Assembly (NCBI RefSeq): GCF_039621855.1
Contig: NZ_CP155071.1
Coordinates: forward strand, 2,666,001 to 2,730,000
Source: Erwinia sp. HDF1-3R
Lineage (GTDB): Bacteria > Pseudomonadota > Gammaproteobacteria > Enterobacterales > Enterobacteriaceae
Reading direction: 5' to 3'
Length of the DNA stretch: 64,000 nt
This document shows, piece after piece, positions 1 to 64,000 of the stretch. The notes under the pieces are model-generated. The model was not told the origin of the DNA. It did not search any database and saw only the letters and a program-made list of their open reading frames with translations. A program made the position numbers and the translations under genes. Each line of letters starts with the position of its first letter. The stretch's first letter is position 1.

Positions 1-234
1 CTGAGCATGGAAGACGTGCTGGAGATCCTGCGTATTCCACTGGCGGGCGTTATCCCGGAAGATCAGTCCGTGCTGCGTGCCTCCAACCAGGGCGAGCCGG
101 TCATTCTTGACGCTGAATCCGATGCGGGCAAAGCCTATGCCGATACCGTTGACCGTATTCTCGGTGAAGAACGCCCCTTCCGCTTCATTGAAGAAGAGAA
201 GAAGGGTTTCCTGAAACGCCTGTTTGGGGGATAA
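1..234 (+). CDS. minD: MinD septum-site ATPase, C-terminal part
   Basis: The window opens inside this gene and the reading frame is open from base 1. The 77 visible residues match the end of E. coli MinD, including the EDQSVLRASNQGEPVI stretch. The last residues (EEEKKGFLKRLFGG) form the amphipathic helix that lets ATP-bound MinD attach to the inner membrane. MinD recruits MinC to block FtsZ rings away from mid-cell and is released by MinE. The stop codon is three bases before the minE start, so the two genes are one operon, and minC is expected just upstream. The Walker motifs lie outside the window. Confidence 0.97.
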   Translation: MSMEDVLEILRIPLAGVIPEDQSVLRASNQGEPVILDAESDAGKAYADTVDRILGEERPFRFIEEEKKGFLKRLFGG

Positions 235-237
235 ACC

Positions 238-507
238 ATGGCCTTACTCGATTTCTTTTTATCCCGTAAAAAGAGCACAGCCAATATAGCCAAGGAGCGG
301 CTGCAGATTATCGTGGCAGAACGCAGGAGGGGCGATAGCGAGCCCCACTATCTGCCACAGCTGAAGAGGGATATTTTGGAAGTCATCTGCAGGTATGTGA
401 AGATCGATCCAGAGATGCTTAGCGTGAAGCTGGATCAGAAAGACGACGACATTTCGATTCTGGAGCTAAACGTGACGCTCCCGGAGGCAGAAGACGCCCC
501 GAAATGA
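238..507 (+). CDS. minE: MinE cell division topological specificity factor
   Basis: This 89-residue protein has the usual MinE length (E. coli 88). It starts [12 protein letters not shown], the membrane-targeting segment, followed by the MinD-binding region ([14 protein letters not shown]) and a C-terminal beta-rich dimerisation domain. MinE stimulates the MinD ATPase, drives pole-to-pole oscillation and so keeps division at mid-cell. The ATG is 3 bp after minD, as in other enterobacteria. A hairpin at 521-554 follows it and is shared with the convergent rnd. Confidence 0.97.
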
Positions 508-520
508 GCCGCATCAGCGT

Positions 521-554
521 ATGGCTTTCCCCTGCGGGTTGCAGGGGAAACCAT
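521..554. terminator. Bidirectional hairpin between minE and rnd
   Basis: The arms TTTCCCCTGC (526-535) and GCAGGGGAAA (541-550) pair perfectly around a 5-base loop, and outer ATGG/CCAT extends the stem past one bulged base. It lies between two convergent genes and touches the rnd stop codon. There is no U-tract on either strand, so it may be a weak or Rho-assisted terminator. Confidence 0.55.
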
Positions 555-1681
555 CAGGCGTATTCAGCCTGCAGCAGCGCCATGATGTCGTTGCCTAACA
601 GCTGTCCCCGCCAGCCATCAATCAGCTCTGGCCTTATTTCCTGCGGCTTTATTTTCCAGTACCAGCTTAACAGCTGATTAATCTGACGACGTGAAGCCAG
701 CAGTTCCTGGCTGACGCCGTGTTGCTCAGCGGCCGCCACCACGAGCGATTTTAGCGCCTTGAATGCCGCTTTGTAGGCAGGATTGTCAATCAGGTTAACG
801 ATCGGCTCGGGTAGCTCGCTGTCATCAAAGGCATTTGCCTGCGCCACCATGCCCACCAATGCCCTGCCGTGAAAACGGATCTCCTGACCGGCCAGACCGA
901 GGTGATCGAGTTCGCCCAGCGACCCCGGCATAAAGCGCGCCACCTTCCACAGGTTCTCCTCGCGCACAACAAAGTTAACCGCCATATCCTTTTCGCGAGC
1001 CATGTCAAGCCGCCAGGCCGCCATCAAACGCAGCGCCGCCAGCTGGCGTGGACGCAGCTGCCAGGCATTGGTGATGTCACGGTAAGCCTCTTCAGGCGCA
1101 ACCACCACCTGTCGACGTCGGCACAGCAGCCCACACTCATCAAGCGCAGCGTCCAGCTTACCGGCGGCCCCGGCTTCGGCCATCAGCTTGTGGGCGATGG
1201 GCAGCAGATAGAACACATCGGCGGCGGCATACTGGCACTGCTTTTCCGTCAGCGGTCGCGCAATCCAGTCGGTGCGGGATTCACTTTTATCCAGTGCGAT
1301 GCCGGTAAAGGATTCAACAAGCGTGGCGAAGCCGCAGGACATCGGGCGTCCGGTAAAGGCAGCAAGTATTTGGGTATCAATCATCGGCGTGGGCAGAACG
1401 CCATACTCGTGCAAAAAGACTTCCAGGTCTTCGCTGCCAGCATGCAGGAACTTGATGACACCCTCGTCAAGCAGCAGGTCGCGAAACGGTGCCCACTCGG
1501 TAATAGGGAGAGGGTCAATAAGCGCGATGTGCTCCCCGTCATACAGTTGAATCAGCCCCAGCCGGGGATAATAGGTACGGGTCCGGACGAATTCGGTATC
1601 CAGCGCCAGCGCGGGGAACTGACGGGCAGTCTGACAAAGTTCAGCCAGCGCCTCGTTGGTGGTTATCATGGTGTAATTCAA
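554..1681 (-). CDS. rnd: Ribonuclease D
   Basis: RNase D is a 3'-5' exoribonuclease that matures tRNA and other small RNA 3' ends. The 375-residue product matches E. coli Rnd in length and sequence. The DEDD exonuclease domain is at the N-terminus (first Asp-Glu in ALDTEFVRTRTYYP, second block with DTQILAAF, third with YAAADVFYLLP), followed by HRDC domains. The start is TTG (1679-1681), giving MNYTMITT, which aligns with E. coli, where the start is also UUG. A T-run contributed by the fadD terminator lies about 44 nt upstream of the start. In E. coli a U-rich leader is reported to be needed for translation of this gene. Confidence 0.96.
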   Translation of the reverse strand: MNYTMITTNEALAELCQTARQFPALALDTEFVRTRTYYPRLGLIQLYDGEHIALIDPLPITEWAPFRDLLLDEGVIKFLHAGSEDLEVFLHEYGVLPTPMIDTQILAAFTGRPMSCGFATLVESFTGIALDKSESRTDWIARPLTEKQCQYAAADVFYLLPIAHKLMAEAGAAGKLDAALDECGLLCRRRQVVVAPEEAYRDITNAWQLRPRQLAALRLMAAWRLDMAREKDMAVNFVVREENLWKVARFMPGSLGELDHLGLAGQEIRFHGRALVGMVAQANAFDDSELPEPIVNLIDNPAYKAAFKALKSLVVAAAEQHGVSQELLASRRQINQLLSWYWKIKPQEIRPELIDGWRGQLLGNDIMALLQAEYA

Positions 1682-1724
1682 AACGATCCTCTCGCTGCGG
1701 CGTTCTGCGCCTCAGTGTCATCAC

Positions 1725-1749
1725 AAAAAAACGCCGGGAAACCCGGCGT
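1725..1749 (-). terminator. Intrinsic terminator of fadD
   Basis: On the minus strand an 8-bp perfect stem (ACGCCGGG/CCCGGCGT with a 3-base loop) is followed by seven T residues. It lies about 30 bp after the fadD stop and about 45 bp before rnd. The same U-run would form part of the rnd leader if transcription reads through. Confidence 0.85.
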
Positions 1750-1780
1750 GATAGCGTTTATCGGCGGTGTTGTCACCTCG

Positions 1781-3463
1781 TCAGGATGCTTTCGCTATCC
1801 TGATTGCCTCATCGCGGAGTTCGCGCCGCAGGATTTTCCCCACGTTACTCTTGGGCAGCTCAGTGCGAAATTCGACGATTTTGGGAATTTTATACCCGGT
1901 AAGATGTTTTTTGCAGTGGATAATCAGCTCCTCCTGGGTAAGAGAGGGATCTTTTTTTACCACACAGATTTTTACCGTTTCACCCGCGGCCTCATTGGGC
2001 ACGCCGACGGCGGCGGCTTCCCTGACCTTTGGGTGCAGCATCAGCACATCTTCGATTTCATTAGGATAAACGTTAAACCCTGAAACCAGAATCATATCTT
2101 TCTTGCGATCGACGATGCGGATAAAACCTTCGGCGTCAACGGTAACAATATCTCCGCTGTGAAGCCATCCATTTTTGAGCACCTCATCGGTGGCCTCCGG
2201 CTTCTGCCAGTATCCCTGCATCACCTGGGGGCCTTTGATGCACAGTTCACCTGCTTCACCTGCGGCGACTTCATTACCCTGCTCATCCACCAGGCGGATG
2301 TCCGTTGACGGCACCGGCAGCCCGATACTGCCGCTGTGGTAGCGAATATCGTAGGGATTGACAGAGACCAGCGGCGCGCATTCGGTCAGGCCGTATCCCT
2401 CAAGCAAATAGTGTCCGGTCAGTTTCTCCCAGCGCTCGGCGACCGCCTTCTGCACTGACATTCCCCCACCTGCCGACAAGCTCAGGCTGGAGAAATCCAG
2501 CTTTTGGAAATCACTGTCGTTCAATAACGCATTAAACAGGGTATTCACCCCGGTAATGGCGGTGAAGCGCGTTTTAGCCAGCTCCCGCACCAGTCCGGGA
2601 ATATCCCGGGGATTGGTGATTAACAGGTTTGCACCGCCCAGCTCGATAAACAACAGGCAGTTCACCGTAAGCGCAAATATATGGTAAAGCGGCAGCGCGG
2701 TGACGACCGTTTCCTTCCCGTCTTTCAGCAGAGAACCATAGGTTGCCCGGGTTTGCTCCAGATTCGCCTGCATATTACGGTGGCTCAGCATCGCCCCTTT
2801 GGCAACGCCGGTGGTGCCGCCGGTATATTGCAGAAAGGCCAGATCGTCGTTAACGATGTCCGGTCGCACATACTGCATCCGGTAACCTTTATGCAGCGCA
2901 CTGCGAAATGAGATAGCGTCCGGAAGATGATATTTAGGCACCAGACGCTTGATGTATTTGACCACAAAATTAACCAGCGTCCCTTTGGCGGGCGAAAGCT
3001 GATCGCCCAGGCGGGTAAGGATCACATGTTTAACCTGGGTTTTCTCAACCACTTTTTCCAGCGTATGGGCAAAGTTCGACACAATCACAATAGCGCTGGC
3101 ACCGCTGTCGTTAAGCTGGTGCTCAAGCTCGCGCGGCGTGTAGAGGGGATTGACGTTAACCACCACCATCCCTGCGCGCAGGATGCCAAACAGGGCAATC
3201 GGATATTGCAGCAGGTTCGGCATCATCAGCGCCACCCTGTCGCCCTGTTTCAGCCCCAGCCCTTCCTGTAGCCAGGCGGCAAAAGCCCGGCTGCGCTCCT
3301 CGAGCTTACGAAAGGTCATCACCTGCCCCATATTGATAAAGGCGGGCTGATCGGCGTAGCGTTTTACCGCCTCTTCAAAGAGGTCAATAAGGGATGTATA
3401 GCGATCGGCACTGATCTCCGCAGGCACATCGGCGGGATAGCGTTTTAACCAAATCTTGTTCAA
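1781..3463 (-). CDS. fadD: Long-chain fatty acid-CoA ligase
   Basis: FadD activates exogenous fatty acids to acyl-CoA at the inner membrane, coupled to FadL uptake and feeding beta-oxidation. The protein has the ANL-superfamily motifs in order: P-loop [12 protein letters not shown], the linker YGLTE, GWLHSGD, and the C-terminal catalytic lysine in [16 protein letters not shown] place the start at TTG 3461-3463 ([14 protein letters not shown]), giving 560 residues as in E. coli, which also uses TTG. AGGAGG lies about 8 bases upstream. The frame stays open another 11 codons to 3496, but that extension includes the Shine-Dalgarno region and is not conserved. Confidence 0.96.
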
Positions 3464-3616
3464 ATAAGTTCCTCCTGAACACGTGATATTTTCCATCGCA
3501 CCCTCAGCTCGTCGCGTTTGTTAACATTATTTTAACTCAGCGTACCAGTTTGATTACTTCTCCGTTATGAGGTTGCGAAGCCCATCACTAAAAACATTTT
3601 CATTCAGAAAAAATAT

Positions 3617-3656
3617 AAAAAAATGACCCGCCAGCGGAAAGACAGCCAGCGGGTCA
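3617..3656 (-). terminator. Terminator after yeaY
   Basis: The arms TGACCCGC (3624-3631) and GCGGGTCA (3649-3656) form an 8-bp stem. On the minus strand it is followed by seven T residues. It lies just after the yeaY stop and closes the tsaB-yeaY unit. Confidence 0.8.
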
Positions 3657-3677
3657 CGTTGATTATTTTCTACCGGG

Positions 3678-4274
3678 CTACTCAGTCAGGATGGTCTGTA
3701 CCTGCGCCGGGCCCTGATTAAAGTAGCCGAACGGCGGCGGTCCCCAGTAGCCACCGGAGTGACGTCCACGTGGCGGGCCATACCAGATCCACGGATCAAG
3801 CGGCTGCGGCGGCGAGACCACCTGCTGCGTCAGGTGCCAGCGCTGGTAGCCGGTCACGCTCACCACCACGAAGTTATAGGCAGCCTGCCCAATCACACCC
3901 TTTTCGGTGCCCTTAATCGGACCGACAACGGTGACCATTTGATTATTAAAATCAACCGGATCGACAAAGCCGCTGATGTCCGCATAAATACGCCCAACAG
4001 AGGCACTGCCTAATATCGGCCGGGCGGTATCATCCAGCCGCATAGCGGCAATTTCCAGCCGGGTGCTGCCGTTTTGGTTTATCACCTTCACCACCCGGCC
4101 GCCAAAGCGTGACTCCTGACCGACAAACAGCTGAGGCGCACTCATCACGCGCGTTAAATCCTGCTGGGGCGTAGCCGACGTGCCTTTTACTGAGTCCGGT
4201 ATGCTTACGCAGCCGAAAAGCAGCATACTGACAAGTAATATACTGCCCGTCTGTACCAAAAATCGTTTACGCAT
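3678..4274 (-). CDS. yeaY: Slp-family outer membrane lipoprotein YeaY
   Basis: This 198-residue lipoprotein begins with a charged n-region (MRKR), a hydrophobic stretch and a lipobox ending LFGC at Cys22. The +2 residue is Val, so an outer-membrane location is predicted. The body carries the Slp/YeaY block [20 protein letters not shown] and the family ending AQVQTILTE. The start ATG (4272-4274) has GGAG about 6 bases upstream; the 20-codon extension to 4334 is not conserved and overlaps the end of tsaB. Slp proteins are linked to stationary phase or starvation in E. coli, and the exact role is unknown. It follows tsaB by 56 bp. Confidence 0.9.
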
Positions 4275-4330
4275 AGTGTTCTCCGAGATACCGTTCCTTT
4301 TGACTCCGGGCGCGTTAATTAGTTGCCAAC

Positions 4331-5032
4331 TCACTCACGCCCCGGCAACTTTTTCCATGCGACTTCATTACGCAGGTAGGTGGGTTCCGCCAGCTCAACC
4401 GCCACGGTCCTGCCCTGCTTAAGCGCCAGCGCGGCCAGGGGCAGCATATCCTCCGCCTGCGGAAGCTCGACCCCGGTCATCTGTAAATCAAGGTGAGCAC
4501 TTTCTGCCAGCTGCGGCCAGGCCTTCCAGCCTGTCCCCACCAGCGCCCAGCACCCGGTGAGCCGGGACATTCTCTCCTGCGCCGCCTCGGGGTTTAGCAC
4601 CGCTTCGCTGTCGTCTCCCTGCCAGATACCCTGCTCGTCCCGCTGATATTCTGCCCAGTAGACCTCGCCCATTCTGGCATCAATCGCTGCCAGAACGCGG
4701 GTGGCACCCTGGCGGCGCCATGCGCCTTCCGCCATGGTTTTCAGCGTCGACACGCCAATCATCGGCAGTTCCGCGCCCAGTGCCAGCCCCTGGGCGATGC
4801 CGATGCCGATGCGCACGCCGGTGAAGCTGCCCGGCCCCTGACCAAATGCCAGTGCATCCAGTTCGGTCAGCGCCGTATTGCCCTGCTGGAGGATCGCCTG
4901 CACCATCGGCAGTATGCGCTGGGTGTGTTCGCGGGCGCAAAGCTCAAACTGGGCGGTGACCTTCTGGTCGTGAAGCAGCGCCACGGAGCAGGCCTCCGTG
5001 GCCGTATCAATGGCTAAAATTCGCGTGGACAT
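4331..5032 (-). CDS. tsaB: tRNA N6-threonylcarbamoyladenosine biosynthesis protein TsaB
   Basis: TsaB is the non-catalytic partner that binds TsaD and TsaE to transfer threonylcarbamoyl to A37 of ANN-decoding tRNAs. The 233-residue product carries the ASKHA-fold landmarks [15 protein letters not shown] at the N-terminus and [15 protein letters not shown] near residue 70. I chose ATG 5030-5032 because AGAGG ends five bases upstream. The GTG two codons earlier abuts the same AGAGG and is a poorer start. It is followed by yeaY on the same strand. Confidence 0.95.
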
Positions 5033-5163
5033 ACTCACCTCTGGCGGGGAAAATTTTCGGCGCGCAGCATAGCATACTGCGCAATAATTTACTGCCGGAC
5101 TTCCGGCTTAAATCAGGTCTTTGCCGACGATATGGCTATGCGTCCAGCTTAAGGACGCTGCGG

Positions 5164-7068
5164 CTAAGCGTCCGGCTTAAGAAAGGCCACTGCCTGCTGA
5201 ATATCACGCGTGCGCGGCGTCGGCGGCAGGCTGTTAAGGAACACCGCACCATAGGGGCGCATAACCAGCCGGTTATCACAGATAACCAGTACTCCGCGAT
5301 CGTCAACGTCACGGATCAGGCGGCCCACGCCCTGCTTGAGAGTGATCACTGCGTCCGGCAGCTGGACGTCATCAAAGGGTTCGCCGCCCCGCAGTTTACA
5401 ATCTTCCATTCTCGCCTTAAGTAGCGGATCGTCGGGCGAGGTAAACGGCAGTTTATCAATGATCACCAGCGACAGCACATCCCCGCGCACGTCGACGCCC
5501 TCCCAGAAGCTACTGGTGGCCACCAGCAGCGCGTTCCCCGCCGCGATAAACTGTTTCAGCAGTTGCCCTTTGCTGGTTTCCCCCTGTAACAGAACCGGCA
5601 GGGTCAGCAGCGATCGGAACTGCGCCGCCAAATCGCGCATCATTTTATGGGAAGTACAGAGAAAAAAGCAGCGTCCGTTATTGGCTTCAATCAGCGGCAG
5701 CAGCATACGCGCCATTCGGCTGGCGCTGTCAGGCTGGTTAGGTGACGGCAGATTTCTCGGCACGCAGAGCAGTGCCTGACTGGCGAAATCAAACGGGCTG
5801 GTGAGGATCAACGTCTCGGCCTGGCTGACGCCCAGCCTCTCCACGAAGTGGGTCATCTGCTCATTTACCGCCAGCGTCGCCGAGGTAAATATCCAGGTCG
5901 CCGGGCGCTCGTCCATCACTTCGCGAAAGCGATCGGAGACGGAAAGCGGCGTCAGCGCCAGCACAAAGTGACGGGAGTTACACTCATACCAGTAGCTAAA
6001 GCCGGGCTGTGAGACATCTTTCAGCCGCTTAAGACGGCCGCGATAGAGTGCCGCACGCTCGAAAGCCGCATCCAGCAGCGCCGAACGGCCAAGCGACATT
6101 TTCGCCACGTCATAGCAGAGTTCGAGCGCATCATCGAGCAGCGTCAGGGCGCGCTGGATATTGGCATCGCTGAGGAGATCGCGCAGGTTGCCGCGAAAGC
6201 CCGGATCGCCAAGCGCCAGACGGAAATCCTGTGCACACTGCGCCAGACGGTCCGCCGATTTTTGCAGCTGCTGCGCATCACGGACCTCGGTGCGGTAAGC
6301 AATGCTGATGTCTTTAGCCAGGTCGAGCAGCTGCTTGCTTGAGAGCTGCTGCCCAAAATACTGGCTGGCGATATCCGGCACCTGATGCGCTTCGTCGAAG
6401 ATCATGACGTCAGCATCGGGAATAAGCTCGGCGAATCCGCTCTCTTTCACCACCATGTCAGCGAGGAAGAGATGATGGTTTACCACCACGATATCCGCAT
6501 CCATCGCTTTGCGGCGCGCCTTCACCACAAAGCACTCCTGATACAGCGGGCAGTCGCTGCCCAGGCAGTTATCATTGGTGCTGGTCACCAGCGGCCATAC
6601 CGTGCTGTCCTCGGCCACGCCGCCGCAGGTGCTGATATCACCGTCCAGGGTTTCTGACGACCAGCCGCGCAGGTGGACCAGGTCGCTCATCGCCTGCGCC
6701 ACCAGCTCACCGCCAGCCATCGACTGCTGTTCAAGGCGCTCCAGGCAGAGATAGTTTGAGCGCCCCTTAAGCAGCGCGAGGGAGCCTTTATACTTAAGCG
6801 CCCGTGCAACGGTGGGAAGATCGCGACTGTAGAGCTGATCCTGCAGCGCCTTTGAGCCGGTTGAGATAATCACCTTTTTGCCGGAGCGGAGCGCCGGTGC
6901 CAGGTAGGCAAACGTTTTACCCGTGCCGGTTCCCGCTTCAACCACCAGCTCGCGCTTATTTTCGATAGCCTGAGCCACCGCTTCTGCCATCTGGCGCTGC
7001 GGTTCACGCGGTTTAAAACCCGGAATAGCCAGCGCCAGCGCGCCGTCTGCTGCAAAATCGTCTGCCAC
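5164..7068 (-). CDS. yoaA: ATP-dependent DNA helicase YoaA (XPD/DinG family)
   Basis: YoaA is an iron-sulfur superfamily 2 helicase which, in E. coli, works with the HolC subunit of DNA polymerase III in repair of stalled forks. The 634-residue protein has Walker A AGTGTGKT near residue 45, DEAH near 225, and four cysteines for a 4Fe-4S cluster (YLCLERL, STCGG, NCLGSDCP). Motif VI reads QGVGRLIRD near residue 580. The start is GTG (7066-7068), aligning with the E. coli N-terminus. The gene is divergent from yoaB. The repeated TCCGGCTTAAG just after it (5140-5180) has no obvious function. Confidence 0.95.
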   Translation of the reverse strand: MADDFAADGALALAIPGFKPREPQRQMAEAVAQAIENKRELVVEAGTGTGKTFAYLAPALRSGKKVIISTGSKALQDQLYSRDLPTVARALKYKGSLALLKGRSNYLCLERLEQQSMAGGELVAQAMSDLVHLRGWSSETLDGDISTCGGVAEDSTVWPLVTSTNDNCLGSDCPLYQECFVVKARRKAMDADIVVVNHHLFLADMVVKESGFAELIPDADVMIFDEAHQVPDIASQYFGQQLSSKQLLDLAKDISIAYRTEVRDAQQLQKSADRLAQCAQDFRLALGDPGFRGNLRDLLSDANIQRALTLLDDALELCYDVAKMSLGRSALLDAAFERAALYRGRLKRLKDVSQPGFSYWYECNSRHFVLALTPLSVSDRFREVMDERPATWIFTSATLAVNEQMTHFVERLGVSQAETLILTSPFDFASQALLCVPRNLPSPNQPDSASRMARMLLPLIEANNGRCFFLCTSHKMMRDLAAQFRSLLTLPVLLQGETSKGQLLKQFIAAGNALLVATSSFWEGVDVRGDVLSLVIIDKLPFTSPDDPLLKARMEDCKLRGGEPFDDVQLPDAVITLKQGVGRLIRDVDDRGVLVICDNRLVMRPYGAVFLNSLPPTPRTRDIQQAVAFLKPDA

Positions 7069-7202
7069 ACACCCTCACCACCTGTAAGAAAACACTGTAA
7101 TTATGTCAGTATCCGCCCTGCCACTCCACCCTTTAGGTGACAGCAGCAATAAAACTGTGGCAGGCTGGCTGCAAATTTGTACTGCTATAAATGAGGGAAG
7201 TC

Positions 7203-7547
7203 ATGAGCATTGAACGTCTGGATCCAGAACACCGCATGTCGGAAGCGGTTATCCATAACGATACTATCTACTACACCAGCGTACCGGAGAACCTTGATGA
7301 GGATGCGCACGCGCAAACGGCCAACGCGCTGGCGGTAATTGACCGGGTACTGGCCCGCGTAGGGTCGGATAAGAGCCGCATTCTGGATGCGACTATTTTT
7401 CTGGTGGAAAAAGAAGATTTCGCCGCGATGAATCGCGCATGGGATGCCTGGGTTTCACCGGGGAATGCGCCGGTTCGCTGCACCGTTCAGGCCAACCTGA
7501 TGAACCCCAAATATCGGGTCGAGATAAAAATCATCGCCGCAAAATAA
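7203..7547 (+). CDS. yoaB: RidA-family protein YoaB
   Basis: This 114-residue protein belongs to the Rid/YjgF family, whose members hydrolyse reactive enamine/imine intermediates. YoaB itself belongs to a less studied subgroup. The family block APVRCTVQANLMNPKYRVEIK is present, with the conserved Arg that binds the substrate carboxylate in RidA. The start ATG 7203 has GAGGGA about 5-7 bases before it; the ATG 12 bases upstream lacks a site. It is divergent from yoaA. E. coli yoaC, which follows here, is absent. Confidence 0.93.
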   Translation: MSIERLDPEHRMSEAVIHNDTIYYTSVPENLDEDAHAQTANALAVIDRVLARVGSDKSRILDATIFLVEKEDFAAMNRAWDAWVSPGNAPVRCTVQANLMNPKYRVEIKIIAAK

Positions 7548-7675
7548 TCGTTATTAGCCGATCGTTGGCGTTGGACGTTGCAGCCAGCGCGTTCCGGGTG
7601 GCGTAGCACGTCGCCACCCTCTGTCAACGATGACGTAACGCCAAAATAAACGTTATCACCTCTCAGAAAGCAGAA

Positions 7676-7933
7676 TTACTCCTCATACTCCTCTTCATCG
7701 TCATCCCCGTAATCGTCATTATCCTGATTGCGTTGATCCTCGTTTTCGTCGTCGTCATCCTCTTCGTCATCAAAGCGGGCCGTTATCATATCGCCCGTAT
7801 GATTTTCACGGATCTCAGCCGCTACCAGCTGTATCGCCTGCCCGCTGCTCATACCCTCTGACATCAGTTGCTGAATGCGCTCTACCGCCTGCTGCTGCTG
7901 GTCGTACGAAAGCGCTGGTAATCCCGTAATCAT
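7676..7933 (-). CDS. yoaH: UPF0181 protein YoaH with long acidic tail
   Basis: Residues 1-55 match E. coli YoaH ([34 protein letters not shown]), a UPF0181 protein of unknown function. E. coli YoaH stops at 59 residues with a short acidic end. Here the protein is 85 residues and ends in about 30 residues that are nearly all Asp, Glu, Asn or Gln. The start ATG 7931-7933 has GGAGTGG upstream. The tail coding repeats GAT/GAA and could have grown by slippage. It is divergent from pabB. Confidence 0.88.
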
Positions 7934-8044
7934 ATCCACTCCAGTAAAAATCGCGTAGCCCGTCTGCGCGTAACAAACAGATGTCAGCATTAAAAAAATA
8001 TGTCAGGCTTGTACTCTGTCCTGGTCAAGGCCTGCTAAATTATC

Positions 8045-9406
8045 ATGCCAGTTGTTTATCATTCTTTGAAGTATACGCCTGAAGCGCTTTTGAATCTGTT
8101 TAACTGTGTAGCCCAGCAGCCCTGGTCGATGCTGCTACACTCCGGCTTTGCCGATCACCATGATAATCGCTTTGATATTATGGTGTCCGATCCGCGTATT
8201 ACCCTGACGACGCGTGGCGAAGTGACCACCATTGAGAGCGATGATGCGTCAGAGCAGAGTAAAGACGATCCCTTGACGCTGCTGGACCGGGTCATGGCGC
8301 AAACCGGCCTGAGTGCGCCTTCGCATCCTGACCTGCCCTTTCAGGGCGGCGCGCTCGGACTGTTTGGCTACGATCTTGGCCGCAGATTTGAATCGCTCCC
8401 CCAGCAGGCAGAGCAGGACTTAACCACGCCCGATATGGCATCAGGCCTCTATGACTGGGCGCTGATTGCGGATCATCATCTCAAGGCACTGACGCTGGTG
8501 GTTCAGGGCGATGCTGATAAGCGCCTGGCGTGGCTTAACGCCCTGACGCCGCCCGGCATCGATCCGTTCCGGTTAACCGACCGCTGGCAGTCAAATATGA
8601 CGCGCGAAGCCTACGGTGAAAAGTTCCGCCGCGTACAGCAGTGGATCCAGGCTGGAGACTGCTATCAGGTTAATCTCGCCCAGCGTTTTAGCGCCCGCTA
8701 CACGGGTGACGAGTGGCAGGCGTTCAGGGAGCTAACCCGGGAAAATCGCGCGCCCTTCAGCGCATTTATCCGCCTGCCTGAAAGCGCGATTATCAGTCTC
8801 TCTCCTGAACGCTTTCTTAAAATCGTCGGCCGTGAGATCGAAACCCGTCCTATTAAAGGCACGCTTCCTCGCCTGAGCGATCCCGTCGCCGATCGCCTGC
8901 AGGCAGAAAAGCTGGCGGCATCGGCAAAAGACCGGGCGGAAAACCTGATGATTGTCGATTTGCTGCGTAACGACATCGGCCGCGTAGCCGTTCCGGGTAG
9001 CGTACGCGTTCCCGAGCTGTTTGTGGTTGAGCCATTCCCGGCGGTGCACCACCTGGTCAGTACGGTTACCGCGGAGCTGAAGGCGCCGCTAACGCCCTGC
9101 GACCTGCTGCGCGCCTGCTTTCCCGGCGGTTCCATCACCGGCGCGCCAAAAGTCCGTGCGATGGAGATTATTGATGAGCTGGAACCGCACCGTCGCAATG
9201 CCTGGTGCGGCACTATTGGCTATATCAGCTTCTGCGGCAGAATGGATACCAGCATAACCATCCGCACGCTGACTGCTGAGCAGGGGCAGATTCACTGTAC
9301 CGCCGGTGGCGGTATCGTCGCCGACAGCGAAGAGCAGGCGGAGTATCAGGAAACCTTTGATAAGGTCAGCCGGATCCTGCCCTGCCTGGACACCGCCAAT
9401 GTCTGA
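8045..9406 (+). CDS. pabB: Aminodeoxychorismate synthase component 1
   Basis: PabB converts chorismate plus ammonia (from PabA) to 4-amino-4-deoxychorismate, the first step to p-aminobenzoate and folate. The 453-residue chain has the N-terminal anthranilate-synthase-I-like domain and the chorismate-binding domain. The latter holds the PIKGT motif near residue 270, whose Lys forms the covalent intermediate in PabB, plus [23 protein letters not shown] and [10 protein letters not shown]. Its final eight bases overlap the nudL start, implying translational coupling, as in E. coli. Confidence 0.96.
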
Positions 9407-10031
9407 CGGTCCACTGACGCTTGAGCAGTTTATCAGCCGCTTTGTGCTGCAACCCCCGCAGCCTGATGCGGGCCCGCTGCCACTGCGCCGGGCGGCGGTG
9501 CTGGTGCCGATTATTGCGCGTCCCCGCCCCTCGTTACTCCTGACGCGGCGGGCCGCGACATTGCGTAAACATGCGGGTCAGGTAGCCTTTCCCGGCGGCA
9601 TGGTGGATGAGGCGGATAGCTCCCTTATTTTTACCGCGCTGCGTGAAGCATACGAAGAAGTGGCGATCCCCCCCGCTGCCGTGCGGGTAGTGGGCGTTCT
9701 CCCCGCCGTGACCAGCAGTACGGGCTTTCAGGTCACGCCGGTGGTGGGGATCCTGCCCGATACGCTAAAGTGGTGTCCGAATGAGGATGAGGTTGAATCG
9801 GTATTTGAAATGCCGCTACAGGAGGCCCTGCGTTTAGGGCGCTATACGCCGCTGGATATCCATCGTCGGGGTGTGCAGCACCGCGTATGGCTCTCCTGGT
9901 TTGATGAGTATTTTATCTGGGGAATGACCGCAGGGATTTTACGCCAGCTCAGCCTGCAGGTATCGGCAGAGCGGCCACTCACGGCTTCACCGACAGAAAA
10001 CCTGCCTGGCGTACGACTGCCACTATTTTAA
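9399..10031 (+). CDS. nudL: Nudix hydrolase NudL (predicted CoA pyrophosphatase)
   Basis: The product is 210 residues (E. coli NudL 192). It has the UPF0035 signature [20 protein letters not shown] just before the Nudix box, which reads [17 protein letters not shown]. Relatives with that pairing hydrolyse coenzyme A. The ATG at 9399 lies inside the last codons of pabB, an 8-bp overlap, and aligns with the E. coli start. Upstream in-frame ATGs lie within pabB and are ignored. Confidence 0.93.
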
Positions 10032-10165
10032 ACCAACTTTTTACCGTTTCTTCCGGTCAAATCACTTCACAAATGCCCTGAATCATTTATATTGCAGCGC
10101 CAGACAGCAGTAGTCAGCCTCATCAGCATTCCGTTCCGACGGCCTGCGGCCCTCAAGGAGTTTTT

Positions 10166-11530
10166 GTGATTAGCGTTTTCGATATGTTTAAAATCGGCAT
10201 TGGCCCTTCCAGTTCGCACACCGTCGGTCCAATGAAAGCCGGGAAACAGTTTGTCGACGATCTGGTGAGCAGCGGCAGGCTGAATGACGTGACCCGTATT
10301 GCCGTTGACGTTTACGGCTCGCTCTCCCTGACCGGCAAAGGCCATCATACCGATATTGCCATCGTAATGGGCCTGTCGGGCGCCGCTCCGGATAGCGTAG
10401 ATATTGATGCCATTCCCGGCTTTATTCGCGATGTCGAACAGCGGCAGCGCCTGCTGCTGGCGAACGGCGCGCATGAGGTAGATTTCCCGCGCGAGGGTGG
10501 GATGGTTTTCCGCAGCGACACCCTCTCTCTGCATGAGAATGGCATGCGCATTCACGCCTTCGCGGGCGATACGGTGATTTACAGCAAGACCTATTATTCC
10601 GTCGGCGGCGGATTTATTGTCGATGAAGAGCATTTCGGCCAGACCACGCTGGAAGAGGTCGAGGTCCCCTATCCGTTCAACTCGGCAACGGAGATGCTGG
10701 ACCACTGTCATCAGACGGGCCTGTCGCTCTCCGGGATGATCATGAAAAATGAGCTGGCGCTGCATGATAAGCAGGAGATTGAGAAGTACTTCTCTGATAT
10801 CTGGCAGAGTATGCGCGACTGTATCGATCGCGGGTTGAATACCGAGGGCGTACTGCCCGGCCCACTGCGCGTTCCCCGTCGCGCCTCCGCGCTTCGCCGC
10901 CTGCTGGTTTCCTCTGATAAGCTCTCCAGCGATCCGATGAACGTCATCGACTGGGTCAATATGTTTGCCCTGGCGGTAAACGAAGAGAACGCAGCCGGTG
11001 GACGGGTGGTTACCGCCCCCACCAACGGCGCCTGCGGCATCGTTCCCGCCGTTCTGGCCTATTACGACCACTTTATCGAGTCGGTCAGCCCGGACATTTT
11101 TATCCGCTATTTTCTGGCCTGCGGTGCGGTGGGCATTCTCTATAAAATGAATGCCTCAATTTCCGGCGCAGAGGTGGGGTGTCAGGGCGAAGTCGGCGTT
11201 GCCTGCTCCATGGCGGCGGCCGGGCTGGCCGAACTGCTGGGTGCCAGCCCGGAGCAGGTATGCGTAGCGGCGGAGATCGGCATGGAACACAATCTGGGGC
11301 TCACCTGCGACCCGGTCGCCGGTCAGGTACAGGTGCCCTGCATTGAGCGCAATGCTATCGCCTCGGTTAAGGCCATCAATGCTGCCCGAATGGCAATGCG
11401 ACGCACCAGCGCAGCCCGGGTTTCTCTCGATAAGGTCATTGAAACCATGTACGAAACCGGAAAAGACATGAACGCCAAGTACCGGGAAACCTCACGTGGC
11501 GGCCTGGCCATTAAGGTTCAGTGCGACTAG
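10166..11530 (+). CDS. sdaA: L-serine deaminase I (4Fe-4S)
   Basis: SdaA deaminates L-serine to pyruvate and ammonia with an oxygen-labile 4Fe-4S cluster instead of PLP. The 454-residue protein is full length. The N-terminal beta domain begins VISVFDMFKIGIGPSSSHTV. The cluster cysteines lie in the alpha domain, within GACGIVPAV, GCQGEVGVACS and GLTCDPVAG. The start is GTG (10166) with AAGGAG five bases before it, as in E. coli. It follows nudL by 134 bp with its own leader. Confidence 0.96.
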   Translation: MISVFDMFKIGIGPSSSHTVGPMKAGKQFVDDLVSSGRLNDVTRIAVDVYGSLSLTGKGHHTDIAIVMGLSGAAPDSVDIDAIPGFIRDVEQRQRLLLANGAHEVDFPREGGMVFRSDTLSLHENGMRIHAFAGDTVIYSKTYYSVGGGFIVDEEHFGQTTLEEVEVPYPFNSATEMLDHCHQTGLSLSGMIMKNELALHDKQEIEKYFSDIWQSMRDCIDRGLNTEGVLPGPLRVPRRASALRRLLVSSDKLSSDPMNVIDWVNMFALAVNEENAAGGRVVTAPTNGACGIVPAVLAYYDHFIESVSPDIFIRYFLACGAVGILYKMNASISGAEVGCQGEVGVACSMAAAGLAELLGASPEQVCVAAEIGMEHNLGLTCDPVAGQVQVPCIERNAIASVKAINAARMAMRRTSAARVSLDKVIETMYETGKDMNAKYRETSRGGLAIKVQCD

Positions 11531-11775
11531 CCCTGCGGGTTACTATTGTCTTTCCTCATCCCCTCGCTTAAGGTGTGCCAGTGCAGATACCTGTTTGGGT
11601 AACACAGCACTGGCCTGCCCTCACCCTGAACGAGAATTACGTCGCGGCAGAGCCAGATAACCCACTGTTTTAGTTAATCATGCTTTTCTCTTCTGCATGG
11701 CTAAACTTAATGACTGGCAGGCCGATAACAGGTGCTCAGTCTCTGTATAGGCGTCTTGATTTAGGGTGGTTACTG
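11531..11775. other. Intergenic region sdaA to pdeD
   Basis: This 245-bp stretch holds no gene I can support. The frame of the next gene is open from 11680, but that extension does not align with PdeD. No clear terminator hairpin with a T-run follows sdaA. Confidence 0.4.
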
Positions 11776-13338
11776 ATGCAAATGTCCCAGGAAGTATTCG
11801 GACAGTTTCGGCGCAAGCGATTATTTATCGCCATTATTGTCGCCGCGTTAGTGCTCATCCTTACGTTAGCCTTCCGCTTTATGGAAGAGAAAAATCGCAT
11901 TGAACAGCAGTCCCATATTTTCGCCAATAACGCCATTCAGCGCTTCGACCGTTTGTTTTCCCCCCTTGACGTTGCGGCCAATAATACGCTGGGGCTGGTA
12001 GGGCTCTCCTGCGAGCAGGTGCGTTTTCCGCTGATTGAAAAGCTGGCGTCATTGCAGACCGTGCGAACCATTATTCTGGTAAATAACGACACCCTGTACT
12101 GTTCCAGCCTGTCCGGTGCCGGTGATCTCAGTTTCAGTAACAACTACCCTGAACTGGCAGTGAATAACCAGCGCATGATGCTCAGTTCGGACCAGCAGCT
12201 CCTTAAGGGCTCGCCTGTTCTGCTGTTCTGGACGCCGCAGGATACCGATAATCACTCCGGTATTTTGCAGGTCATTAATATCGAAATGATGAGTAACTAT
12301 CTGCTGGAACCGACCCTGCCATGGGTTGAGCGCGCCATTTTCAACGTGGGTGATAAAAGCCTGGAATACGGTAATCCGATGGTGGAAAAGGCTCTGCCCT
12401 CAGAAGATGAAGTCACCTGGCAGGAGGCTTCACTGCGTTATCCTTTCTCTATCACATTGTTTGGTCCGGCCCCGACCCGGCTGGCGCTGATGACCATGCC
12501 CTCGCAGCTGCCGTTAGCGCTATTGTTGAGCCTGCTGATGGGCTATATCGTCTGGCTGGCAACCGCCAATCGCATGAGTCTCTCCTGGCAAATCAGCTAT
12601 GGCATTAATGCCCGCGAATTTATGGTCTACTGCCAGCCGCTGATTAATTCACGCAGCGGCGACTGCGACGGTATCGAACTGCTGCTGCGCTGGCATACCC
12701 CGCGACAGGGCTGGATACCGCCGGATGTCTTTATCCCCCTGGCCGAGCGCCAGGATCTGATTGCGCCGCTCACGCGTTTTGTTTTAAGCGAAGTCGTGCG
12801 CCATCTGCCTCTGCTGCCCAGCTGCCCAAGGTTTCATATTGCGATTAACGTCGCGGCCAGCCATTTCCATCAGCACCAGATTATCGACGATCTCCAGCGC
12901 CTGTGGTGGCCGGCAAATCCGGTTCCTCAGCTGATTGTCGAGCTTACCGAACGCGACTCGCTGCCGGAGGTCGATCAGCGCGTGGTGGCTTATCTGCACA
13001 CTTTAGGGGTAAAGCTGGCCATTGATGATTTTGGTACGGGCCACAGTTCCCTCTCGTACCTCAAAACGCTCAGCCCGGACGTGCTGAAAATTGATAAGGT
13101 CTTTACGGCGGCCATCGGGACAGATGCCATTAATGCTACGGTAACGGATATGGTGATTTCCCTGGCCCAGCGTCTGAATATCAGCCTGGTGGCGGAAGGC
13201 GTGGAAACGGAAGAGCAGGCTACCTACCTGCGGGATAAAGGCGTGGATGTATTACAGGGTTACTTCTATGCGCGGCCCATGCCGCTGGGGGATTTTCCAG
13301 ACTGGCTGAGTAGCCATAAAAGCCTGCTGTTTGCCTGA
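11776..13338 (+). CDS. pdeD: CSS-motif/EAL cyclic-di-GMP phosphodiesterase, PdeD-like
   Basis: This inner-membrane enzyme is predicted to hydrolyse c-di-GMP. A first TM helix (IAIIVAALVLILTLAF) and a second near residue 250 (PLALLLSLLMGYIVWLA) flank a periplasmic CSS domain with the CSS triplet (TLYCSSLSGAG). The EAL domain keeps the catalytic set: Glu in GIELLLRW, Asn in AINVAASHF, Glu in ELTERD, DDFG, the Lys of LKIDK, and Glu in AEGVETEEQ. I place the start at ATG 11776 (520 residues; E. coli PdeD 532), with TAGGGTGG upstream; ATG 11782 or 11680 are alternatives. CSS oxidation state regulates relatives. Confidence 0.9.
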   Translation: MQMSQEVFGQFRRKRLFIAIIVAALVLILTLAFRFMEEKNRIEQQSHIFANNAIQRFDRLFSPLDVAANNTLGLVGLSCEQVRFPLIEKLASLQTVRTIILVNNDTLYCSSLSGAGDLSFSNNYPELAVNNQRMMLSSDQQLLKGSPVLLFWTPQDTDNHSGILQVINIEMMSNYLLEPTLPWVERAIFNVGDKSLEYGNPMVEKALPSEDEVTWQEASLRYPFSITLFGPAPTRLALMTMPSQLPLALLLSLLMGYIVWLATANRMSLSWQISYGINAREFMVYCQPLINSRSGDCDGIELLLRWHTPRQGWIPPDVFIPLAERQDLIAPLTRFVLSEVVRHLPLLPSCPRFHIAINVAASHFHQHQIIDDLQRLWWPANPVPQLIVELTERDSLPEVDQRVVAYLHTLGVKLAIDDFGTGHSSLSYLKTLSPDVLKIDKVFTAAIGTDAINATVTDMVISLAQRLNISLVAEGVETEEQATYLRDKGVDVLQGYFYARPMPLGDFPDWLSSHKSLLFA

Positions 13339-13342
13339 GACG

Positions 13343-13384
13343 TCTCAGCGGGCAGGGAGTGAAGTTACCCGCTGTCCGCTGAGA
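13343..13384. terminator. Hairpin between convergent pdeD and yoaE
   Basis: The arms TCTCAGCGG (13343-13351) and CCGCTGAGA (13376-13384) pair perfectly, and the 24-base loop can pair further. It lies just after the pdeD stop. Without a T-run it may be a stabilising 3' structure and not a true terminator. Confidence 0.4.
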
Positions 13385-13498
13385 GACAAACGCTTGCCCA
13401 CGAGTAAGAGACAATCGCCCTCAGTTCAACACCCACGCATGGCGGCAGACTTTTCGCTGTCCGCCGCCAGCTGCGGTAAAGGCTTTTCGGCGCTGGAA

Positions 13499-15061
13499 TT
13501 AACCTTCTTCTTCTTCCTCATTATCCTGGCGCTGGCGCGTGACGCGAACCAGGTCAATACGGTATTCGGTCGCTTCGAGGATCTGGAACGTTAGCGGCGG
13601 CAGCTCAATGATCTCACCCACCTGGGGCAGCTGCCCCTTCTGGGCGATCAGCAGCCCGGCCAGCGAAGCATGGTCCCTGTCCGCCGTGACCAGCACCTGC
13701 GTGTCCAGCAACTGCTGTAGCGAGTGCAGGTCGGTGCCGCCCTTAACCCGCCATCCTTCGCCGTCGGCGATGATATCCGGGGTTTCATCTTCATCCGGGA
13801 ACTCACCGGCAATCGCTTCCAGCACGTCCAGCGGGGTAATCAGCCCCTGCACTACGCCAAACTCATTGGTGACCACCACAAAGCTTCCTCTGGCACGACG
13901 CAGCACGCCAAGCAGGTTAAGCGGTTCCAGCGTATCGGGTACAATTATCGGCGGAGTGGCAGAGGCAAAGGTTGCCACATCGATGCCGTGGTCCAGCGCA
14001 ACCAGCAGCTCTTTCGCCCGCACCACCCCAATAACTTCATCCAGCTCGCCACGACACACCGGGAACAGGCTGTGAGGCGTATCCAGCAGCTGGAGGCGAA
14101 CCTCATCAGCCGGACGCTCTGCATTGACCCAGGAGATTTCACCGCGCGGCGTCATAATACTGCGCACCGAGCGCGAGGCCAGCGTCAGCACGCCATTGAT
14201 CATATAGCGTTCCTCATCCTTGAAGGTTTCGCGCGGCCTGTCATTCATCTCACTCTGTTCACTGCTGCCGGTCGCCGGGCCACGGCGGCCCCCCATCAGA
14301 CGGACAATCGCTTCGGCGGTTCGCTCGCGCATCGGCCTTCTGGCCTGATGGCGCATAAAGTTCACCCGTGCAATCTGATTAAACAGCTCAATCAGGATTG
14401 AGAAGCCGATGGCGGCATACAGGTATCCCTTAGGAATATGGAAGCCAAAACCTTCGGCAACCAGACTCAGGCCAATCATCAGCAGGAAGCTCAGACAGAG
14501 TACGACAACGGTCGGATGCGCATTGACGAATCGGGTCAGCGGCTTCGAGGCCAGCAGCATAATGCCCATCGCAATGACCACGGCAGTCATCATTATCGCC
14601 AGGTTGTTCACCATGCCCACGGCGGTAATCACGGCATCGAGTGAAAATACCGCATCCAGCACCACAATCTGAATAACGACCGCCCAGAAGCTGGCATAGC
14701 CCTTGTTGCCCTCGCCGTTGTGATCGCGGTTTTCCAGCCGTTCGTGCAGCTCCATGGTGGCTTTGAACAGCAGAAACAGCCCCCCCACCAGCAGGATCAG
14801 GTCGCGGCCGGAAAAGCTGAATTCGCCCACGCTGAACAGCGGCCGCGTGAGCGTCACCATCCAGGAGATCAAAGACAGCAGCCCCAGACGCATCACCAGC
14901 GCCAGAGAAAGGCCAATGAGTCTGGCTTTATCGCGCTGCTTTGGTGGAAGCTTATCGGCAAGAATGGCAATAAAAACCAGGTTATCAATCCCCAGCACGA
15001 TTTCAAGAACGATAAGCGTCAGCAGACCGGCCCAGATCGAGGGGTCTAAAATAAATTCCAT
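13499..15061 (-). CDS. yoaE: TerC-family membrane protein with CBS and CorC domains (YoaE)
   Basis: The first ~240 residues are a TerC/Alx-type membrane domain with seven or so helices and the family motifs [13 protein letters not shown] and [10 protein letters not shown], whose acidic residues suggest a metal-export role. Two CBS domains follow, beginning near [10 protein letters not shown], and then a CorC_HlyC domain ([14 protein letters not shown]). The length is 520 residues (E. coli 518). I start at ATG 15059-15061 because GGAG is seven bases before it and [12 protein letters not shown] aligns with E. coli; the open frame runs on to 15133. The substrate is unproven. It is divergent from manX. 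Confidence 0.92.
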
Positions 15062-15388
15062 TACAGACTCCAGATACGTGAAGGTGAAAACGCAGCGGGC
15101 GACGAGAAACTCGCGCGGGCTGAATAATCGCAAAGGGGTTGAAGCGGGTCGTCTGAAGAGGTGACGAAGATAAAACTGGTCGAAGGTACCAGGGGCTGAG
15201 TGAAGCGACGTCGATGACAGTCCATAGGGTGGGCTGAGGCCCGTTACTCCTGTGTTAAAAAAGGATCCCTACTGTAAACAGCCGTGACCATTACGTCAAA
15301 AATATTTTCTTACACTTACACTCGAACCTGGCTTAAATGCTAATCATTCTTACAACAGACCCTAATGAGTGAAACAAGGGTCTAAATA

Positions 15389-15404
15389 GCTGAGCACGGT
15401 CACA
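15389..15404. promoter_or_regulatory. Candidate CRP site upstream of manX
   Basis: GCTGA-N6-TCACA matches the CRP half-sites TGTGA-N6-TCACA at 8 of 10 positions, about 200 bp before manX. CRP activates the man operon in E. coli. This is a pattern match only. Confidence 0.4.
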
Positions 15405-15407
15405 TAA

Positions 15408-15433
15408 TTTATTTTTTCGCACATTAAAATAAA
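15408..15433. promoter_or_regulatory. Candidate Mlc-type operator of manXYZ
   Basis: TTTATTTT (15408-15415) and AAAATAAA (15426-15433) form a perfect 8-bp dyad with a 10-bp centre containing TTCGCACA. Its AT-rich arms resemble sites of the Mlc/NagC family, and Mlc represses manXYZ in E. coli. No mlc gene is in the window. Confidence 0.4.
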
Positions 15434-15598
15434 TCGCGTCTTAAGGGGAAACGTTTACACCGCTTGATGAAATAATTATTCGTCCCCTGCCACGTCATGT
15501 TTTATACACAGCATCATAAAGGCTAAGACCCTTTGATGACTACACGCGCGGCTCAAAAGTGTTTGTGGGCCGCTGGATAGAGTAAACGGAGGTAGCAA

Positions 15599-16567
15599 GT
15601 GACCATTGCTATTGTGATCGGCACGCACGGTTGGGCTGCTGAGCAGCTCATTAAAACGGCCGAAATGCTTCTCGGAGAACAGCAAAATATCGCGTGGATA
15701 GATTTTGTCCCGGGTGAAAATGCAGAAACTCTGATCGAGAAATATCAGGCGCGGCTGACCAATTTAGATACCCACCAGGGTGTCCTGTTTCTGGTTGACA
15801 CCTGGGGAGGCAGTCCCTTTAATGCCGCCAGTCGTATTGTGGTTGATAAAGAAAATCATGAGGTCATCGCCGGGGTCAATATTCCCATGCTGGTGGAAAC
15901 GCTGATGGCGCGCGATGACGACCCCAGCTTTGCTGAGCTGGTGGCCGTTGCCGTGGAAACGGGGCGTGAAGGGGTTAAGGCACTCAAAGCCAAAGCGCCT
16001 GAACCTGCCCCTGCACCTGCCCCCGCAGCGGTCAACGCCCCTGCCGCCCCTCAGAAACCTCTGGGACCTGAGGATCATATGAAAATCGGGCTGGCGCGTA
16101 TTGATGACCGGTTAATCCATGGTCAGGTTGCCACTCGCTGGACGAAAGAAACCAATGTGAACCGTATTATCGTCGTCAGCGATGAAGTCGCCGCCGATAC
16201 CGTGCGTAAAACGCTGCTTACCCAGGTGGCCCCGCCGGGTGTAACGGCGCACGTCGTCGACGTCGCGAAAATGATACGGGTATGGAATAACCCAAAATAT
16301 GCCCGGGACCGCGTCATGCTGCTGTTTACCAATCCTACCGACGTCGAACGTTTGGTTCAGGAAGGGGTGAAAATAACCAGCGTGAACATTGGCGGCATGG
16401 CATTTCGTCAGGGAAAAATTCAGGTTAATAACGCCGTGTCCGTTGATGACAAAGATATTGCGGCATTCAAAAAGCTTAACGAGCGCGGTATCGAACTGGA
16501 GGTGCGTAAGGTCTCCTCCGACCAGCGGTTAAAAATGATGGACCTGATCACCAAAATGAATAAATAG
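15599..16567 (+). CDS. manX: Mannose PTS EIIAB component ManX
   Basis: ManX carries phosphate from HPr to the sugar. Domain IIA spans about residues 1-130 with the phosphorylated His in VIGTHGWAAE (His10). A flexible Ala/Pro linker (near residues 137-157) joins it to IIB, whose active His lies in LARIDDRLIHGQVATRW. Together with ManYZ it imports mannose, glucose, glucosamine and related sugars. The start is GTG at 15599, as in E. coli, with GGAGGT eight bases upstream. In E. coli the sRNA SgrS silences this mRNA under sugar-phosphate stress; I could not test that pairing here. Confidence 0.96.
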   Translation: MTIAIVIGTHGWAAEQLIKTAEMLLGEQQNIAWIDFVPGENAETLIEKYQARLTNLDTHQGVLFLVDTWGGSPFNAASRIVVDKENHEVIAGVNIPMLVETLMARDDDPSFAELVAVAVETGREGVKALKAKAPEPAPAPAPAAVNAPAAPQKPLGPEDHMKIGLARIDDRLIHGQVATRWTKETNVNRIIVVSDEVAADTVRKTLLTQVAPPGVTAHVVDVAKMIRVWNNPKYARDRVMLLFTNPTDVERLVQEGVKITSVNIGGMAFRQGKIQVNNAVSVDDKDIAAFKKLNERGIELEVRKVSSDQRLKMMDLITKMNK

Positions 16568-16635
16568 CAAAAGTTCGCATTATTGCCTGAACGCACAGGC
16601 TTAACTCAGTTCATGACTTTTAGAGGAGAAGTGCA

Positions 16636-17436
16636 ATGGAGATTACCACTCTTCAAATTGTACTAATATTTATCGTTGCCTGTATTGCAGGCATGGGATC
16701 AATTCTTGATGAATTCCAGTTCCACCGGCCGCTGGTGGCCTGTACCCTGATTGGTTTTGTCCTCGGTGATGTTAAAACCGGCGTCATTATCGGTGGTACG
16801 CTGGAAATGATCGCCCTTGGCTGGATGAACATTGGTGCCGCCGTGGCACCTGATGCCGCCCTCGCCTCCATCATTTCAACTATCCTGGTTATCGCCGGTG
16901 GGCAAAGCGTTGGGGCCGGTATCGCTCTGGCTATTCCGCTGGCGGCCGCCGGTCAGGTGCTGACCATCATTGTTCGAACCATTACCGTCGCCTTCCAGCA
17001 TGCAGCCGATAAGGCCGCAGAAAAGGGCAACCTGACCGCAATTTCGTGGCTCCATGTTTCCGCACTGATTTTGCAGGCAATGCGTATCGCGATCCCGGCA
17101 GCCATCGTCGCCGTCTCCGTGGGAACCAACGTTGTCCAGGGGCTGCTGGATTCCATCCCTGAGGTGGTGACCAACGGTCTTAACATCGCGGGCGGCATGA
17201 TTGTCGTTGTCGGTTACGCCATGGTCATCAACATGATGCGCGCCGGGTATCTGATGCCTTTCTTTTATCTGGGTTTCGTCACGGCGGCCTTTACCAGCTT
17301 CAACCTGGTTGCCCTGGGCGTCATCGGCGTGGTGATGGCGGTGCTCTATATCCAGCTGGCGCCAAAATATAATCGCGTGGCAGGTGCGCAGGCTTCAGGG
17401 CCAGCCGCTAATGACCTCGATAACGAATTAGATTAG
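16636..17436 (+). CDS. manY: Mannose PTS EIIC component ManY
   Basis: This 266-residue integral membrane protein is the sugar-translocating IIC subunit of the mannose-class PTS. It begins MEITTLQIVLIFIVACIAG and has hydrophobic helices throughout, with the family stretch GSILDEFQFHRPL near residue 22. An AGAGGAG site lies eight bases before the ATG. It is the second gene of manXYZ, 68 bp after manX. E. coli ManYZ is also the entry route for lambda DNA and a receptor for some bacteriocins. Confidence 0.96.
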   Translation: MEITTLQIVLIFIVACIAGMGSILDEFQFHRPLVACTLIGFVLGDVKTGVIIGGTLEMIALGWMNIGAAVAPDAALASIISTILVIAGGQSVGAGIALAIPLAAAGQVLTIIVRTITVAFQHAADKAAEKGNLTAISWLHVSALILQAMRIAIPAAIVAVSVGTNVVQGLLDSIPEVVTNGLNIAGGMIVVVGYAMVINMMRAGYLMPFFYLGFVTAAFTSFNLVALGVIGVVMAVLYIQLAPKYNRVAGAQASGPAANDLDNELD

Positions 17437-17443
17437 GGAAAAG

Positions 17444-18316
17444 GTGAGCAAAATGGTTGATACCACTTCTACTACCACAGCAACGACTGTGCAAAAGAAA
17501 CTGACGCCGGGTGACGTGCGTGGCGTGTTCCTGCGGTCAAACCTGTTTCAGGGGTCATGGAACTTCGAACGCATGCAGGCCCTGGGCTTCTGTTTCTCTA
17601 TGGTGCCGGTTATCCGTCGGCTCTATCCTGAAAATAATGACGCCCGCAAGCAGGCCATTAAACGCCATCTGGAGTTTTTTAATACCCACCCTTATGTCGC
17701 GGCACCGGTACTCGGCGTCACCATGGCCATGGAGGAGCAGCGTGCGAACGGCGCAGCAATCGACGATGCGGCCATTAACGGCATCAAAGTCGGCCTGATG
17801 GGTCCGCTGGCTGGCGTGGGCGACCCGATATTCTGGGGCACCGTTCGCCCGGTTTTTGCTGCACTGGGTGCGGGCATCGCCATGACCGGCAGCCTGCTGG
17901 GGCCAGTTCTGTTCTTTGTCCTGTTTAACCTTGTCCGTCTGCTGGTGCGCTACTACGGCGTAGCCTATGGTTACCGTAAGGGCGTCGATATCGTAGGGGA
18001 TATGGGCGGCGGCTTCCTGCAAAAGCTGACCGAGGGGGCGTCGATTCTTGGCCTCTTTGTGATGGGGGCGCTGGTCAATAAGTGGACGCACGTGGATGTG
18101 CCGCTGGTGGTATCCCGTATTACCGACCATACCGGAAAAACCACGGTAACCACCGTCCAGTCGATCCTGGATCAGCTTATGCCAGGCATGATACCGCTGC
18201 TGCTGACCTTCGGCTGTATGTGGCTGCTCCGTCGTAAAGTCAATGCGCTGTGGATTATCATGGGCTTCTTTGTCATTGGTATTTTTGGCTACTGGATTGG
18301 CCTGCTTGGCGTGTAA
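17444..18316 (+). CDS. manZ: Mannose PTS EIID component ManZ
   Basis: ManZ pairs with ManY in the membrane and is unique to mannose-class PTS systems. The 290-residue product shows the family segments GVFLRSNLFQGSWNFERMQ and VGLMGPLAGVGDPIFWGT. The GTG at 17444 gives MSKMVDTT, matching the E. coli start MSEMVDTT; the ATG three codons later is a possible alternative. It starts seven bases after the manY stop. The N-terminal threonine-rich segment is slightly longer than in E. coli. Confidence 0.95.
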   Translation: MSKMVDTTSTTTATTVQKKLTPGDVRGVFLRSNLFQGSWNFERMQALGFCFSMVPVIRRLYPENNDARKQAIKRHLEFFNTHPYVAAPVLGVTMAMEEQRANGAAIDDAAINGIKVGLMGPLAGVGDPIFWGTVRPVFAALGAGIAMTGSLLGPVLFFVLFNLVRLLVRYYGVAYGYRKGVDIVGDMGGGFLQKLTEGASILGLFVMGALVNKWTHVDVPLVVSRITDHTGKTTVTTVQSILDQLMPGMIPLLLTFGCMWLLRRKVNALWIIMGFFVIGIFGYWIGLLGV

Positions 18317-18345
18317 CGCGTCGCCGGGGTAACCCGGCGAACTTA

Positions 18346-18389
18346 AAAGGTCGGCCGGAACGCGGGTTTATCATTCCGGTCGGCCTTTT
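18346..18389 (+). terminator. Terminator of manXYZ
   Basis: A 15-bp stem (18346-18360 with 18374-18388, two G-U pairs) encloses a 13-base loop and ends in TTTT. A smaller hairpin, TCGCCGGG/CCCGGCGA, precedes it just after the manZ stop. The A-run on the 5' side could also serve the opposite strand. Confidence 0.8.
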
Positions 18390-18405
18390 GTGGGGATATT
18401 AAAAG

Positions 18406-18876
18406 ATGTCACTGACTGATTATTTCATCGTGCTTTTTATCGCACTGTTTATGATGTATGCGATTTATGATGAGCTGATTACGGCTCGAAGACGGGGTGA
18501 CACCCGGCTGAGGGTTCCCCTCAAGCGTCGCAATGGACTGGACAGCGCTATTTTTACCGGGCTGATTGCCATCCTCATCTACAGGAATATCACCAGCCAG
18601 GGGACGCAGGTCACCACCACTTTACTGATGGTGCTGGCCTTTTTTTCTGTCTATCTGTTCTGGCTGCGCCAGCCTAAACTGCTGTTTAAGGCAGAAGGTT
18701 TTTTCTATGGCCCGGTATTTATTGAATATCAGCGCATTCAGAGCATGAATCTTTCAGAGGACGGGGTGTTGGTTATCCAGCTTGAGCAGCGCCCACTCCA
18801 CGTCCACGTCAGTAAGCTCGACGACCTGGAGAGCATTTACCATTTTATGGTCCGGCAGCACCTGGCTGATACCTGA
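18406..18876 (+). CDS. yobD: UPF0266 membrane protein YobD
   Basis: This 156-residue protein is close to E. coli YobD (152). It has an N-terminal TM helix (DYFIVLFIALFMMYAIYD) and two more near residues 45-85, then a soluble C-terminal part. Function is unknown. In E. coli it is followed by the manganese exporter gene mntP; here the next gene is rlmA, so mntP is missing from this locus. GGGGA lies about nine bases before the ATG. Confidence 0.88.
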   Translation: MSLTDYFIVLFIALFMMYAIYDELITARRRGDTRLRVPLKRRNGLDSAIFTGLIAILIYRNITSQGTQVTTTLLMVLAFFSVYLFWLRQPKLLFKAEGFFYGPVFIEYQRIQSMNLSEDGVLVIQLEQRPLHVHVSKLDDLESIYHFMVRQHLADT

Positions 18877-18892
18877 ACGACGCCGCTATCCG

Positions 18893-19726
18893 TCAGACTA
18901 CGGCAGAGTGGCTATTACGCTGCCACAGGCGCAGCGTAAAGTCGGTTTCACACTCAAACTCAGGCGTGGTCGCCAGTACGCCCCACACTTCCGGACGCGC
19001 GCGCCATGCAAGCGGCGTCATTTGCAGCAGGGCGGCGGACTCTTCGCTGTTAAGCCGCATCGGGTAGTTAAGAGAGTGTTGCTCCACCAGTTCGAACCCT
19101 TCCATCTGCTCCGGGGTGTCGTCATGCAGCCGCACATCCTGGTAGATCAGCGCCTTAAACTGAATCAAGTGACGCGGACCGGGCGTGACCGTCAGCACGT
19201 ATCCCTGCTCTTTCACCACCCGGGCCAGCTCCTGGGCTTTACAGGGCGCATAGATACGTAATACGGCATCAAAGGTACCTTCGGCAAAGGGCAGACGATG
19301 GCTGGATGCCACGCAGAATGAGACGTCACGGTAGCGCTTAGCACCGATCCTTACCGCCACCCGGGAAACATCAAGGCCGTGTATGTCCGCCTCGCCCTGG
19401 ACCGCCAGACGAAGCGCCACGGCGTGGGTGTAATACCCCTCTCCGCAGCCGATATCCAGAACCCTGACCGGCCCTTCAGGCAGAACACGCGCAATCATGT
19501 CACAGACCTTCTGCTGGAGCGGGTGATAATGTCCGGCATCAAGGAATTCGCGTCTTGCCTGCATCATCTCTGCGCTGTCCCCGGGCTGCTTCGAGCGCTT
19601 ATGCTGCACGGGCAGCAGGTTAACGTAGCCCTCTTTTGCCCGATCAAACTGGTGCCTGTTCTCGCAGCGCCAGCCAGACGCATCAGGCAGCAGAAGCTGG
19701 TGGCAAAGTGGGCATTGGTAGGACAT
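18893..19726 (-). CDS. rlmA: 23S rRNA (guanine-N1)-methyltransferase RlmA
   Basis: RlmA(I) methylates G745 of 23S rRNA using SAM. The N-terminal zinc ribbon has ligands C5, C8, C21 and H25 ([18 protein letters not shown]). The Rossmann domain shows motif [15 protein letters not shown] near residue 90. The product is 277 residues (E. coli 269). It is convergent with yobD, leaving about 16 bp, and follows cspC on the same strand behind a terminator. Confidence 0.94.
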
Positions 19727-19803
19727 AACGACTCTCCGGATAGTATTGACGGCGGCAGTTTACCGGAAACGGGAAGCGAGGGCAGAATTTATTGGCGTGC
19801 ATG

Positions 19804-19833
19804 AAAAAGCCCTGCCGGTGCTGGCAGGGCTTT
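19804..19833 (-). terminator. Terminator of cspC
   Basis: AAAGCCCTGCC and GGCAGGGCTTT form an 11-bp stem with a 6-base loop. On the minus strand it runs into five T residues, about 60 bp after the cspC stop. Confidence 0.85.
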
Positions 19834-19895
19834 AGCATTAAGATTTTGGCCTGAAAGACTCACCGCGCACGGCGAGTCAGAGGCTAAGATCGAAA

Positions 19896-20105
19896 TTAGA
19901 TAGCGGTGACGTTCACAGCAGCAGGGCCTTTCTGGCCGTCCTGAATTTCGAACTCAACGTTCTGGCCTTCAGCCAGAGTTTTGAAGCCATTGCCCTGGAT
20001 TGCAGAGAAGTGAACGAACACGTCTTTGCTGCCGTCTGCAGGGGTGATGAAACCAAAACCTTTAGACTCGTTGAACCACTTAACCTGACCTTTAATCTTT
20101 GCCAT
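19896..20105 (-). CDS. cspC: Cold-shock-like RNA chaperone CspC
   Basis: This 69-residue OB-fold protein carries RNP1 (KGFGFI) and RNP2 (VFVHF) and appears identical to E. coli CspC from memory: it begins [11 protein letters not shown] and ends [10 protein letters not shown]. CspC binds mRNA and influences RpoS and stress-gene transcripts. AAGGAATTT precedes the ATG. It lies downstream of the shortened yobF, as in the E. coli yobF-cspC transcript. Confidence 0.96.
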
Positions 20106-20186
20106 TTTGCAAATTCCTTAGAGTGTTTATTCGCCCGAGGGCTTAACGTACAGAAAAACCAGAGACATTACTGCATGAGGCACGGA

Positions 20187-20255
20187 TTAAGGCTCGGCAA
20201 GGAAGCGGTATTCAACGTCTTTACTCGAAACTTCTTTACTGAAGATGCCATACAT
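20187..20255 (-). CDS. yobF: Shortened YobF, 22 codons
   Basis: The frame reads MYGIFSKEVSSKDVEYRFLAEP and then TAA. E. coli YobF begins MCGIFSKEV...VEYRFSAEP and continues to 47 residues. Here the codons after the TAA stay open for another 19 (to 20130) and still resemble the E. coli C-terminal half loosely. So either an in-frame stop has shortened yobF or the lineage has a naturally short form. YobF is a small stress-induced protein of unknown function encoded in the cspC leader. Confidence 0.6.
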   Translation of the reverse strand: MYGIFSKEVSSKDVEYRFLAEP

Positions 20256-20808
20256 AAACAGAACTGTACCTCGTTTTAACTAAAAGCGTTATCACATATT
20301 CGTTTATTAATGGCAAGTCATTTTTAAACGGTATATGAGATATCGCTCAGGATTGAAACAGAACAAGGAGCGAATGCACATTTCTGCGAAGTGCGCACGC
20401 CATGTCAGACAGGTTTTACGCCGGATGAGGGATTAACGCCTGTACAGACAGCCTGTTACTGATTTCCGTATCCTGAAACCAAGCTTATCCTGCCGTCGTG
20501 CTTAAGTCTATTACCTGTTAAAACATTAAGTGAATACTAATCATTGATATTGCACTTTTATGGCAAAGCTTACTCAAAAAAATTCATTTAAATTGGGGTG
20601 AGTAAGTGATTACCCCGCTGCCCGTCTGGTACAAAAAAAAGTCACATTTAAAAGTAGCAATTTAAATTGCACCAAAATCAGGAGACTATATTTCTCACTG
20701 CCCCATTAGCAGGCAGTGAGAGACAACAATTAATAATGGTCGTACCATCAGTGATTTTGTTTTATTTGGAATATCAGGCTTTCCCTGCCTGTTAGCCCAC
20801 ACAGCGTT
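20256..20808. other. 553-bp AT-rich region, yobF-cspC promoter side
   Basis: There is no gene here that I can support. The region should hold the yobF-cspC promoter. It contains a perfect 14-bp palindrome GCAATTTAAATTGC (20657-20670) and a 10-bp stem, TCTCACTGCC with GGCAGTGAGA (20694-20723), not followed by a T-run on either strand. An unannotated sRNA could start here, but nothing in the sequence proves it. Confidence 0.4.
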
Positions 20809-21819
20809 TTAAGAATTTTCCTGGCTGATATTATTCAGTGACCTTTTTACGCCTATTTTCCACGCCTGAAAGCGTGCGGCATCCAGGCCAGCAGCCTGCA
20901 TAGCCGCTGCCAGCACGGCTGGCGGCTCGTCCAGTGATTCATCTGCCAGTTCAAATACGCCCCAGTGAATAGGAATGCTTAGCGGCTCTCCCAGCGCAGC
21001 ATGCAGTGAAACCGCCTGTTCGGGATCCATATGCTGCCCGCGCATGAACCACGTTGGTGCATAGGCACCCACCGGCAGCGCCGCCAGATTAAAGGGGCCC
21101 AGCCGACGATTAATCTCCAGCAGGTTATCGCTGTACCCGCTGTCGCCGGTAAACCAGAAATTCACCGCCGATGATTTAACGGTCCAGCCGCACCAGAGCG
21201 CACGATTCCGATCAAAGGGCGTGCGCATGCTCCAGTGGCGTGCCGGAACCGCATGCACCGTGATACCCATGGTCTGGGTGCTTTCCCACCAGTCAAGCTG
21301 GGTTACCTTCACCGCCCCGCGCTTGCGGAACCAGGGTTCAAGCCCAAGCGGAACAACAAATTCCACGTCGGGGAAGCGTCGCAGGATCTGTCTGATGGTC
21401 TTGCGGTCAAGATGATCATAGTGGCTGTGAGAGATCAGCACAGCGTCCAGCGCGGGTAGGTCCTCGATGCTCAACGCGGCCGGGGTCTTACGTTTCGGCC
21501 CATAAAAGCTGAGGGGTGACGCGCGCGGCGAGAGAACGGGATCGATAAGGATGTATTTCCCCTCCAGCCGCAGCAGCAGACAGGCATGGCCCAGCCACCA
21601 GACGGCATCTTCACTGCCGCCCAGCTCGGCCCGGCGCCACCACTGCCCGATAAATCCGTCGTAACCCTGCGCGGGCGGAAAGGGTAGTCCGGCGGCTTTG
21701 CGCTCTTTTCGCCAGCGCCTGAGATCGCCATTCTGGCGCAGGTCAGGTTCGGGATTGCGAAAACCTTCAGGCGTATGATGCGCCTTGGCAGGATCGTACC
21801 AGGGATTTTTCCAGGCCAT
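20809..21819 (-). CDS. Metallo-beta-lactamase-fold hydrolase (NAPE-PLD/UlaG-like)
   Basis: This 336-residue protein has the MBL zinc motif SHSHYDHLD near residue 130, an upstream WLGHACLLLRLEGKYILIDP strand region, FTGDSGYSD near residue 225, and a late histidine in IPIHWGVFEL. That arrangement fits the NAPE-PLD-like lipid hydrolase branch; the real substrate is unknown. There is no signal peptide. AAAGGAAA precedes the ATG. It follows yebO by 18 bp on the same strand, so the two are probably cotranscribed. E. coli has no such gene at this place. Confidence 0.8.
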   Translation of the reverse strand: MAWKNPWYDPAKAHHTPEGFRNPEPDLRQNGDLRRWRKERKAAGLPFPPAQGYDGFIGQWWRRAELGGSEDAVWWLGHACLLLRLEGKYILIDPVLSPRASPLSFYGPKRKTPAALSIEDLPALDAVLISHSHYDHLDRKTIRQILRRFPDVEFVVPLGLEPWFRKRGAVKVTQLDWWESTQTMGITVHAVPARHWSMRTPFDRNRALWCGWTVKSSAVNFWFTGDSGYSDNLLEINRRLGPFNLAALPVGAYAPTWFMRGQHMDPEQAVSLHAALGEPLSIPIHWGVFELADESLDEPPAVLAAAMQAAGLDAARFQAWKIGVKRSLNNISQENS

Positions 21820-21837
21820 GCGTTTCCTTTGGAATAA

Positions 21838-22110
21838 TTAACGTTCAGGAATGAGGCGAATAAATTCTTTGTTCTGGCTGTCGGAGGCGGGATCGCCCTT
21901 CTCATTACCGGCCAATGCGTCATTCAGGCGGCGAAGCAGCAGGGTTTGCCGTTTTTGCTCCTCCAGCAGCGACTCCAGCAGGCGGATATGCTGACTGGCC
22001 TTCACGCTGGCCCGATTGACAAAAAACCAGACTATCAGCCCGAGGATAACCAGCGCGAGCATAAAGCCTGTGGAAGCGAGCCCTGCCGCGCCATTTGCTA
22101 ATTCATTCAT
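21838..22110 (-). CDS. yebO: Small membrane protein YebO
   Basis: The 90-residue protein has one N-terminal TM helix (LALVILGLIVWFFVNRAS) and a cytoplasmic coiled-coil-like stretch (IRLLESLLEEQKRQTLLLRRL), ending FIRLIPER like E. coli YebO. Function is unknown. In E. coli yebO lies between yobF and mgrB. Here the MBL-fold gene replaces yobF as its downstream neighbour, and no mgrB is found upstream. Confidence 0.88.
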   Translation of the reverse strand: MNELANGAAGLASTGFMLALVILGLIVWFFVNRASVKASQHIRLLESLLEEQKRQTLLLRRLNDALAGNEKGDPASDSQNKEFIRLIPER

Positions 22111-22355
22111 AAAGGCCTCTAAAAGCTAATGTAATACATTATCTGCCAATGCAGACTTAGCCGAATTCTACCCGCTCCGCCTGGAAATGATAGCGTCATC
22201 ACTGTTATTTAAGAACCTTCGCGAAGGCGTGTGACGACCCTTTGTGTATGCTTCATTACGAAATGCGGGCCGCGCCGCAGTATGCTGCTATGATGAGTGC
22301 CAGCAGCGAGGCGGTAACGTCAGGATTGCTGTTAAAACAATCTTAAGGAGAAAAC
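22111..22355. other. yebO-yobH divergent region lacking mgrB
   Basis: The PhoQ-inhibitor gene mgrB lies here in E. coli. I read the minus strand for a short ORF starting MKKFRW-like and ending with the paired cysteines and found none. A 32-codon plus-strand frame from about 22248 has no recognisable features. Confidence 0.5.
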
Positions 22356-22592
22356 ATGAGATTTTTAGTTCGACTCGTTGCGCTGTTAATCATCATTTGG
22401 CTGGCCCTGCTGGTGACCGGCTATGGCGTACTGGCTGGCAGCACGAAAAATGTTGCGGGCATGGGCCTTCAGTGTCAGTACCTCACCGCAAGGGGGATGA
22501 TAACGGCTCAGTACCTGCACACCGATAGCGGTATTGTGGGCGTAACCGACTGTCCGCTACTGAAAAAAAGCGCCGAAGTGGTTGATAACTGA
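22356..22592 (+). CDS. yobH: YobH family small exported or membrane protein
   Basis: This 78-residue protein matches E. coli YobH (79) in the blocks GYGVLAGS, LGLQCQYLTARG-type, QYLHT and TDCPLL. An N-terminal hydrophobic segment (LVALLIIIWLALLVTGYGVL) serves as a signal or TM anchor. Two cysteines (CQYL and DCPLL) may pair in the periplasm. TTAAGGAG lies 6-7 bases before the ATG. Function is unknown. E. coli kdgR follows it but is absent here. Confidence 0.85.
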   Translation: MRFLVRLVALLIIIWLALLVTGYGVLAGSTKNVAGMGLQCQYLTARGMITAQYLHTDSGIVGVTDCPLLKKSAEVVDN

Positions 22593-22695
22593 TACAAAGC
22601 GGGTCTGCGCCATGCAGATCCGCGCGGTTAAGTTGGATTGATCGCCAAAAAATCATTAGCATGGTGATATTCACCCCTCCTGCACAGTAAGGTCG

Positions 22696-24069
22696 ATGCC
22701 GAAAACTCCCCCAATGGACGGACTGCCCGTTCCCCAGCGCTATGGCGCTATCCTGGCCATTGCGCTCGGCCTTACCGTTGCGGTGATGGACGGGGCTATC
22801 GCCAACGTCGCCCTGCCGACCATCGCCCGCGATTTGCTGGCCAGTCCGGCTGAATCTATCTGGATTGTTAACGCCTATCAGATGGCGATAATCGTCTCGC
22901 TACTCTCCCTCTCCTTCCTCGGCGATATTATCGGCTACCGGCGCATTTATCAGGCAGGACTGGTCATTTTCACCTGTACTTCGCTGTTTTGCGCCTTCTC
23001 CAGTACGCTGGGCATGCTTACCCTGGCGCGCGTGCTACAGGGCTTCGGCGGCGCGGCGCTGATGAGCGTGAATACGGCGCTGATCAGGATTATCTATCCG
23101 CAGCGGTTTCTCGGGCGCGGAATGGGCATCAATTCTCTTATCGTCGCCGTGTCCACCGCCGCCGGTCCAACCGTCGCGGCGGCTGTGCTTTCGGTCGCCT
23201 CATGGAAATGGCTGTTTCTGATTAATGTGCCAATAGGAATTGCGGCGCTGGCTCTGGCCCTGCGTTTTTTGCCGGACAACGCGCAGAAAGCCCAGGGGCA
23301 GCGCTTTGACGTTATCAGTGCGATGATGAATGCGCTGACCTTCGGCCTGCTCATCTCGGCCCTAAGCGGCTTTGCACAGGGGCAGAACACCCGGCTGATT
23401 CTGGCTGAAGTGGCTGCGCTGGTGGTTATCGGCTTTTTCTTTATCCGTCGCCAGCTGCGTTTACCCTTCCCACTGCTGCCGGTTGATCTCTTCCGTATAC
23501 CGATCTTTTCCCTCTCCATTGGGACGTCGGTCTGCTCTTTCTGTGCCCAAATGCTGGCCATGGTTTCACTGCCGTTCTTTCTGCAATCGGTACTGATGCG
23601 GGATGAGGTCGCCACAGGCCTGCTGCTGACGCCGTGGCCGCTGGCAACAATGATCGTGGCACCCATCGCAGGCAGACTGATTGAGCGCTACCACGCCGGT
23701 CTGCTGGGCGCTATTGGGCTTGCCCTGTTTGCCTCCGGCCTGTTTGCGCTGGCGCTGCTGCCCGCCTCGCCGGGTGATATGGATATTATCTGGCGCATGG
23801 CGCTGTGCGGCGCGGGTTTCGGGCTGTTTCAGTCGCCAAATAACCATACGATCATCTCATCGGCTCCGCGTCAGCGAAGCGGCGGGGCCAGCGGTATGCT
23901 GGGAACCGCGCGCCTGCTGGGCCAGACCAGCGGTGCGGCGCTAGTGGCGCTGATGTTCAATCTGTTTGGCGATCGTGGCACGCACGCCTCGCTGGTGCTG
24001 GCAGGCAGTTTCGCCGTCGCGGCGGCGGTGGTCAGCGCAATGCGCATCCGCCAGCCCGACCCCGATTGA
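22696..24069 (+). CDS. yebQ: MFS efflux transporter YebQ (DHA2, 14 TM)
   Basis: YebQ is a 457-residue major facilitator predicted to have 14 helices, as in the EmrB/QacA drug:H+ antiporters. It keeps motif D1-like VMDGAIANVALPTIA in helix 1, the helix 2-3 loop GDIIGYRRIY, and the antiporter motif C region (GPTVAAAVLS). The substrate is unknown. The length equals E. coli YebQ. A long bidirectional terminator separates it from convergent htpX. Confidence 0.9.
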   Translation: MPKTPPMDGLPVPQRYGAILAIALGLTVAVMDGAIANVALPTIARDLLASPAESIWIVNAYQMAIIVSLLSLSFLGDIIGYRRIYQAGLVIFTCTSLFCAFSSTLGMLTLARVLQGFGGAALMSVNTALIRIIYPQRFLGRGMGINSLIVAVSTAAGPTVAAAVLSVASWKWLFLINVPIGIAALALALRFLPDNAQKAQGQRFDVISAMMNALTFGLLISALSGFAQGQNTRLILAEVAALVVIGFFFIRRQLRLPFPLLPVDLFRIPIFSLSIGTSVCSFCAQMLAMVSLPFFLQSVLMRDEVATGLLLTPWPLATMIVAPIAGRLIERYHAGLLGAIGLALFASGLFALALLPASPGDMDIIWRMALCGAGFGLFQSPNNHTIISSAPRQRSGGASGMLGTARLLGQTSGAALVALMFNLFGDRGTHASLVLAGSFAVAAAVVSAMRIRQPDPD

Positions 24070-24084
24070 TGCCTTCTGCGGCAT

Positions 24085-24152
24085 AAAAAAACCGGGCCTG
24101 TGCTGATGCCTGTCACTCAAAGGTGCTCAGCATCAGGCACAGGCCCGGTTTT
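24085..24152. terminator. Bidirectional terminator yebQ/htpX
   Basis: AAAACCGGGCCTGTGC...TGATGC pairs with GCATCA...GGCACAGGCCCGGTTTT, giving more than 20 bp of stem with one bulge. The A-run on the left arm and T-run on the right make it suitable for both strands. Confidence 0.85.
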
Positions 24153-24167
24153 GACTCAAACCTACCG

Positions 24168-25049
24168 CTATTTCAGATATTGACCGCTGCGCAGCGCCTC
24201 GATGCGCTTATCCAGAGGTGGGTGGGACATAAACAGCTCGCTGAGCGATTTCGACTTACCGTTGATGCAGAACGCCTGCATGGTGCTGGCCTCCTGCGGC
24301 TCATAGCTGGTCTTCAGACGCTGTAGCGCGGCAATCATCTTCTCACGCCCCACCAGCTTAGCCGATCCGGCATCGGCGTGAAATTCGCGGTGACGCGAAA
24401 ACCACATGGTAATAATGCTGGCAGCAATACCAAAGACCAGTTCCAGCACCATCGAAACGACAAAGTAGACCATTGGGTTGCCGTTGTTGCTCTCCCCTTC
24501 ATCCCGATCGCCGGAGAGGAAACCTGCGGCCAGCTGGGCCAGTATGCGTGAAATAAAGATAACAAAGGTGTTCACGATACCCTGGATAAGCGTCATGGTG
24601 ACCATGTCACCGTTAGCAATATGGCTGATTTCATGTGCCAGCACCGCTTCAGCTTCATCCCGGCTCATATTCTGGAGCAGCCCGGTAGATACCGCGACCA
24701 GTGACGCGTCACGACGCGCGCCGGTGGCGAACGCGTTAATATCCGGTGCGTGATAAATGGCCACCTGCGGCATGGCGATGCCCGCACGCTGAGCCTGTTG
24801 CGATATGGTCTGCATCAGCCAGCGCTCAGTTTCATTACGCGGCTGCTCTATCACTTCGCCACCAACGGATTTCAGGGCCATCCATTTCGACATCAGCAGT
24901 GAAACGAACGCACCGCCGAAGCCAAACAGACCCGCCATAATCATCAGGCCATAAACACTGCTCGACTGGATCCCCGTCAGGCTGAGTATCAGCCCGAAAA
25001 CCAACATTACACCCAGGTTGGTCAGCAGGAAAAGCGCAATACGCATCAT
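24168..25049 (-). CDS. htpX: Membrane zinc protease HtpX
   Basis: HtpX is an M48 inner-membrane metalloprotease that works with FtsH in membrane-protein quality control. The 293-residue chain has two N-terminal TM helices, the zinc motif HEISH near residue 140 with the third ligand Glu in the ADAGSAK region, and two further hydrophobic segments. A sigma-32-type promoter lies about 50 bp upstream, consistent with heat-shock control known in E. coli. Confidence 0.95.
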
Positions 25050-25100
25050 ATAATTTCATCTTCCTCAGTTAACGGATTCGCACAACGCGGATAGCTATCG

Positions 25101-25125
25101 TATGGGTTCCGGAAAACATTTCAAG
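25101..25125 (-). promoter_or_regulatory. Sigma-32 (heat-shock) promoter of htpX
   Basis: On the minus strand CTTGAAA (25119-25125) and CCCATA (25101-25106) are separated by 12 bases, matching the RpoH consensus CTTGAAA-N11-16-CCCATnT. It lies about 52 bp before the htpX start. A GTAAA half-site further upstream is too weak to call a CpxR box. Confidence 0.6.
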
Positions 25126-25252
25126 CGCTCTTAATCGTTAAGTACCTAAAAAAACATAACTTTACACTGTGAATGAACCCGATAGCGGATCGGTAAGAGA
25201 TGCACTTTGGTGGTGCTGAGGAGGGTTGGAATACGCTGGAGGGGGCTGGCAG

Positions 25253-25284
25253 TAAAAACAAGGGCACAGACTGTGCTGTGCCCT
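25253..25284 (-). terminator. Terminator of proQ-prc
   Basis: AGGGCACAG (25261-25269) pairs with CTGTGCCCT (25276-25284). On the minus strand the stem is followed by TTGTTTTTAC. It lies just after the prc stop. Confidence 0.75.
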
Positions 25285-25290
25285 GGGACG

Positions 25291-27330
25291 TTATTTTGCT
25301 GCGGAATCTGACGGTTGAGCTTTCTCAAGCTGCGCCATGTCATTGGCAATATTCACCGTCTCATCCAGATAAGGATCGGGTTCCTTATAGTCCTTAGGCA
25401 GATCGTCAAGCTTAGCCAGCGGCTTCTTGCCCTCCTGCTTCAGACGCGCGTTAATGCGCTCCAGACGCAGTGCATCATCTTCATGATTCTCTTTCTCGCG
25501 CTCGGCCAGATTGAGAGAGATAATGTTGCGCTTCTCCTTCATCGCGTTGAACCGCGCGATATCCTTGAGGATGTACTGGAACTCCTGATCCTTCGCAATA
25601 CGTTCCTGATGATCCTTCAGCAGCTGCGGTACCAGCGCTTTAACGTCGCCGGTTTTGGTATAGTTCGCGGCCGTCACGCTATCCCATGGCAGCGCGTTAT
25701 CCTCAAACTTCTCACCGGTTTCAATCGCTTCCACCCCGGTAGGCATCATCAGATCCGGCGTCACGCCTTTACGCTGCGTACTGCCGCCGTTGATGCGGTA
25801 GAACTTCTGAATGGTGTACTGGACGGAGCCCAGCGCAGGCCATTCAGGACGCAGCATCTGATCGTAAATGCGGTTCAGCGAGCGATACTGCTGCACCGTC
25901 CCTTTCCCGAAGGTCGGCTCACCCACAATCAGTGCCCGGCCATAATCCTGCATGGCAGCGGCAAAGATTTCCGAGGCTGAGGCGCTGAAGCGATCGACCA
26001 GTACCACCAGCGGACCTTTATAATAAACGATCCCGTCGTTGTCGCTGTCCTGACGCACCTTGCCGATGTTGTCACGCACCTGAACCACGGGACCGCCTGG
26101 AATAAACAGGCCAGAGAGCGAAACCGCCTCGGTCAGTGCCCCGCCGCCGTTGGTGCGCAGATCGATGACAATACTGTCAACGTTTTGCTTTTGCAGCTTC
26201 TGCAACTGAACCTTAACATCGTCGGTCAACCCAACGTAAAAGCCGGGAATATCCAGTACGCCGACTTTCTGCTTGCCCACGTTATGCACGGTCATTTTCA
26301 CCGCGCGATCCTCAAGACGGATCTTTTCACGCGTCAGCGTAACCAGGCGGGTTTTGGTGCCCTTACCTGCCGGCAGCACTTCAAGGCGCACCTTGCTACC
26401 TTTAGGGCCTTTGATCTGCGCAACAACGTCATCAAGTCGCCAGCCAATCACATCCACGATTGGCTTGCCCGGCTGGCCTACGCCGACAATTCTGTCGCCG
26501 ACGGTGATTGATTTACTTTTCGCCGCCGGTCCGCCTGCCACCATAGAGTTGATGACGGTGTAATCGTCATCCATTTGCAGCACCGCACCGATCCCTTCAA
26601 GCGACAGGCTCATTTCGGTATTGAACTGCTCGGTGTTGCGTGGAGAAAGGTAGTTGGTATGGGGGTCGATCTCGTGAGCAAACGCGGTCATCGCCAGCTG
26701 GAACACATCTTCGCTGTTGCTCTGGGCCAGACGACGAATGGCAAACTGGTAGCGTTTGGTCAGGACATCGCGGATCTCTTTATCCGTTTTACCGGCCAGC
26801 TTGAGGCTGAGTTCGTCATATTTGACTTTCGCATCCCACAGCTGGTTCAGTTCGTCCGTCGTTTTCGGCCACGGCGCTTTGCTGCGGTCGATATCAACGG
26901 TGTCATGACCATTAAAATTCATCGGCTTATTGAGTACCGACAGCGCATATTGATAGCGCTCAAAACGACGCTTCTGCGCCAGATTGTATAAATCGTAAAA
27001 CACGTCCAGCTGACCGGATTTTAGCTCGTCACCCAGGGTGCTCTTCTTGCTGTCGTACTGCTGGATATCAGAGGTCAGCAGCACGTTATGGCTGTAGTCG
27101 AGCAGATTAAGATAGCGTTCAAAAATCTTAACCGAAAAATCTTTATTAAGATCAAACTGGCGATAATGAGATCGCGTAAAGCGAGAAGCTACGCGCTCAC
27201 TCACTGTGGCATGCTGCGGCTCCTGATGAAGCTGAGGGATCTGGTCTGCGCGCACGATGGTATCGGCGGCAAAGACCTGCCCTGCCAGAAGCAGTCCCGC
27301 AAGTGCGGTCGTTTTAAAAAAGTTGTTCAT
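25291..27330 (-). CDS. prc: Tail-specific protease Prc (Tsp)
   Basis: Prc is a periplasmic serine protease that degrades SsrA-like tagged proteins and, with NlpI, trims peptidoglycan hydrolases. The 679-residue precursor has a signal peptide (ALAGLLLAGQVFAAD). Its PDZ domain is around residues 240-320, and the S41 catalytic dyad is Ser in DRFSASASEIF (near 450) and Lys in GEPTFGKGTVQQ (near 475). It lies 19 bp after proQ, as in E. coli, where the two are cotranscribed. Confidence 0.96.
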   Translation of the reverse strand: MNNFFKTTALAGLLLAGQVFAADTIVRADQIPQLHQEPQHATVSERVASRFTRSHYRQFDLNKDFSVKIFERYLNLLDYSHNVLLTSDIQQYDSKKSTLGDELKSGQLDVFYDLYNLAQKRRFERYQYALSVLNKPMNFNGHDTVDIDRSKAPWPKTTDELNQLWDAKVKYDELSLKLAGKTDKEIRDVLTKRYQFAIRRLAQSNSEDVFQLAMTAFAHEIDPHTNYLSPRNTEQFNTEMSLSLEGIGAVLQMDDDYTVINSMVAGGPAAKSKSITVGDRIVGVGQPGKPIVDVIGWRLDDVVAQIKGPKGSKVRLEVLPAGKGTKTRLVTLTREKIRLEDRAVKMTVHNVGKQKVGVLDIPGFYVGLTDDVKVQLQKLQKQNVDSIVIDLRTNGGGALTEAVSLSGLFIPGGPVVQVRDNIGKVRQDSDNDGIVYYKGPLVVLVDRFSASASEIFAAAMQDYGRALIVGEPTFGKGTVQQYRSLNRIYDQMLRPEWPALGSVQYTIQKFYRINGGSTQRKGVTPDLMMPTGVEAIETGEKFEDNALPWDSVTAANYTKTGDVKALVPQLLKDHQERIAKDQEFQYILKDIARFNAMKEKRNIISLNLAEREKENHEDDALRLERINARLKQEGKKPLAKLDDLPKDYKEPDPYLDETVNIANDMAQLEKAQPSDSAAK

Positions 27331-27349
27331 GCCCTGATTGGCCTCCGTA

Positions 27350-28024
27350 TCAGAACTGCAAGTGTTCTGCGCGTACTATCATTGCCATGCCGGAAGCTAA
27401 CTGTACACGGACGCCATCTTTGGTAATTTCAAGAATGGTGGCATCCATCGCACTTTTGCCTGCGGTGACTTTGATGTTCTGGCCGACTTGCAGTGCTGTG
27501 GTATCGGTAACGGGTTTGCTGCGCGGTGGTTGACGCTCTGCGGAAGGTGCGCGCTCGGCGGCAGGTTTGCTGCGGACTTTACGCGGCTGCTCACCTTCAG
27601 CGCCAGGTTTACGCACCGGCTTACGGGGACGGCGTGGAGCACCTTCTTCACCCGCTTCGCGTTTTTTTGCCTGCTGCTGTTCGCGCTGGGCCTGTACGCG
27701 GGCTTTCGCCTCTTCGAGCTGCTTACGGGCATGCTCAACATGCTGCTCTTCAAGGACGCCACACGCATTGCCGTCAAGATCAACGCGCGTTGCGCCTGCC
27801 TTGATGCCGTACAAATAACGCCAGCTTGACGTGTAAAGACGCAAAGCAGAACGAAGCTGAGTTTTACTCAGGTTCATTTCGCCCTGAACACGATCAACTA
27901 AATCCTGAAAGATGCCGATCTTAAGGGGTTTTGCTTCACCTTCAGCGCTAAAGCATTCGGGAAAACGCTCTGCCAGAAAGGCGATAACTTCTTTACTGCT
28001 ATTCAACTTAGGTTGATTTTCCAT
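27350..28024 (-). CDS. proQ: RNA chaperone ProQ
   Basis: ProQ is a global RNA-binding protein that stabilises mRNA 3' ends and sRNAs. The N-terminal FinO-like domain (about residues 1-120) includes [14 protein letters not shown] and [13 protein letters not shown] basic, low-complexity linker rich in Lys, Arg, Ala and Pro follows, then a Tudor/Hfq-like C-terminal domain ([21 protein letters not shown]). The length is 224 residues (E. coli 232), the difference lying in the linker. It is cotranscribed with prc. Confidence 0.95.
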
Positions 28025-28120
28025 GAAATTTCCTGATTACAACGGGTTTGCCAATCAGCGCAGGCATGAACAGGCGTCATTATAATGACACCGTCAGCAA
28101 ATGCTACGTGATCCAGCGCT

Positions 28121-28621
28121 TTAGCTGCGTTTGATGTGAATAAATTTTTCCACATCCGATCCGGCCAGCACTTCACACAGCCCGTCGGTCAATGTTTTCA
28201 GTCCGACTTCATCATCATTGTCGAAGCGGTTATATTCCACGCTGTCGATATCCAGAACGCCGATTGTCTGGCCATTCACCACCAGCGGCAGGACGATTTC
28301 AGCATTGCTGGCCGCATCACAGGCTATATGGCCCGGGAAGGCGTGAACGTCCGCAACGCGCTGGATCGTGCATTCGGCTACCGCCGTACCGCACACCCCT
28401 TTACCCACAGGAATACGTACGCAGGCAATTTTGCCCTGAAACGGCCCTAATACCAGCGTGTCTGGCTCGGTCAGAAGATAAAACCCTGCCCAGTTGACGC
28501 CTTCAAGACGCTCGAATAAAAGCGCGCTACAATTACCCATTGCGGCCAGGAAGCTGGTTTCACCGGCGATAAGCGCGCGCAAATCGCGGTTGAGGTCCGA
28601 ATAAAATTCTGTTTTTGTCAT
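28121..28621 (-). CDS. msrC: Free methionine-(R)-sulfoxide reductase (GAF domain)
   Basis: This 166-residue GAF-domain enzyme reduces free Met-R-O with thioredoxin. The three family cysteines are present in KIACVRIP, KGVCGTAV and GHIACDAAS, the first and third being the usual disulfide/catalytic pair. It ends one gene-length before proQ with a 96-bp gap, so it may have its own transcript. It is divergent from letA. Confidence 0.93.
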   Translation of the reverse strand: MTKTEFYSDLNRDLRALIAGETSFLAAMGNCSALLFERLEGVNWAGFYLLTEPDTLVLGPFQGKIACVRIPVGKGVCGTAVAECTIQRVADVHAFPGHIACDAASNAEIVLPLVVNGQTIGVLDIDSVEYNRFDNDDEVGLKTLTDGLCEVLAGSDVEKFIHIKRS

Positions 28622-28848
28622 TTTTTAACCATTGTGGAAACTTGTCGCGCGGTGGATGATGACCGCACCTGATAAAATAAGCATGATATGTTCAGATCGA
28701 TAAGGTGAATCATCTCAAGAGTTAATATACCCTTAGTACCGTCTGGACCTTAAGCATGACCCGATGTGTTATCTGACATCATGGTGTACGACCAGGCCTA
28801 ACCCTGCCCTGCATACGCACTGCCGGGTCAATCAGCATAGTCAGGATT

Positions 28849-30093
28849 ATGAAAATACTCACCATTAGTCATGCTCTGCCTCAGGCACGTTATCAGCGTT
28901 GTCCACAATGCGATACCCTTTTTTCCTTGCCGGATGTGAAATCAAACGAGTCTGCGCACTGCCCGCGCTGCAATGCACGCATCCTGAACGGTCGCGACTG
29001 GTCAATGACCCGTCTGACCGCCATGGCCGTCACCATGCTCTTGCTTATGCCGTTCGCCTTTAGTGAGTCGCTGGTTTCTATTCGGCTGCTCGGCACCAAT
29101 ATCAGCGCAACCCTGATTGGGGGCATTTATCAGATGGCCCAGCAGGGCAACGTGATCACCGCCTCTATGGTGGCGTTCTGCACCATTGGTGCGCCGGCGA
29201 CGCTGGTGGCGTCAATTGCTTACCTCTATTTCGGCAAAAAGCTGGGGATGAATCTTCGCCCGGTACTCTTAATGCTCGAACGGCTGAAAGAGTGGGTCAT
29301 GCTGGATATCTACCTGGTGGGTATTGCCGTCGCCTCAATTAAAGTGCAGGACTACGCCAGCATCACACCCGGCCCCGGACTGGTGGCCTTTATCTCGCTG
29401 GCAGTGCTCAGCCTGGTCACCCTGATTCATATGAACATTGAGCAGCTGTGGCACCGTTTTTATCCACAGCCGCAGCCGCAGGTTTCACCCGATAAGCTCA
29501 GGGTATGCCTGAGCTGCCACCATACCGGGCTACCTGACGAACGCGGACGCTGTCCCCGCTGTCATACTCCGCTGCGCCACCGTCGCCGCTTTAGCCTGCA
29601 AAAATCCTGGGCGGCGCTAATAGCGGCGATAGTTCTGCTCATTCCGGCCAACCTGCTGCCCATTTCTGTTATCTATCTGAATGGTGCCCGTAAAGAGGAC
29701 ACCATACTGTCAGGGATACTCTCGCTGGGATCGGGGAATGTGCCCGTCGCGGCAGTGGTTTTTATTGCCAGTATTTTAGTACCCTTTACTAAAGTGATTG
29801 TCCTGCTGACGTTGTTGATCAGCATACATTTTAACTGTGAACAGGGTCTTAAAACCCGTATCCGGCTACTGCGAGTGGTTACCTGGGTTGGGCGCTGGTC
29901 TATGCTGGACCTGTTTGTCATCTCGTTAACCATGTCGCTGGTCAATCGCGATCAGCTTCTGGCTTTTACTATGGGACCGGCGGCCTTCTATTTTGGCTCA
30001 TCGGTCATACTTACTATCCTTGCCGTTGAGTGGCTGGATAGCCGTTTACTTTGGGATGCTCATGCAACAGGAAACGCCGACTACACCGACTGA
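28849..30093 (+). CDS. letA: Lipid transport inner-membrane protein LetA (YebS)
   Basis: LetA belongs to the PqiA family and works with the MCE tunnel LetB in moving lipids across the envelope. Two zinc ribbons are visible: C18/C21/C38/C41 near the N-terminus, and CLSCHH...CPRCHT near residue 220. Each is followed by a four-helix membrane module. The length is 414 residues (E. coli 427). Its 3' end overlaps the letB start by 32 bp, implying a coupled operon. Confidence 0.94.
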
Positions 30094-32698
30094 CGCACGT
30101 ATAAAGAGACGGCGCAGAATTTCACCGTTCTGGCTGCTGCCTTTTATTGCGCTGCTTATCGCGGGCTGGCTCGTCTGGACGAATTACCAGGAGCGCGGCA
30201 CCACGGTCACCATTGATTTTGCCACGGCTGACGGCATCGTCCCAGGCCGTACGCCGGTGCGCTATCAGGGCGTAGAGGTCGGGCTTGTGCAGGGCATCAG
30301 CATGACTGACGATCTGCGCACCATCAAAATCAAGGCCAGTATCAAGAGCGATATGCGCGATGCGCTGCGCGACGAAACGCAGTTCTGGCTGGTGACGCCC
30401 AAAGCATCACTGGCAGGCGTATCGGGTCTGGATGCGCTGGTGGGCGGCAACTACATCGGTATGATGCCGGGCAAGGGCAAACCGCGTGAGAATTTCGTCG
30501 CGCTGGATACGCAGCCTAAATACCGCGTTAACACCGGCGAAATGCTCATTCATCTGCATACGGCCGATCTGGGATCGCTGAACAGCGGCTCGCTGGTCTA
30601 TTTCCGTAAAATTCCCGTTGGCCGCGTTTACGACTACAGCATTAATGCGGGTAATCGGGGCGTTACTGTCGATGTGCTGATTGAGCGACGCTTCACTAAT
30701 CTGGTGAAAAAGGACAGCCGCTTCTGGAATGTCTCCGGGCTTAAGGCAGATGTTGGGTTAAGCGGGGCGAAAGTGCAGCTGGAGAGTCTGGCGGCGCTGG
30801 TGAACGGTGCCATCGCCTTTGACTCGCCGGATGCCTCACCCCAGGCAAAAACGGATGATAACTACGATCTCTATCCCGACCTGGCGCACAGCCATCGTGG
30901 GGTGGTGATTGCGCTGGATCTGCCTGACGGTAAAAATCTGCGAGCCAACAGTACGCCGCTGATGTATCAGGGGTTGGAAGTAGGCACCCTGACCGCACTC
31001 AATTTGCAGCCGGGCGGCAAGGTAACCGGTGAACTGACGCTGGATCCGTCCGTTACCGGGCTGATGCGTACCGGCACGCGTATTGAAATGCGCAGCCCTA
31101 AAATCAGCCTGACCGACAGCAGCCTCAGCAGCCTGCTGACCGGCAATACGCTGGAGCTGATCCCCGGCGACGGTGAGCCGCAGGATCGCTTTACCGTCTT
31201 GCAAAGCAACGCTGCGCTACTCCAGCAGCCGGACGCCATTGCGGTGAAGCTGACCGCCCCCGAAAGCTACGGCATTGATGCAGGGCAACCCCTGATGCTG
31301 CACGGTATGCAGATTGGCCAGGTTGTCAGCCGCGATCTTACCGACAAAGGGGTTAATTTCAGCGTGGCCATCGCGGCTAAATACCGCCATCTGGTACACG
31401 GTGACAGTAAGTTTATCATCAACAGCCGGCTGGACGTGAAGCTGGGACTGGACGGGATGGAAGTGCTGGGTGCCAGCGCCAGTGAATGGGTCAACGGCGG
31501 CATACGGCTGGAGCCTGGTAACAAGGGTGAAGTGAAATCCAGCTACCCGCTCTATGCCAATGCGGAGAAGGCGGCGGAGGGTATTACCACCAATCAGCTG
31601 CCCACCACCCTCACCCTGACAGCCAACAGCCTGCCCGATATTCAGGCCGGTTCCGTGGTGCTCTACCGCAAGTTCCAGGTGGGCGAGATCGTAGATGTCA
31701 TTCCGAAAGCCAGCCAGTTTGACGTGCGCGTGCATATCAAGCCGGAGTATCGCAATCTGCTCACGGCGAACAGCGTGTTCTGGGCTGAGGGCGGCGCGCG
31801 CGTACAGCTTAACGGCGGCGGACTGACGGTCCAGGCTTCACCGCTTAACCGTGCGATAAAAGGAGCGATCAGCTTTGATAACCTGACCGGCGCGGGCATC
31901 GGCCTGACCAGTAAAGACAAACGCGTGCTCTACGCCTCTGAGACGATGGCGCGTGCGGTAGGCAGCCAGATTATGCTGCACACCTTTGATGCCAGTAAGC
32001 TTTCACCCGGTATGCCGATTCGCTACCTTGGCATAACCATTGGGCAGCTTGAATCGCTGGCGCTGAATCAGGATAAAAACCAGGTGATCGCAAAAGCCGT
32101 GCTTTACCCTGAATACGTGAATGATTTTGCGCGCTATGGCAGCCGCTTCTCGGTGGTCTCGCCGGTTATCTCCGCGGCCGGGGTTAATCATCTTGATACG
32201 CTGCTGCAGCCCTATATCAATGTCGATCCGGGTAAAGGCCAGGCGCAGCGCACCTTTGAACTTCAGGAGTCCACCATCACCGACGCGCGCTATCTTGATG
32301 GCCTGAACGTGGTAATGGATGCGCCTGAGGGCGGCTCGCTTTCCGTGGGTACACCGGTGCTGTTCCGCGGAATTGAAGTGGGTACCGTGACCGGCACCTC
32401 TCTGGGCGCAATGGCTGACCGGGTGCAGATAACCCTGCGGATCAGTAAAAAGTACCAGCATCTGGTGCGTAATAACTCGGTCTTCTGGCTGGCCTCGGGC
32501 TATAACCTGAAATTCGGTCTGATCGGCGGGGTGGTGAAAACCGGCACCTTCCAGCAGTTCATTCAGGGCGGCATTGCGTTTGCCACGCCGCCAACGATCC
32601 CGCTGGCGCCGCAGGCCACCTCTGGCAAGCACTATCTGCTGGAGGACGAAGAGCCGAAAGACTGGCGTAAATGGGGGACCGCGGTTCCCGCTAAATAA
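30062..32698 (+). CDS. letB: MCE-domain lipid tunnel protein LetB (YebT)
   Basis: LetB forms a hexameric tube spanning the periplasm. The 878-residue protein has one N-terminal TM helix ([18 protein letters not shown]) and seven MCE repeats, each starting with a strand plus a G-x-P-x-R/Y-Q-G-like turn (for example [28 protein letters not shown]). The length agrees with E. coli YebT. I start at ATG 30062 (MQQETPTT), aligning with the E. coli MSQETPAS. The ATG two codons earlier is possible; the frame further upstream lies within letA. Confidence 0.95.
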
Positions 32699-32703
32699 GT
32701 CAT

Positions 32704-32732
32704 AACGGGCAGCCAGGCTGCCCGTTTTTTTT
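32704..32732 (+). terminator. Terminator of letAB
   Basis: CGGGCAG-CCAGG-CTGCCCG is followed by eight T residues, six bases after the letB stop. Confidence 0.93.
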
Positions 32733-32785
32733 ACGTCCCCCGCCTGTGGTAAACTCCCTGCACTTTATCCCAGCGGAATTTTTCA

Positions 32786-34225
32786 GTGTCCCAATCTTCC
32801 CGAGTCTATTTCCCCGAGTCATTTCTCGACCAGATGCGCACCCTGCTGCCCGATGCAGCGGATTATGAGCGCTTTATCGCTATCAGCCAGCAGCCGCTGC
32901 GTCGCAGCATTCGCGTCAATACGTTAAAAATCACCGTCGAGGCATTTCTGCTGCTGGTTGAACCGTACCGCTGGGCACTGACGCCCATTCCCTGGTGTAA
33001 AGAAGGTTTTTGGATCGCACGGGAAGACGCCGATGCCCTGCCGCTGGGCAGCACGGCGGAACATCTCGCTGGCCTGTTTTACATTCAGGAAGCCAGCTCA
33101 ATGTTGCCGGTCACCGCGCTGTTTGACGGCATGCCAGAGCCCGAGCGGGTGATGGACGTTGCCGCTGCGCCCGGCTCCAAAACCACGCAGATTGCCGCCC
33201 GCATGGGTAACCGGGGCGCCGTGCTGGCCAACGAGTACTCTGCCAGCCGGGTGAAGGTGCTGCATGCCAACCTCAGCCGCTGCGGCGTCAGCAATACCGC
33301 GATTGCCCATTTCGACGGTCGCGTATACGGCCCGGCCCTGCCTGAAAGCTTCGACGCGGTACTGCTGGACGCGCCCTGCTCGGGTGAAGGCGTTATCCGT
33401 AAGGATGCGGATGCACTGCGCAACTGGTCGCCCGAAAGCACGGCTGACATTGCTGCCACCCAGTACGATTTAATCGACAGCGCTTTCCATACGCTGCGTC
33501 CGGGCGGCACGCTGGTCTATTCCACCTGCACATTGAATCAGAGTGAAAACCAGCAGGTCATCGCCTGGCTGATGGCCAAATATCCCGACGCGGTGGCGAT
33601 TGAGCCGCTTAACGGGCTGTTCGCGGGCGCAGAGCGCGCCGCTACGCCGGAGGGTTTTCTGCACGTGTTCCCGCAGATTTTCGACAGTGAGGGCTTTTTT
33701 GTGGCGCGCCTGCGCAAGCTGCAAAGCGTTCCGCCGATGCCCGCGCCGGGCTATAAAGTCGGCAAACTCCCCTTCTCCCCGGTCAAAAACCGGGAGCAGC
33801 AGGAGATCAGCGCGGCAGCAGCAAAAGCGGGACTGGTATGGAACAGTGCGACACACAGCCTGTGGCAGCGCGATAAGGAGCTGTGGCTCTTTCCGCAGGC
33901 GATAGAATCCCTGCTGGGTAAAGTGCGGTTTTCACGTATCGGCATCAGGCTGGCAGAAACCTTCCCTAAAGGCTGGCGCTGGCAGCATGAAGCCGTGATT
34001 GCGCTGGCGAACCCGCACGCCACCAACCGCTTCGAACTGACGCTTGCCGAAGCCGAAGAGTGGTACAGAGGACGGGATATCTACCCGGAACGGGACCTGC
34101 CGGGAAGTGAAATTTTGGTCACCTGCCAGCATCAGCCTGTCGGCATAGCTAAAAAGGTGGGAAGCCGGATAAAAAATAATTATCCGCGCGATCTGGTGCG
34201 CGACGGAAAACTTTTCTCATCCTGA
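32786..34225 (+). CDS. rsmF: 16S rRNA (cytosine-C5)-methyltransferase RsmF
   Basis: RsmF methylates C1407 of 16S rRNA with SAM. The 479-residue chain equals the E. coli length. It shows the SAM site [17 protein letters not shown] near residue 120, motif [12 protein letters not shown] and motif [10 protein letters not shown], whose two cysteines are the release and catalytic residues of the NOL1/NOP2/Sun family, and then a C-terminal PUA-like region. The start is GTG at 32786 ([10 protein letters not shown]). It ends 4 bp from convergent pphA. Confidence 0.95.
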
Positions 34226-34229
34226 TGGC

Positions 34230-34877
34230 TTACTGTATCTGCGCCAGCGTCAGCGAGTGACCAAAAACAGCACCGGTATCTATATAGTGCTGATTGAAAG
34301 CGTGAAGCGGCGTATCAAGGGGCGTATGACCAAAATAAAAGGCATCCGCCCCACGGATCTCCGCACCCGTTCCGTTTTGCAGGCGTTCAAGACGGGTCCT
34401 GCTCCAGACCACGTCGGTGGCATCCACCGCGGCCCCCCAGGCGTAAACGGCGGCGGGGTAATCGGCATGAGCGACCACGACAATGCGGCTGCCCTGCACG
34501 ATATGCAGGATCAGCGGCAGCAGGCGGCACTGGCTCAGCGCATGCTTTGCCTCGATCATGCCCGGCCCGCTCAGCTCATAAAACCAGTCGCCACCGTTTC
34601 GAATCCACGAACTGTGCTGTCCAACGGTCAGCGCAGCGATCGCCATTTCTTCATGATTACCCCTTACACTGCGAAACCACGGCTCAGTCAACAGCGTCAG
34701 GCAGCCGAGACTGTCCGGCCCCCGGTCGATCAGATCGCCGACGGCGACCAGCAGGTCCTGAGAATAATCAAAATTCACCTCACGCAACCTTTCATCCAGC
34801 AGTTGCCGACAGCCGTGCAGGTCGCCGACGATATAGATATGTCGCCAGCTTTCACCGTTAAGAGACTGATAGATCAT
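34230..34877 (-). CDS. pphA: Serine/threonine protein phosphatase PphA
   Basis: PphA is a PPP-type metallophosphatase; in E. coli it signals protein misfolding through the Cpx pathway. The 215-residue product shows the metal motifs in order: GDLHG (near residue 20), GDLIDRG, GNHE, a His in VVAHADYP, and GHTPL. I start at ATG 34875-34877; a TTG five codons earlier is possible. The C-terminal HYIDTGAVFGHSLTLAQIQ is typical. E. coli yebV and yebW, which lie between rsmF and pphA there, are absent. Confidence 0.92.
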   Translation of the reverse strand: MIYQSLNGESWRHIYIVGDLHGCRQLLDERLREVNFDYSQDLLVAVGDLIDRGPDSLGCLTLLTEPWFRSVRGNHEEMAIAALTVGQHSSWIRNGGDWFYELSGPGMIEAKHALSQCRLLPLILHIVQGSRIVVVAHADYPAAVYAWGAAVDATDVVWSRTRLERLQNGTGAEIRGADAFYFGHTPLDTPLHAFNQHYIDTGAVFGHSLTLAQIQ

Positions 34878-34975
34878 AATGAGACCGCCCAAACATTTCC
34901 GGAAATTATTGACTGTATGTTTAAGATTAACCTCCTACAGTGTAGGCAGTTTACCGACGAGGGTAGTATGAGCTT

Positions 34976-35083
34976 ATGAGCAGCCGTAAACAGTTTTATT
35001 GCCTGCTGGCGGTCATTACCGTGGGGAGCGTGCTGGTGATTGAGGGGCTGGCGAGACTGGTGCACCTGATTATTGTGGGATAA
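34976..35083 (+). CDS. Putative 35-aa membrane miniprotein
   Basis: ATG 34976 opens a 35-codon frame encoding MSSRKQFYC followed by one hydrophobic helix (LLAVITVGSVLVIEGLARLV). The basic N-terminus suggests N-in topology. A good GAGGG site is placed for an ATG at 34967 that reads only Met-Ser-Leu-stop, and that stop overlaps this start as TTATGAG. Translation could be coupled through the three-codon frame. I do not recognise a family. Confidence 0.4.
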   Translation: MSSRKQFYCLLAVITVGSVLVIEGLARLVHLIIVG

Positions 35084-35091
35084 AGCCAGGG

Positions 35092-35132
35092 GCAGCGTCA
35101 GCGGTGAATCAGAGTGATTCACGCCTGACGCA
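35092..35132. terminator. Hairpin between convergent small genes
   Basis: GCGTCAG...GTGAATC pairs with GATTCAC...CTGACGC around a 5-base loop, with a two-base internal mismatch. It lies between the 35-aa and 99-aa genes, which converge. There is no T-run. Confidence 0.45.
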
Positions 35133-35144
35133 ACGATAACGGGA

Positions 35145-35444
35145 TTACCTGGCTTTCAGGGCCCGCGGGTTTTTGCGCAGCGACGCCGACCAGTTATACT
35201 CTTTAATCTCACTCTCTTTCGCAGAGGCAGGCTTGCGAGGCTTGCTGGCGATAACCGCTTTAGTCGTCTCCTTCACTACGCGATCTTTCATCACCAAACG
35301 CTTAGCTTCCTTCAGGATCTCTTTTTCCTCTTTCTTGCTGGCGATATGCGCCAGTTTAAGCGTCAGATGCTTCACTTTGGCTTGAACCAGCTCTTTCTCG
35401 GCATCGGTAAACTGGTCAATCGAAATTTCTTTGTCACTTTTCAT
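35145..35444 (-). CDS. Hypothetical 99-aa charged protein
   Basis: I do not recognise this protein. It is 99 residues, rich in Lys and Glu, with a predicted helical core (FTDAEKELVQAKVKHLTLKL, then KKEEKEILKEAKRLVMKDRV) and a basic Lys/Pro/Ala tail ending NPRALKAR. There are no cysteines and no membrane segment. An RNA- or DNA-binding role is possible from charge alone. Codon use looks host-like, unlike the genes that follow to the right. GGAGCC lies upstream of the ATG. Confidence 0.6.
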   Translation of the reverse strand: MKSDKEISIDQFTDAEKELVQAKVKHLTLKLAHIASKKEEKEILKEAKRLVMKDRVVKETTKAVIASKPRKPASAKESEIKEYNWSASLRKNPRALKAR

Positions 35445-35848
35445 CAGGTTGGCTCCAGGCCATTACGTACGGACGCAATTGTCGTGTATCGGTCTTGCCT
35501 CCTGAGGGTAGAGCCTTGACGCACGATTAACAAGAGAAAGCGCATATTTCGTGCGGAATAATCGGAAATTCGTTGACTATAGTCTTAAATCTGAGGTAAA
35601 CGCGGCCGATTGTGCTGACATGTTAGCTGGCTGGGTAAATGATCATCGCCTGCAAAAGCAGGCATTATGGGTTCAATTTGTCGCTGATGTTTCCAGCGTG
35701 TATGGCTGGAACGCGATCGAATATTCTCCCATCCCCTCATTAACCTTCTTCATCCTTTACTGCAACGGCGTCAGTTCATCCCTCAAAAATACCAGAACAC
35801 ATAGCAGACGAAGCGTGGACTTAAGATCAATTGATTAAAATGGAATGT
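35445..35848. other. 404-bp junction between host-like and foreign DNA
   Basis: Base composition changes here from host-like to AT-richer accessory DNA. A 95-codon GTG-started frame (35551-35838) has no recognisable domain and a low-complexity end, so I do not call it. No repeat matching the right end of the prophage was found. Confidence 0.4.
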
Positions 35849-36289
35849 TTAATTCTCCCAATCAATCATTTCATCCAGCCTTTTCAATATGTCAGGGAAA
35901 AAGCTCTCATTAAGACCAAAACTGCCTTTAACCTGAACGCTGTCAGCATGGGGCTCTGGGCGAAGAATAAAATTGATAGTTACGCTATCAATAGTATTTT
36001 CATTGGTCAGTATCATGTCGAGCTGATTGATATCACTCCGATAGTTAAACGGCTTGAGTTTCTGCTGATTGATTATCGCCTGATGAAAAGCTGAGAATTC
36101 CTTTTTGAGCATTTTAAGTTCACCGACGGTAAACTCTGTCTTGAACGCTACCTTCAGGCCGCTAACCGAAAATTCGACCCATGACTGTATCCAGTCCCAG
36201 TGATGGTTAACTGGATCGGCTTCGTTATCCACTATGCGTTCAAAGGGATCGATAGCGAATGTAAACTCTTCATTCCTGATATCAAACAT
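35849..36289 (-). CDS. Possible immunity protein (WapI-like), 146 aa
   Basis: The 146-residue acidic protein is rich in Asp, Glu, Asn and aromatic residues, with alternating strand-like segments (WVEFSVSGLKVAFKTEFTV, then SVTINFILRPE). It contains a WDWIQSWVEFSV-type block and a late GSFGLNE...LKRLDEMI segment. This resembles WapI-family immunity proteins that guard against Rhs/WapA or T6SS toxins; I recall the pattern only loosely. It sits next to a 71-aa fragment and near hcp and a T6SS effector gene, which supports the idea. Confidence 0.45.
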   Translation of the reverse strand: MFDIRNEEFTFAIDPFERIVDNEADPVNHHWDWIQSWVEFSVSGLKVAFKTEFTVGELKMLKKEFSAFHQAIINQQKLKPFNYRSDINQLDMILTNENTIDSVTINFILRPEPHADSVQVKGSFGLNESFFPDILKRLDEMIDWEN

Positions 36290-36306
36290 GGAAATTTCCC
36301 TGTCAG

Positions 36307-36522
36307 CTAATGAAAATATTTAAAATGAGATATGGTCCAGTCTGATTCCCTGACTATTACTTCAAATTTGTATTTCTGATGGACGTATTCACGACGCTGC
36401 CTATCGTAGCGTAGTTTATAAATATCCGTTTCATAGCGGAACATCCCCTTTCCTTCACGGGGATCTGCCGTACGCTTACCATAACGAATAACTTTCCCCT
36501 CTGGAGCCAGACTAATTTTCAC
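36307..36522 (-). CDS. Hypothetical 71-aa basic protein, possible toxin remnant
   Basis: The GTG-started 71-residue frame encodes a basic, aromatic protein (TDIYKLRYDRQRREYVHQKY) with no signal or membrane segment. An in-frame stop lies directly before the GTG and no ribosome site is evident. It may be the displaced C-terminal end of a toxin whose immunity gene is the next one (18 bp away), or a non-coding frame. Function is unknown. Confidence 0.35.
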   Translation of the reverse strand: MKISLAPEGKVIRYGKRTADPREGKGMFRYETDIYKLRYDRQRREYVHQKYKFEVIVRESDWTISHFKYFH

Positions 36523-36683
36523 TCAGGGTTTGAGGTCCAATCATGTATAAAACTACGCTTGTGAATTAAATTACTGATATATAACAATTTCCTTTTATTT
36601 TGACGGTTTGAATGATCTAAGCCAACGTCAGGTTCACTTAATCAGAATAAAATACGATCTTTATCAAACAAAAGGATATATAG

Positions 36684-37172
36684 ATGCCAATCCCTGCTAA
36701 CATGTGGCTCAAGGACGACGGCGGTGCAGACATTAAAGGGTCTGTTGATGTTCAGGATCGTGAAGGCAGCATTGAAATTATCGGTTTATCCCACGGCTTA
36801 ACGCTGCCAGTTGATGCTGCGAGCGGTAAAATCACCGGTACCCGCCAGCATTCATCTATGATGCTTGAAAAAGAAATTGATAGTTCTTCTCCATATCTCA
36901 ATCGTGCAGCTGCTACAGGGCAGGCGCTGCAAATCGCTGAAATCCGTTTTTATAAAATCAATGATGCGGGGCAAGAGGTTTGCTATTACATCATACTTCT
37001 GGAAAACGTTAAGGTAACGAGTGTAAACAGCTCTATTCCTAACACGAAGCTATCCAGTTCACAGCTAAACCATGTAGAACACGTCAGCCTCAATTACGAA
37101 AAAATCACCTGGCACTACGTAGACGGTAACGTGAAATTTGCCGATGCGTGGAACGAGCGAAAAACTGTTTGA
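36684..37172 (+). CDS. hcp: Hcp-family type VI secretion tube protein (orphan)
   Basis: This 162-residue protein begins MPIPANMWLKDDGGADIKGS and has the Hcp core phrases KEIDSSSPYLNRA, FYKINDAGQEV and EKITWHYVDG. Hcp hexamers form the inner tube of the T6SS and can carry effectors. No other T6SS structural gene is in the window, so this is an orphan copy serving a system encoded elsewhere. AAAGGA lies seven bases before the ATG. The adjacent convergent genes encode a T6SS-type effector and its likely immunity protein. Confidence 0.9.
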   Translation: MPIPANMWLKDDGGADIKGSVDVQDREGSIEIIGLSHGLTLPVDAASGKITGTRQHSSMMLEKEIDSSSPYLNRAAATGQALQIAEIRFYKINDAGQEVCYYIILLENVKVTSVNSSIPNTKLSSSQLNHVEHVSLNYEKITWHYVDGNVKFADAWNERKTV

Positions 37173-37184
37173 AAAAACATGCAG

Positions 37185-37442
37185 CTATCGGCGTATTTTT
37201 CTGATTATTCGAATTGTGGCTATGTAGCAGACCATGGCGAATGCTAGCGAGCAAATAACCCAAGCCAGGGCCCATAAATCATCAAAGTTTTCCTGGCTTA
37301 CATTCCCATCCAGCCACTCTGCAAAATGTTGTGTAGTTTCGAGGCTGATAAACTTAGCAGGATCTATTAATCTCGCCCCGATGTAGCACAACAGCACAAA
37401 CCAAACCAGATGGGCAATTCTACGAGCAAATGTTATAGCCAT
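37185..37442 (-). CDS. Small membrane protein, likely immunity to the Tlde1-type effector
   Basis: The 85-residue protein has two TM helices (AHLVWFVLLCYIGARLI and LAWVICSLAFAMVCYIA) separated by a roughly 30-residue acidic loop that would face the periplasm, and ends in basic IRKIRR. It starts inside the 3' end of the effector gene (23-bp overlap). The ATG 37440-37442 has GAGG upstream; the TTG at 37451 is a poorer start. Adjacent overlapping placement after a peptidoglycan-targeting effector is the classic immunity position, which is the main evidence. Confidence 0.6.
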   Translation of the reverse strand: MAITFARRIAHLVWFVLLCYIGARLIDPAKFISLETTQHFAEWLDGNVSQENFDDLWALAWVICSLAFAMVCYIATIRIIRKIRR

Positions 37443-37938
37443 TACAGACAACCTCGATCTTGCCGTAGGCCATAAGGTCTTTCATGCACGGGACATGAAT
37501 CTGCGGGGTATTGATCAGGGCATTGCGGAGTGTGCGGAAATCAGCGTTACTAACAAGTGTTATACAGCCGTCTGATAAAACGCCCGGATGTAGCCTGAAA
37601 TGCTCGCGTTTGACTCCTTCTATCCATGTAGAATCATCAATACTCCAGTCATTAGGGTAAAGCGCGAACCATTCTGAACGGGCGAACTCCGCGCCGCTAT
37701 GGTATTTGTTGTAAGTGTCTTTAAAAAAAGCAATTATTTTCGAAACGGGGCCACCGCTGCCTCGTCCTACGATCCAATATCGCCCCTCGGGGATTGGACC
37801 ATCTCCCGGATGTTTCCCACAACCGCCCCGGTTTTTATAAGCACCATTGCCGGAGAATGCCATCAATGTACCTACCCCGGGAAAAGATAATGGCGCTATA
37901 TCTGCTCCGTTGAGTAAAAACTTTCCATTTAAAGCCAC
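37420..37938 (-). CDS. DUF2778/Tlde1-type T6SS effector (L,D-transpeptidase fold)
   Basis: The 172-residue protein matches the DUF2778 pattern: N-terminal MALNGKFLLNGADIAPLSF, then GKHPGDGPIPEGRYWIVGR, and the catalytic segment HFRLHPG..SDGC, which supplies the His and Cys of the L,D-transpeptidase-like dyad. Tlde1 effectors cleave peptidoglycan tetrapeptides and exchange D-amino acids in rival cells. There is no Sec signal, as expected for delivery by T6SS. The neighbours are a likely immunity gene (overlapping) and an orphan hcp transcribed towards it. Confidence 0.8.
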   Translation of the reverse strand: MALNGKFLLNGADIAPLSFPGVGTLMAFSGNGAYKNRGGCGKHPGDGPIPEGRYWIVGRGSGGPVSKIIAFFKDTYNKYHSGAEFARSEWFALYPNDWSIDDSTWIEGVKREHFRLHPGVLSDGCITLVSNADFRTLRNALINTPQIHVPCMKDLMAYGKIEVVCNGYNICS

Positions 37939-38163
37939 TGAAGTTCCTTGATATTTTTTATATTCGCCTATGGTAGCGCCAACTACGACTCAATAGATTG
38001 AACTACAGCAAGGAATTTTTCATTATTCTGCTTGCTCGAAAGAGCCTTATGGCAGAAGAACAGACCGAATACTAATCATGGTTATAAATATCAATCACTT
38101 AGATGGTGAGATTGCTACAAAATGACTACGATGTCACATTGACGGACTAGACAATTATGTAAC
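37939..38163. other. Gap between T6SS cluster and prophage side
   Basis: There is no gene here. The left end of the prophage may lie in or near this 225-bp AT-rich gap. An AGACCGAA at 38062-38069 recalls the start of the sdsR terminator stem, but the match is too short to call attL. Confidence 0.35.
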
Positions 38164-38973
38164 TTATTTCTTATCTCCATAGTCACAAGTTCGAACTATA
38201 AATTTGTAATCATCTTCATATTTAACTGAATATAGAACCTTGTCATCGCTAATAAAAGAAACTTTTCCATCAGTAACATTTAAACAAGGGTTCTTATCGA
38301 ACATTTCATATTGGTAAATAAAATTGGTGATTGTGCTTTTAATTGAATTTTCAGACTTTATATAAATCAATGATGAAAAATGATATGCAAACGAGCCATA
38401 CATTACCAATGATATTATTTTCAAGAATATTGTTGTCTTAAATAGGAAGTTCTCTTCATTTATTTTGTATCCCGGGAATATTATTGATTTAAGTTTATCA
38501 TTGTATATAAAAAACCAGGACCAAATGGGTAAGCTAATTATAGCTATAAGGGATAGAGAGAAAAGTACGATTGATATTAAGGCTGGTATGAATGCAATAG
38601 AGGATAATATTAGTGCATGCGGAAAGTTTGTTGGTGATACGCTGGTGATCTGGTTTATTAATAGTCCTGCTATACATACGGCGAAATTCGTACATATAGT
38701 TAACCCTAGTAATAGGGTAGCTTTACCTAACGTCGTTTCATATAGATATTTATGAATTCTTATCGCGTCAGCTGAAACGGCATAAGTCCAATATGTCATT
38801 GTTATTAGGAGTAAGGCTCTCATGGTTTCGAGTGATAGAATATGGTTGAATATTGTGCAGATCAAAATTAAAGCAATTAGATTAACTAGCGTTTTCTGCG
38901 AGTTATTTAATCTGCCGTAAAATAATGATGTTTTATGAGAAAATGTGGTCATTTTATGTTGTTTCATTTTCAT
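38164..38973 (-). CDS. Unknown AT-rich membrane protein, 269 aa
   Basis: I do not recognise this protein. It has about five hydrophobic helices between residues 28 and 200 (for example LVNLIALILICTIFNHIL and ISIVLFSLSLIAIISLPIWSWFF), then a soluble, probably periplasmic or cytoplasmic tail with two cysteines (NPCLNVTDG, VRTCDYGD). It is the last of four leftward genes that begin with the prophage repressor, 67 bp after the HNH gene. A membrane protein in a lysogenic operon suggests superinfection exclusion or an abortive-infection partner; that is inference from position only. Codon use is strongly AT-rich. Confidence 0.6.
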   Translation of the reverse strand: MKMKQHKMTTFSHKTSLFYGRLNNSQKTLVNLIALILICTIFNHILSLETMRALLLITMTYWTYAVSADAIRIHKYLYETTLGKATLLLGLTICTNFAVCIAGLLINQITSVSPTNFPHALILSSIAFIPALISIVLFSLSLIAIISLPIWSWFFIYNDKLKSIIFPGYKINEENFLFKTTIFLKIISLVMYGSFAYHFSSLIYIKSENSIKSTITNFIYQYEMFDKNPCLNVTDGKVSFISDDKVLYSVKYEDDYKFIVRTCDYGDKK

Positions 38974-39040
38974 TCAGATGTCCATACTAAACTCAGTCAT
39001 TTAGTTCGAAAGATTATATTAAACAATGGCGATTGAATGG

Positions 39041-39985
39041 CTACAGCATCAAAATGAAGGATGCCCATCTTTCTTCTAAAGCTGCAGTAGATAAAGAATG
39101 TTTGATTTCTATCTTATTATCTTCGAATGTCATGTAGTATTTTTCTTTCACCAGTTTAGAAAAGTGCACCGTCAGACTTGTTGGATCAATAGCCATTAAA
39201 TTCAAATCAAATAGAGTATGAAGGTCAGATCTCAAGAGTATTCCATTGCTGATGTGATTATGTGTATTATTCCTATAAGCATCAATATGAGCAGCTTCGA
39301 GAATATCAACCAGCTCACATCCTGTAATAGCACAACGTGGATTTTTTGAAAGGAGAGTTTCGCGAAATTTTCTTTGACCTCGCCTCTGCTTTATGCTTCT
39401 TTCTAAAATTTTTCTTTCATCATTACAATTACGCTCAACATTGTCGTCGGCATCGTGCTTACCAATTGTGGGATCTATAACTTTATTCAGATTTAGCAAC
39501 GTATCAATCCATTCAAAATTAATTTCTTGGATTGAGCTTTGACCATTATATCTAAGAGTATTTTCTTTAAGTAGATCCATAGAAATGAAATCTATTTTTT
39601 TGAAATTTGTACCATACTCCGCTGTAAACTCAGTAGCATTGACATTCAAAATTAGAGGTTTATCAAATTTGTGATTGTTACTACATCTCCATAGGGGAAG
39701 TAATTTTTTTCGAGGAACCAGTTTTTTTGCGTCACACCCCGGAAATGGACATTTATTCCTAGATTTCACTTTTGGACTCGTTTTTAATTCCGTAATTAAT
39801 GATACTCCCAAAACTACATCTCTATCGGTAATAATCACTAAATCACCGACTTTTACATTTTTATGATTACCTACATCATTATCGTAGCGATAATTTTTAG
39901 AGTAGTCATCATCATAACCATTATTACCATGATATCTCAAATCTTCGTGTTTGATTGTCTTAAAAGACCATGCTTGTTGCGACAT
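39041..39985 (-). CDS. HNH endonuclease with PUA/EVE-like and zinc-ribbon N-terminus
   Basis: Residues 1-75 look like a PUA/EVE-type nucleic-acid-binding fold (RYHGNNGYDDDYSKNYRYDN, then VKVGDLVIITDRDVVLGVSLI). A zinc ribbon follows (CPFPGCDAKK...WRCSNNHKF). The C-terminal ~110 residues form an HNH_2 nuclease: CAITGCELVDILEAAHI, then NHISNGILLRSDLHTLFDLN. This layout resembles modification-dependent (type IV) restriction enzymes that read a modified base and cut nearby, so DNA with altered bases may be the target. Start 39985 or 39988 (two ATGs after AGGA). It lies in the repressor operon, between the WYL-like membrane gene and the 269-aa membrane gene. Confidence 0.75.
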   Translation of the reverse strand: MSQQAWSFKTIKHEDLRYHGNNGYDDDYSKNYRYDNDVGNHKNVKVGDLVIITDRDVVLGVSLITELKTSPKVKSRNKCPFPGCDAKKLVPRKKLLPLWRCSNNHKFDKPLILNVNATEFTAEYGTNFKKIDFISMDLLKENTLRYNGQSSIQEINFEWIDTLLNLNKVIDPTIGKHDADDNVERNCNDERKILERSIKQRRGQRKFRETLLSKNPRCAITGCELVDILEAAHIDAYRNNTHNHISNGILLRSDLHTLFDLNLMAIDPTSLTVHFSKLVKEKYYMTFEDNKIEIKHSLSTAALEERWASFILML

Positions 39986-40022
39986 CATATTTCCTATTAA
40001 AAGTAAATTCCGCTAATCTATT

Positions 40023-40607
40023 TCAGGCCTCAATCTCTGTTGCCCATTCATAAGGATCCATCGACTGGCCAGTACCCCGCAAAATAATGTCACCCTCAAT
40101 GCGATCAAGACGGAACGTCCTGAATTTTCGGGCAGCATGACAGTAACCTTCAAGGTACTGACCATCAAAACTTTTGACATCAACCTCACGGAAGCGACTT
40201 ACACCTTCAGCGTTAACATAGTTGAAAGCAACATCATTTAAGCCTTTTGATTTTGAAGCTTTTGCATAGTTTTTGGAGCGATAAGACTGCTGAGCTTCGT
40301 CTTGAACTTGATCATTAAAGAAACCTAGACTGTTTTTATGCCCATTTGCAGCATCAATATAGCTTTCCTTTGGTTCTATATATCTGTAATTGCAATACAG
40401 CTGTATAACGCCGCCAATTATGAGCATTATTATTATCGCAGGAAATTGGTTATCATCATTAGCTGCTGAACCGCCAGTAGCTAAGAAGTAAAAACCAGCT
40501 AATAACGACTTAAAGAATTTATTAGAATTGCTCTGCTGCTTTATACATATACTGCGTACAGACCACGCACCTAAAATCAAACCTAACAGTGCTAATATTG
40601 TTGGCAT
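40023..40607 (-). CDS. Membrane protein with C-terminal WYL-like domain
   Basis: Two N-terminal TM helices (ILALLGLILGAWSV and FPAIIIMLIIGGVIQLYC) flank a short loop. The C-terminal ~80 residues read like a WYL-type sensor strand set: VAFNYVNAEGVSRFREVDV, then YLEGYCHAARKFRTFRLDRI. WYL domains bind ligands or nucleic acid and regulate several defence systems. GAGGGTAGGG precedes the ATG, and the gene starts 12 bp after the repressor stop, so it is cotranscribed. The specific function is unknown. Confidence 0.65.
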   Translation of the reverse strand: MPTILALLGLILGAWSVRSICIKQQSNSNKFFKSLLAGFYFLATGGSAANDDNQFPAIIIMLIIGGVIQLYCNYRYIEPKESYIDAANGHKNSLGFFNDQVQDEAQQSYRSKNYAKASKSKGLNDVAFNYVNAEGVSRFREVDVKSFDGQYLEGYCHAARKFRTFRLDRIEGDIILRGTGQSMDPYEWATEIEA

Positions 40608-40619
40608 ATCCCTACCCTC

Positions 40620-41462
40620 TTAGAAATTATAATCCATTGTTAAAACAATTTTACCTGCAGCACTGACCTCTTCAGCACCGCAAGTGAAACTTGACGCTTT
40701 GTTAGATACGCTAATTTTTCGCCCAGGTAACATTGCAACATCATAAACGTCGAATTTATTATCAATACCCAGTAGCCAGCGACCATTGCTAATTTCCGTG
40801 ACCCCAGTGTCAACAATCCATGATCCGACATTGCTGAAAACATATAGCGGTTCGATCATCGCGTGTGGGATAAAACTTAAGTCAATATTCCAACTGGCGG
40901 CATCCTGAAGAACCCCCGCCGTTAAGTTTTTACGAGGAATGAAAGAGGCGGTAATGGTTTTATCGTTACTTTCAACATTAATCCCCTTTCCTGTGGCAAG
41001 CCATAACAAAGGAACACCAGTATCAAGCGCACATGTAACTACAACATCGCCAGGGAAGTAATCACGCCGTACCCAAGTGCTTACGGTGCCAGATGATATT
41101 TTGAGAAGATCACAAAGCTGTTTTTGCAGTGTAAAGCCATATGCATCCAGAATTCTGCGAAGAACTGGCTTACCGCCGTTGGACATTATTTCTTCGTATA
41201 AAGCTTTACCTTGACCAAGTGAATGCGGAGCATCAGAGTTTGCTTTTGCAAGTTCGCCACTTACTAACCATTGCAAATCGGCCCCTGTATCCAGGGCGCA
41301 CTTAATGATCGAGTTACCCGGAACACTGTCACGCTGAGTCCAACCACTGATATTATTGGCAGGTATACCTAATGCCAGAGCCAACTCTTTTTGCGTTTTG
41401 ACCCCATAAGAAGACATCAATCTTTCAAGCACTTCGGTACTTTTACCCATCTCATCAATCAT
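40620..41462 (-). CDS. cI: Prophage CI-type repressor with tandem HTH repeats
   Basis: The N-terminal ~65 residues match the CI helix-turn-helix domain of 186-like phages (VLERLMSSYGVKTQKELALA, ending CALDTGADLQWLVSGE). A second copy follows (RRILDAYGFTLQKQLCDLL, ending CALDTGVPLLWLATGKG). The C-terminal half is the oligomerisation region. The 186 repressor has one such HTH and about 192 residues; this one has about 280. The start is uncertain: ATG 41462 or 41450, neither with a strong ribosome site. It is divergent from cox and heads a four-gene leftward unit. Confidence 0.85.
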   Translation of the reverse strand: MIDEMGKSTEVLERLMSSYGVKTQKELALALGIPANNISGWTQRDSVPGNSIIKCALDTGADLQWLVSGELAKANSDAPHSLGQGKALYEEIMSNGGKPVLRRILDAYGFTLQKQLCDLLKISSGTVSTWVRRDYFPGDVVVTCALDTGVPLLWLATGKGINVESNDKTITASFIPRKNLTAGVLQDAASWNIDLSFIPHAMIEPLYVFSNVGSWIVDTGVTEISNGRWLLGIDNKFDVYDVAMLPGRKISVSNKASSFTCGAEEVSAAGKIVLTMDYNF

Positions 41463-41577
41463 AAAAAACACCACTAGGTGATAAATAATCATTTACCTAA
41501 TCGCTTTTACGATCTAAAGTGCACTCACACCACATGAAACACCATAGAACGAAACGCCCCAAAGGAGATACTGCGAT
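41463..41577. promoter_or_regulatory. Prophage cI/cox switch region with operator dyad
   Basis: This 115-bp region divides the leftward repressor operon from the rightward early operon. It contains the imperfect 25-bp palindrome 41475-41499, with outer arms TAGGT/ACCTA, overlapping a second dyad CACC-N4-GGTG (41469-41480). These are likely repressor or Cox binding sites. AAAGGAG for cox is at the right edge. Confidence 0.55.
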
Positions 41578-41979
41578 ATGCATACTCAAAATGCAAACAG
41601 CCAGAACGCATTTGACTTAAAACAATCACCTGAACTGATCGCTAATATTACATCTGCGCTAATGCCTGTGCTCAGTGCAGCTGTGAATGCCGCTGTTGAA
41701 AAGGCAATGGTATTAAACACCTCTGCAACGATGTCCAAAGAGGATTTTGCTGCAGCAAACGGGATAAGCAAGTCAGTATTAGAAAAATGGATTGCCAATG
41801 GCGTTGTGTTACTCGCTCCCACTCCTTCAACGACTTACACGCAAAACCGCAAGAATAAGAAAACAGGCGAAGTTAAGGAAACCACCATGACAAAACATGG
41901 CAACCCCCTGATTAACGTGGCTGCGTGGCGCGAGAAAAATCGCCAACACGCTCTTAACTGCCGCTACATCAAGCCTTAA
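41578..41979 (+). CDS. cox: Cox-like regulator/excisionase
   Basis: The 133-residue protein ends in a Cox-type winged-helix region: MSKEDFAAANGISKSVLEKW, then GNPLINVAAWREKN. Cox represses the lysogenic promoter and acts as excisionase with Int in P2-like phages. The first 50 residues are an extra Ala-rich, helical N-terminus not in P2 Cox (91 residues). It is the first rightward gene opposite the repressor, the canonical position. Confidence 0.75.
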   Translation: MHTQNANSQNAFDLKQSPELIANITSALMPVLSAAVNAAVEKAMVLNTSATMSKEDFAAANGISKSVLEKWIANGVVLLAPTPSTTYTQNRKNKKTGEVKETTMTKHGNPLINVAAWREKNRQHALNCRYIKP

Positions 41980-42010
41980 CTTGATTATGCAAGCTAAAGG
42001 AGCGAACTCC

Positions 42011-42520
42011 ATGTTTGATTTTCAGGTTTCCCAACAATCGCACTATGAAAATGCCTGCCGGGCTTTTGTCTCCCGCCACAACATCCGTGAGCTGGCCGAC
42101 AAGGTAGGCATGAATCAGCAGACTTTACGTAACAAGCTGAACCCCGATCAAGCGCATCAGCTTACTGCACCAGAAATCGCAATGCTGACCGACGTTACTG
42201 AAGATGCCACGCTGATCGATGGCCTGTTGGCGCAGATGAAATGCCTGCCAGCCGTACCAATGAATGAAGTAAAAGCCGAGCGCATGACGCACTACGTTAT
42301 GCAGGCAACTGCCGAGTTGGGGAAAGTTGCAGCCGCCGCAGTATCTGGCGAAAGAATGACAGCCTCACGCACAAGCGCTTTCATGGAAAACGTTAACGCA
42401 GGCATTCGCTGCCTGTCGCTTATCGGCTTAACCGTTCATGCGCGTGTCCAGTCAAACCCGACTCTTGCAAGCACCGTTGATGCAATCAGCGGGATAGGCG
42501 CGTCAATTGGCCTGAGCTGA
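42011..42520 (+). CDS. cII: Phage regulatory protein CII (186 type)
   Basis: This 169-residue protein aligns along its length with 186 CII: MFDFQVSQQSHYENACRAF, then GMNQQTLRNKLNP (HTH), and the ending GIGASIGLS. In 186 CII activates leftward transcription to establish lysogeny. I start at ATG 42011, which has AGGAG eight bases upstream; the frame is open ten codons further. It follows cox by 31 bp. Confidence 0.9.
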   Translation: MFDFQVSQQSHYENACRAFVSRHNIRELADKVGMNQQTLRNKLNPDQAHQLTAPEIAMLTDVTEDATLIDGLLAQMKCLPAVPMNEVKAERMTHYVMQATAELGKVAAAAVSGERMTASRTSAFMENVNAGIRCLSLIGLTVHARVQSNPTLASTVDAISGIGASIGLS

Positions 42521-42530
42521 GGTGAACAAT

Positions 42531-42710
42531 ATGATTTCCTTTGCATCATTGCTTAAGCGCCAGAATCCGTCACCTGCTTACGGACACGGCTGGATTATGG
42601 GGAAAGACGGAAAGCGCTGGCATCCAAGTAATGAGCAGAAAGCTCTGCTGCGTGGGCTGACAAAGAAACAAAAGCCATCGTTCAAATTCATTCTTAAGGT
42701 AGGGGCATAA
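42531..42710 (+). CDS. fil: Phage filamentation protein Fil-like (DUF2724)
   Basis: The 59-residue protein has the DUF2724 core SPAYGHGWIMGKDGKRWHP. In 186 the fil product delays host division when expressed. The ATG at 42531 has TGAGG eight bases before it; the GTG at 42522 is the alternative. It sits directly after cII, as in 186. Confidence 0.75.
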   Translation: MISFASLLKRQNPSPAYGHGWIMGKDGKRWHPSNEQKALLRGLTKKQKPSFKFILKVGA

Positions 42711-42711
42711 T

Positions 42712-43095
42712 ATGGGGCGCACCGGACTGGCAATAAAAACCGAGCAACCTGCAAAACCATTCACACAGATTCACCTTGTGCATGCCCGTGTTGATACCGT
42801 TGAGAGAATGTCTTTCAGCGAGTTTCAGCAGGCGTGGCGCAGAATGCGTAAGAACAATGACAACCCGGCGCTGCGTTATTTCAACCGCCAGAATGAAGAG
42901 TTTAAATTCTGCGTAATGACCCTGGCTAATCGCGAGCGCCCGGCAACATTCAAGCAGGATGAAATAGGCAGACCATTCGAAAGTTTCACTGAATCGCAGC
43001 GCGAAATGATTATCAGGGCAATGAATAAAATGTGTCGCTGGGGCCGTATTCTTCCCCGTCATTTTTCAGTCGCAGACAGTCTTTTATCTGAATAA
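42712..43095 (+). CDS. Phage early protein, DUF5347-like
   Basis: This 127-residue basic protein includes MSFSEFQQAWRRMRKNNDNPALRY and RAMNKMCRWGRILPRHFS. The pattern recalls the DUF5347 family found in the same early operon of P2-like phages, though I cannot verify that assignment. No catalytic motif is visible. It starts one base after the fil stop, so it is translationally coupled. Confidence 0.6.
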   Translation: MGRTGLAIKTEQPAKPFTQIHLVHARVDTVERMSFSEFQQAWRRMRKNNDNPALRYFNRQNEEFKFCVMTLANRERPATFKQDEIGRPFESFTESQREMIIRAMNKMCRWGRILPRHFSVADSLLSE

Positions 43096-43164
43096 ATAAC
43101 GAATCTCAAAATCAATGGCGTAAACACGCCGGGCATTCTTTTGCCCGCAATCAGGAGAAGCGCA

Positions 43165-43389
43165 ATGAATAAATCAGAAGTCATGCCGTCAGCCAATGAT
43201 TTGCACCTGAATCAGTTACTGACAGAAGCCCGTTCTGAAGAAAGAAAGGATAAAGCGCTGGCCGTTTCAATCCGTCTTGAGGCGCTGGCAATTGTTATTA
43301 CCCGCAAGGAGATGAACCACAAAGATGTGGCCGAACTCCTTCGTCAAGAGGCTCTGCGTTTTGAGCACGAATCGCAGGAGCTGCACTAA
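43165..43389 (+). CDS. Phage early protein, DUF2732-like
   Basis: This 74-residue, mostly helical, charged protein reads LNQLLTEARSEERKDKALA followed by RLEALAIVITRKEMN. It resembles the DUF2732 family of P2-like early operons. AGGAGAAG lies before ATG 43165; an earlier in-frame ATG at 43141 is less likely. Its stop overlaps the next start as TAATG. Confidence 0.65.
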   Translation: MNKSEVMPSANDLHLNQLLTEARSEERKDKALAVSIRLEALAIVITRKEMNHKDVAELLRQEALRFEHESQELH

Positions 43390-43616
43390 TGGCTGATTCA
43401 ATGGATTTAGCGCAGCAGCGCGAGGCTGAGAATCTGGCCCGCAGCCTGGCAAATGTGATCAATCGCCCTGTGCAGATTAGCGCGTTCTTCTGTGAAGAAT
43501 GCGAAGCACCGATCCCCGAAGAACGCCGCAAGGCACTCACTGGTGTGACGCTGTGTGTGACCTGTAAACAAGTCGAGGAGCTGCACGCTTCTCATTTCAG
43601 AGGGGCGTCAGTATGA
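43389..43616 (+). CDS. TraR/DksA-type zinc-finger protein
   Basis: The 75-residue protein has a four-cysteine finger, FFCEECEAPIPEERR...TLCVTCKQVEE, typical of short TraR/DksA phage relatives. Such proteins bind the RNA polymerase secondary channel and mimic DksA plus ppGpp. The N-terminal helix (LAQQREAENLARSL) would enter the channel. It overlaps both neighbours by a few bases. Confidence 0.85.
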   Translation: MADSMDLAQQREAENLARSLANVINRPVQISAFFCEECEAPIPEERRKALTGVTLCVTCKQVEELHASHFRGASV

Positions 43617-44467
43617 ACACCGTTTTGAAGTGGGCTGGCAGTAAGTCACGCATCATTGCTGAGATTACTAAACACTTGCCGGCGGGTGAGCGCCTCGTTG
43701 AGCCTTTCGCGGGTTCATGTGCTGTGATGATGAACACTGATTATCCGGCGTATCTGTTGGCGGACGTTAATCCAGACCTGATTAACCTCTATCGTCAAAT
43801 TAAAGATAACTCTCGGCAGTTCATTATTTTGGCATTCCGGGCATTTGCGGAAAATCGCACGCAGGAAAGTTATTACTCAATCCGCGAAGCATTTAATCAT
43901 CATCTTGGGTTGCCATTGCTGGAACGCGCTGCCTATTTCCTTTATCTGAACCGCAATGGCTATCGCGGCATGTGTCGCTATAACCATAAGGGCAATTTCA
44001 ATATCCCCTTTGGTAATTACCCCGAGCCTTACTTTCCACTGGAAGAAATCAAAGCCTTTGCAGAAAAAGCAAAACGGGCAACGTTCATTTGTGCTGATTT
44101 TACTGAAACGCTGAACATGCTTAAAGCTGGCGATGTGGTTTATTGCGATCCTCCATACGATGACACCTTTGCGGATTATCACAGTGGAGGCTTTGGAAAA
44201 GATAAACAGTATGAGCTGGCATCTGTCCTGAGTGATGTGGCTAACCGCCATCCGGTCATCGCTTCCAACAGCCACACCCGCCTGGTTAAAAGCCTGTATC
44301 GCCAGTTTGACCTTCATCAGATCACAGCCCCGCGCAGCATTGGTGTAGCCGCTGGTAAAGGTAAGAGCGCTGAAGAACTTATCTGTGTCAGCCGTCCCGC
44401 AGGAACGCAGATTCAACATGCTAATCCTGCTGTATACCCCGGTCCTGTGAACGGGGAGTTTGCATGA
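43613..44467 (+). CDS. dam: Phage DNA adenine methyltransferase (Dam type)
   Basis: This 284-residue class alpha N6-adenine methylase has the SAM motif I KWAGSKSRI at the N-terminus, the FVEPFAGS-like block (LVEPFAGSCAVM), and the catalytic motif IV DPPYDD near residue 180. GATC is the likely target by family. Methylation could protect phage DNA or time gene expression. It overlaps the next gene by four bases (ATGA), joining it to gene A. Confidence 0.92.
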   Translation: MNTVLKWAGSKSRIIAEITKHLPAGERLVEPFAGSCAVMMNTDYPAYLLADVNPDLINLYRQIKDNSRQFIILAFRAFAENRTQESYYSIREAFNHHLGLPLLERAAYFLYLNRNGYRGMCRYNHKGNFNIPFGNYPEPYFPLEEIKAFAEKAKRATFICADFTETLNMLKAGDVVYCDPPYDDTFADYHSGGFGKDKQYELASVLSDVANRHPVIASNSHTRLVKSLYRQFDLHQITAPRSIGVAAGKGKSAEELICVSRPAGTQIQHANPAVYPGPVNGEFA

Positions 44468-46701
44468 CTCAAGAATACGCCTGGCCGTGGAACGCACCAC
44501 GGCAGGCTATTAGTAGTCCTTATCTCACCTATGACCAAATCCAACGCCGCGATCAACTGATTGCGGCTGTTTCGCATGCGCGGGAATTACTGGAAGCGCA
44601 GCCCGCCCTTGTCCGTATCGATGTTAACCGCCGTCTGAATGAGCTGGAAAAAGAACATGGTGTTCAGCGGGCCAATGTTTACTTAACGAAAACCTTCGTA
44701 GAGCGGACATTGCCACGCCTTGAGCTGGTGAACGCGCAGTATCGTCTGGGGGAAATGAAACAGGGTACGTTTATGACGCTCACCGAGAACGCCGGCGATA
44801 ACAGCCGGGCAGTAACCGCCGCCGGTACTCTCTGGGAGTTGATGAGAAGATTCAACCGTCTTCCAGAAATGGCCCGTGCGGATGTTGATCTGCTGGCCGG
44901 TGATGTTGCCAGCTTCATTCTGGCTGAAATAGTTCAGGCACATGGCCTGGAGAGCGATGAATCAGAATACAAATACACTCACCGTATCTTCATGATGGCA
45001 GCAACCATCACCAGGGAGTTTAAGCAGACGCCTCCACTTTGGGAGAAAGTTACGTCTCGACTCTTTGACCCTGAAGAGGTTACCCCCGCAATTATGCGTA
45101 TGCAGATGGAAAAATGGTGGAAAGGCCGGCTACGCCGTATCGCTGCATCGTGGCGGGAACATCTCCAGATTGCCCTGGCTAACGTCAGCAAAAAACACAC
45201 CCCTTATGCCAGCAGCATGACCATTATCGAATGGCGTGAACAGAAACGCCGCACCCGTGAATTTCTTAAAGGAATGGAGCTGGAAGACGAGGAAGGCAAC
45301 CGCATCAGCCTGATTGAGAAATATGATGGCAGCGTTGCTAACCCCGCGATCCGCCGTTGTGAGCTGATGACCCGAATTCGTGGCTTTGAGGATATCTGTA
45401 ACGAGATGGGTTTTGTGGGGGAGTTTTATACCATCACTGCACCATCGCGGTATCACGCCACTATCAAAACCGGCTATCGCAACCGTAAATGGAATGGCGC
45501 CAGCCCGGCAGAGACCCAGCGCTATCTTTGCAATGTCTGGCAGAAAGTCCGCGCAAAACTGCATCGTGAAGATATTCGCATCTTCGGCATTCGCGTGGCT
45601 GAGCCGCATCATGACGCTACGCCTCACTGGCACATGCTGATGTTTATGCTTCCAGAAAATGTGGACCGCGTACGTCAAATCCTGCGTGATTACGCCTATC
45701 AGGAAGAGAGTGATGAACTGACTACGGATAAAGCCCGCAAGGCCCGCTTTCACGCGGAAGCCATCGATCCCGATAAAGGCAGTGCGACGGGCTATGTGGC
45801 TAAATATATTTCCAAAAACATCGACGGATACGCCCTTGATGGTGAGCTGGATGATGAGAGTGGCAAAGAGCTGAAAGAGACTGCGCCAGCCGTTTCAGCC
45901 TGGGCGGCACGGTGGCACATTCGCCAGTTTCAGTTTGTTGGCGGTGCGCCGGTCACGGTTTACCGCGAATTACGCCGTATGAAAGACAGCGAAACCGCTC
46001 ACGGCCTCAGTGTTGAATTTGCTGCCGCTCATGATGCTGCCGATGATGGTGACTGGGCCGAATACGTTAATGCTCAGGGCGGGCCATTTGTTCGTCATGA
46101 CGATCTGGCTGTGCGCACATGGTATCAGGCATCTCAAGACCGCAACGAATACGGCGAGGAAACTCTGCGTATCAAAGGCGTGTATGCAACATCCGTAGGG
46201 GAGGACACACCAATTTTAACTCGTCTCGCGCAATGGAAGATTGTAGCGAAGCGGGCCATTGATTTGGCGGTTGACCTTAAGGGTGCGAATGCGCCCTCTC
46301 GGAGTTCTGTCAATAACTGTACGGGGAGATCGGGATGTGAGGATCTGACGCAGCCGGACGTTATGCTAAATATGGACTTTGACCATCTGCCCCGGATAGA
46401 ACGGCGCCGTTTATTGAGGAGATTGGCTAGTGAACGACCGGAGAAAGCGGCAAAAACCTTCAGGCGCTCCGACAAAGTGGAAGCTGCATGCGCCAGGGTA
46501 ATCGACCAAATCAGAGAATTGACGGGTGAAACCATCAGCCGTGGGTTAGCTACGCGTCTTATCAGCGGCGTAGAAACTAAAATCGCAGGGGAATGGTGTC
46601 GAAGCGCCAGTAATGGAGAGCTGTTCCGCGCACCAAGACCGATTTCATTCACAGAACTGTTAGCCAGACTTCATGATCTGCGTGTAATGGCCGCAACATG
46701 A
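44464..46701 (+). CDS. A: Replication initiation protein A (P2 gpA family)
   Basis: Gene A encodes the HUH endonuclease that nicks the origin and starts rolling-circle replication. The 745-residue chain carries the metal motif PHWHMLMFM near residue 388 and the paired catalytic tyrosines Y444 and Y448 in YVAKYISKN, close to Y450/Y454 of P2. The predicted origin lies inside the gene (46287-46320), as in P2 and 186. The gene is intact. Confidence 0.93.
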   Translation: MTQEYAWPWNAPRQAISSPYLTYDQIQRRDQLIAAVSHARELLEAQPALVRIDVNRRLNELEKEHGVQRANVYLTKTFVERTLPRLELVNAQYRLGEMKQGTFMTLTENAGDNSRAVTAAGTLWELMRRFNRLPEMARADVDLLAGDVASFILAEIVQAHGLESDESEYKYTHRIFMMAATITREFKQTPPLWEKVTSRLFDPEEVTPAIMRMQMEKWWKGRLRRIAASWREHLQIALANVSKKHTPYASSMTIIEWREQKRRTREFLKGMELEDEEGNRISLIEKYDGSVANPAIRRCELMTRIRGFEDICNEMGFVGEFYTITAPSRYHATIKTGYRNRKWNGASPAETQRYLCNVWQKVRAKLHREDIRIFGIRVAEPHHDATPHWHMLMFMLPENVDRVRQILRDYAYQEESDELTTDKARKARFHAEAIDPDKGSATGYVAKYISKNIDGYALDGELDDESGKELKETAPAVSAWAARWHIRQFQFVGGAPVTVYRELRRMKDSETAHGLSVEFAAAHDAADDGDWAEYVNAQGGPFVRHDDLAVRTWYQASQDRNEYGEETLRIKGVYATSVGEDTPILTRLAQWKIVAKRAIDLAVDLKGANAPSRSSVNNCTGRSGCEDLTQPDVMLNMDFDHLPRIERRRLLRRLASERPEKAAKTFRRSDKVEAACARVIDQIRELTGETISRGLATRLISGVETKIAGEWCRSASNGELFRAPRPISFTELLARLHDLRVMAAT
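46287..46320 (+). other. Predicted phage replication origin (nick site) inside gene A
   Basis: The segment contains CTCTCGGAGTTCTGTCAATA, which closely resembles what I recall of the P2/186 gpA cleavage region (a CTCGGAGTCCTGTCAA core). Both the location within the 3' third of A and the sequence fit. The exact nick position is not derived here. Confidence 0.6.
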
Positions 46702-46853
46702 AATCATGGGCATTCTCAACTAGCACAGGTTAAGGCATATCAAGGGCTGCGAGCTAACATATTGTGGTAGAACAATATTTATCAGGATAATCATAAGGGT
46801 AAAAGTTAAGGATCATCTTAACAAAATCCTTTCAATCCACTAAAGCGGCATGA

Positions 46854-46873
46854 TACTGTATATAAACACAGTG
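46854..46873. promoter_or_regulatory. LexA box before the 61-aa gene
   Basis: TACTGTATATAAACACAGTG has the LexA form CTGT-N8-ACAG with perfect outer half-sites. It is 19 bp before the ATG at 46892. A TTTCAA about 18 bp upstream could be the -35 of the repressed promoter. In phage 186 a LexA-controlled promoter in the same part of the genome drives the antirepressor Tum. Confidence 0.75.
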
Positions 46874-46891
46874 TTTTTATAGGGAGGGAAT

Positions 46892-47077
46892 ATGCAGCTG
46901 GACGAAGTAAACGCCATGCATAAAAAAATGGCGTGCGTACGTTTTATTGCCGAGGTTTCGTTGATAGCGAACTGCAAACCAACCGATTATGAGCTGGCAC
47001 TAACCATCATTGCTGACCTGACTAATTCGCAGCCATGCAATGAAGATAGTGATGGCCTTTTTTACTCGGCTAATTAG
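46892..47077 (+). CDS. SOS-controlled 61-aa protein of unknown function
   Basis: The protein has no recognised domain: MQLDEVNAMHKKMACVRFIA, then a central helix-like TDYELALTIIADLTNS, and an acidic, polar end. Two cysteines at mid-chain. GGGAGG sits five bases before the ATG and the LexA box lies just upstream, so it should be DNA-damage induced. By position it could be the antirepressor analogue of 186 Tum, but it is far shorter and shows no similarity I can see. Confidence 0.65.
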   Translation: MQLDEVNAMHKKMACVRFIAEVSLIANCKPTDYELALTIIADLTNSQPCNEDSDGLFYSAN

Positions 47078-47094
47078 CCTAGGTGGGGATTGCA

Positions 47095-47190
47095 ATGCAA
47101 GTTGAATTCACCCTCTACCATCAACACAAACTAAGCCTAGGAACAGTTAAAGGCCTTACCGGTTTCCGCCTCCTCCGCTTTACTTTATGA
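47095..47190 (+). CDS. Possible 31-aa SOS-operon miniprotein
   Basis: The ATG has AGGTGGGG about seven bases upstream and lies 17 bp after the 61-aa gene. The product begins MQVEFTLYHQHK and ends basic (RLLRFTL). The start recalls the first strand of DinI-like proteins (M-x-V-E-x-T), but it is too short for that fold, so it may be a remnant. Confidence 0.35.
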   Translation: MQVEFTLYHQHKLSLGTVKGLTGFRLLRFTL

Positions 47191-47560
47191 CCCGCTTTTG
47201 GCCACCCGAAGTGGTGGCCTATAGCCATGCATGCGTACACTGCATGGATCTGCATGCGGGAAACTTGGATCTATACCCTCCCCCACGCCATGTACGACGC
47301 TGCTTTCAGAGGATCGTGCAGTTGCATGAAATGAGGTCACTAAAGCGGGCAGGCGTGGCGGGGATAGCATTGCGCGCTTGACTGAACGTCATACATTAGC
47401 CAGGTTAAAATTTAATCATAAAAATGGTGAGTCTTTCATAATCACAAAATTAGTTTTTTAGAATATTAAAAAAACTAGCCAAATTTTATTTTAAATATAT
47501 TATTTGTGTAAATTACAATAAATCAGCAATTTTCCAAATGGGTCTGAAGGAGCAGCAGGC
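47191..47560. other. cos-bearing region between early genes and the cargo cassette
   Basis: There is no supported gene here. The region contains a perfect stem GGCCACC-CGAAGT-GGTGGCC (47200-47219), a cluster of GCATGC-like repeats (47228-47260), the inverted pair CCCGCTTT / AAAGCGGG (47191-47198 and 47342-47349), and the cos site. The last 150 bp are very AT-rich and likely hold the promoter of the next gene. Confidence 0.5.
47352..47370. other. cos site (cohesive end, 186-like)
   Basis: GGCGTGGCGGGGATAGCAT matches, from memory, the 19-nt cohesive end of phage 186 (GGCGTGGCGGGGAAAGCAT) at 18 of 19 positions and resembles that of P2. It lies between gene A and Q, exactly where the ends of the linear P2/186 genome join in a prophage. 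Terminase small subunit M is missing, so it cannot be cut without a helper. Confidence 0.8.
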
Positions 47561-48061
47561 ATGTTTAATCCAAATAATAATCAACAAAATCATATGAATA
47601 CCTCTATAAACGCAAGTGTTAGTAGTCCTGTTGTTCCATCAGGCGTCGTTGCCTTCGAGTATGATTCAAGTATCAGTAATCTTCCTCAATGTCCTCCAGC
47701 TTGCGCGCAGCCGCTCAACAAAGATTGCTGGAGATTCACATTGAATCCGCATACACCTAACTGCTTTTGGCCTCCAGCACGTAGGAGTCCAATGAGAGTG
47801 GCAAAGAACGACTATGAAGCCTGTGCAATGTGGGCTTTATCAATGTATGAGTCTGAGCCAGAGGCAACTGAAGCCTATAGTAAGTTGAAGAAAAGTATAA
47901 AAAACATTGAAAAAGCTATAGGTGATCATTTATCACACGGTTTTGTAACAACAAATGATGGGGAATGTACTCCGCCTAATCATGCCGGACACTTTGATTT
48001 TCATCCTTATGTTAGCTCTGCTTTTCCCAATAACTTTAATATTACCAGTAAATTACCATGA
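47561..48061 (+). CDS. Unknown cargo gene 1 of the cos-Q cassette, 166 aa
   Basis: I do not recognise this protein. It is 166 residues, starting with a polar Asn/Gln/Ser-rich stretch, then a Cys/Pro-rich block (LPQCPPACAQP, NPHTPNCFWPP), a helical middle (YSKLKKSIKNIEKAI) and a C-terminal Cys/His set (GECTPPNHAGHFDFHP) that could bind metal. GAAGGAGCAG lies upstream of the ATG. Its stop overlaps the next start as ATGA, so the two are translated together. The AT-rich composition differs from the flanking phage genes, indicating separate acquisition. P2-like phages often carry anti-phage genes near cos. Confidence 0.65.
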   Translation: MFNPNNNQQNHMNTSINASVSSPVVPSGVVAFEYDSSISNLPQCPPACAQPLNKDCWRFTLNPHTPNCFWPPARRSPMRVAKNDYEACAMWALSMYESEPEATEAYSKLKKSIKNIEKAIGDHLSHGFVTTNDGECTPPNHAGHFDFHPYVSSAFPNNFNITSKLP

Positions 48062-49125
48062 TTAAATTAAATAGCAAAAGAGTCTATGCATCTGAGATTA
48101 GTGAGTTTTCTTGGTATGCCGATTTGATTGATTTCGATGGTCCACTATTATCGTTATTTCGTGGAGCTGGTTACAAAGATGCATTGTATGTTTGGTTAGA
48201 TAACTCGGAAAGAGCTAATCGTTGGTGTTTAGTTCCGGTTTCGCGAGAGATGCTTGATGACTATTTAACACAACAAACTTCTTTGAGAGAGACGATTACT
48301 TCAAACCATTACATATATATATGTAATCACTTTGCAGAAAGCGGAAGAAAGGTAATAAATAAGATACTAGTATCTGACTTCCCGGCTGACTACATGCCAG
48401 ATGAAGACTCATATCTTTATGAAGAAATTTGCACTCCTGAAGCCTTATCATTGAAAAATGAAAGAACGTCTAGTTATATGTTGGGATTAGATAATCAATT
48501 ATTTATAAATGATTTATCAATTATCCCTAAAGTCTATGACCAACTTTATTCTTTCCATTATGGACTGGCTCACTTAGATAGAAGTCACGTTCGAGAAACA
48601 ATGAAAAAATTATTTGGGAGTTGGACTGGCGGAATATCTGCTGTGAATATTTTTACAGGATTAAAAAATACAATCCCTGTCATCCACCAACCTGAAATAG
48701 AATCTCTACAATTTAGTTCACCGGGACACATCGAATTAAGCCTACTTCCCGCATTAGCCCAGAGCGTTGAGGAAGTTTCATCTAGAGTTGAAAATGAACA
48801 TATTTTCAATCGATTGGAAAAGCTTTATAAGGTGACCAAAGACTATCTCAAACTTCAAGGTTTATCAGGGTTTGATGAGGATGGCGGCATCGATCTAAGC
48901 AATATCCCTAATGAAGTTACATTAATATTATCTAAGTTAGTTAGGCTATTCATTCTTTTCTTTGGGTGGAAAGAATATCAAGAGAAGTTTGATGAAATTG
49001 GTTCGCATCCATTACAACAGTTGCGAGCAATAATGGCTTATTATAGAAGATTAAAAATACTAAGAAATTACATATTGGATGAGAAACTATATTTAGGTCA
49101 TTCGAGATTGACAGTTAATCCGTAA
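48058..49125 (+). CDS. Unknown cargo gene 2 of the cos-Q cassette, 355 aa
   Basis: The 355-residue protein has an N-terminal region (WYADLIDFDGPLLSLFRG, YVWLDNSERANRWCLVPV) that recalls the DUF6575 family, a group of unknown function; I hold that match loosely. The C-terminal third is helical, with a hydrophobic patch (EVTLILSKLVRLFILFFGW) that may be one membrane helix or a buried helix, and ends basic. No nuclease, NTPase or protease motif is visible. It is coupled to gene 1 by a 4-bp overlap and strongly AT-rich. A two-component exclusion or toxin-antitoxin system is plausible but unproven. Confidence 0.65.
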   Translation: MIKLNSKRVYASEISEFSWYADLIDFDGPLLSLFRGAGYKDALYVWLDNSERANRWCLVPVSREMLDDYLTQQTSLRETITSNHYIYICNHFAESGRKVINKILVSDFPADYMPDEDSYLYEEICTPEALSLKNERTSSYMLGLDNQLFINDLSIIPKVYDQLYSFHYGLAHLDRSHVRETMKKLFGSWTGGISAVNIFTGLKNTIPVIHQPEIESLQFSSPGHIELSLLPALAQSVEEVSSRVENEHIFNRLEKLYKVTKDYLKLQGLSGFDEDGGIDLSNIPNEVTLILSKLVRLFILFFGWKEYQEKFDEIGSHPLQQLRAIMAYYRRLKILRNYILDEKLYLGHSRLTVNP

Positions 49126-49129
49126 TAAT

Positions 49130-49153
49130 AAGGTGGCTAAATTCAGCCACCTT
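49130..49153. terminator. Hairpin between cargo gene 2 and Q
   Basis: AAGGTGGCT pairs with AGCCACCTT around a 6-base loop, between two convergent genes. T-rich but short flanks occur on both strands, so it is probably a bidirectional terminator. Confidence 0.6.
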
Positions 49154-49161
49154 ATCTCCGT

Positions 49162-50187
49162 TTACTCCAAGTTATAATCTTTAAATCTTACTATGTCTTC
49201 ATCAAGCCATATGTTAATTTCTTTCATGCGTTCTTGCAGCGGACTCAGCTCATTTCTTACAAACACCTGCGACGCTTTCACAACGTCACCAAATCCGCCA
49301 GCATTATCAGGAATAATCCCCATCATCTGTGGTGGAACACGGTGCGCCGCCAATAGATCATCTCGACTTGCCTTTTTGATATTGAAAAAATCATCTTTCG
49401 TTGCAACTTCACTTAGCGGCAGGATCTTAATCCCGTCGGGCTTGCCGTTGGGTGCGTACATGAACAGGTTGCGGAAGTTGCCCACACCTTTCGTATCGCG
49501 CATCGCCTTGCGCATTTGCTCAATATCGCTGCTGCTTTGAGCGGCGTCAGTCATATACAGGATATAACCCGCGTGCGCGCCGTTCTGGTAGTACTTGCGG
49601 CGGTAAAGCGTTGCCGCTTCATTCAGCCACGCTGAGTTAAGCGCGCTGAGATACTCAGGCAAACCATATATTTCCTGATTAATGTCCGGCTCCAGCAACT
49701 GGAAAATGCTGCCGGGTTCAAACCGGTGCGCGTCCTGCCAGTCGTTAATAAACCAGTAAACCTCATCCTCAACCCCGCGCCGGGTATATTTCGCCGGTGA
49801 GCACTCTAGCCTGAACCCGTTGCCCAGCGCATTTTTACGCAGCTCAGGGAAGGCATTTCCAAACGTCAGATAGTCCAGAATAATGCGGCTGAACTCCTGC
49901 TGGCTAAGCATCGGGTGCGGTATGTAAGTGGACAATAAAATATTGCGCTTAACGTAAATGGGCGAGCTGTGATGAACGGCGGCGCGCAGGCTCTTTGCCA
50001 GTCCGTGAAAGCTGACCGGCGGCTCGTACCAGCGCCCGTTGTTGATGCACTCGGCATAATCCAGAATATCGCGCTTATCCAGCACCGGGATCGGTTCGCC
50101 AAAGCTAAATGCCTCGGCGTGCTGCGGGGCAGGTTGTACCTGCTGAGACTGATTTTCAAATGCCCTGTGACCCCTGCGCTTACTCAT
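49162..50187 (-). CDS. Q: Portal protein (P2 gpQ family)
   Basis: GpQ forms the dodecameric portal at the capsid vertex. The 341-residue product aligns with P2 Q throughout: FGEPIPVLDKRDILDYAECI, NGRWYEPPVSFHGLAKSLRA, EPDINQEIYGLPEYLSALN, and the C-terminal VRNELSPLQERM. I start at ATG 50187 (MSKRRGHRAF), since the 15-codon extension to 50232 lies within the preceding small gene. It appears intact. With N truncated and M and L missing it has no procapsid to act on. Confidence 0.93.
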   Translation of the reverse strand: MSKRRGHRAFENQSQQVQPAPQHAEAFSFGEPIPVLDKRDILDYAECINNGRWYEPPVSFHGLAKSLRAAVHHSSPIYVKRNILLSTYIPHPMLSQQEFSRIILDYLTFGNAFPELRKNALGNGFRLECSPAKYTRRGVEDEVYWFINDWQDAHRFEPGSIFQLLEPDINQEIYGLPEYLSALNSAWLNEAATLYRRKYYQNGAHAGYILYMTDAAQSSSDIEQMRKAMRDTKGVGNFRNLFMYAPNGKPDGIKILPLSEVATKDDFFNIKKASRDDLLAAHRVPPQMMGIIPDNAGGFGDVVKASQVFVRNELSPLQERMKEINIWLDEDIVRFKDYNLE

Positions 50188-50368
50188 CTTTGCCACCTGA
50201 ATCAGAAACTTCACCACTGAAAGTGCATACAAAAACTTTCCGGAAGCTTTCCGGTGAAAGCTTCCCTTTCAGCCTGACTGAGAGCTCTTTTATTTCGCTC
50301 TCAGTCAGCTCAGGGAAAAAAGGGTTCAGCCCTGTTATTTCCGGCGCGCCGTGTCTGGTATTCATCAT
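50180..50368 (-). CDS. Small coupled gene between P and Q, 62 aa
   Basis: The start overlaps the P stop (TGATG) and the stop overlaps the Q start (ATGAGTAA), which suggests a real gene translated with both. The protein reads MMNTRHGAPEITGLNPFFPE, then a helical ESEIKELSVRLKGKL, and an acidic end. P2 has no gene here as far as I recall. Function is unknown. Confidence 0.5.
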   Translation of the reverse strand: MMNTRHGAPEITGLNPFFPELTESEIKELSVRLKGKLSPESFRKVFVCTFSGEVSDSGGKDE

Positions 50369-52131
50369 CAGTAAAACTCCACAAAGTTTGGACTCTGGCC
50401 GCCATCGGCGGCGGTGAGTGGTTCGTTTAATAGCGCGTGCATAATTGCCCAGGCAACATCAGCATGGCTGGCCTCTTCACTGCGGCTGGCCTCATAGGTA
50501 GAACGGTTCCCGCTGGCGGTCATCGTTTTGCGGATAGCCATAAATGACTGCGTGATATCGGTGTTGCCCGCGTCATATTCCAGGCGCCCGCTGCTGATGG
50601 TGTCTTTGGCTTTCAGCACCATCACGGTTTTCACCTCGGGCGAATACCGAATTTCCCGCGCTGCCGGGAAAAACTGCCTGACAAGCTGAAACACACCCTG
50701 GCCGATGCCGGTGGCGTCGATACCGATATATTCAACGGTATATTTCTCCGTCAGCTCTTTAATGGATTTGGCCTGCGCGGCAAAGTCCATGCCCCGCCAC
50801 TGATGGCGCTCAAGCACGCGGAACTTGCCGCCCGCAACCAGCGGCGGGGCCAGAACAGCACAGCCAGCGCTGTCGCCGGTGTGGGACGGGTCATAGCCAA
50901 TCCAGACCGGACGGTAATCAAATGGGCGCAGCGCGTAGGGGTTAAAATCGGTCCACTCTTCCAGACTGTCGATCATGCAGGTCTGCAGCTCAGCGAACGG
51001 GAACACGCTGGCCTCATCATCCACAAACTCGCACATCAGCAGGTTCTGGTATTCAGACGGGCTGTATTCAAGCGAGAGCTGGTCCAGGTCAAACAGATTG
51101 CAGCCGCCGGTCAGCGCATCCTCAACGGTAACAATCTGCCGCCACTGACCGTCAGCGCACAGCGCGCCGCCTGCAAGATGCGAGTGACTGAGATCCAGCT
51201 CAACCCGGTCTGACTTATTGCGCCGGCCTTTGTTAAAAAGCTCGCCGGACCAGAACGGATAGGCGCTGTGGGAAAGGCTCGACGGCGTGGAAAAGTACGT
51301 GGTTCGCCATTTCTTGTGCAGCGACATACCGCTGGCAACTTTGCGTAGCTCCTGGAATTTCGGTATCCAGAAATATTCATCCAGATACAGGTTGCCGGTG
51401 TAGCTCTGCGCCGTGCGCACGTTGGTCCCCAGGAAAATCAGGCGTGCGCCATTTGGCAGCACAATCGGATCGCCCTTCAGATCAACATCAACCTGCCGAG
51501 CAAAGTCGATGATGTAGTTTTTGAAAACGTGGGCCTGCGCCTTGCTGGCTGAGAGGAAAATCTGGTTGCGGCCCGTCACCAGAGCATCAATCAGCGCCTC
51601 GCGGGCGAAGTAGAACGTCGCGCCAATCTGGCGGAATTTGAGGATGTTGCGGATACGGTGAGCCAGCCCGGCCTTGTGCCAGTGCAGCTGATACTCAAAA
51701 CAGTTATCCATAAACAGCGAAGTCAGTTTGTCCGTGGCCTCTTCGCTGAACTCGTTTTTAATCACCGGCTGGCGCTCGCCCCGGTTGCGGTTGCGCACGT
51801 TAGGATTGAGATCGGCCTCGCTGCCGGTCTGGCGGTACCGTTCGACGCGGGCAAGCCGTTCAATCTGCCGCCCCAGCGCATCTATTTCTTTGTAATCACC
51901 ATTTCCTTTCACCTCTTTCATGATGAGCTGAATCAACCGGGCTTCCATGCTGTTTTCAACGCGACTGATGGGCGCAACGTCTTCCCATGCGTCGCGCAGC
52001 TTCCAGCTCTGCACGGTTGGCGTTTTCTGGCCCAGCGTTTCCGCTATCTGACGCACGGAGAATCCCTGCCAGTAAAGCAGTGCGGCCTGTCGGCGGGGAT
52101 CGCTGATGATGGTTGTCGGTGTCGTTTTCAT
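50368..52131 (-). CDS. P: Terminase large/ATPase subunit (P2 gpP family)
   Basis: GpP is the packaging ATPase and prohead-binding terminase subunit. The 587-residue protein opens with a DNA-binding HTH (QGFSVRQIAETLGQKTPTVQSW), then the ATPase region (RQIGATFYFAREALIDALV) and an RNase H-like nuclease domain with IGYDPSHTGDSAG and YIGIDATGIGQGV. It is full length. The partner gene M is lost. It is divergent from O across a 143-bp promoter region. Confidence 0.92.
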   Translation of the reverse strand: MKTTPTTIISDPRRQAALLYWQGFSVRQIAETLGQKTPTVQSWKLRDAWEDVAPISRVENSMEARLIQLIMKEVKGNGDYKEIDALGRQIERLARVERYRQTGSEADLNPNVRNRNRGERQPVIKNEFSEEATDKLTSLFMDNCFEYQLHWHKAGLAHRIRNILKFRQIGATFYFAREALIDALVTGRNQIFLSASKAQAHVFKNYIIDFARQVDVDLKGDPIVLPNGARLIFLGTNVRTAQSYTGNLYLDEYFWIPKFQELRKVASGMSLHKKWRTTYFSTPSSLSHSAYPFWSGELFNKGRRNKSDRVELDLSHSHLAGGALCADGQWRQIVTVEDALTGGCNLFDLDQLSLEYSPSEYQNLLMCEFVDDEASVFPFAELQTCMIDSLEEWTDFNPYALRPFDYRPVWIGYDPSHTGDSAGCAVLAPPLVAGGKFRVLERHQWRGMDFAAQAKSIKELTEKYTVEYIGIDATGIGQGVFQLVRQFFPAAREIRYSPEVKTVMVLKAKDTISSGRLEYDAGNTDITQSFMAIRKTMTASGNRSTYEASRSEEASHADVAWAIMHALLNEPLTAADGGQSPNFVEFY

Positions 52132-52176
52132 GGCATCAGGCTACCGAGGCCCGCCCTGCCTTGCGCGCTCTCTCTG

Positions 52177-52236
52177 TTGTGCCAGAAGTGAGCAAACCGG
52201 CTTTCGTTGAGTGGCGTTGTGTTCGTGGTGAAACTG
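52177..52236. promoter_or_regulatory. Candidate Ogr sites for divergent late promoters
   Basis: Two TTGT-N12 motifs are present. TTGT at 52177 pairs with CAAA at 52193, and TTGT at 52217 pairs with ACTG at 52233. P2 late activator Ogr binds partial repeats of the TTGT-N12-ACAA type centred near -55, and the two sites are placed suitably for the O and P promoters. The matches are imperfect. Confidence 0.35.
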
Positions 52237-52274
52237 GCCGTGACCTGAACCAACCACTCACCGGAGCCTGATTA

Positions 52275-53120
52275 ATGGCAACTAAAGCAAAGCGTTTTCG
52301 CATCGCAACTGAAGGCGCAACCACCGACGGACGCGTAATTTCCCGCGACTGGATTTCGCAGATGGCGAAAAACTACAACCCGGAAATGTACGGTGCCCGC
52401 ATCAATATGGAGCACATCCGTGGTTACTCTGCCGACAGCGCTTTTCGTCGATTTGGCGATGTGACGTCTGTTGAAGCGGAAGAAATCGCGGACGGTCCAC
52501 TGAAAGGTAAGCTGGCACTTTATGGCTACATCGACCCCACCGACGAGCTGATCGCTATGTCGAAAGCACGCCAGAAAATCTACACCTCCGTTGAAGTGAA
52601 TCCCGAATTTGCTGACACCGGTGAGGCCTATCTGGTTGGCCTTGCTGTGACCGACGATCCGGCAAGTCTCGGCACGGAAATTCTGAGCTTCAGCGCGAGT
52701 GCTGCAGTAAACCCGCTGACCTCCCGCAAACAGGCTAAAGGCAATCTCTTTACTGCCGCCGAAGAAACCCCGATTGAGTTCTATGAGGAAGCCGATCCCG
52801 CGCCGTCCCTTATGGCCCGCATCAGTGCGATGTTCTCTGCGAATAAAAAAGGAAGTGACGCACAGTCTGCCGACGTGCACGCCGCCGTCACCCTGATTGC
52901 CGAGCAGGTACAGGGCGCCGGTGAAAAAGTTGAATCTCAGTTCTCCGCGCTTGAAAAGAAACTTTCTGACCGTCTCGACGCGCTGGAGCAGGAAACCACG
53001 ACCGGCCGCAGTGAAGTCAACGCGCTGACCCAGCAGCTTGAGAAGACCGACGGTAACTTTAACCGCCGTCCGCGTGCCAGCGGTGGCGACGGCAAAATGT
53101 CCGTGGAAACCGACTGCTAA
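52275..53120 (+). CDS. O: Capsid scaffolding protein/protease (P2 gpO family)
   Basis: GpO is the internal scaffold and maturation protease. The 281-residue product starts MATKAKRFRIATEGATTDGR and has the N-terminal serine-protease region (YNPEMYGARINMEHIRGY). A long helical scaffolding segment with QVQGAGEKVESQFSALEKKL and DRLDALEQETTTGR follows. It is intact. AGCCTGATTA with GGAG lies before the ATG. Confidence 0.9.
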   Translation: MATKAKRFRIATEGATTDGRVISRDWISQMAKNYNPEMYGARINMEHIRGYSADSAFRRFGDVTSVEAEEIADGPLKGKLALYGYIDPTDELIAMSKARQKIYTSVEVNPEFADTGEAYLVGLAVTDDPASLGTEILSFSASAAVNPLTSRKQAKGNLFTAAEETPIEFYEEADPAPSLMARISAMFSANKKGSDAQSADVHAAVTLIAEQVQGAGEKVESQFSALEKKLSDRLDALEQETTTGRSEVNALTQQLEKTDGNFNRRPRASGGDGKMSVETDC

Positions 53121-53177
53121 CCGCTGCCCTATGGCAGCAAAGAACGGCTTACCCAATCTCTGATTACAGGAATAACA

Positions 53178-53906
53178 ATGCGCCAGAACACCCGCTTTAA
53201 ATTTAACGCCTTTCTGACCCGCCTGGCCGAGCTGAACGGCGTGGACACCGGCGATATGGACAAGAAATTTTCCGTAGAGCCGTCCGTCAGTCAGACGCTG
53301 ATGACCCGCGTGCAGGAGTCTTCTGATTTCCTGACCCGCATCAACATCACCCCAGTTGTGGATATGAAAGGGGAAAAAATCGGCATCGGCGTGACCGGTT
53401 CGATTGCCAGCACCACGGACACCGCAGGCGGTGACGAGCGTGAAACGGCTGACTTTTCAGACCTGACCGCCGACGGTTACGAATGTACCCAGACCAACTA
53501 CGACTTCCACATTCGTTACAACCAGCTTGATCTGTGGGCGCGCTATGAAGATTTTCAGGCCCGCCTGCGTGACGCGATTATCAAGCGTCAGGCGCTGGAT
53601 CGCATCATGGCTGGTTTCAACGGGATTGCCCGCGCCAAAACCTCTAACCGTGCAGCTAACCCGCTGCTGCAGGATGTCGCCGTGGGCTGGCTGCAAAAGT
53701 ACCGCGCCAACGCACCAAAGCGTGTAATGAGCAAAATCACCGGTGAAGACGGAGAGGTTATCTCCGCTAAAGTCCGCGTCGGCAAAGCCGGTGACTATGC
53801 CAACCTTGACGCACTGGTGATGGACGCAACCAACAGCATGATCGAGCCGTGGTACCAGGAAGACCCGGAGCTGGTTGTTATCTGCGGACGTCACCGCCAA
53901 CGATAA
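53178..53906 (+). pseudogene. N: Major capsid protein gene N, truncated by deletion
   Basis: Residues 1-235 align with P2 gpN ([57 protein letters not shown]). P2 N is about 357 residues. After ELVVI the frame reads CGRHRQR and stops: the sequence has switched to the out-of-frame 3' end of gene FI at about 53880-53893. So about a third of the capsid protein is gone and functional heads are not expected. Confidence 0.9.
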
Positions 53907-54039
53907 GGACACCCTCAAAGCGGGCAAGCTCTTTATTGACTATGACTACACGCCAGTGCCGCCGCTGGAAGACCTCACCCTGCGCCAGCGCATCACCGAC
54001 AGCTATCTGGTGAACTTCGCTGCCGCCGTTAACAGCTAA
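53884..54039 (+). pseudogene. FI: Tail sheath gene FI, last 51 codons only
   Basis: In the frame shifted from N, the codons read [20 protein letters not shown] followed by [20 protein letters not shown] to TAA. This is the characteristic C-terminus of P2-type contractile sheath proteins. The N-terminal ~340 residues are absent, there is no start codon, and the fragment abuts truncated N. It is followed 12 bp later by the FII start, the normal spacing. Confidence 0.88.
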
Positions 54040-54051
54040 GGAGCCTGACCC

Positions 54052-54561
54052 ATGGCACTGCCAAAGAAACTGAAGTACCTGAATCTTTTCAACGATGCGA
54101 ACAGCTACCAGGGCGTTGTGACCTCGCTCACTTTGCCAAAGCTCGCCCGCAAGCTGGACCCGTTCCGGGGCGGCGGCATGAACGGCGCGGCGCATATTGA
54201 TAACGGCCTGGAAGATGACGCCCTCGATCTGGAATGGACGATTGGCGGCATTGATGACCTGGTGCTGACGCAATGGGGAGCCGGTGACGTGCCGCTGCGC
54301 TTCGCAGGCTCTTACCAGCGGGACGACACCGCCGAGACGGTGGCTGTTGAAGTGGAGATGCGCGGCAAGCATCAGCAGTTTGATTTTGGCGAAGCCAAAC
54401 AGGGCGAGGATACCGAAACCAAAATCACCACCAAGTGCACCTATTACAAAATAACCTGGAACGGTAAAGAGCTGATCGAGATCGATACCGTGAACATGAT
54501 TGAGAAGGTAAACGGCACTGACCGGCTGGAGCAGCACCGCAAAAACATCGGCCTCGTTTAA
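54052..54561 (+). CDS. FII: Major tail tube protein (P2 gpFII family)
   Basis: This 169-residue protein forms the inner tail tube. It begins MALPKKLKYLNLFNDANSYQ and includes KLARKLDPFRGGGMNGAAHI and TYYKITWNGKELIEIDTVNM, as in P2 FII. GGAGCC precedes the ATG. It is intact but lacks its sheath partner. Confidence 0.92.
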   Translation: MALPKKLKYLNLFNDANSYQGVVTSLTLPKLARKLDPFRGGGMNGAAHIDNGLEDDALDLEWTIGGIDDLVLTQWGAGDVPLRFAGSYQRDDTAETVAVEVEMRGKHQQFDFGEAKQGEDTETKITTKCTYYKITWNGKELIEIDTVNMIEKVNGTDRLEQHRKNIGLV

Positions 54562-54621
54562 TCCCGGCACCGGCGCTGCGGTGCTGGTCCTTTTTTCTGA
54601 ACAACAAATCTGAGAACTGAA

Positions 54622-54900
54622 ATGGAAAACAAAGAAAACGTCGTTACCCTGGAGACCCCGATTACCCGTGGCGATCAGGTTATTTCAAGCATTGAGCTTA
54701 TTAAGCCCAACTCCGGCGCACTGCGTGGCACGCGCCTTGCTGACCTTGCGGGCTCGGACGTGGACGCGCTGATCACCGTGCTGCCCCGCATCACCATTCC
54801 CCCCCTGACCAAATCCGACTGCGCCGCACTGGACCCGGTTGATTTGATTGTGATCGCAGGCAAGGTGATTGGTTTTTTGTCGCCGAAATCGGACGAGTAA
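54622..54900 (+). CDS. E: Tail protein E (tail assembly chaperone, short form)
   Basis: The 92-residue gpE reads MENKENVVTLETPITRGDQV then AGSDVDALITVLPRITIP. It helps assemble the tail on the tape measure. Near the end a run GGTTTTTTG (54871-54879) is the conserved slippery site for a -1 shift into E'. The unshifted product stops at 54900. Confidence 0.9.
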   Translation: MENKENVVTLETPITRGDQVISSIELIKPNSGALRGTRLADLAGSDVDALITVLPRITIPPLTKSDCAALDPVDLIVIAGKVIGFLSPKSDE

Positions 54901-55055
54901 ACTGGCCTGCCGGCCTGACGGTCAATGACCTGATGGCCGACATTGCCACGATATTCCACTGGCCCCCCTCTGAACTGTACGACCTGCCGCTGGCTGAGCT
55001 TCTCGACTGGCGGCATAAAGCGATGATCCGTAGCGGAGTAACCCCCGATGAGTAA
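54622..55055 (+). CDS. E': E+E' tail protein by -1 frameshift
   Basis: A -1 slip at T-TTT-TTG (54873-54879) would extend E with VAEIGRVNWPAGLTVNDLMA, then FHWPPSELYDLPLAELLDWR, ending PDE at 55055. That extension is the GpE+E' family signature. In P2 the same slippery heptanucleotide is used for translational frameshifting. The extension's stop overlaps the T start by eight bases. Confidence 0.8.
54873..54879 (+). other. Programmed -1 frameshift site in E
   Basis: The heptamer TTTTTTG is in the T-TTT-TTG phase relative to gene E, and the -1 frame encodes a conserved tail-protein domain. The site and the overlapping frame match the P2 E/E' arrangement. Confidence 0.8.
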
Positions 55056-57510
55056 TAACCTGAAGCTGCAGGTGCTGCTCAAGGCCGTGGACCAGGCGAC
55101 CCGGCCTTTTAAGGCAATACAGACCGCAACAAAATCCCTTTCCGGCTCAATTCGTGAAACGCAGGCGAACATCAAGGCACTCGATCAGCAGGCTGCGAAA
55201 ATTGACGGTTTCAGAAAGGCCAGTGCGCAGCTTGCCGTCACTCAGCGCGCACTGAAGGATGCAAAAGACGAAGCGGCCGCGCTGGCGCTGGCATTCAAAA
55301 ACACGGAGCGTCCAACAACTGCGCAGGCCCGCGCACTGGAAGCCGCAAAACGCGCTGCCGCCGAACTGCAGACTAAATCAAACAGCCTGCGCCTGTCCGT
55401 GCAGCAGCAGCGCGAAGCGCTCAATGCGGCTGGCATATCTACCAAAAACCTGAGCAGTGAACAGCAACGCCTCAAAACAAACTCAGCGCAGGCCACCGTA
55501 TCACTCAGCCGTCAGAAGATGGAGCTGCAGCGACTCAGCCAGCAACAGGAAAAGCTTAACCGTATCAGCGAACGATACCGTTCCGGGCAGGAACTCGCGG
55601 GTAAGGTGCGCAATTCCGGCGCGGCTGCAGTCGGTGCCGCAACCGTGGGCGGCGTGGCTGGTACGGCACTGCTAAGACCAGGTTATGACTTTGCGCTGTC
55701 CAACTCGACCCTGCAGGCAACGCTTGGTCTTGATAAGACCTCGCCCGAGTTTCAGTCACTGAGAACTCAGGCCAGACAGATTGGGGATAATACCGCCGCC
55801 TCGGCTGGCGACGCGGCTAATGCACAAATCATCATCGCCAAAGCTGGCGGCAACGTTGACGACATTAAAGCGGCGACGCCGGTCACGCTGAATATGTCAC
55901 TCGCCAACAACCGCACGATGGAAGAAAGTGCCAAGCTGCTGATGAGTACCAAAAGCGCCTTTGGTATGGCTAACAGTGAAGTCGCGCACCTGGGCGATGT
56001 GATTTCATCAACGCTGAACAAAACCGCAGCAGACTTTGACGGGCTGAGTGATGCCCTTACGTATATTGCGCCAGTAGCGAAAAATGCGGGCGTGAGCGTT
56101 GAGCAGACCACGGCAATCATTGGCGCCCTGGCTAAAGATGGTATTACCGGCAGCATGGCGGGAACCGGAGCCAGGGCGATGTTGTCACGCCTGCAGGCAC
56201 CCACCGGTCAGGCATACAGCGCAATTAAAGAGCTGGGCGTAAAGACAGCCGACAGCAAAGGAAATATGCGGCCCTTCTTCACCATTCTGAAGGAAATGCA
56301 GGGATCCTTTGATAAAAATAAACTCGGCACCGCACAGCGCGCCGAGTACATGAAAACCATCTTTGGTGAGGAAGCATCTGCGTCTGCGGCCACGCTGATG
56401 CGCGCAGCATCAAACGGCATGCTCGACGGTCTGACCAAAACCTTCCAGGGCTCAAATGGGAGCACTGAGAAACTGGTCAAGGTACAGCAGGACAACCTCG
56501 GCGGCGACTTTAAGGAGTTTCAGTCAGCCAGTGAGGCAATTGGTACCGATCTGTTTGATGAGCTTGACACCAGTCTGCGTGCACTGACTCAGGACACGAC
56601 CAAGTTTCTGCTGAAGGTAGATAACTGGATACAGAAAAACCCGGCTCTGGCGGGAGGCATTGCAAAAGCGGCAACGGTTGGCCTTATCCTGGTCGGCGCT
56701 TTTGGTGCACTTGCGCTGGCGGCATGGCCGGTTATGTTGGGAATCAATGCCCTGATCGCCGGGACTGGCCTGTTGGGTACCGCGTTCACGGTTGTTGGAG
56801 GGCTGATAACGGGCGCTCTGGGTGCAATCACTTTCCCTGTTATCGCCGTTGTTGCCGCCGTGGTGGCCGGGGCGCTGCTTATCCGTAAATACTGGGAACC
56901 GATAAAGGCTTTCATTGGGGGTGTGGCTGAAGGATTTACTGCCGCTGCCGGGCCAATCAGTGATTCATTCAGCAGTCTGAAGCCTGTATTCAGTTGGGTG
57001 ACGGATAAAGTTAAAGAGCTTTGGGACTGGTTTGGAAAGTTGCTGGAGCCGGTGAAGTCAACGCAGGCAGAGCTTGCCACTGCCGGGGATATGGGTAAAA
57101 AGTTTGGCAACATGCTGGCAGAAGGTCTGAAAATTCCAGGACAGGCGCTCGATCAGCTGAGAAGCGGTATTGACTGGGTGCTGGAAAAGCTGGGCATTAT
57201 TGATACTAAATCAGACGGACTGAAAGACAAAGTACCGTCACCTGACACAGTGGCGACCGGCGGCGCGGGAATGGTGGCTGACGGGTTGCAGCGTAATATC
57301 GCACTGGGCGGCGCAGCTTACCGGCCAGTCACGGCACCTGCTGCCAATGCCGGGTATAGCGATCAGAGTCAAAACAGCTATCAGTACGATATTCACATGC
57401 ATCCGGGTATGTCCAAAGATGATGCCCTGGCTCTTATGGCGCAACATCAGGAGCGGCAGCAGCGAAAGACTCAGGCTCAACAACGTAGCCGCATGGGATG
57501 GGAGGATTAA
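55048..57510 (+). CDS. T: Tail tape measure protein (P2 gpT family)
   Basis: The tape measure sets tail length and is 820 residues here (P2 T 815). The N-terminal ~190 residues are coiled-coil (KALDQQAAKIDGFRKASAQL, QQQREALNAAG). The middle holds the TP901-type region with GDNTAASAGDAANAQIIIAK and GTGARAMLSRLQAPTG. Two or three hydrophobic segments lie near residues 550-610 (TVGLILVGAFGALALAAWPV). The gene is intact and starts inside the E' stop. Confidence 0.92.
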   Translation: MSNNLKLQVLLKAVDQATRPFKAIQTATKSLSGSIRETQANIKALDQQAAKIDGFRKASAQLAVTQRALKDAKDEAAALALAFKNTERPTTAQARALEAAKRAAAELQTKSNSLRLSVQQQREALNAAGISTKNLSSEQQRLKTNSAQATVSLSRQKMELQRLSQQQEKLNRISERYRSGQELAGKVRNSGAAAVGAATVGGVAGTALLRPGYDFALSNSTLQATLGLDKTSPEFQSLRTQARQIGDNTAASAGDAANAQIIIAKAGGNVDDIKAATPVTLNMSLANNRTMEESAKLLMSTKSAFGMANSEVAHLGDVISSTLNKTAADFDGLSDALTYIAPVAKNAGVSVEQTTAIIGALAKDGITGSMAGTGARAMLSRLQAPTGQAYSAIKELGVKTADSKGNMRPFFTILKEMQGSFDKNKLGTAQRAEYMKTIFGEEASASAATLMRAASNGMLDGLTKTFQGSNGSTEKLVKVQQDNLGGDFKEFQSASEAIGTDLFDELDTSLRALTQDTTKFLLKVDNWIQKNPALAGGIAKAATVGLILVGAFGALALAAWPVMLGINALIAGTGLLGTAFTVVGGLITGALGAITFPVIAVVAAVVAGALLIRKYWEPIKAFIGGVAEGFTAAAGPISDSFSSLKPVFSWVTDKVKELWDWFGKLLEPVKSTQAELATAGDMGKKFGNMLAEGLKIPGQALDQLRSGIDWVLEKLGIIDTKSDGLKDKVPSPDTVATGGAGMVADGLQRNIALGGAAYRPVTAPAANAGYSDQSQNSYQYDIHMHPGMSKDDALALMAQHQERQQRKTQAQQRSRMGWED

Positions 57511-57512
57511 TC

Positions 57513-58019
57513 ATGATGATGGTATTTGGCATGATGGTGTTTATGCGTCAGACCCTACCCTATCAGGAAATGCAGCGCAGGGTTAATTACCGCTGGCCCT
57601 CTAACAGCCGCGTTGGCCTGCGCCCATCTTCGCAGTTTATTGGCGTTGGTGATGAAAAAATAACGTTGTCGGGAGAGCTACGCCCTGAAATTACCGGCGG
57701 CACGGTTTCCCTTCTGGTCTTAAAGGTAATGGCTGATGAGGGGCGGGCATGGCCCCTAATTGGCGGGAACGGCACGATTTACGGCATGTATGTGGTCGAG
57801 GACTTTTCAGAGACTCACCGTGATTTCTTTTCGGATGGCTTAGCCAGGAACATCAGCTTTACCGTCAATCTGAAGCGGGTTGATGAATCGCTTATCTCAA
57901 TGTTTGGGGATCTGAAAAAGCAGGCTGACGGGCTGATTAGCGGTGTTGGCAATCTGCAGAGCCAGATTAATTCTGCAGCCAGCAGCGCGCTGTCAGGGCT
58001 GGGAGGGATTCTCGGATGA
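57513..58019 (+). CDS. U: Tail protein U (P2 gpU family)
   Basis: GpU is a tail-terminator/assembly protein. The 168-residue product starts MMMVFGMMVFMRQTLPYQEM and contains GVGDEKITLSGELRPEITGG and VVEDFSETHRDFFSDGLARN, as in P2 U. ATG 57513 follows the T stop by two bases; a TTG/GTG-type extension to 57498 is unlikely. It overlaps D by four bases. Confidence 0.9.
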   Translation: MMMVFGMMVFMRQTLPYQEMQRRVNYRWPSNSRVGLRPSSQFIGVGDEKITLSGELRPEITGGTVSLLVLKVMADEGRAWPLIGGNGTIYGMYVVEDFSETHRDFFSDGLARNISFTVNLKRVDESLISMFGDLKKQADGLISGVGNLQSQINSAASSALSGLGGILG

Positions 58020-59167
58020 TAACCGGTTTACCTGTAGGGGCTGGCGCTCAACTGACCCCTGATTTCCTGCTGACTATTGGCAATCAAGATATAACGGCAA
58101 ATATCCGGCCTCGCCTGATCTCACTCTCACTGACGGATAATCGGGGATTTGAAGCCGATCAGCTTGATATTGAACTGGATGATGCGGACGGCCAAATGCA
58201 GCTACCGGCTCGGGGGGCGGTCATAACTCTGGCGCTTGGCTGGGAAAGCTCGGCGCTGATCGGTAAAGGCAGTTTTACCGTTGATGAGGTGGAGCACCAC
58301 GGCGCACCCGATACGCTGACCATCAGGGCGCGGAGCGTGGATTTTCGCGGCACGCTTAACTCCCGTCGTGAAAACTCTTATCACGATATTACCCTGGGCG
58401 AAATTGTCAGCCAGATTGCAGAACGCAATCAGCTCAAGGCGACGGTTGCTGACGGGCTGGCGAAAATCAAAATCAGCCATATCGATCAGACTCAGGAAAA
58501 TGATGCGAAATTCCTGACCCGACTTGCAACGCTGAACGGTGCGGTTGCCGCCATTAAGGCGGGTAAACTGCTTTTTATCAAGCCGGGAAACGGATTAACT
58601 GCCAGCGGCAAGCCCATCCCTCAAATGACTATAACGCGTCAGGACGGCGACCGGCACAGTTTCAGCATTGCAGATCGCGGGGCTTATACGGGCGTAACTG
58701 CAAGCTGGCTGCATACGAAAGATCCAAAGCCAAAAAAGGTGAAGCTGCAGAGAAAGAAAAAAGAGCAGCACCTGCGTGCGCTGCAACATCCAAAGGCAGT
58801 TAAATCCAAAGCCGCTTCAACAAAAGTGCCTGAAGCAAAAGAGGGAGATTATCTGGCAGGGTCTGAGGATAATGTCTTTGCCATTACCACTGTTTACAGC
58901 ACTAAAGCGGCGGCAATGCGGGCAGCACAGGCTAAGTGGGAAAAGTTGCAGCGCGGCGTTGCGGAGTTTTCGATAACCCTGGCCATGGGCCGCGCGGACC
59001 TATACCCGGAAACGCCTGTTGCAGTGAGGGGGTTCAAATCGGTGATCGATGCGCAGCCGTGGATAATCAGCAAGGTGATTCATAACTTAGGGGATAATGG
59101 CTACACAACGAGTCTTGAATTTGAGGTGCTTTTGTCGAACGTAGAATATGAAGAGGAAGATTCTTAA
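58016..59167 (+). CDS. D: Tail protein/late control protein D
   Basis: GpD is a baseplate-hub-related tail component (gp27-like fold). The 383-residue protein includes LISLSLTDNRGFEADQLDIE, TFRGTLNSRR-like ARSVDFRGTLNSRRENSYHD, and the C-terminal SKVIHNLGDNGYTTSLEFEV. It is intact. A Lys-rich insertion sits near residues 235-270. It overlaps U by ATGA. Confidence 0.9.
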   Translation: MITGLPVGAGAQLTPDFLLTIGNQDITANIRPRLISLSLTDNRGFEADQLDIELDDADGQMQLPARGAVITLALGWESSALIGKGSFTVDEVEHHGAPDTLTIRARSVDFRGTLNSRRENSYHDITLGEIVSQIAERNQLKATVADGLAKIKISHIDQTQENDAKFLTRLATLNGAVAAIKAGKLLFIKPGNGLTASGKPIPQMTITRQDGDRHSFSIADRGAYTGVTASWLHTKDPKPKKVKLQRKKKEQHLRALQHPKAVKSKAASTKVPEAKEGDYLAGSEDNVFAITTVYSTKAAAMRAAQAKWEKLQRGVAEFSITLAMGRADLYPETPVAVRGFKSVIDAQPWIISKVIHNLGDNGYTTSLEFEVLLSNVEYEEEDS

Positions 59168-59248
59168 ACTATAAATTGCAAACACAAACTTGATTATGCA
59201 AAATGCGCTTAATCCCGTTGCGCTTAATACATTCAGGTTGGTGAACAC

Positions 59249-59467
59249 ATGATGCATTGCCCTTTGTGCCAGAACGCTTCTCATGCCAGATCTAGCCGTT
59301 ACATCTCAAAAGAGACAAAAGAACGGTATCATCAATGTCAAAATATTAACTGCGGCTGCACTTTTAAATCACATGAAAGCATTGCAGGTATCATCATGCA
59401 CCCAGGACAAGTAACCAAAGCACCACCCCACCCTGAGCGTGGCCAATCGCAATTACCCTGGCTTTAA
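59249..59467 (+). CDS. ogr: Late gene activator Ogr/Delta
   Basis: The 72-residue zinc-finger activator has C-x2-C near the start (MHCPLCQN) and C-x4-C later (CQNINCGCTF), the ogr/delta pattern, with the conserved SRYIS between. Ogr binds upstream of P2 late promoters and contacts the alpha subunit of RNA polymerase. P4-like satellites exploit this protein class. The start may be either of two adjacent ATGs. Confidence 0.92.
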   Translation: MMHCPLCQNASHARSSRYISKETKERYHQCQNINCGCTFKSHESIAGIIMHPGQVTKAPPHPERGQSQLPWL

Positions 59468-59472
59468 ACTAT

Positions 59473-59491
59473 CCCGCTTCGGCGGGTTTTT
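59473..59491 (+). terminator. Terminator after ogr
   Basis: CCCGC-TTCG-GCGGG is followed by five T residues. The stable tetraloop hairpin lies six bases after the ogr stop and separates the tail operon from the integrase promoter. Confidence 0.9.
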
Positions 59492-59517
59492 CATGTATGA
59501 ATTCTGAAAAACAAACA

Positions 59518-59546
59518 TTGAATACTGTATTTACATACAGTATTTT
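59518..59546 (+). promoter_or_regulatory. Integrase promoter overlapped by a LexA box
   Basis: TTGAAT (59518-59523) and TATTTT (59541-59546) are 17 bp apart, a good sigma-70 promoter. TACTGTATTTACATACAGTA (59523-59542) fills the spacer and matches the LexA consensus except for two central bases, with a full inverted repeat in the arms. LexA binding would block polymerase. The integrase ATG is 27 bp downstream. Confidence 0.8.
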
Positions 59547-59572
59547 TATGTTTTTTACACTCAGGTTTTATC

Positions 59573-60649
59573 ATGGCTATCAGAAAACAATCAGACGGCA
59601 AATGGCTTTGCGATTTCTATCCAAATGGCCGTGAGGGTAAGCGCATCAGAAAGAGCTTCAAGACTCGCGCTGAGGCAATAGCATTTGAACGTTATCAGGT
59701 CGAGGAGTCCAAAGCTAAACCCTGGCTTGGCGAGAAAGAAGATCGCCGTAAACTCAGCGAACTTATAACCCTGTGGTACAAATTACATGGCTGCTCTCTG
59801 GGTGATAAAAAAGGCCGGCTCGGCAAGCTCAATATAATTTGTAGGGGATTGGGTGATCCAGTTGCAACCACCATCACCGCAAAGGATTGGGCGCATTACA
59901 GAGAAAGGCGTCTAAGCGGCCAGATTGAGAACGGCTATAAAACCAGTGAGAAATCTCTCAAGGTCAAAGTGGGTACGGTAAATCGTGAGCATTGTTTTTT
60001 ACGTGCAGTCTTTAACGAACTGGAACGCCTGGGTGAGATCACCTACCCTAACCCGCTCAAAAATATTCGTGAGTTTGACGAACCTGAAAAGGAAATGTCC
60101 TGGCTCACGGACGCGCAGATATTACGACTCCTCGCAGCTTGTGATTTACACGGCAACCCCGAATTAACCCTCATAGTCAGAATCTGCTTATCCACTGGCG
60201 CACGCTGGAGCGAAGCTGCTGGACTCAAGGCAAGTCAGATATCCCCGAATAAAATCACCTTCATAAATACCAAGGGTAAGAAAAACCGTACGGTTCCAAT
60301 AGGGGACCAGCTTTATAACGATCTTAAAGATAAAGAAGGCTCTTTTTTTTCTGAATGCTATCGCCAGTTCTACCGGGTTATTCGCCTTGCCGCGATAGAG
60401 TTGCCAGAGGGTCAGATGAGCCACGTCTTACGCCACAGCTTCGCCAGTCACTTTATGATGGCCGGTGGCAACATTGTCGTTCTACAACGCATCCTCGGGC
60501 ACTCAGATATCCGCGTAACTATGCGTTACGCTCACTTCGCTCCTGACCATTTGGAGGAAGCTGTTACCAATAATCCATTGGCGAAAATCACAGGTAAAAA
60601 TGACTACAAAGTGTCTACAGAGGTTCCTACAGGGGGTAACACGGTATAA
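59573..60649 (+). CDS. int: Prophage integrase (tyrosine recombinase)
   Basis: This 358-residue protein has an N-terminal arm-binding domain (QSDGKWLCDFYPNGREGKRI), a SAM-like core-binding domain, and the catalytic domain. Its active residues are Arg211 (STGARWSEAAG), His284 and Arg287 (SHVLRHSF), His near 310 (LGHSD) and Tyr319 (MRYAHF). It is the last prophage gene and reads towards sdsR. In P2 and 186 int lies next to the repressor, so the placement here is different. It has its own LexA-type promoter. Confidence 0.93.
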   Translation: MAIRKQSDGKWLCDFYPNGREGKRIRKSFKTRAEAIAFERYQVEESKAKPWLGEKEDRRKLSELITLWYKLHGCSLGDKKGRLGKLNIICRGLGDPVATTITAKDWAHYRERRLSGQIENGYKTSEKSLKVKVGTVNREHCFLRAVFNELERLGEITYPNPLKNIREFDEPEKEMSWLTDAQILRLLAACDLHGNPELTLIVRICLSTGARWSEAAGLKASQISPNKITFINTKGKKNRTVPIGDQLYNDLKDKEGSFFSECYRQFYRVIRLAAIELPEGQMSHVLRHSFASHFMMAGGNIVVLQRILGHSDIRVTMRYAHFAPDHLEEAVTNNPLAKITGKNDYKVSTEVPTGGNTV

Positions 60650-60704
60650 CAGCAGGGTGTCTAACTGATTGATTTAACACTAAGTTACTGTTTTTAAATA
60701 CATT
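60650..60704. other. Right end of the prophage (attR neighbourhood)
   Basis: These 55 AT-rich bases lie between the integrase stop and the A-run of the sdsR terminator. The crossover is expected here or within the sdsR 3' end, as happens with integrases that target small-RNA genes. No matching direct repeat was found on the left, so the core is undefined. Confidence 0.4.
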
Positions 60705-60809
60705 AAAAAAAAAGACCGAAGACGATTCCTGTCTTCGGTCCAGGGAAATGGCTCTTTTAACGGAGCCTTGCGCTAAAAGTTGGCATTAATGCAGGCTATG
60801 TCGCCTTGC
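60705..60809 (-). ncRNA. sdsR: SdsR (RyeB) small RNA
   Basis: The minus strand reads GCAAGGCGACATAGCCTGCA then TTAATGCCAACTTTTAGCGC, followed by a middle stem and AGAGCCATTTCCCTGGACCG, closely matching E. coli SdsR in order and length (about 105 nt). It ends in a 10-bp perfect stem (GACCGAAGAC/GTCTTCGGTC, 7-base loop) and nine T residues. SdsR is RpoS-dependent and, with Hfq or ProQ, represses targets such as ompD, tolC and mutS in relatives. Its place between pphA and yebY is the E. coli position. An opposing RyeA/SraC transcript is expected by homology, but I see no independent proof. Confidence 0.9.
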
Positions 60810-60906
60810 ACTTTAAAAGGTAGTACAGGCGCGGGGATAATCCAGCCAGTTGTAAACCGAGCATAAAGAAGATGTTCGCTTTGTGATCGTAACGGAACAA
60901 TTGCAA

Positions 60907-61053
60907 ATGGATCTGAAAAAGGGGCGGGAAAAACAGTTAACGCGCTGGCATAAAGTGAAAACCCGATACCAGCGCCGTCTGAGTGCGTTATATAGATTTC
61001 TAAATAGCTGTTACAAAGCGTTATTTCGTCACAAAGCCTTTAATCGTATTTAA
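60907..61053 (+). CDS. Possible 48-aa very basic protein
   Basis: The frame encodes [20 protein letters not shown] followed by [20 protein letters not shown], with about 15 Lys/Arg residues and no acidic tail. The ribosome site is weak (GGAAC about 12 bases upstream). It ends overlapping the yebY stop on the other strand. It could also be chance in the region opposite sdsR/ryeA. Confidence 0.25.
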
Positions 61054-61388
61054 TCACAGAGCTTCTGGGCGCGATCGATAATCGGCTGCAGACTTTTCTT
61101 CTGGCCCGGATGCTGCGGGTCGTCAATCTGGATAACGCTAATCGGCTGGCCTTTAGCGCTGCCACTTTTTACCAGCGCCTCGGCTTTGTCATTGAGCGGA
61201 TACTGCATCAGCGTGCTGGGGTTGATGGCGAACAGCGCGTTGCCCTTAGTGCAGGTCAGCATCACTTCTTCACGATCGAACATCCATTTGTCTTTGCCGA
61301 CCTGGAAACGACTGACGGTAATAATCTCTGCCGCCATCGCACTGGAACAAAAACTCAACGCAATCATCAGACTGGCTAACTTCTTCAT
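61050..61388 (-). CDS. yebY: Periplasmic protein YebY
   Basis: The 112-residue precursor has a signal peptide ([18 protein letters not shown]) and two cysteines in the mature part ([14 protein letters not shown]). It aligns with E. coli YebY (113). It is the last gene of the yobA-yebZ-yebY copper-related unit. A periplasmic copper-response role is inferred from that operon. Confidence 0.9.
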
Positions 61389-61444
61389 GGTGGTTCAATT
61401 CCTCTTAAGAAAACATCTGCCGCGCAGACGGTAGAAAATGATAA

Positions 61445-62320
61445 TCAGGCGGGTTCAAGCGTGGCAAACAGGCTTACCAGCAGAAGCACCATGGCCGCCA
61501 GCAGCAGTTCAGCCAGCGTCGCCTGTATAAACCGGCGCTGGCCCTGCTCCCCGCTGTGCTGGAAGCGTGGGACCAGCCAGTAGCGATTAAACAGCGCGAT
61601 GCCGCACATTAGTCCCACCAGCGCAATTTTTAGCAGCAGCAGCCGGCTGTAGAGTTGAAAATGGCCCGGCGGCCAGCCGAGCAGCAGCCACGCGTTAACC
61701 ACCCCACTCAGCAGCACCAGCGCCACGGCAAGATGCCCATAGCGTGAGAAGCGCATCAGCGTATGGATCGCGTCATTGCGGGCGGGCTGTCGCACATCCG
61801 CCATCAGCAGCAGTACCGGCAGCAGCCCGCCCGCCCAGAAGGCAGCGGAAATCAAATGCACGGCGTGATTACTGCGCTGTAAAAACCCGAGCGCGCCGTC
61901 CAGCATGGCGGCGTGGCCAGTAAATGCCAGACCGGCAAGCTGTCCAATACCACTTAGCAGCAGCAGGCACTGTTGCCCCCTGCCCTTTAGCCCCAGCGCT
62001 GCGACACCGACCACGCCGGCGATAAGCTGCCACTGCCAGGCCACGCCAAAGCGGGTTTGCAGCACCAGGCGCCAGACGTCGACATTGCTCACGTCCTGCC
62101 AGCCGTTGCCCATCATGCCGGTTTGAATCACCAGCAGTAGCACCGCCGTTAGCAGCGAGGCGATAGCGCCTGACTTAAGCAGTGGAGAGAGTCGCACCGA
62201 CATATGCGCCCTGAATTGGGCGGGCGCCAGGAAGACAGTAAAGGCGCTGGCGCCGGTTAGCGTGAGCAGCGCCATAAAGTGCAGCCAGCGGCACAGCACC
62301 CAGCACAGGCTGACAGACAT
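61445..62320 (-). CDS. yebZ: CopD-family membrane copper protein YebZ
   Basis: The 291-residue protein has about eight TM helices and belongs to the CopD/PcoD family, implicated in copper uptake or export to the cytoplasm. The helix-borne histidines expected of the family are seen in WLHFMALLTLT, TGHAAMLDG and NHAVHLISAAFWAGGL. It starts one base after the yobA stop, so the two are translationally linked. Confidence 0.92.
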   Translation of the reverse strand: MSVSLCWVLCRWLHFMALLTLTGASAFTVFLAPAQFRAHMSVRLSPLLKSGAIASLLTAVLLLVIQTGMMGNGWQDVSNVDVWRLVLQTRFGVAWQWQLIAGVVGVAALGLKGRGQQCLLLLSGIGQLAGLAFTGHAAMLDGALGFLQRSNHAVHLISAAFWAGGLLPVLLLMADVRQPARNDAIHTLMRFSRYGHLAVALVLLSGVVNAWLLLGWPPGHFQLYSRLLLLKIALVGLMCGIALFNRYWLVPRFQHSGEQGQRRFIQATLAELLLAAMVLLLVSLFATLEPA

Positions 62321-62321
62321 A

Positions 62322-62684
62322 TTACTTCACGCTAAAGGTGTAGTTCCCATTGGTTTTGTGCCCGTCAACCGACAGCACGTGCCAGTTGACCTGGTACTGG
62401 CCGCCTGGCAGTGGCTGCTTCAGGGGGACAATCAGCTGGTTGTGCTGTTTTGGCGCGCGTTCGGCCTTTTCCAGCGGCACGGCCTGCTGGCTGGCATTGA
62501 GCACGTCTACGCCGCTAAAGGCGGGTTCGATATCCTCAGAGAAGGTCAGCGTCAGGGCCTGCGGAGAAGCCTCTACGTTGGCGTTCGCTGCCGGATACTG
62601 GCTTTTCAGGTGGGCATGAGCAGAAGCCTGCTGCGAGAACGCGGCCGCGAGTGCCAGCGTAAAAACCATTGAGAACTTACGCAT
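62322..62684 (-). CDS. yobA: CopC-family periplasmic copper-binding protein YobA
   Basis: After a signal peptide ending QQASA the mature protein begins HAHLKSQYPA, giving the N-terminal His of the CopC Cu(II) site. Further ligands are Asp/His late in the chain (WHVLSVDGHKTNG). The mature beta-sandwich is about 100 residues. I prefer ATG 62684 because AGGA lies five bases before it; the ATG at 62690 overlaps that site. It leads the yobA-yebZ-yebY unit and is divergent from holE. Confidence 0.92.
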   Translation of the reverse strand: MRKFSMVFTLALAAAFSQQASAHAHLKSQYPAANANVEASPQALTLTFSEDIEPAFSGVDVLNASQQAVPLEKAERAPKQHNQLIVPLKQPLPGGQYQVNWHVLSVDGHKTNGNYTFSVK

Positions 62685-62847
62685 AATCATCCTATTATCC
62701 TTTGCCTGGCAACCTGTTGGCTGCGCTAAGGCCGAAAGAATACTCCGCTTAAAATAAGGTGTCGAGCCGATAAGGGCGATTCCCGCCGTGAGGCTTGCGA
62801 AAGTCGCGCAACTGCTTTACTTTTGGCGCGGATATCAGGAGATCCCC

Positions 62848-63078
62848 ATGAAATACAATCTGGCTGAAGTGTCCCAGGAAGAGAAAGATAAGGTTAACGT
62901 GGACCTTGCCGCCGCAGGTGTGGCCTTTAAAGAGCGGTATAATATGCCGGTCATTGCTGAAATGGTTGAGCGCGAACAGCCAGAAGCGCTGCGTGACTGG
63001 TTTCGTCAGCGACTGGTGCAGTACCGGCAGGCATCGCTCAGCCTTTCCCGTCTGCCCTATGAACCCAAACTAAAATAG
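62848..63078 (+). CDS. holE: DNA polymerase III theta subunit
   Basis: HolE is the small non-essential subunit that stabilises the epsilon proofreader in the polymerase core. The 76-residue product equals the E. coli length and includes [20 protein letters not shown] and [20 protein letters not shown]. The ATG 62848 has AGGAGATC upstream; the frame extends 20 codons further without a site. Confidence 0.94.
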
Positions 63079-63162
63079 CGTTAAATTTATGGCTTCCCCG
63101 CTTGTTTTTCCCGGTCGCTTCGGTTGATATAGCGCTTCATCACAGCCCCAGCAGGAAAGCCT

Positions 63163-63906
63163 ATGTCCGTGTGGAGTATTGCCGCTGCACAGTCAGGATC
63201 GCGTCCCGGTCAAACCGAGTGGAACATTTCGCGCCATCTTGAATTTATACATCAGGCCGCCCGACTTAACGTCGACGTCCTGATCTTCCCTGAACTCTCT
63301 CTCACTGGCTACGAGTTAGCGCTGGCAGCAACCCTGGCGATGTCGCTGGACGATCCCCGCCTGCAGGTTTTTGCCGATGCGGCCAGCCAATACCACATGA
63401 CGATTATCGTCGGCCTGCCGCTCAGGGACGAAAATCGTACGCTGCTTGCCGCCATCACTTTTTTACCGGAAGGAACACGCATCGCCTACGGTAAGCGCAA
63501 TCTGTTTGGCGATGAGAAGCAGATATTTCAGATCGGTGAGAGCATCCCCCTGTTCGGTTATCCCCGGCATCAGGTGGCGATGGCAATCTGTGCCGACATC
63601 AGCGTGGAGGCCTTCGCCCGCGAGGCGGCACAGCGCGGGGCAAATTTATATGCCACCGGGGTGCTGGTCTCTAAGCAGGGCTACCAGAAGGACTGTGACT
63701 TTCTTGCCCGCTGGTCGCGCGAATACAAAATGGCGGTCTTAATGGCTAACCACGCCCTGCCCACTGGTGGCTACCAGAGCGCCGGTCAGAGTGCGCTGTG
63801 GGATGAAACCGGACAACAGATTGTGCTGGGGGGCAGCGGCGAAGAGCTGGTCATTGCCCGCAGACAGGGTAAAGATTGGCAAGGCGAAGTGCATTCTGTA
63901 GGCTAA
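63163..63906 (+). CDS. yobB: Carbon-nitrogen hydrolase YobB (nitrilase superfamily)
   Basis: The 247-residue protein shows the nitrilase-superfamily catalytic triad: Glu in FPELSLTGYE, Lys in AYGKRNLFGDEK, and Cys in MAICADISVEAF. It is predicted to hydrolyse a C-N bond such as an amide; the substrate is unknown. It is longer than E. coli YobB (218), mainly at the C-terminus. It lies between holE and exoX as in E. coli. Confidence 0.9.
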   Translation: MSVWSIAAAQSGSRPGQTEWNISRHLEFIHQAARLNVDVLIFPELSLTGYELALAATLAMSLDDPRLQVFADAASQYHMTIIVGLPLRDENRTLLAAITFLPEGTRIAYGKRNLFGDEKQIFQIGESIPLFGYPRHQVAMAICADISVEAFAREAAQRGANLYATGVLVSKQGYQKDCDFLARWSREYKMAVLMANHALPTGGYQSAGQSALWDETGQQIVLGGSGEELVIARRQGKDWQGEVHSVG

Positions 63907-63933
63907 CGGTCAGATTTTCAAAAGGGACGCATT

Positions 63934-64000
63934 ATGCTGCGCGTAATAGATACTGAAACCTGTGGATTGCAGGGCGGGATTGTTGAAATAGCCTCCGTGG
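63934..64000 (+). CDS. exoX: Exodeoxyribonuclease X, N-terminal part
   Basis: The window ends 22 codons into this gene. MLRVIDTETCGLQGGIVEIA holds the first DEDD exonuclease motif (DTET) and matches E. coli ExoX. ExoX is a 3'-5' exonuclease involved in mismatch repair and recombination. AAAGGGA precedes the ATG. Confidence 0.93.
   Translation, partial: MLRVIDTETCGLQGGIVEIASV

Follow-up and report, generated by a model that had tools for sequence, protein, structure and literature searches.

Vassallo et al. (2022; PMC9519451) reported PD-T4-10 as an abortive toxin-antitoxin (TA) system directed against T-even phages in E. coli. Protein B of the E. coli system was toxic and fully neutralised by protein A, the gene for A was not deletable, and deletion of B abolished resistance to T4; the passages of that report devoted to the system give a predicted function for neither protein. 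Rousset et al. (2022; PMC9122126) described a defence hotspot of phage P2 in the cos-proximal region between gpA and gpQ, the home of old and tin, and the relevant part of Vassallo et al. likewise places a P2 hotspot between gpA and gpQ (PMC9519451).

The DNA analyzed here, referred to as the window, is a stretch of 64,000 nucleotides from Erwinia sp. HDF1-3R in which two genes form a comparable cassette. Gene A (47561..48061, forward strand) encodes a PD-T4-10A-type antitoxin of 166 aa, and gene B (48058..49125, forward strand) a PD-T4-10B-type toxin of 355 aa; as described from the letters of the DNA, the two frames overlap by ATGA (48058-48061) with the antitoxin gene first, and the same overlap was found in the 10 relatives whose junctions were inspected. 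PADLOC model PDLC04023 (PD-T4-10_A) matches A with E 2.3e-60 over profile positions 9-148 of 148, and PDLC04024 (PD-T4-10_B) matches B with E 2.2e-147 over positions 1-351 of 353. Neither gene resembled a housekeeping phage family: a PHROG search returned no family for A, and none for B better than E 0.31. The original prediction of a coupled two-protein system, perhaps of abortive infection, is thus borne out by family models named for an abortive-infection TA system of E. coli (PMC9519451), and its statement that no known defence motif was visible is overturned by the same models. The cassette is very probably a diverged PD-T4-10 toxin-antitoxin module for abortive infection, lodged in the defence hotspot that a P2-like prophage carries near cos.

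Both genes, their order, their overlap and near full-length family matches are shared with PD-T4-10, and, as in two inspected E. coli prophages, also P2-like, the pair has the replication (endonuclease) gene on one side and the portal gene on the other. Those two were taken from the 13 of 5426 E. coli genomes found to carry the pair, at about 66% DNA identity, in a search that more diverged copies could escape. Against the window proteins, the E. coli homologue has 53% (A) and 68% (B) identity, and the window's host and prophage are Pantoea-like; of 51 plasmid records matched by 12 kb of the host's second contig, 41 were from Pantoea. In the two inspected copies an AIPR (PADLOC AbiU) gene follows PD-T4-10 in the same hotspot (7594-9345 in each of loci L003 and L004), whereas it is absent in the window. 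This is therefore an already catalogued defence system, here in a new host and in diverged form.

The left flank of the hotspot is a P2-type, gpA-like replication gene (44464..46701, forward strand; PHROG phrog_91, E 3.6e-264), and the right flank is the portal gene Q (49162..50232, reverse strand), with a 75% DNA match to annotated phage portal protein genes. Next to the cassette, a P2-type cos-like 19-mer (47352..47370, forward strand) agrees at 16/19 positions, with 3 mismatches, with the pattern that we take to be P2 cos; by chance, that pattern gave a mean of 0.05 matches in 100 shuffles, 5 of which contained one or more. Between this site and gene A is an AT-rich leader (47371..47560, forward strand; 29% GC) with sigma-70-like matches, presumed to be the promoter region; promoter-like matches in 47000-49300 numbered 12, against 8.1 (sd 2.6) in shuffles, which argues weakly for a promoter. 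An inverted repeat with 14-nt arms, 93% complementary, lies at 49128..49155 between the convergent B (forward) and portal (reverse) genes and is a plausible two-way terminator; the output of a simple terminator scan did not include it. The expected boundaries, cos on the left and a hairpin before Q on the right, were thus both located. The site is the cos-proximal gpA-gpQ region in which tin and old are described, with different cargo in the window (PMC9122126). No tRNA was detected in the window.

The side of cos on which the cassette lies varies among the loci recovered (given L numbers below). In the window, L019 and L020 the cassette has the cos-like site on its left, and in L016 (6216-6233) and L022/L035 (6350-6367 in L022) on its right, in a comparison made by exact pattern only, with no match in other loci. 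Since the cassette thus lies right of cos in some copies and left of it in others, insertion into the hotspot seems to have taken place on either side of cos.

As had been noted, the cassette is much richer in A+T than the phage genes around it. GC is 0.399 in A and 0.346 in B, against 0.528 in the replication gene, 0.509 in Q (portal) and 0.569 in P (terminase), and GC3 is 0.31 (A) and 0.28 (B) against 0.53 in the replication gene. This AT-richness is unusual yet not unique, equally AT-rich stretches of the same length making up 3.3% of the whole window. In 500 single-base shuffles of the cassette the longest open frame (three frames, stop to stop) was 131 codons, so that the 355-codon frame is not due to chance.

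The prophage itself is decayed. Its major capsid gene (53178-54558 region) covers the family profile only up to position ~231 of 345, and FII, the tail-tube gene, is the next one to match a family; in P2, further genes normally sit between the two. With the capsid gene cut short, FII next and no room for the intervening genes, the prophage is defective, with a large internal deletion, and the cassette could on that account be an inert passenger of a decaying element. The window copy, however, is intact, full length against the family models and ATGA-coupled, and the family is under purifying selection, so that the pair does not occur solely as drifting fragments. The window and L013, L019 and L020 differ with dN of 0.27-0.45 despite saturated synonymous differences, and in the less diverged pair L013/L018 dN/dS is about 0.11 (A) and about 0.075 (B). 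An inert passenger is accordingly a highly improbable reading, and we read the element as a prophage that is grounded and has kept its defence pair intact. Elsewhere in the window, a possible second cargo cluster (38164-41492, to the left of the CI repressor at 40620-41492) holds genes for three proteins, one of the HNH_2 family (39041-39988), one in which WYL is matched over a short stretch (40023-40607) and one of 269 aa that has no Pfam match; an Hcp-type (type VI secretion) gene is found at 36684-37172, some 3.4 kb to the left of the repressor gene.

Among the host genome and 35 others of its genus, B was found only in the host, and megablast of the region against E. coli gave the portal gene only, among the best 20 of 105 records. 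A tblastn search with B (E 1e-5) of 50,697 phage records found no homologue, and 72,556 plasmid records yielded two weak partial matches. Genome contigs gave no match when searched with B alone and 13 loci when searched with the B alignment; B or its alignment retrieved 12 viral loci. Full-length relatives in named genomes are those of Rouxiella aceris (L035) and Modicisalibacter muralis (L036). More distantly, in loci from cyanobacteria (Microcoleus and its relatives) an A homologue (PADLOC E 4.5e-33 in L037) precedes a DUF6575 protein of about 151 aa that lacks B's C-terminal domain. In L009 and L010 an A-like gene precedes DUF6575 joined to a DUF7226-like C-terminus, the Pfam cut-off for DUF7226 being exceeded in L010 and not reached in L009, and in L052 and L054 it precedes longer DUF6575-like frames (676 and 586 codons). 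A single profile comparison of A with five distant A-like proteins gave a probability of 97.2 and E 3.3e-11. Comparison of these sequences shows that in more distant relatives the parts of the A/B system move separately. The A-like and DUF6575-like pairs with other C-termini at L009 463-2229, L010 547-2264 and L054 16-2274 (a 581-aa protein in L054) are candidate unnamed defence systems.

B has two domains. The N-terminal DUF6575 domain (PF20215; about residues 1-125, 48058..48432, forward strand), which co-occurs with A, and the C-terminal domain with its SPG-IEL and HPLQQLR...YYRR motifs (48433..49116, forward strand) gave E 8.8e-49 and 3.2e-105, respectively, with our own profiles, both of which include the window row. 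The Pfam PF20215 model matches B residues 40-116 at 27.3 bits against a cut-off of 26.6, over profile positions 36-115 of 218 only, and the N-terminus is thus loosely DUF6575-like, as first described, at a score just above the cut-off.

Pairing of A with B, or with DUF6575, was counted in loci found without the use of A. A adjoins B directly upstream in 12/12 of the viral loci retrieved by B or by its alignment, in agreement with conserved pairing. Of 38 distinct DUF6575 loci (1 window, 12 viral, 12 genome-contig, 4 found with PDLC04024 and 9 with PF20215), 30 carry an A-like gene immediately upstream in the same orientation; loci having the C-terminal domain alone, of which one (L007) has less than 0.7 kb of upstream sequence, carry it in 0/3 cases. 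L001, L005 and L053 are the window itself; L035 (the L022 prophage) and L049, L050 and L051 (the same genes as L037, L044 and L038) were dropped as duplicates, as was L060, probably L041 by its equal profile score, inclusion of which gives 30/39. Also left out were L003 and L004, for which cassette DNA had served as query, and L025-L034 and L048, for which A had. Those without A are L011, L012, L038, L041, L045, L059, L061 and L062; among the 30, A is in pieces in L056 and L058 and only partially matched in L046 and L055. Because the 30 include 8 closely related copies from cyanobacteria, independent events are fewer than loci, and the three profiles used for counting were built partly from the same loci.

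The reverse search gave a similar picture. With the A alignment alone, 60 cyanobacterial genomes gave 5 matches, 5/5 upstream of a DUF6575 gene, and 299 genomes of the phylum gave 9, of which one is that of the window and 6 of the remaining 8 lie upstream of a DUF6575-like gene. Of the loci so found, L064-L068, L071 and L072 repeat places of the first count and L070, L074, L075 and L076 are new; in L070, L074 and L075 the gene after A encodes a B-like protein that has both domains. No DUF6575 partner was seen in L073 or L077, and the match in L077 (E 5.8e-4, with stops inside) is probably due to chance. Counting against the pairing, an earlier A alignment (A6), searched against 369 genomes of the class, matched no genome but that of the window.

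The C-terminal domain also occurs by itself, in three genomes of the host's order (L006, which is the same as L002, L007 and L008), without A or DUF6575 adjoining; L008 may be broken, since its match falls in two frames. In L006 (885-2133) the domain adjoins a 201-aa protein with a hydrophobic N-terminus and no PADLOC match, and in L008 (427-2123) a 341-aa ORF that weakly matches a phosphoribosyltransferase; these neighbours possibly form other defence pairs.

The predicted model of A has a mean pLDDT of 83.9, and structural comparison of its core (residues ~31-166) points tentatively to an ADP-ribosyltransferase (ART)-like fold, which the antitoxin thus appears to have. In an alignment of 28 rows, S94 and H144 are kept in 28/28 and R58 in 27/28, the exception being Tyr in L057. 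ARTs of the R-S-E kind need Glu. A was not assigned to the active ARTs of that class: as judged by alignment columns, Arg and Ser are kept and no acidic column reaches at least 80% in the 28 rows. The suggestion of a Cys/His metal site in A fared unevenly; C44 and C88 (26/28 each) and H144 are kept, whereas C68 (13), H123 (17), C136 (13) and H148 (18) are poorly kept, so that a four-ligand site is unsupported and a smaller one is not excluded. Among the open-licence papers listed (main texts) no description was found of an ART-like antitoxin or of its link to DUF6575, and both are put forward here from structure prediction and sequence comparison only. In the RES/MbcT, ParT and DarT TA systems the ART-fold protein is the toxin, whereas in the window the ART-like protein is the antitoxin and conserves no acidic column.

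Given that B kills, A protects and the pair aborts T-even infection in E. coli, the following scheme may be proposed. A, ART-like without a conserved acidic residue, would restrain B through the DUF6575 domain, either by binding there or by enzymatic modification; action on DUF6575 is suggested because A accompanies this domain whatever follows it and is absent from the three C-terminal-only loci. Infection would break the restraint, either because labile A is lost once host expression stops or because A is changed or its ART-like pocket senses a change. Release by shut-off of transcription is familiar from other TA systems. Freed B would then arrest the cell through its C-terminal domain, which is probably an exchangeable effector. 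Toxicity could instead reside in DUF6575, with the C-terminal domain a sensor or targeting part, since A keeps to DUF6575 and several cyanobacterial pairs of A and DUF6575 have no C-terminal domain, as judged by frame length (L037, L039, L042, L044, L057) or by the lack of a C-domain match (L040, L043, L047). These pairs are only putatively active, however, and the C-terminal domain stands alone in three genomes (L008 looking broken), as effector domains do; we consider a toxic DUF6575 possible and somewhat unlikely.

How A would restrain B invites further alternatives. A might be an active enzyme that ADP-ribosylates B, or otherwise modifies it with NAD+, to keep it off. The predicted fold is consistent with this, and the near-invariance of R58, S94 and H144 suggests that an active or ligand site has been retained and that A is no scaffold free to drift; against it, a fold alone shows no function, the Glu of R-S-E enzymes has no counterpart among the conserved columns, and even R58 is replaced in L057. 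Such an antitoxin is unlikely, then, and would follow a type-VII-like logic with new chemistry: enzymatic antitoxins of another chemistry are described for HEPN-MNT systems (PMC11586414), and should A modify B, the two kinds would have a common logic with different folds and different chemistry. A could also be a sensor more than an antitoxin, its pocket binding NAD+ or an ADP-ribose product, or A itself being a target of phage ARTs, so that the complex opens in T-even infection. T-even phages bring ARTs of their own, which in T4 are Alt, ModA and ModB. The published protection is against these phages (PMC9519451), and A has the predicted ART-like fold. Loss of A through transcription shut-off would nevertheless be simpler, and a sensing role is improbable.

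In summary, the window allele, 53-68% identical to the E. coli copy, adds material for phage-range tests, and the ART-like fold, R58/S94/H144 and the DUF6575 link turn an "unknown pair" into specific mutants and half-protein tests. A broader and quite unlikely proposal is that PD-T4-10 belongs to a large two-gene class in which an ART-fold antitoxin with a non-canonical R-S-H set would act on DUF6575, the toxin C-terminus being swapped between lineages, through NAD+-dependent modification or NAD+/ADP-ribose sensing, so that T-even phages would trip it by their own ADP-ribosylation or NAD+ metabolism. If true, this would be the reverse of the known ART TA systems and a new antitoxin chemistry.
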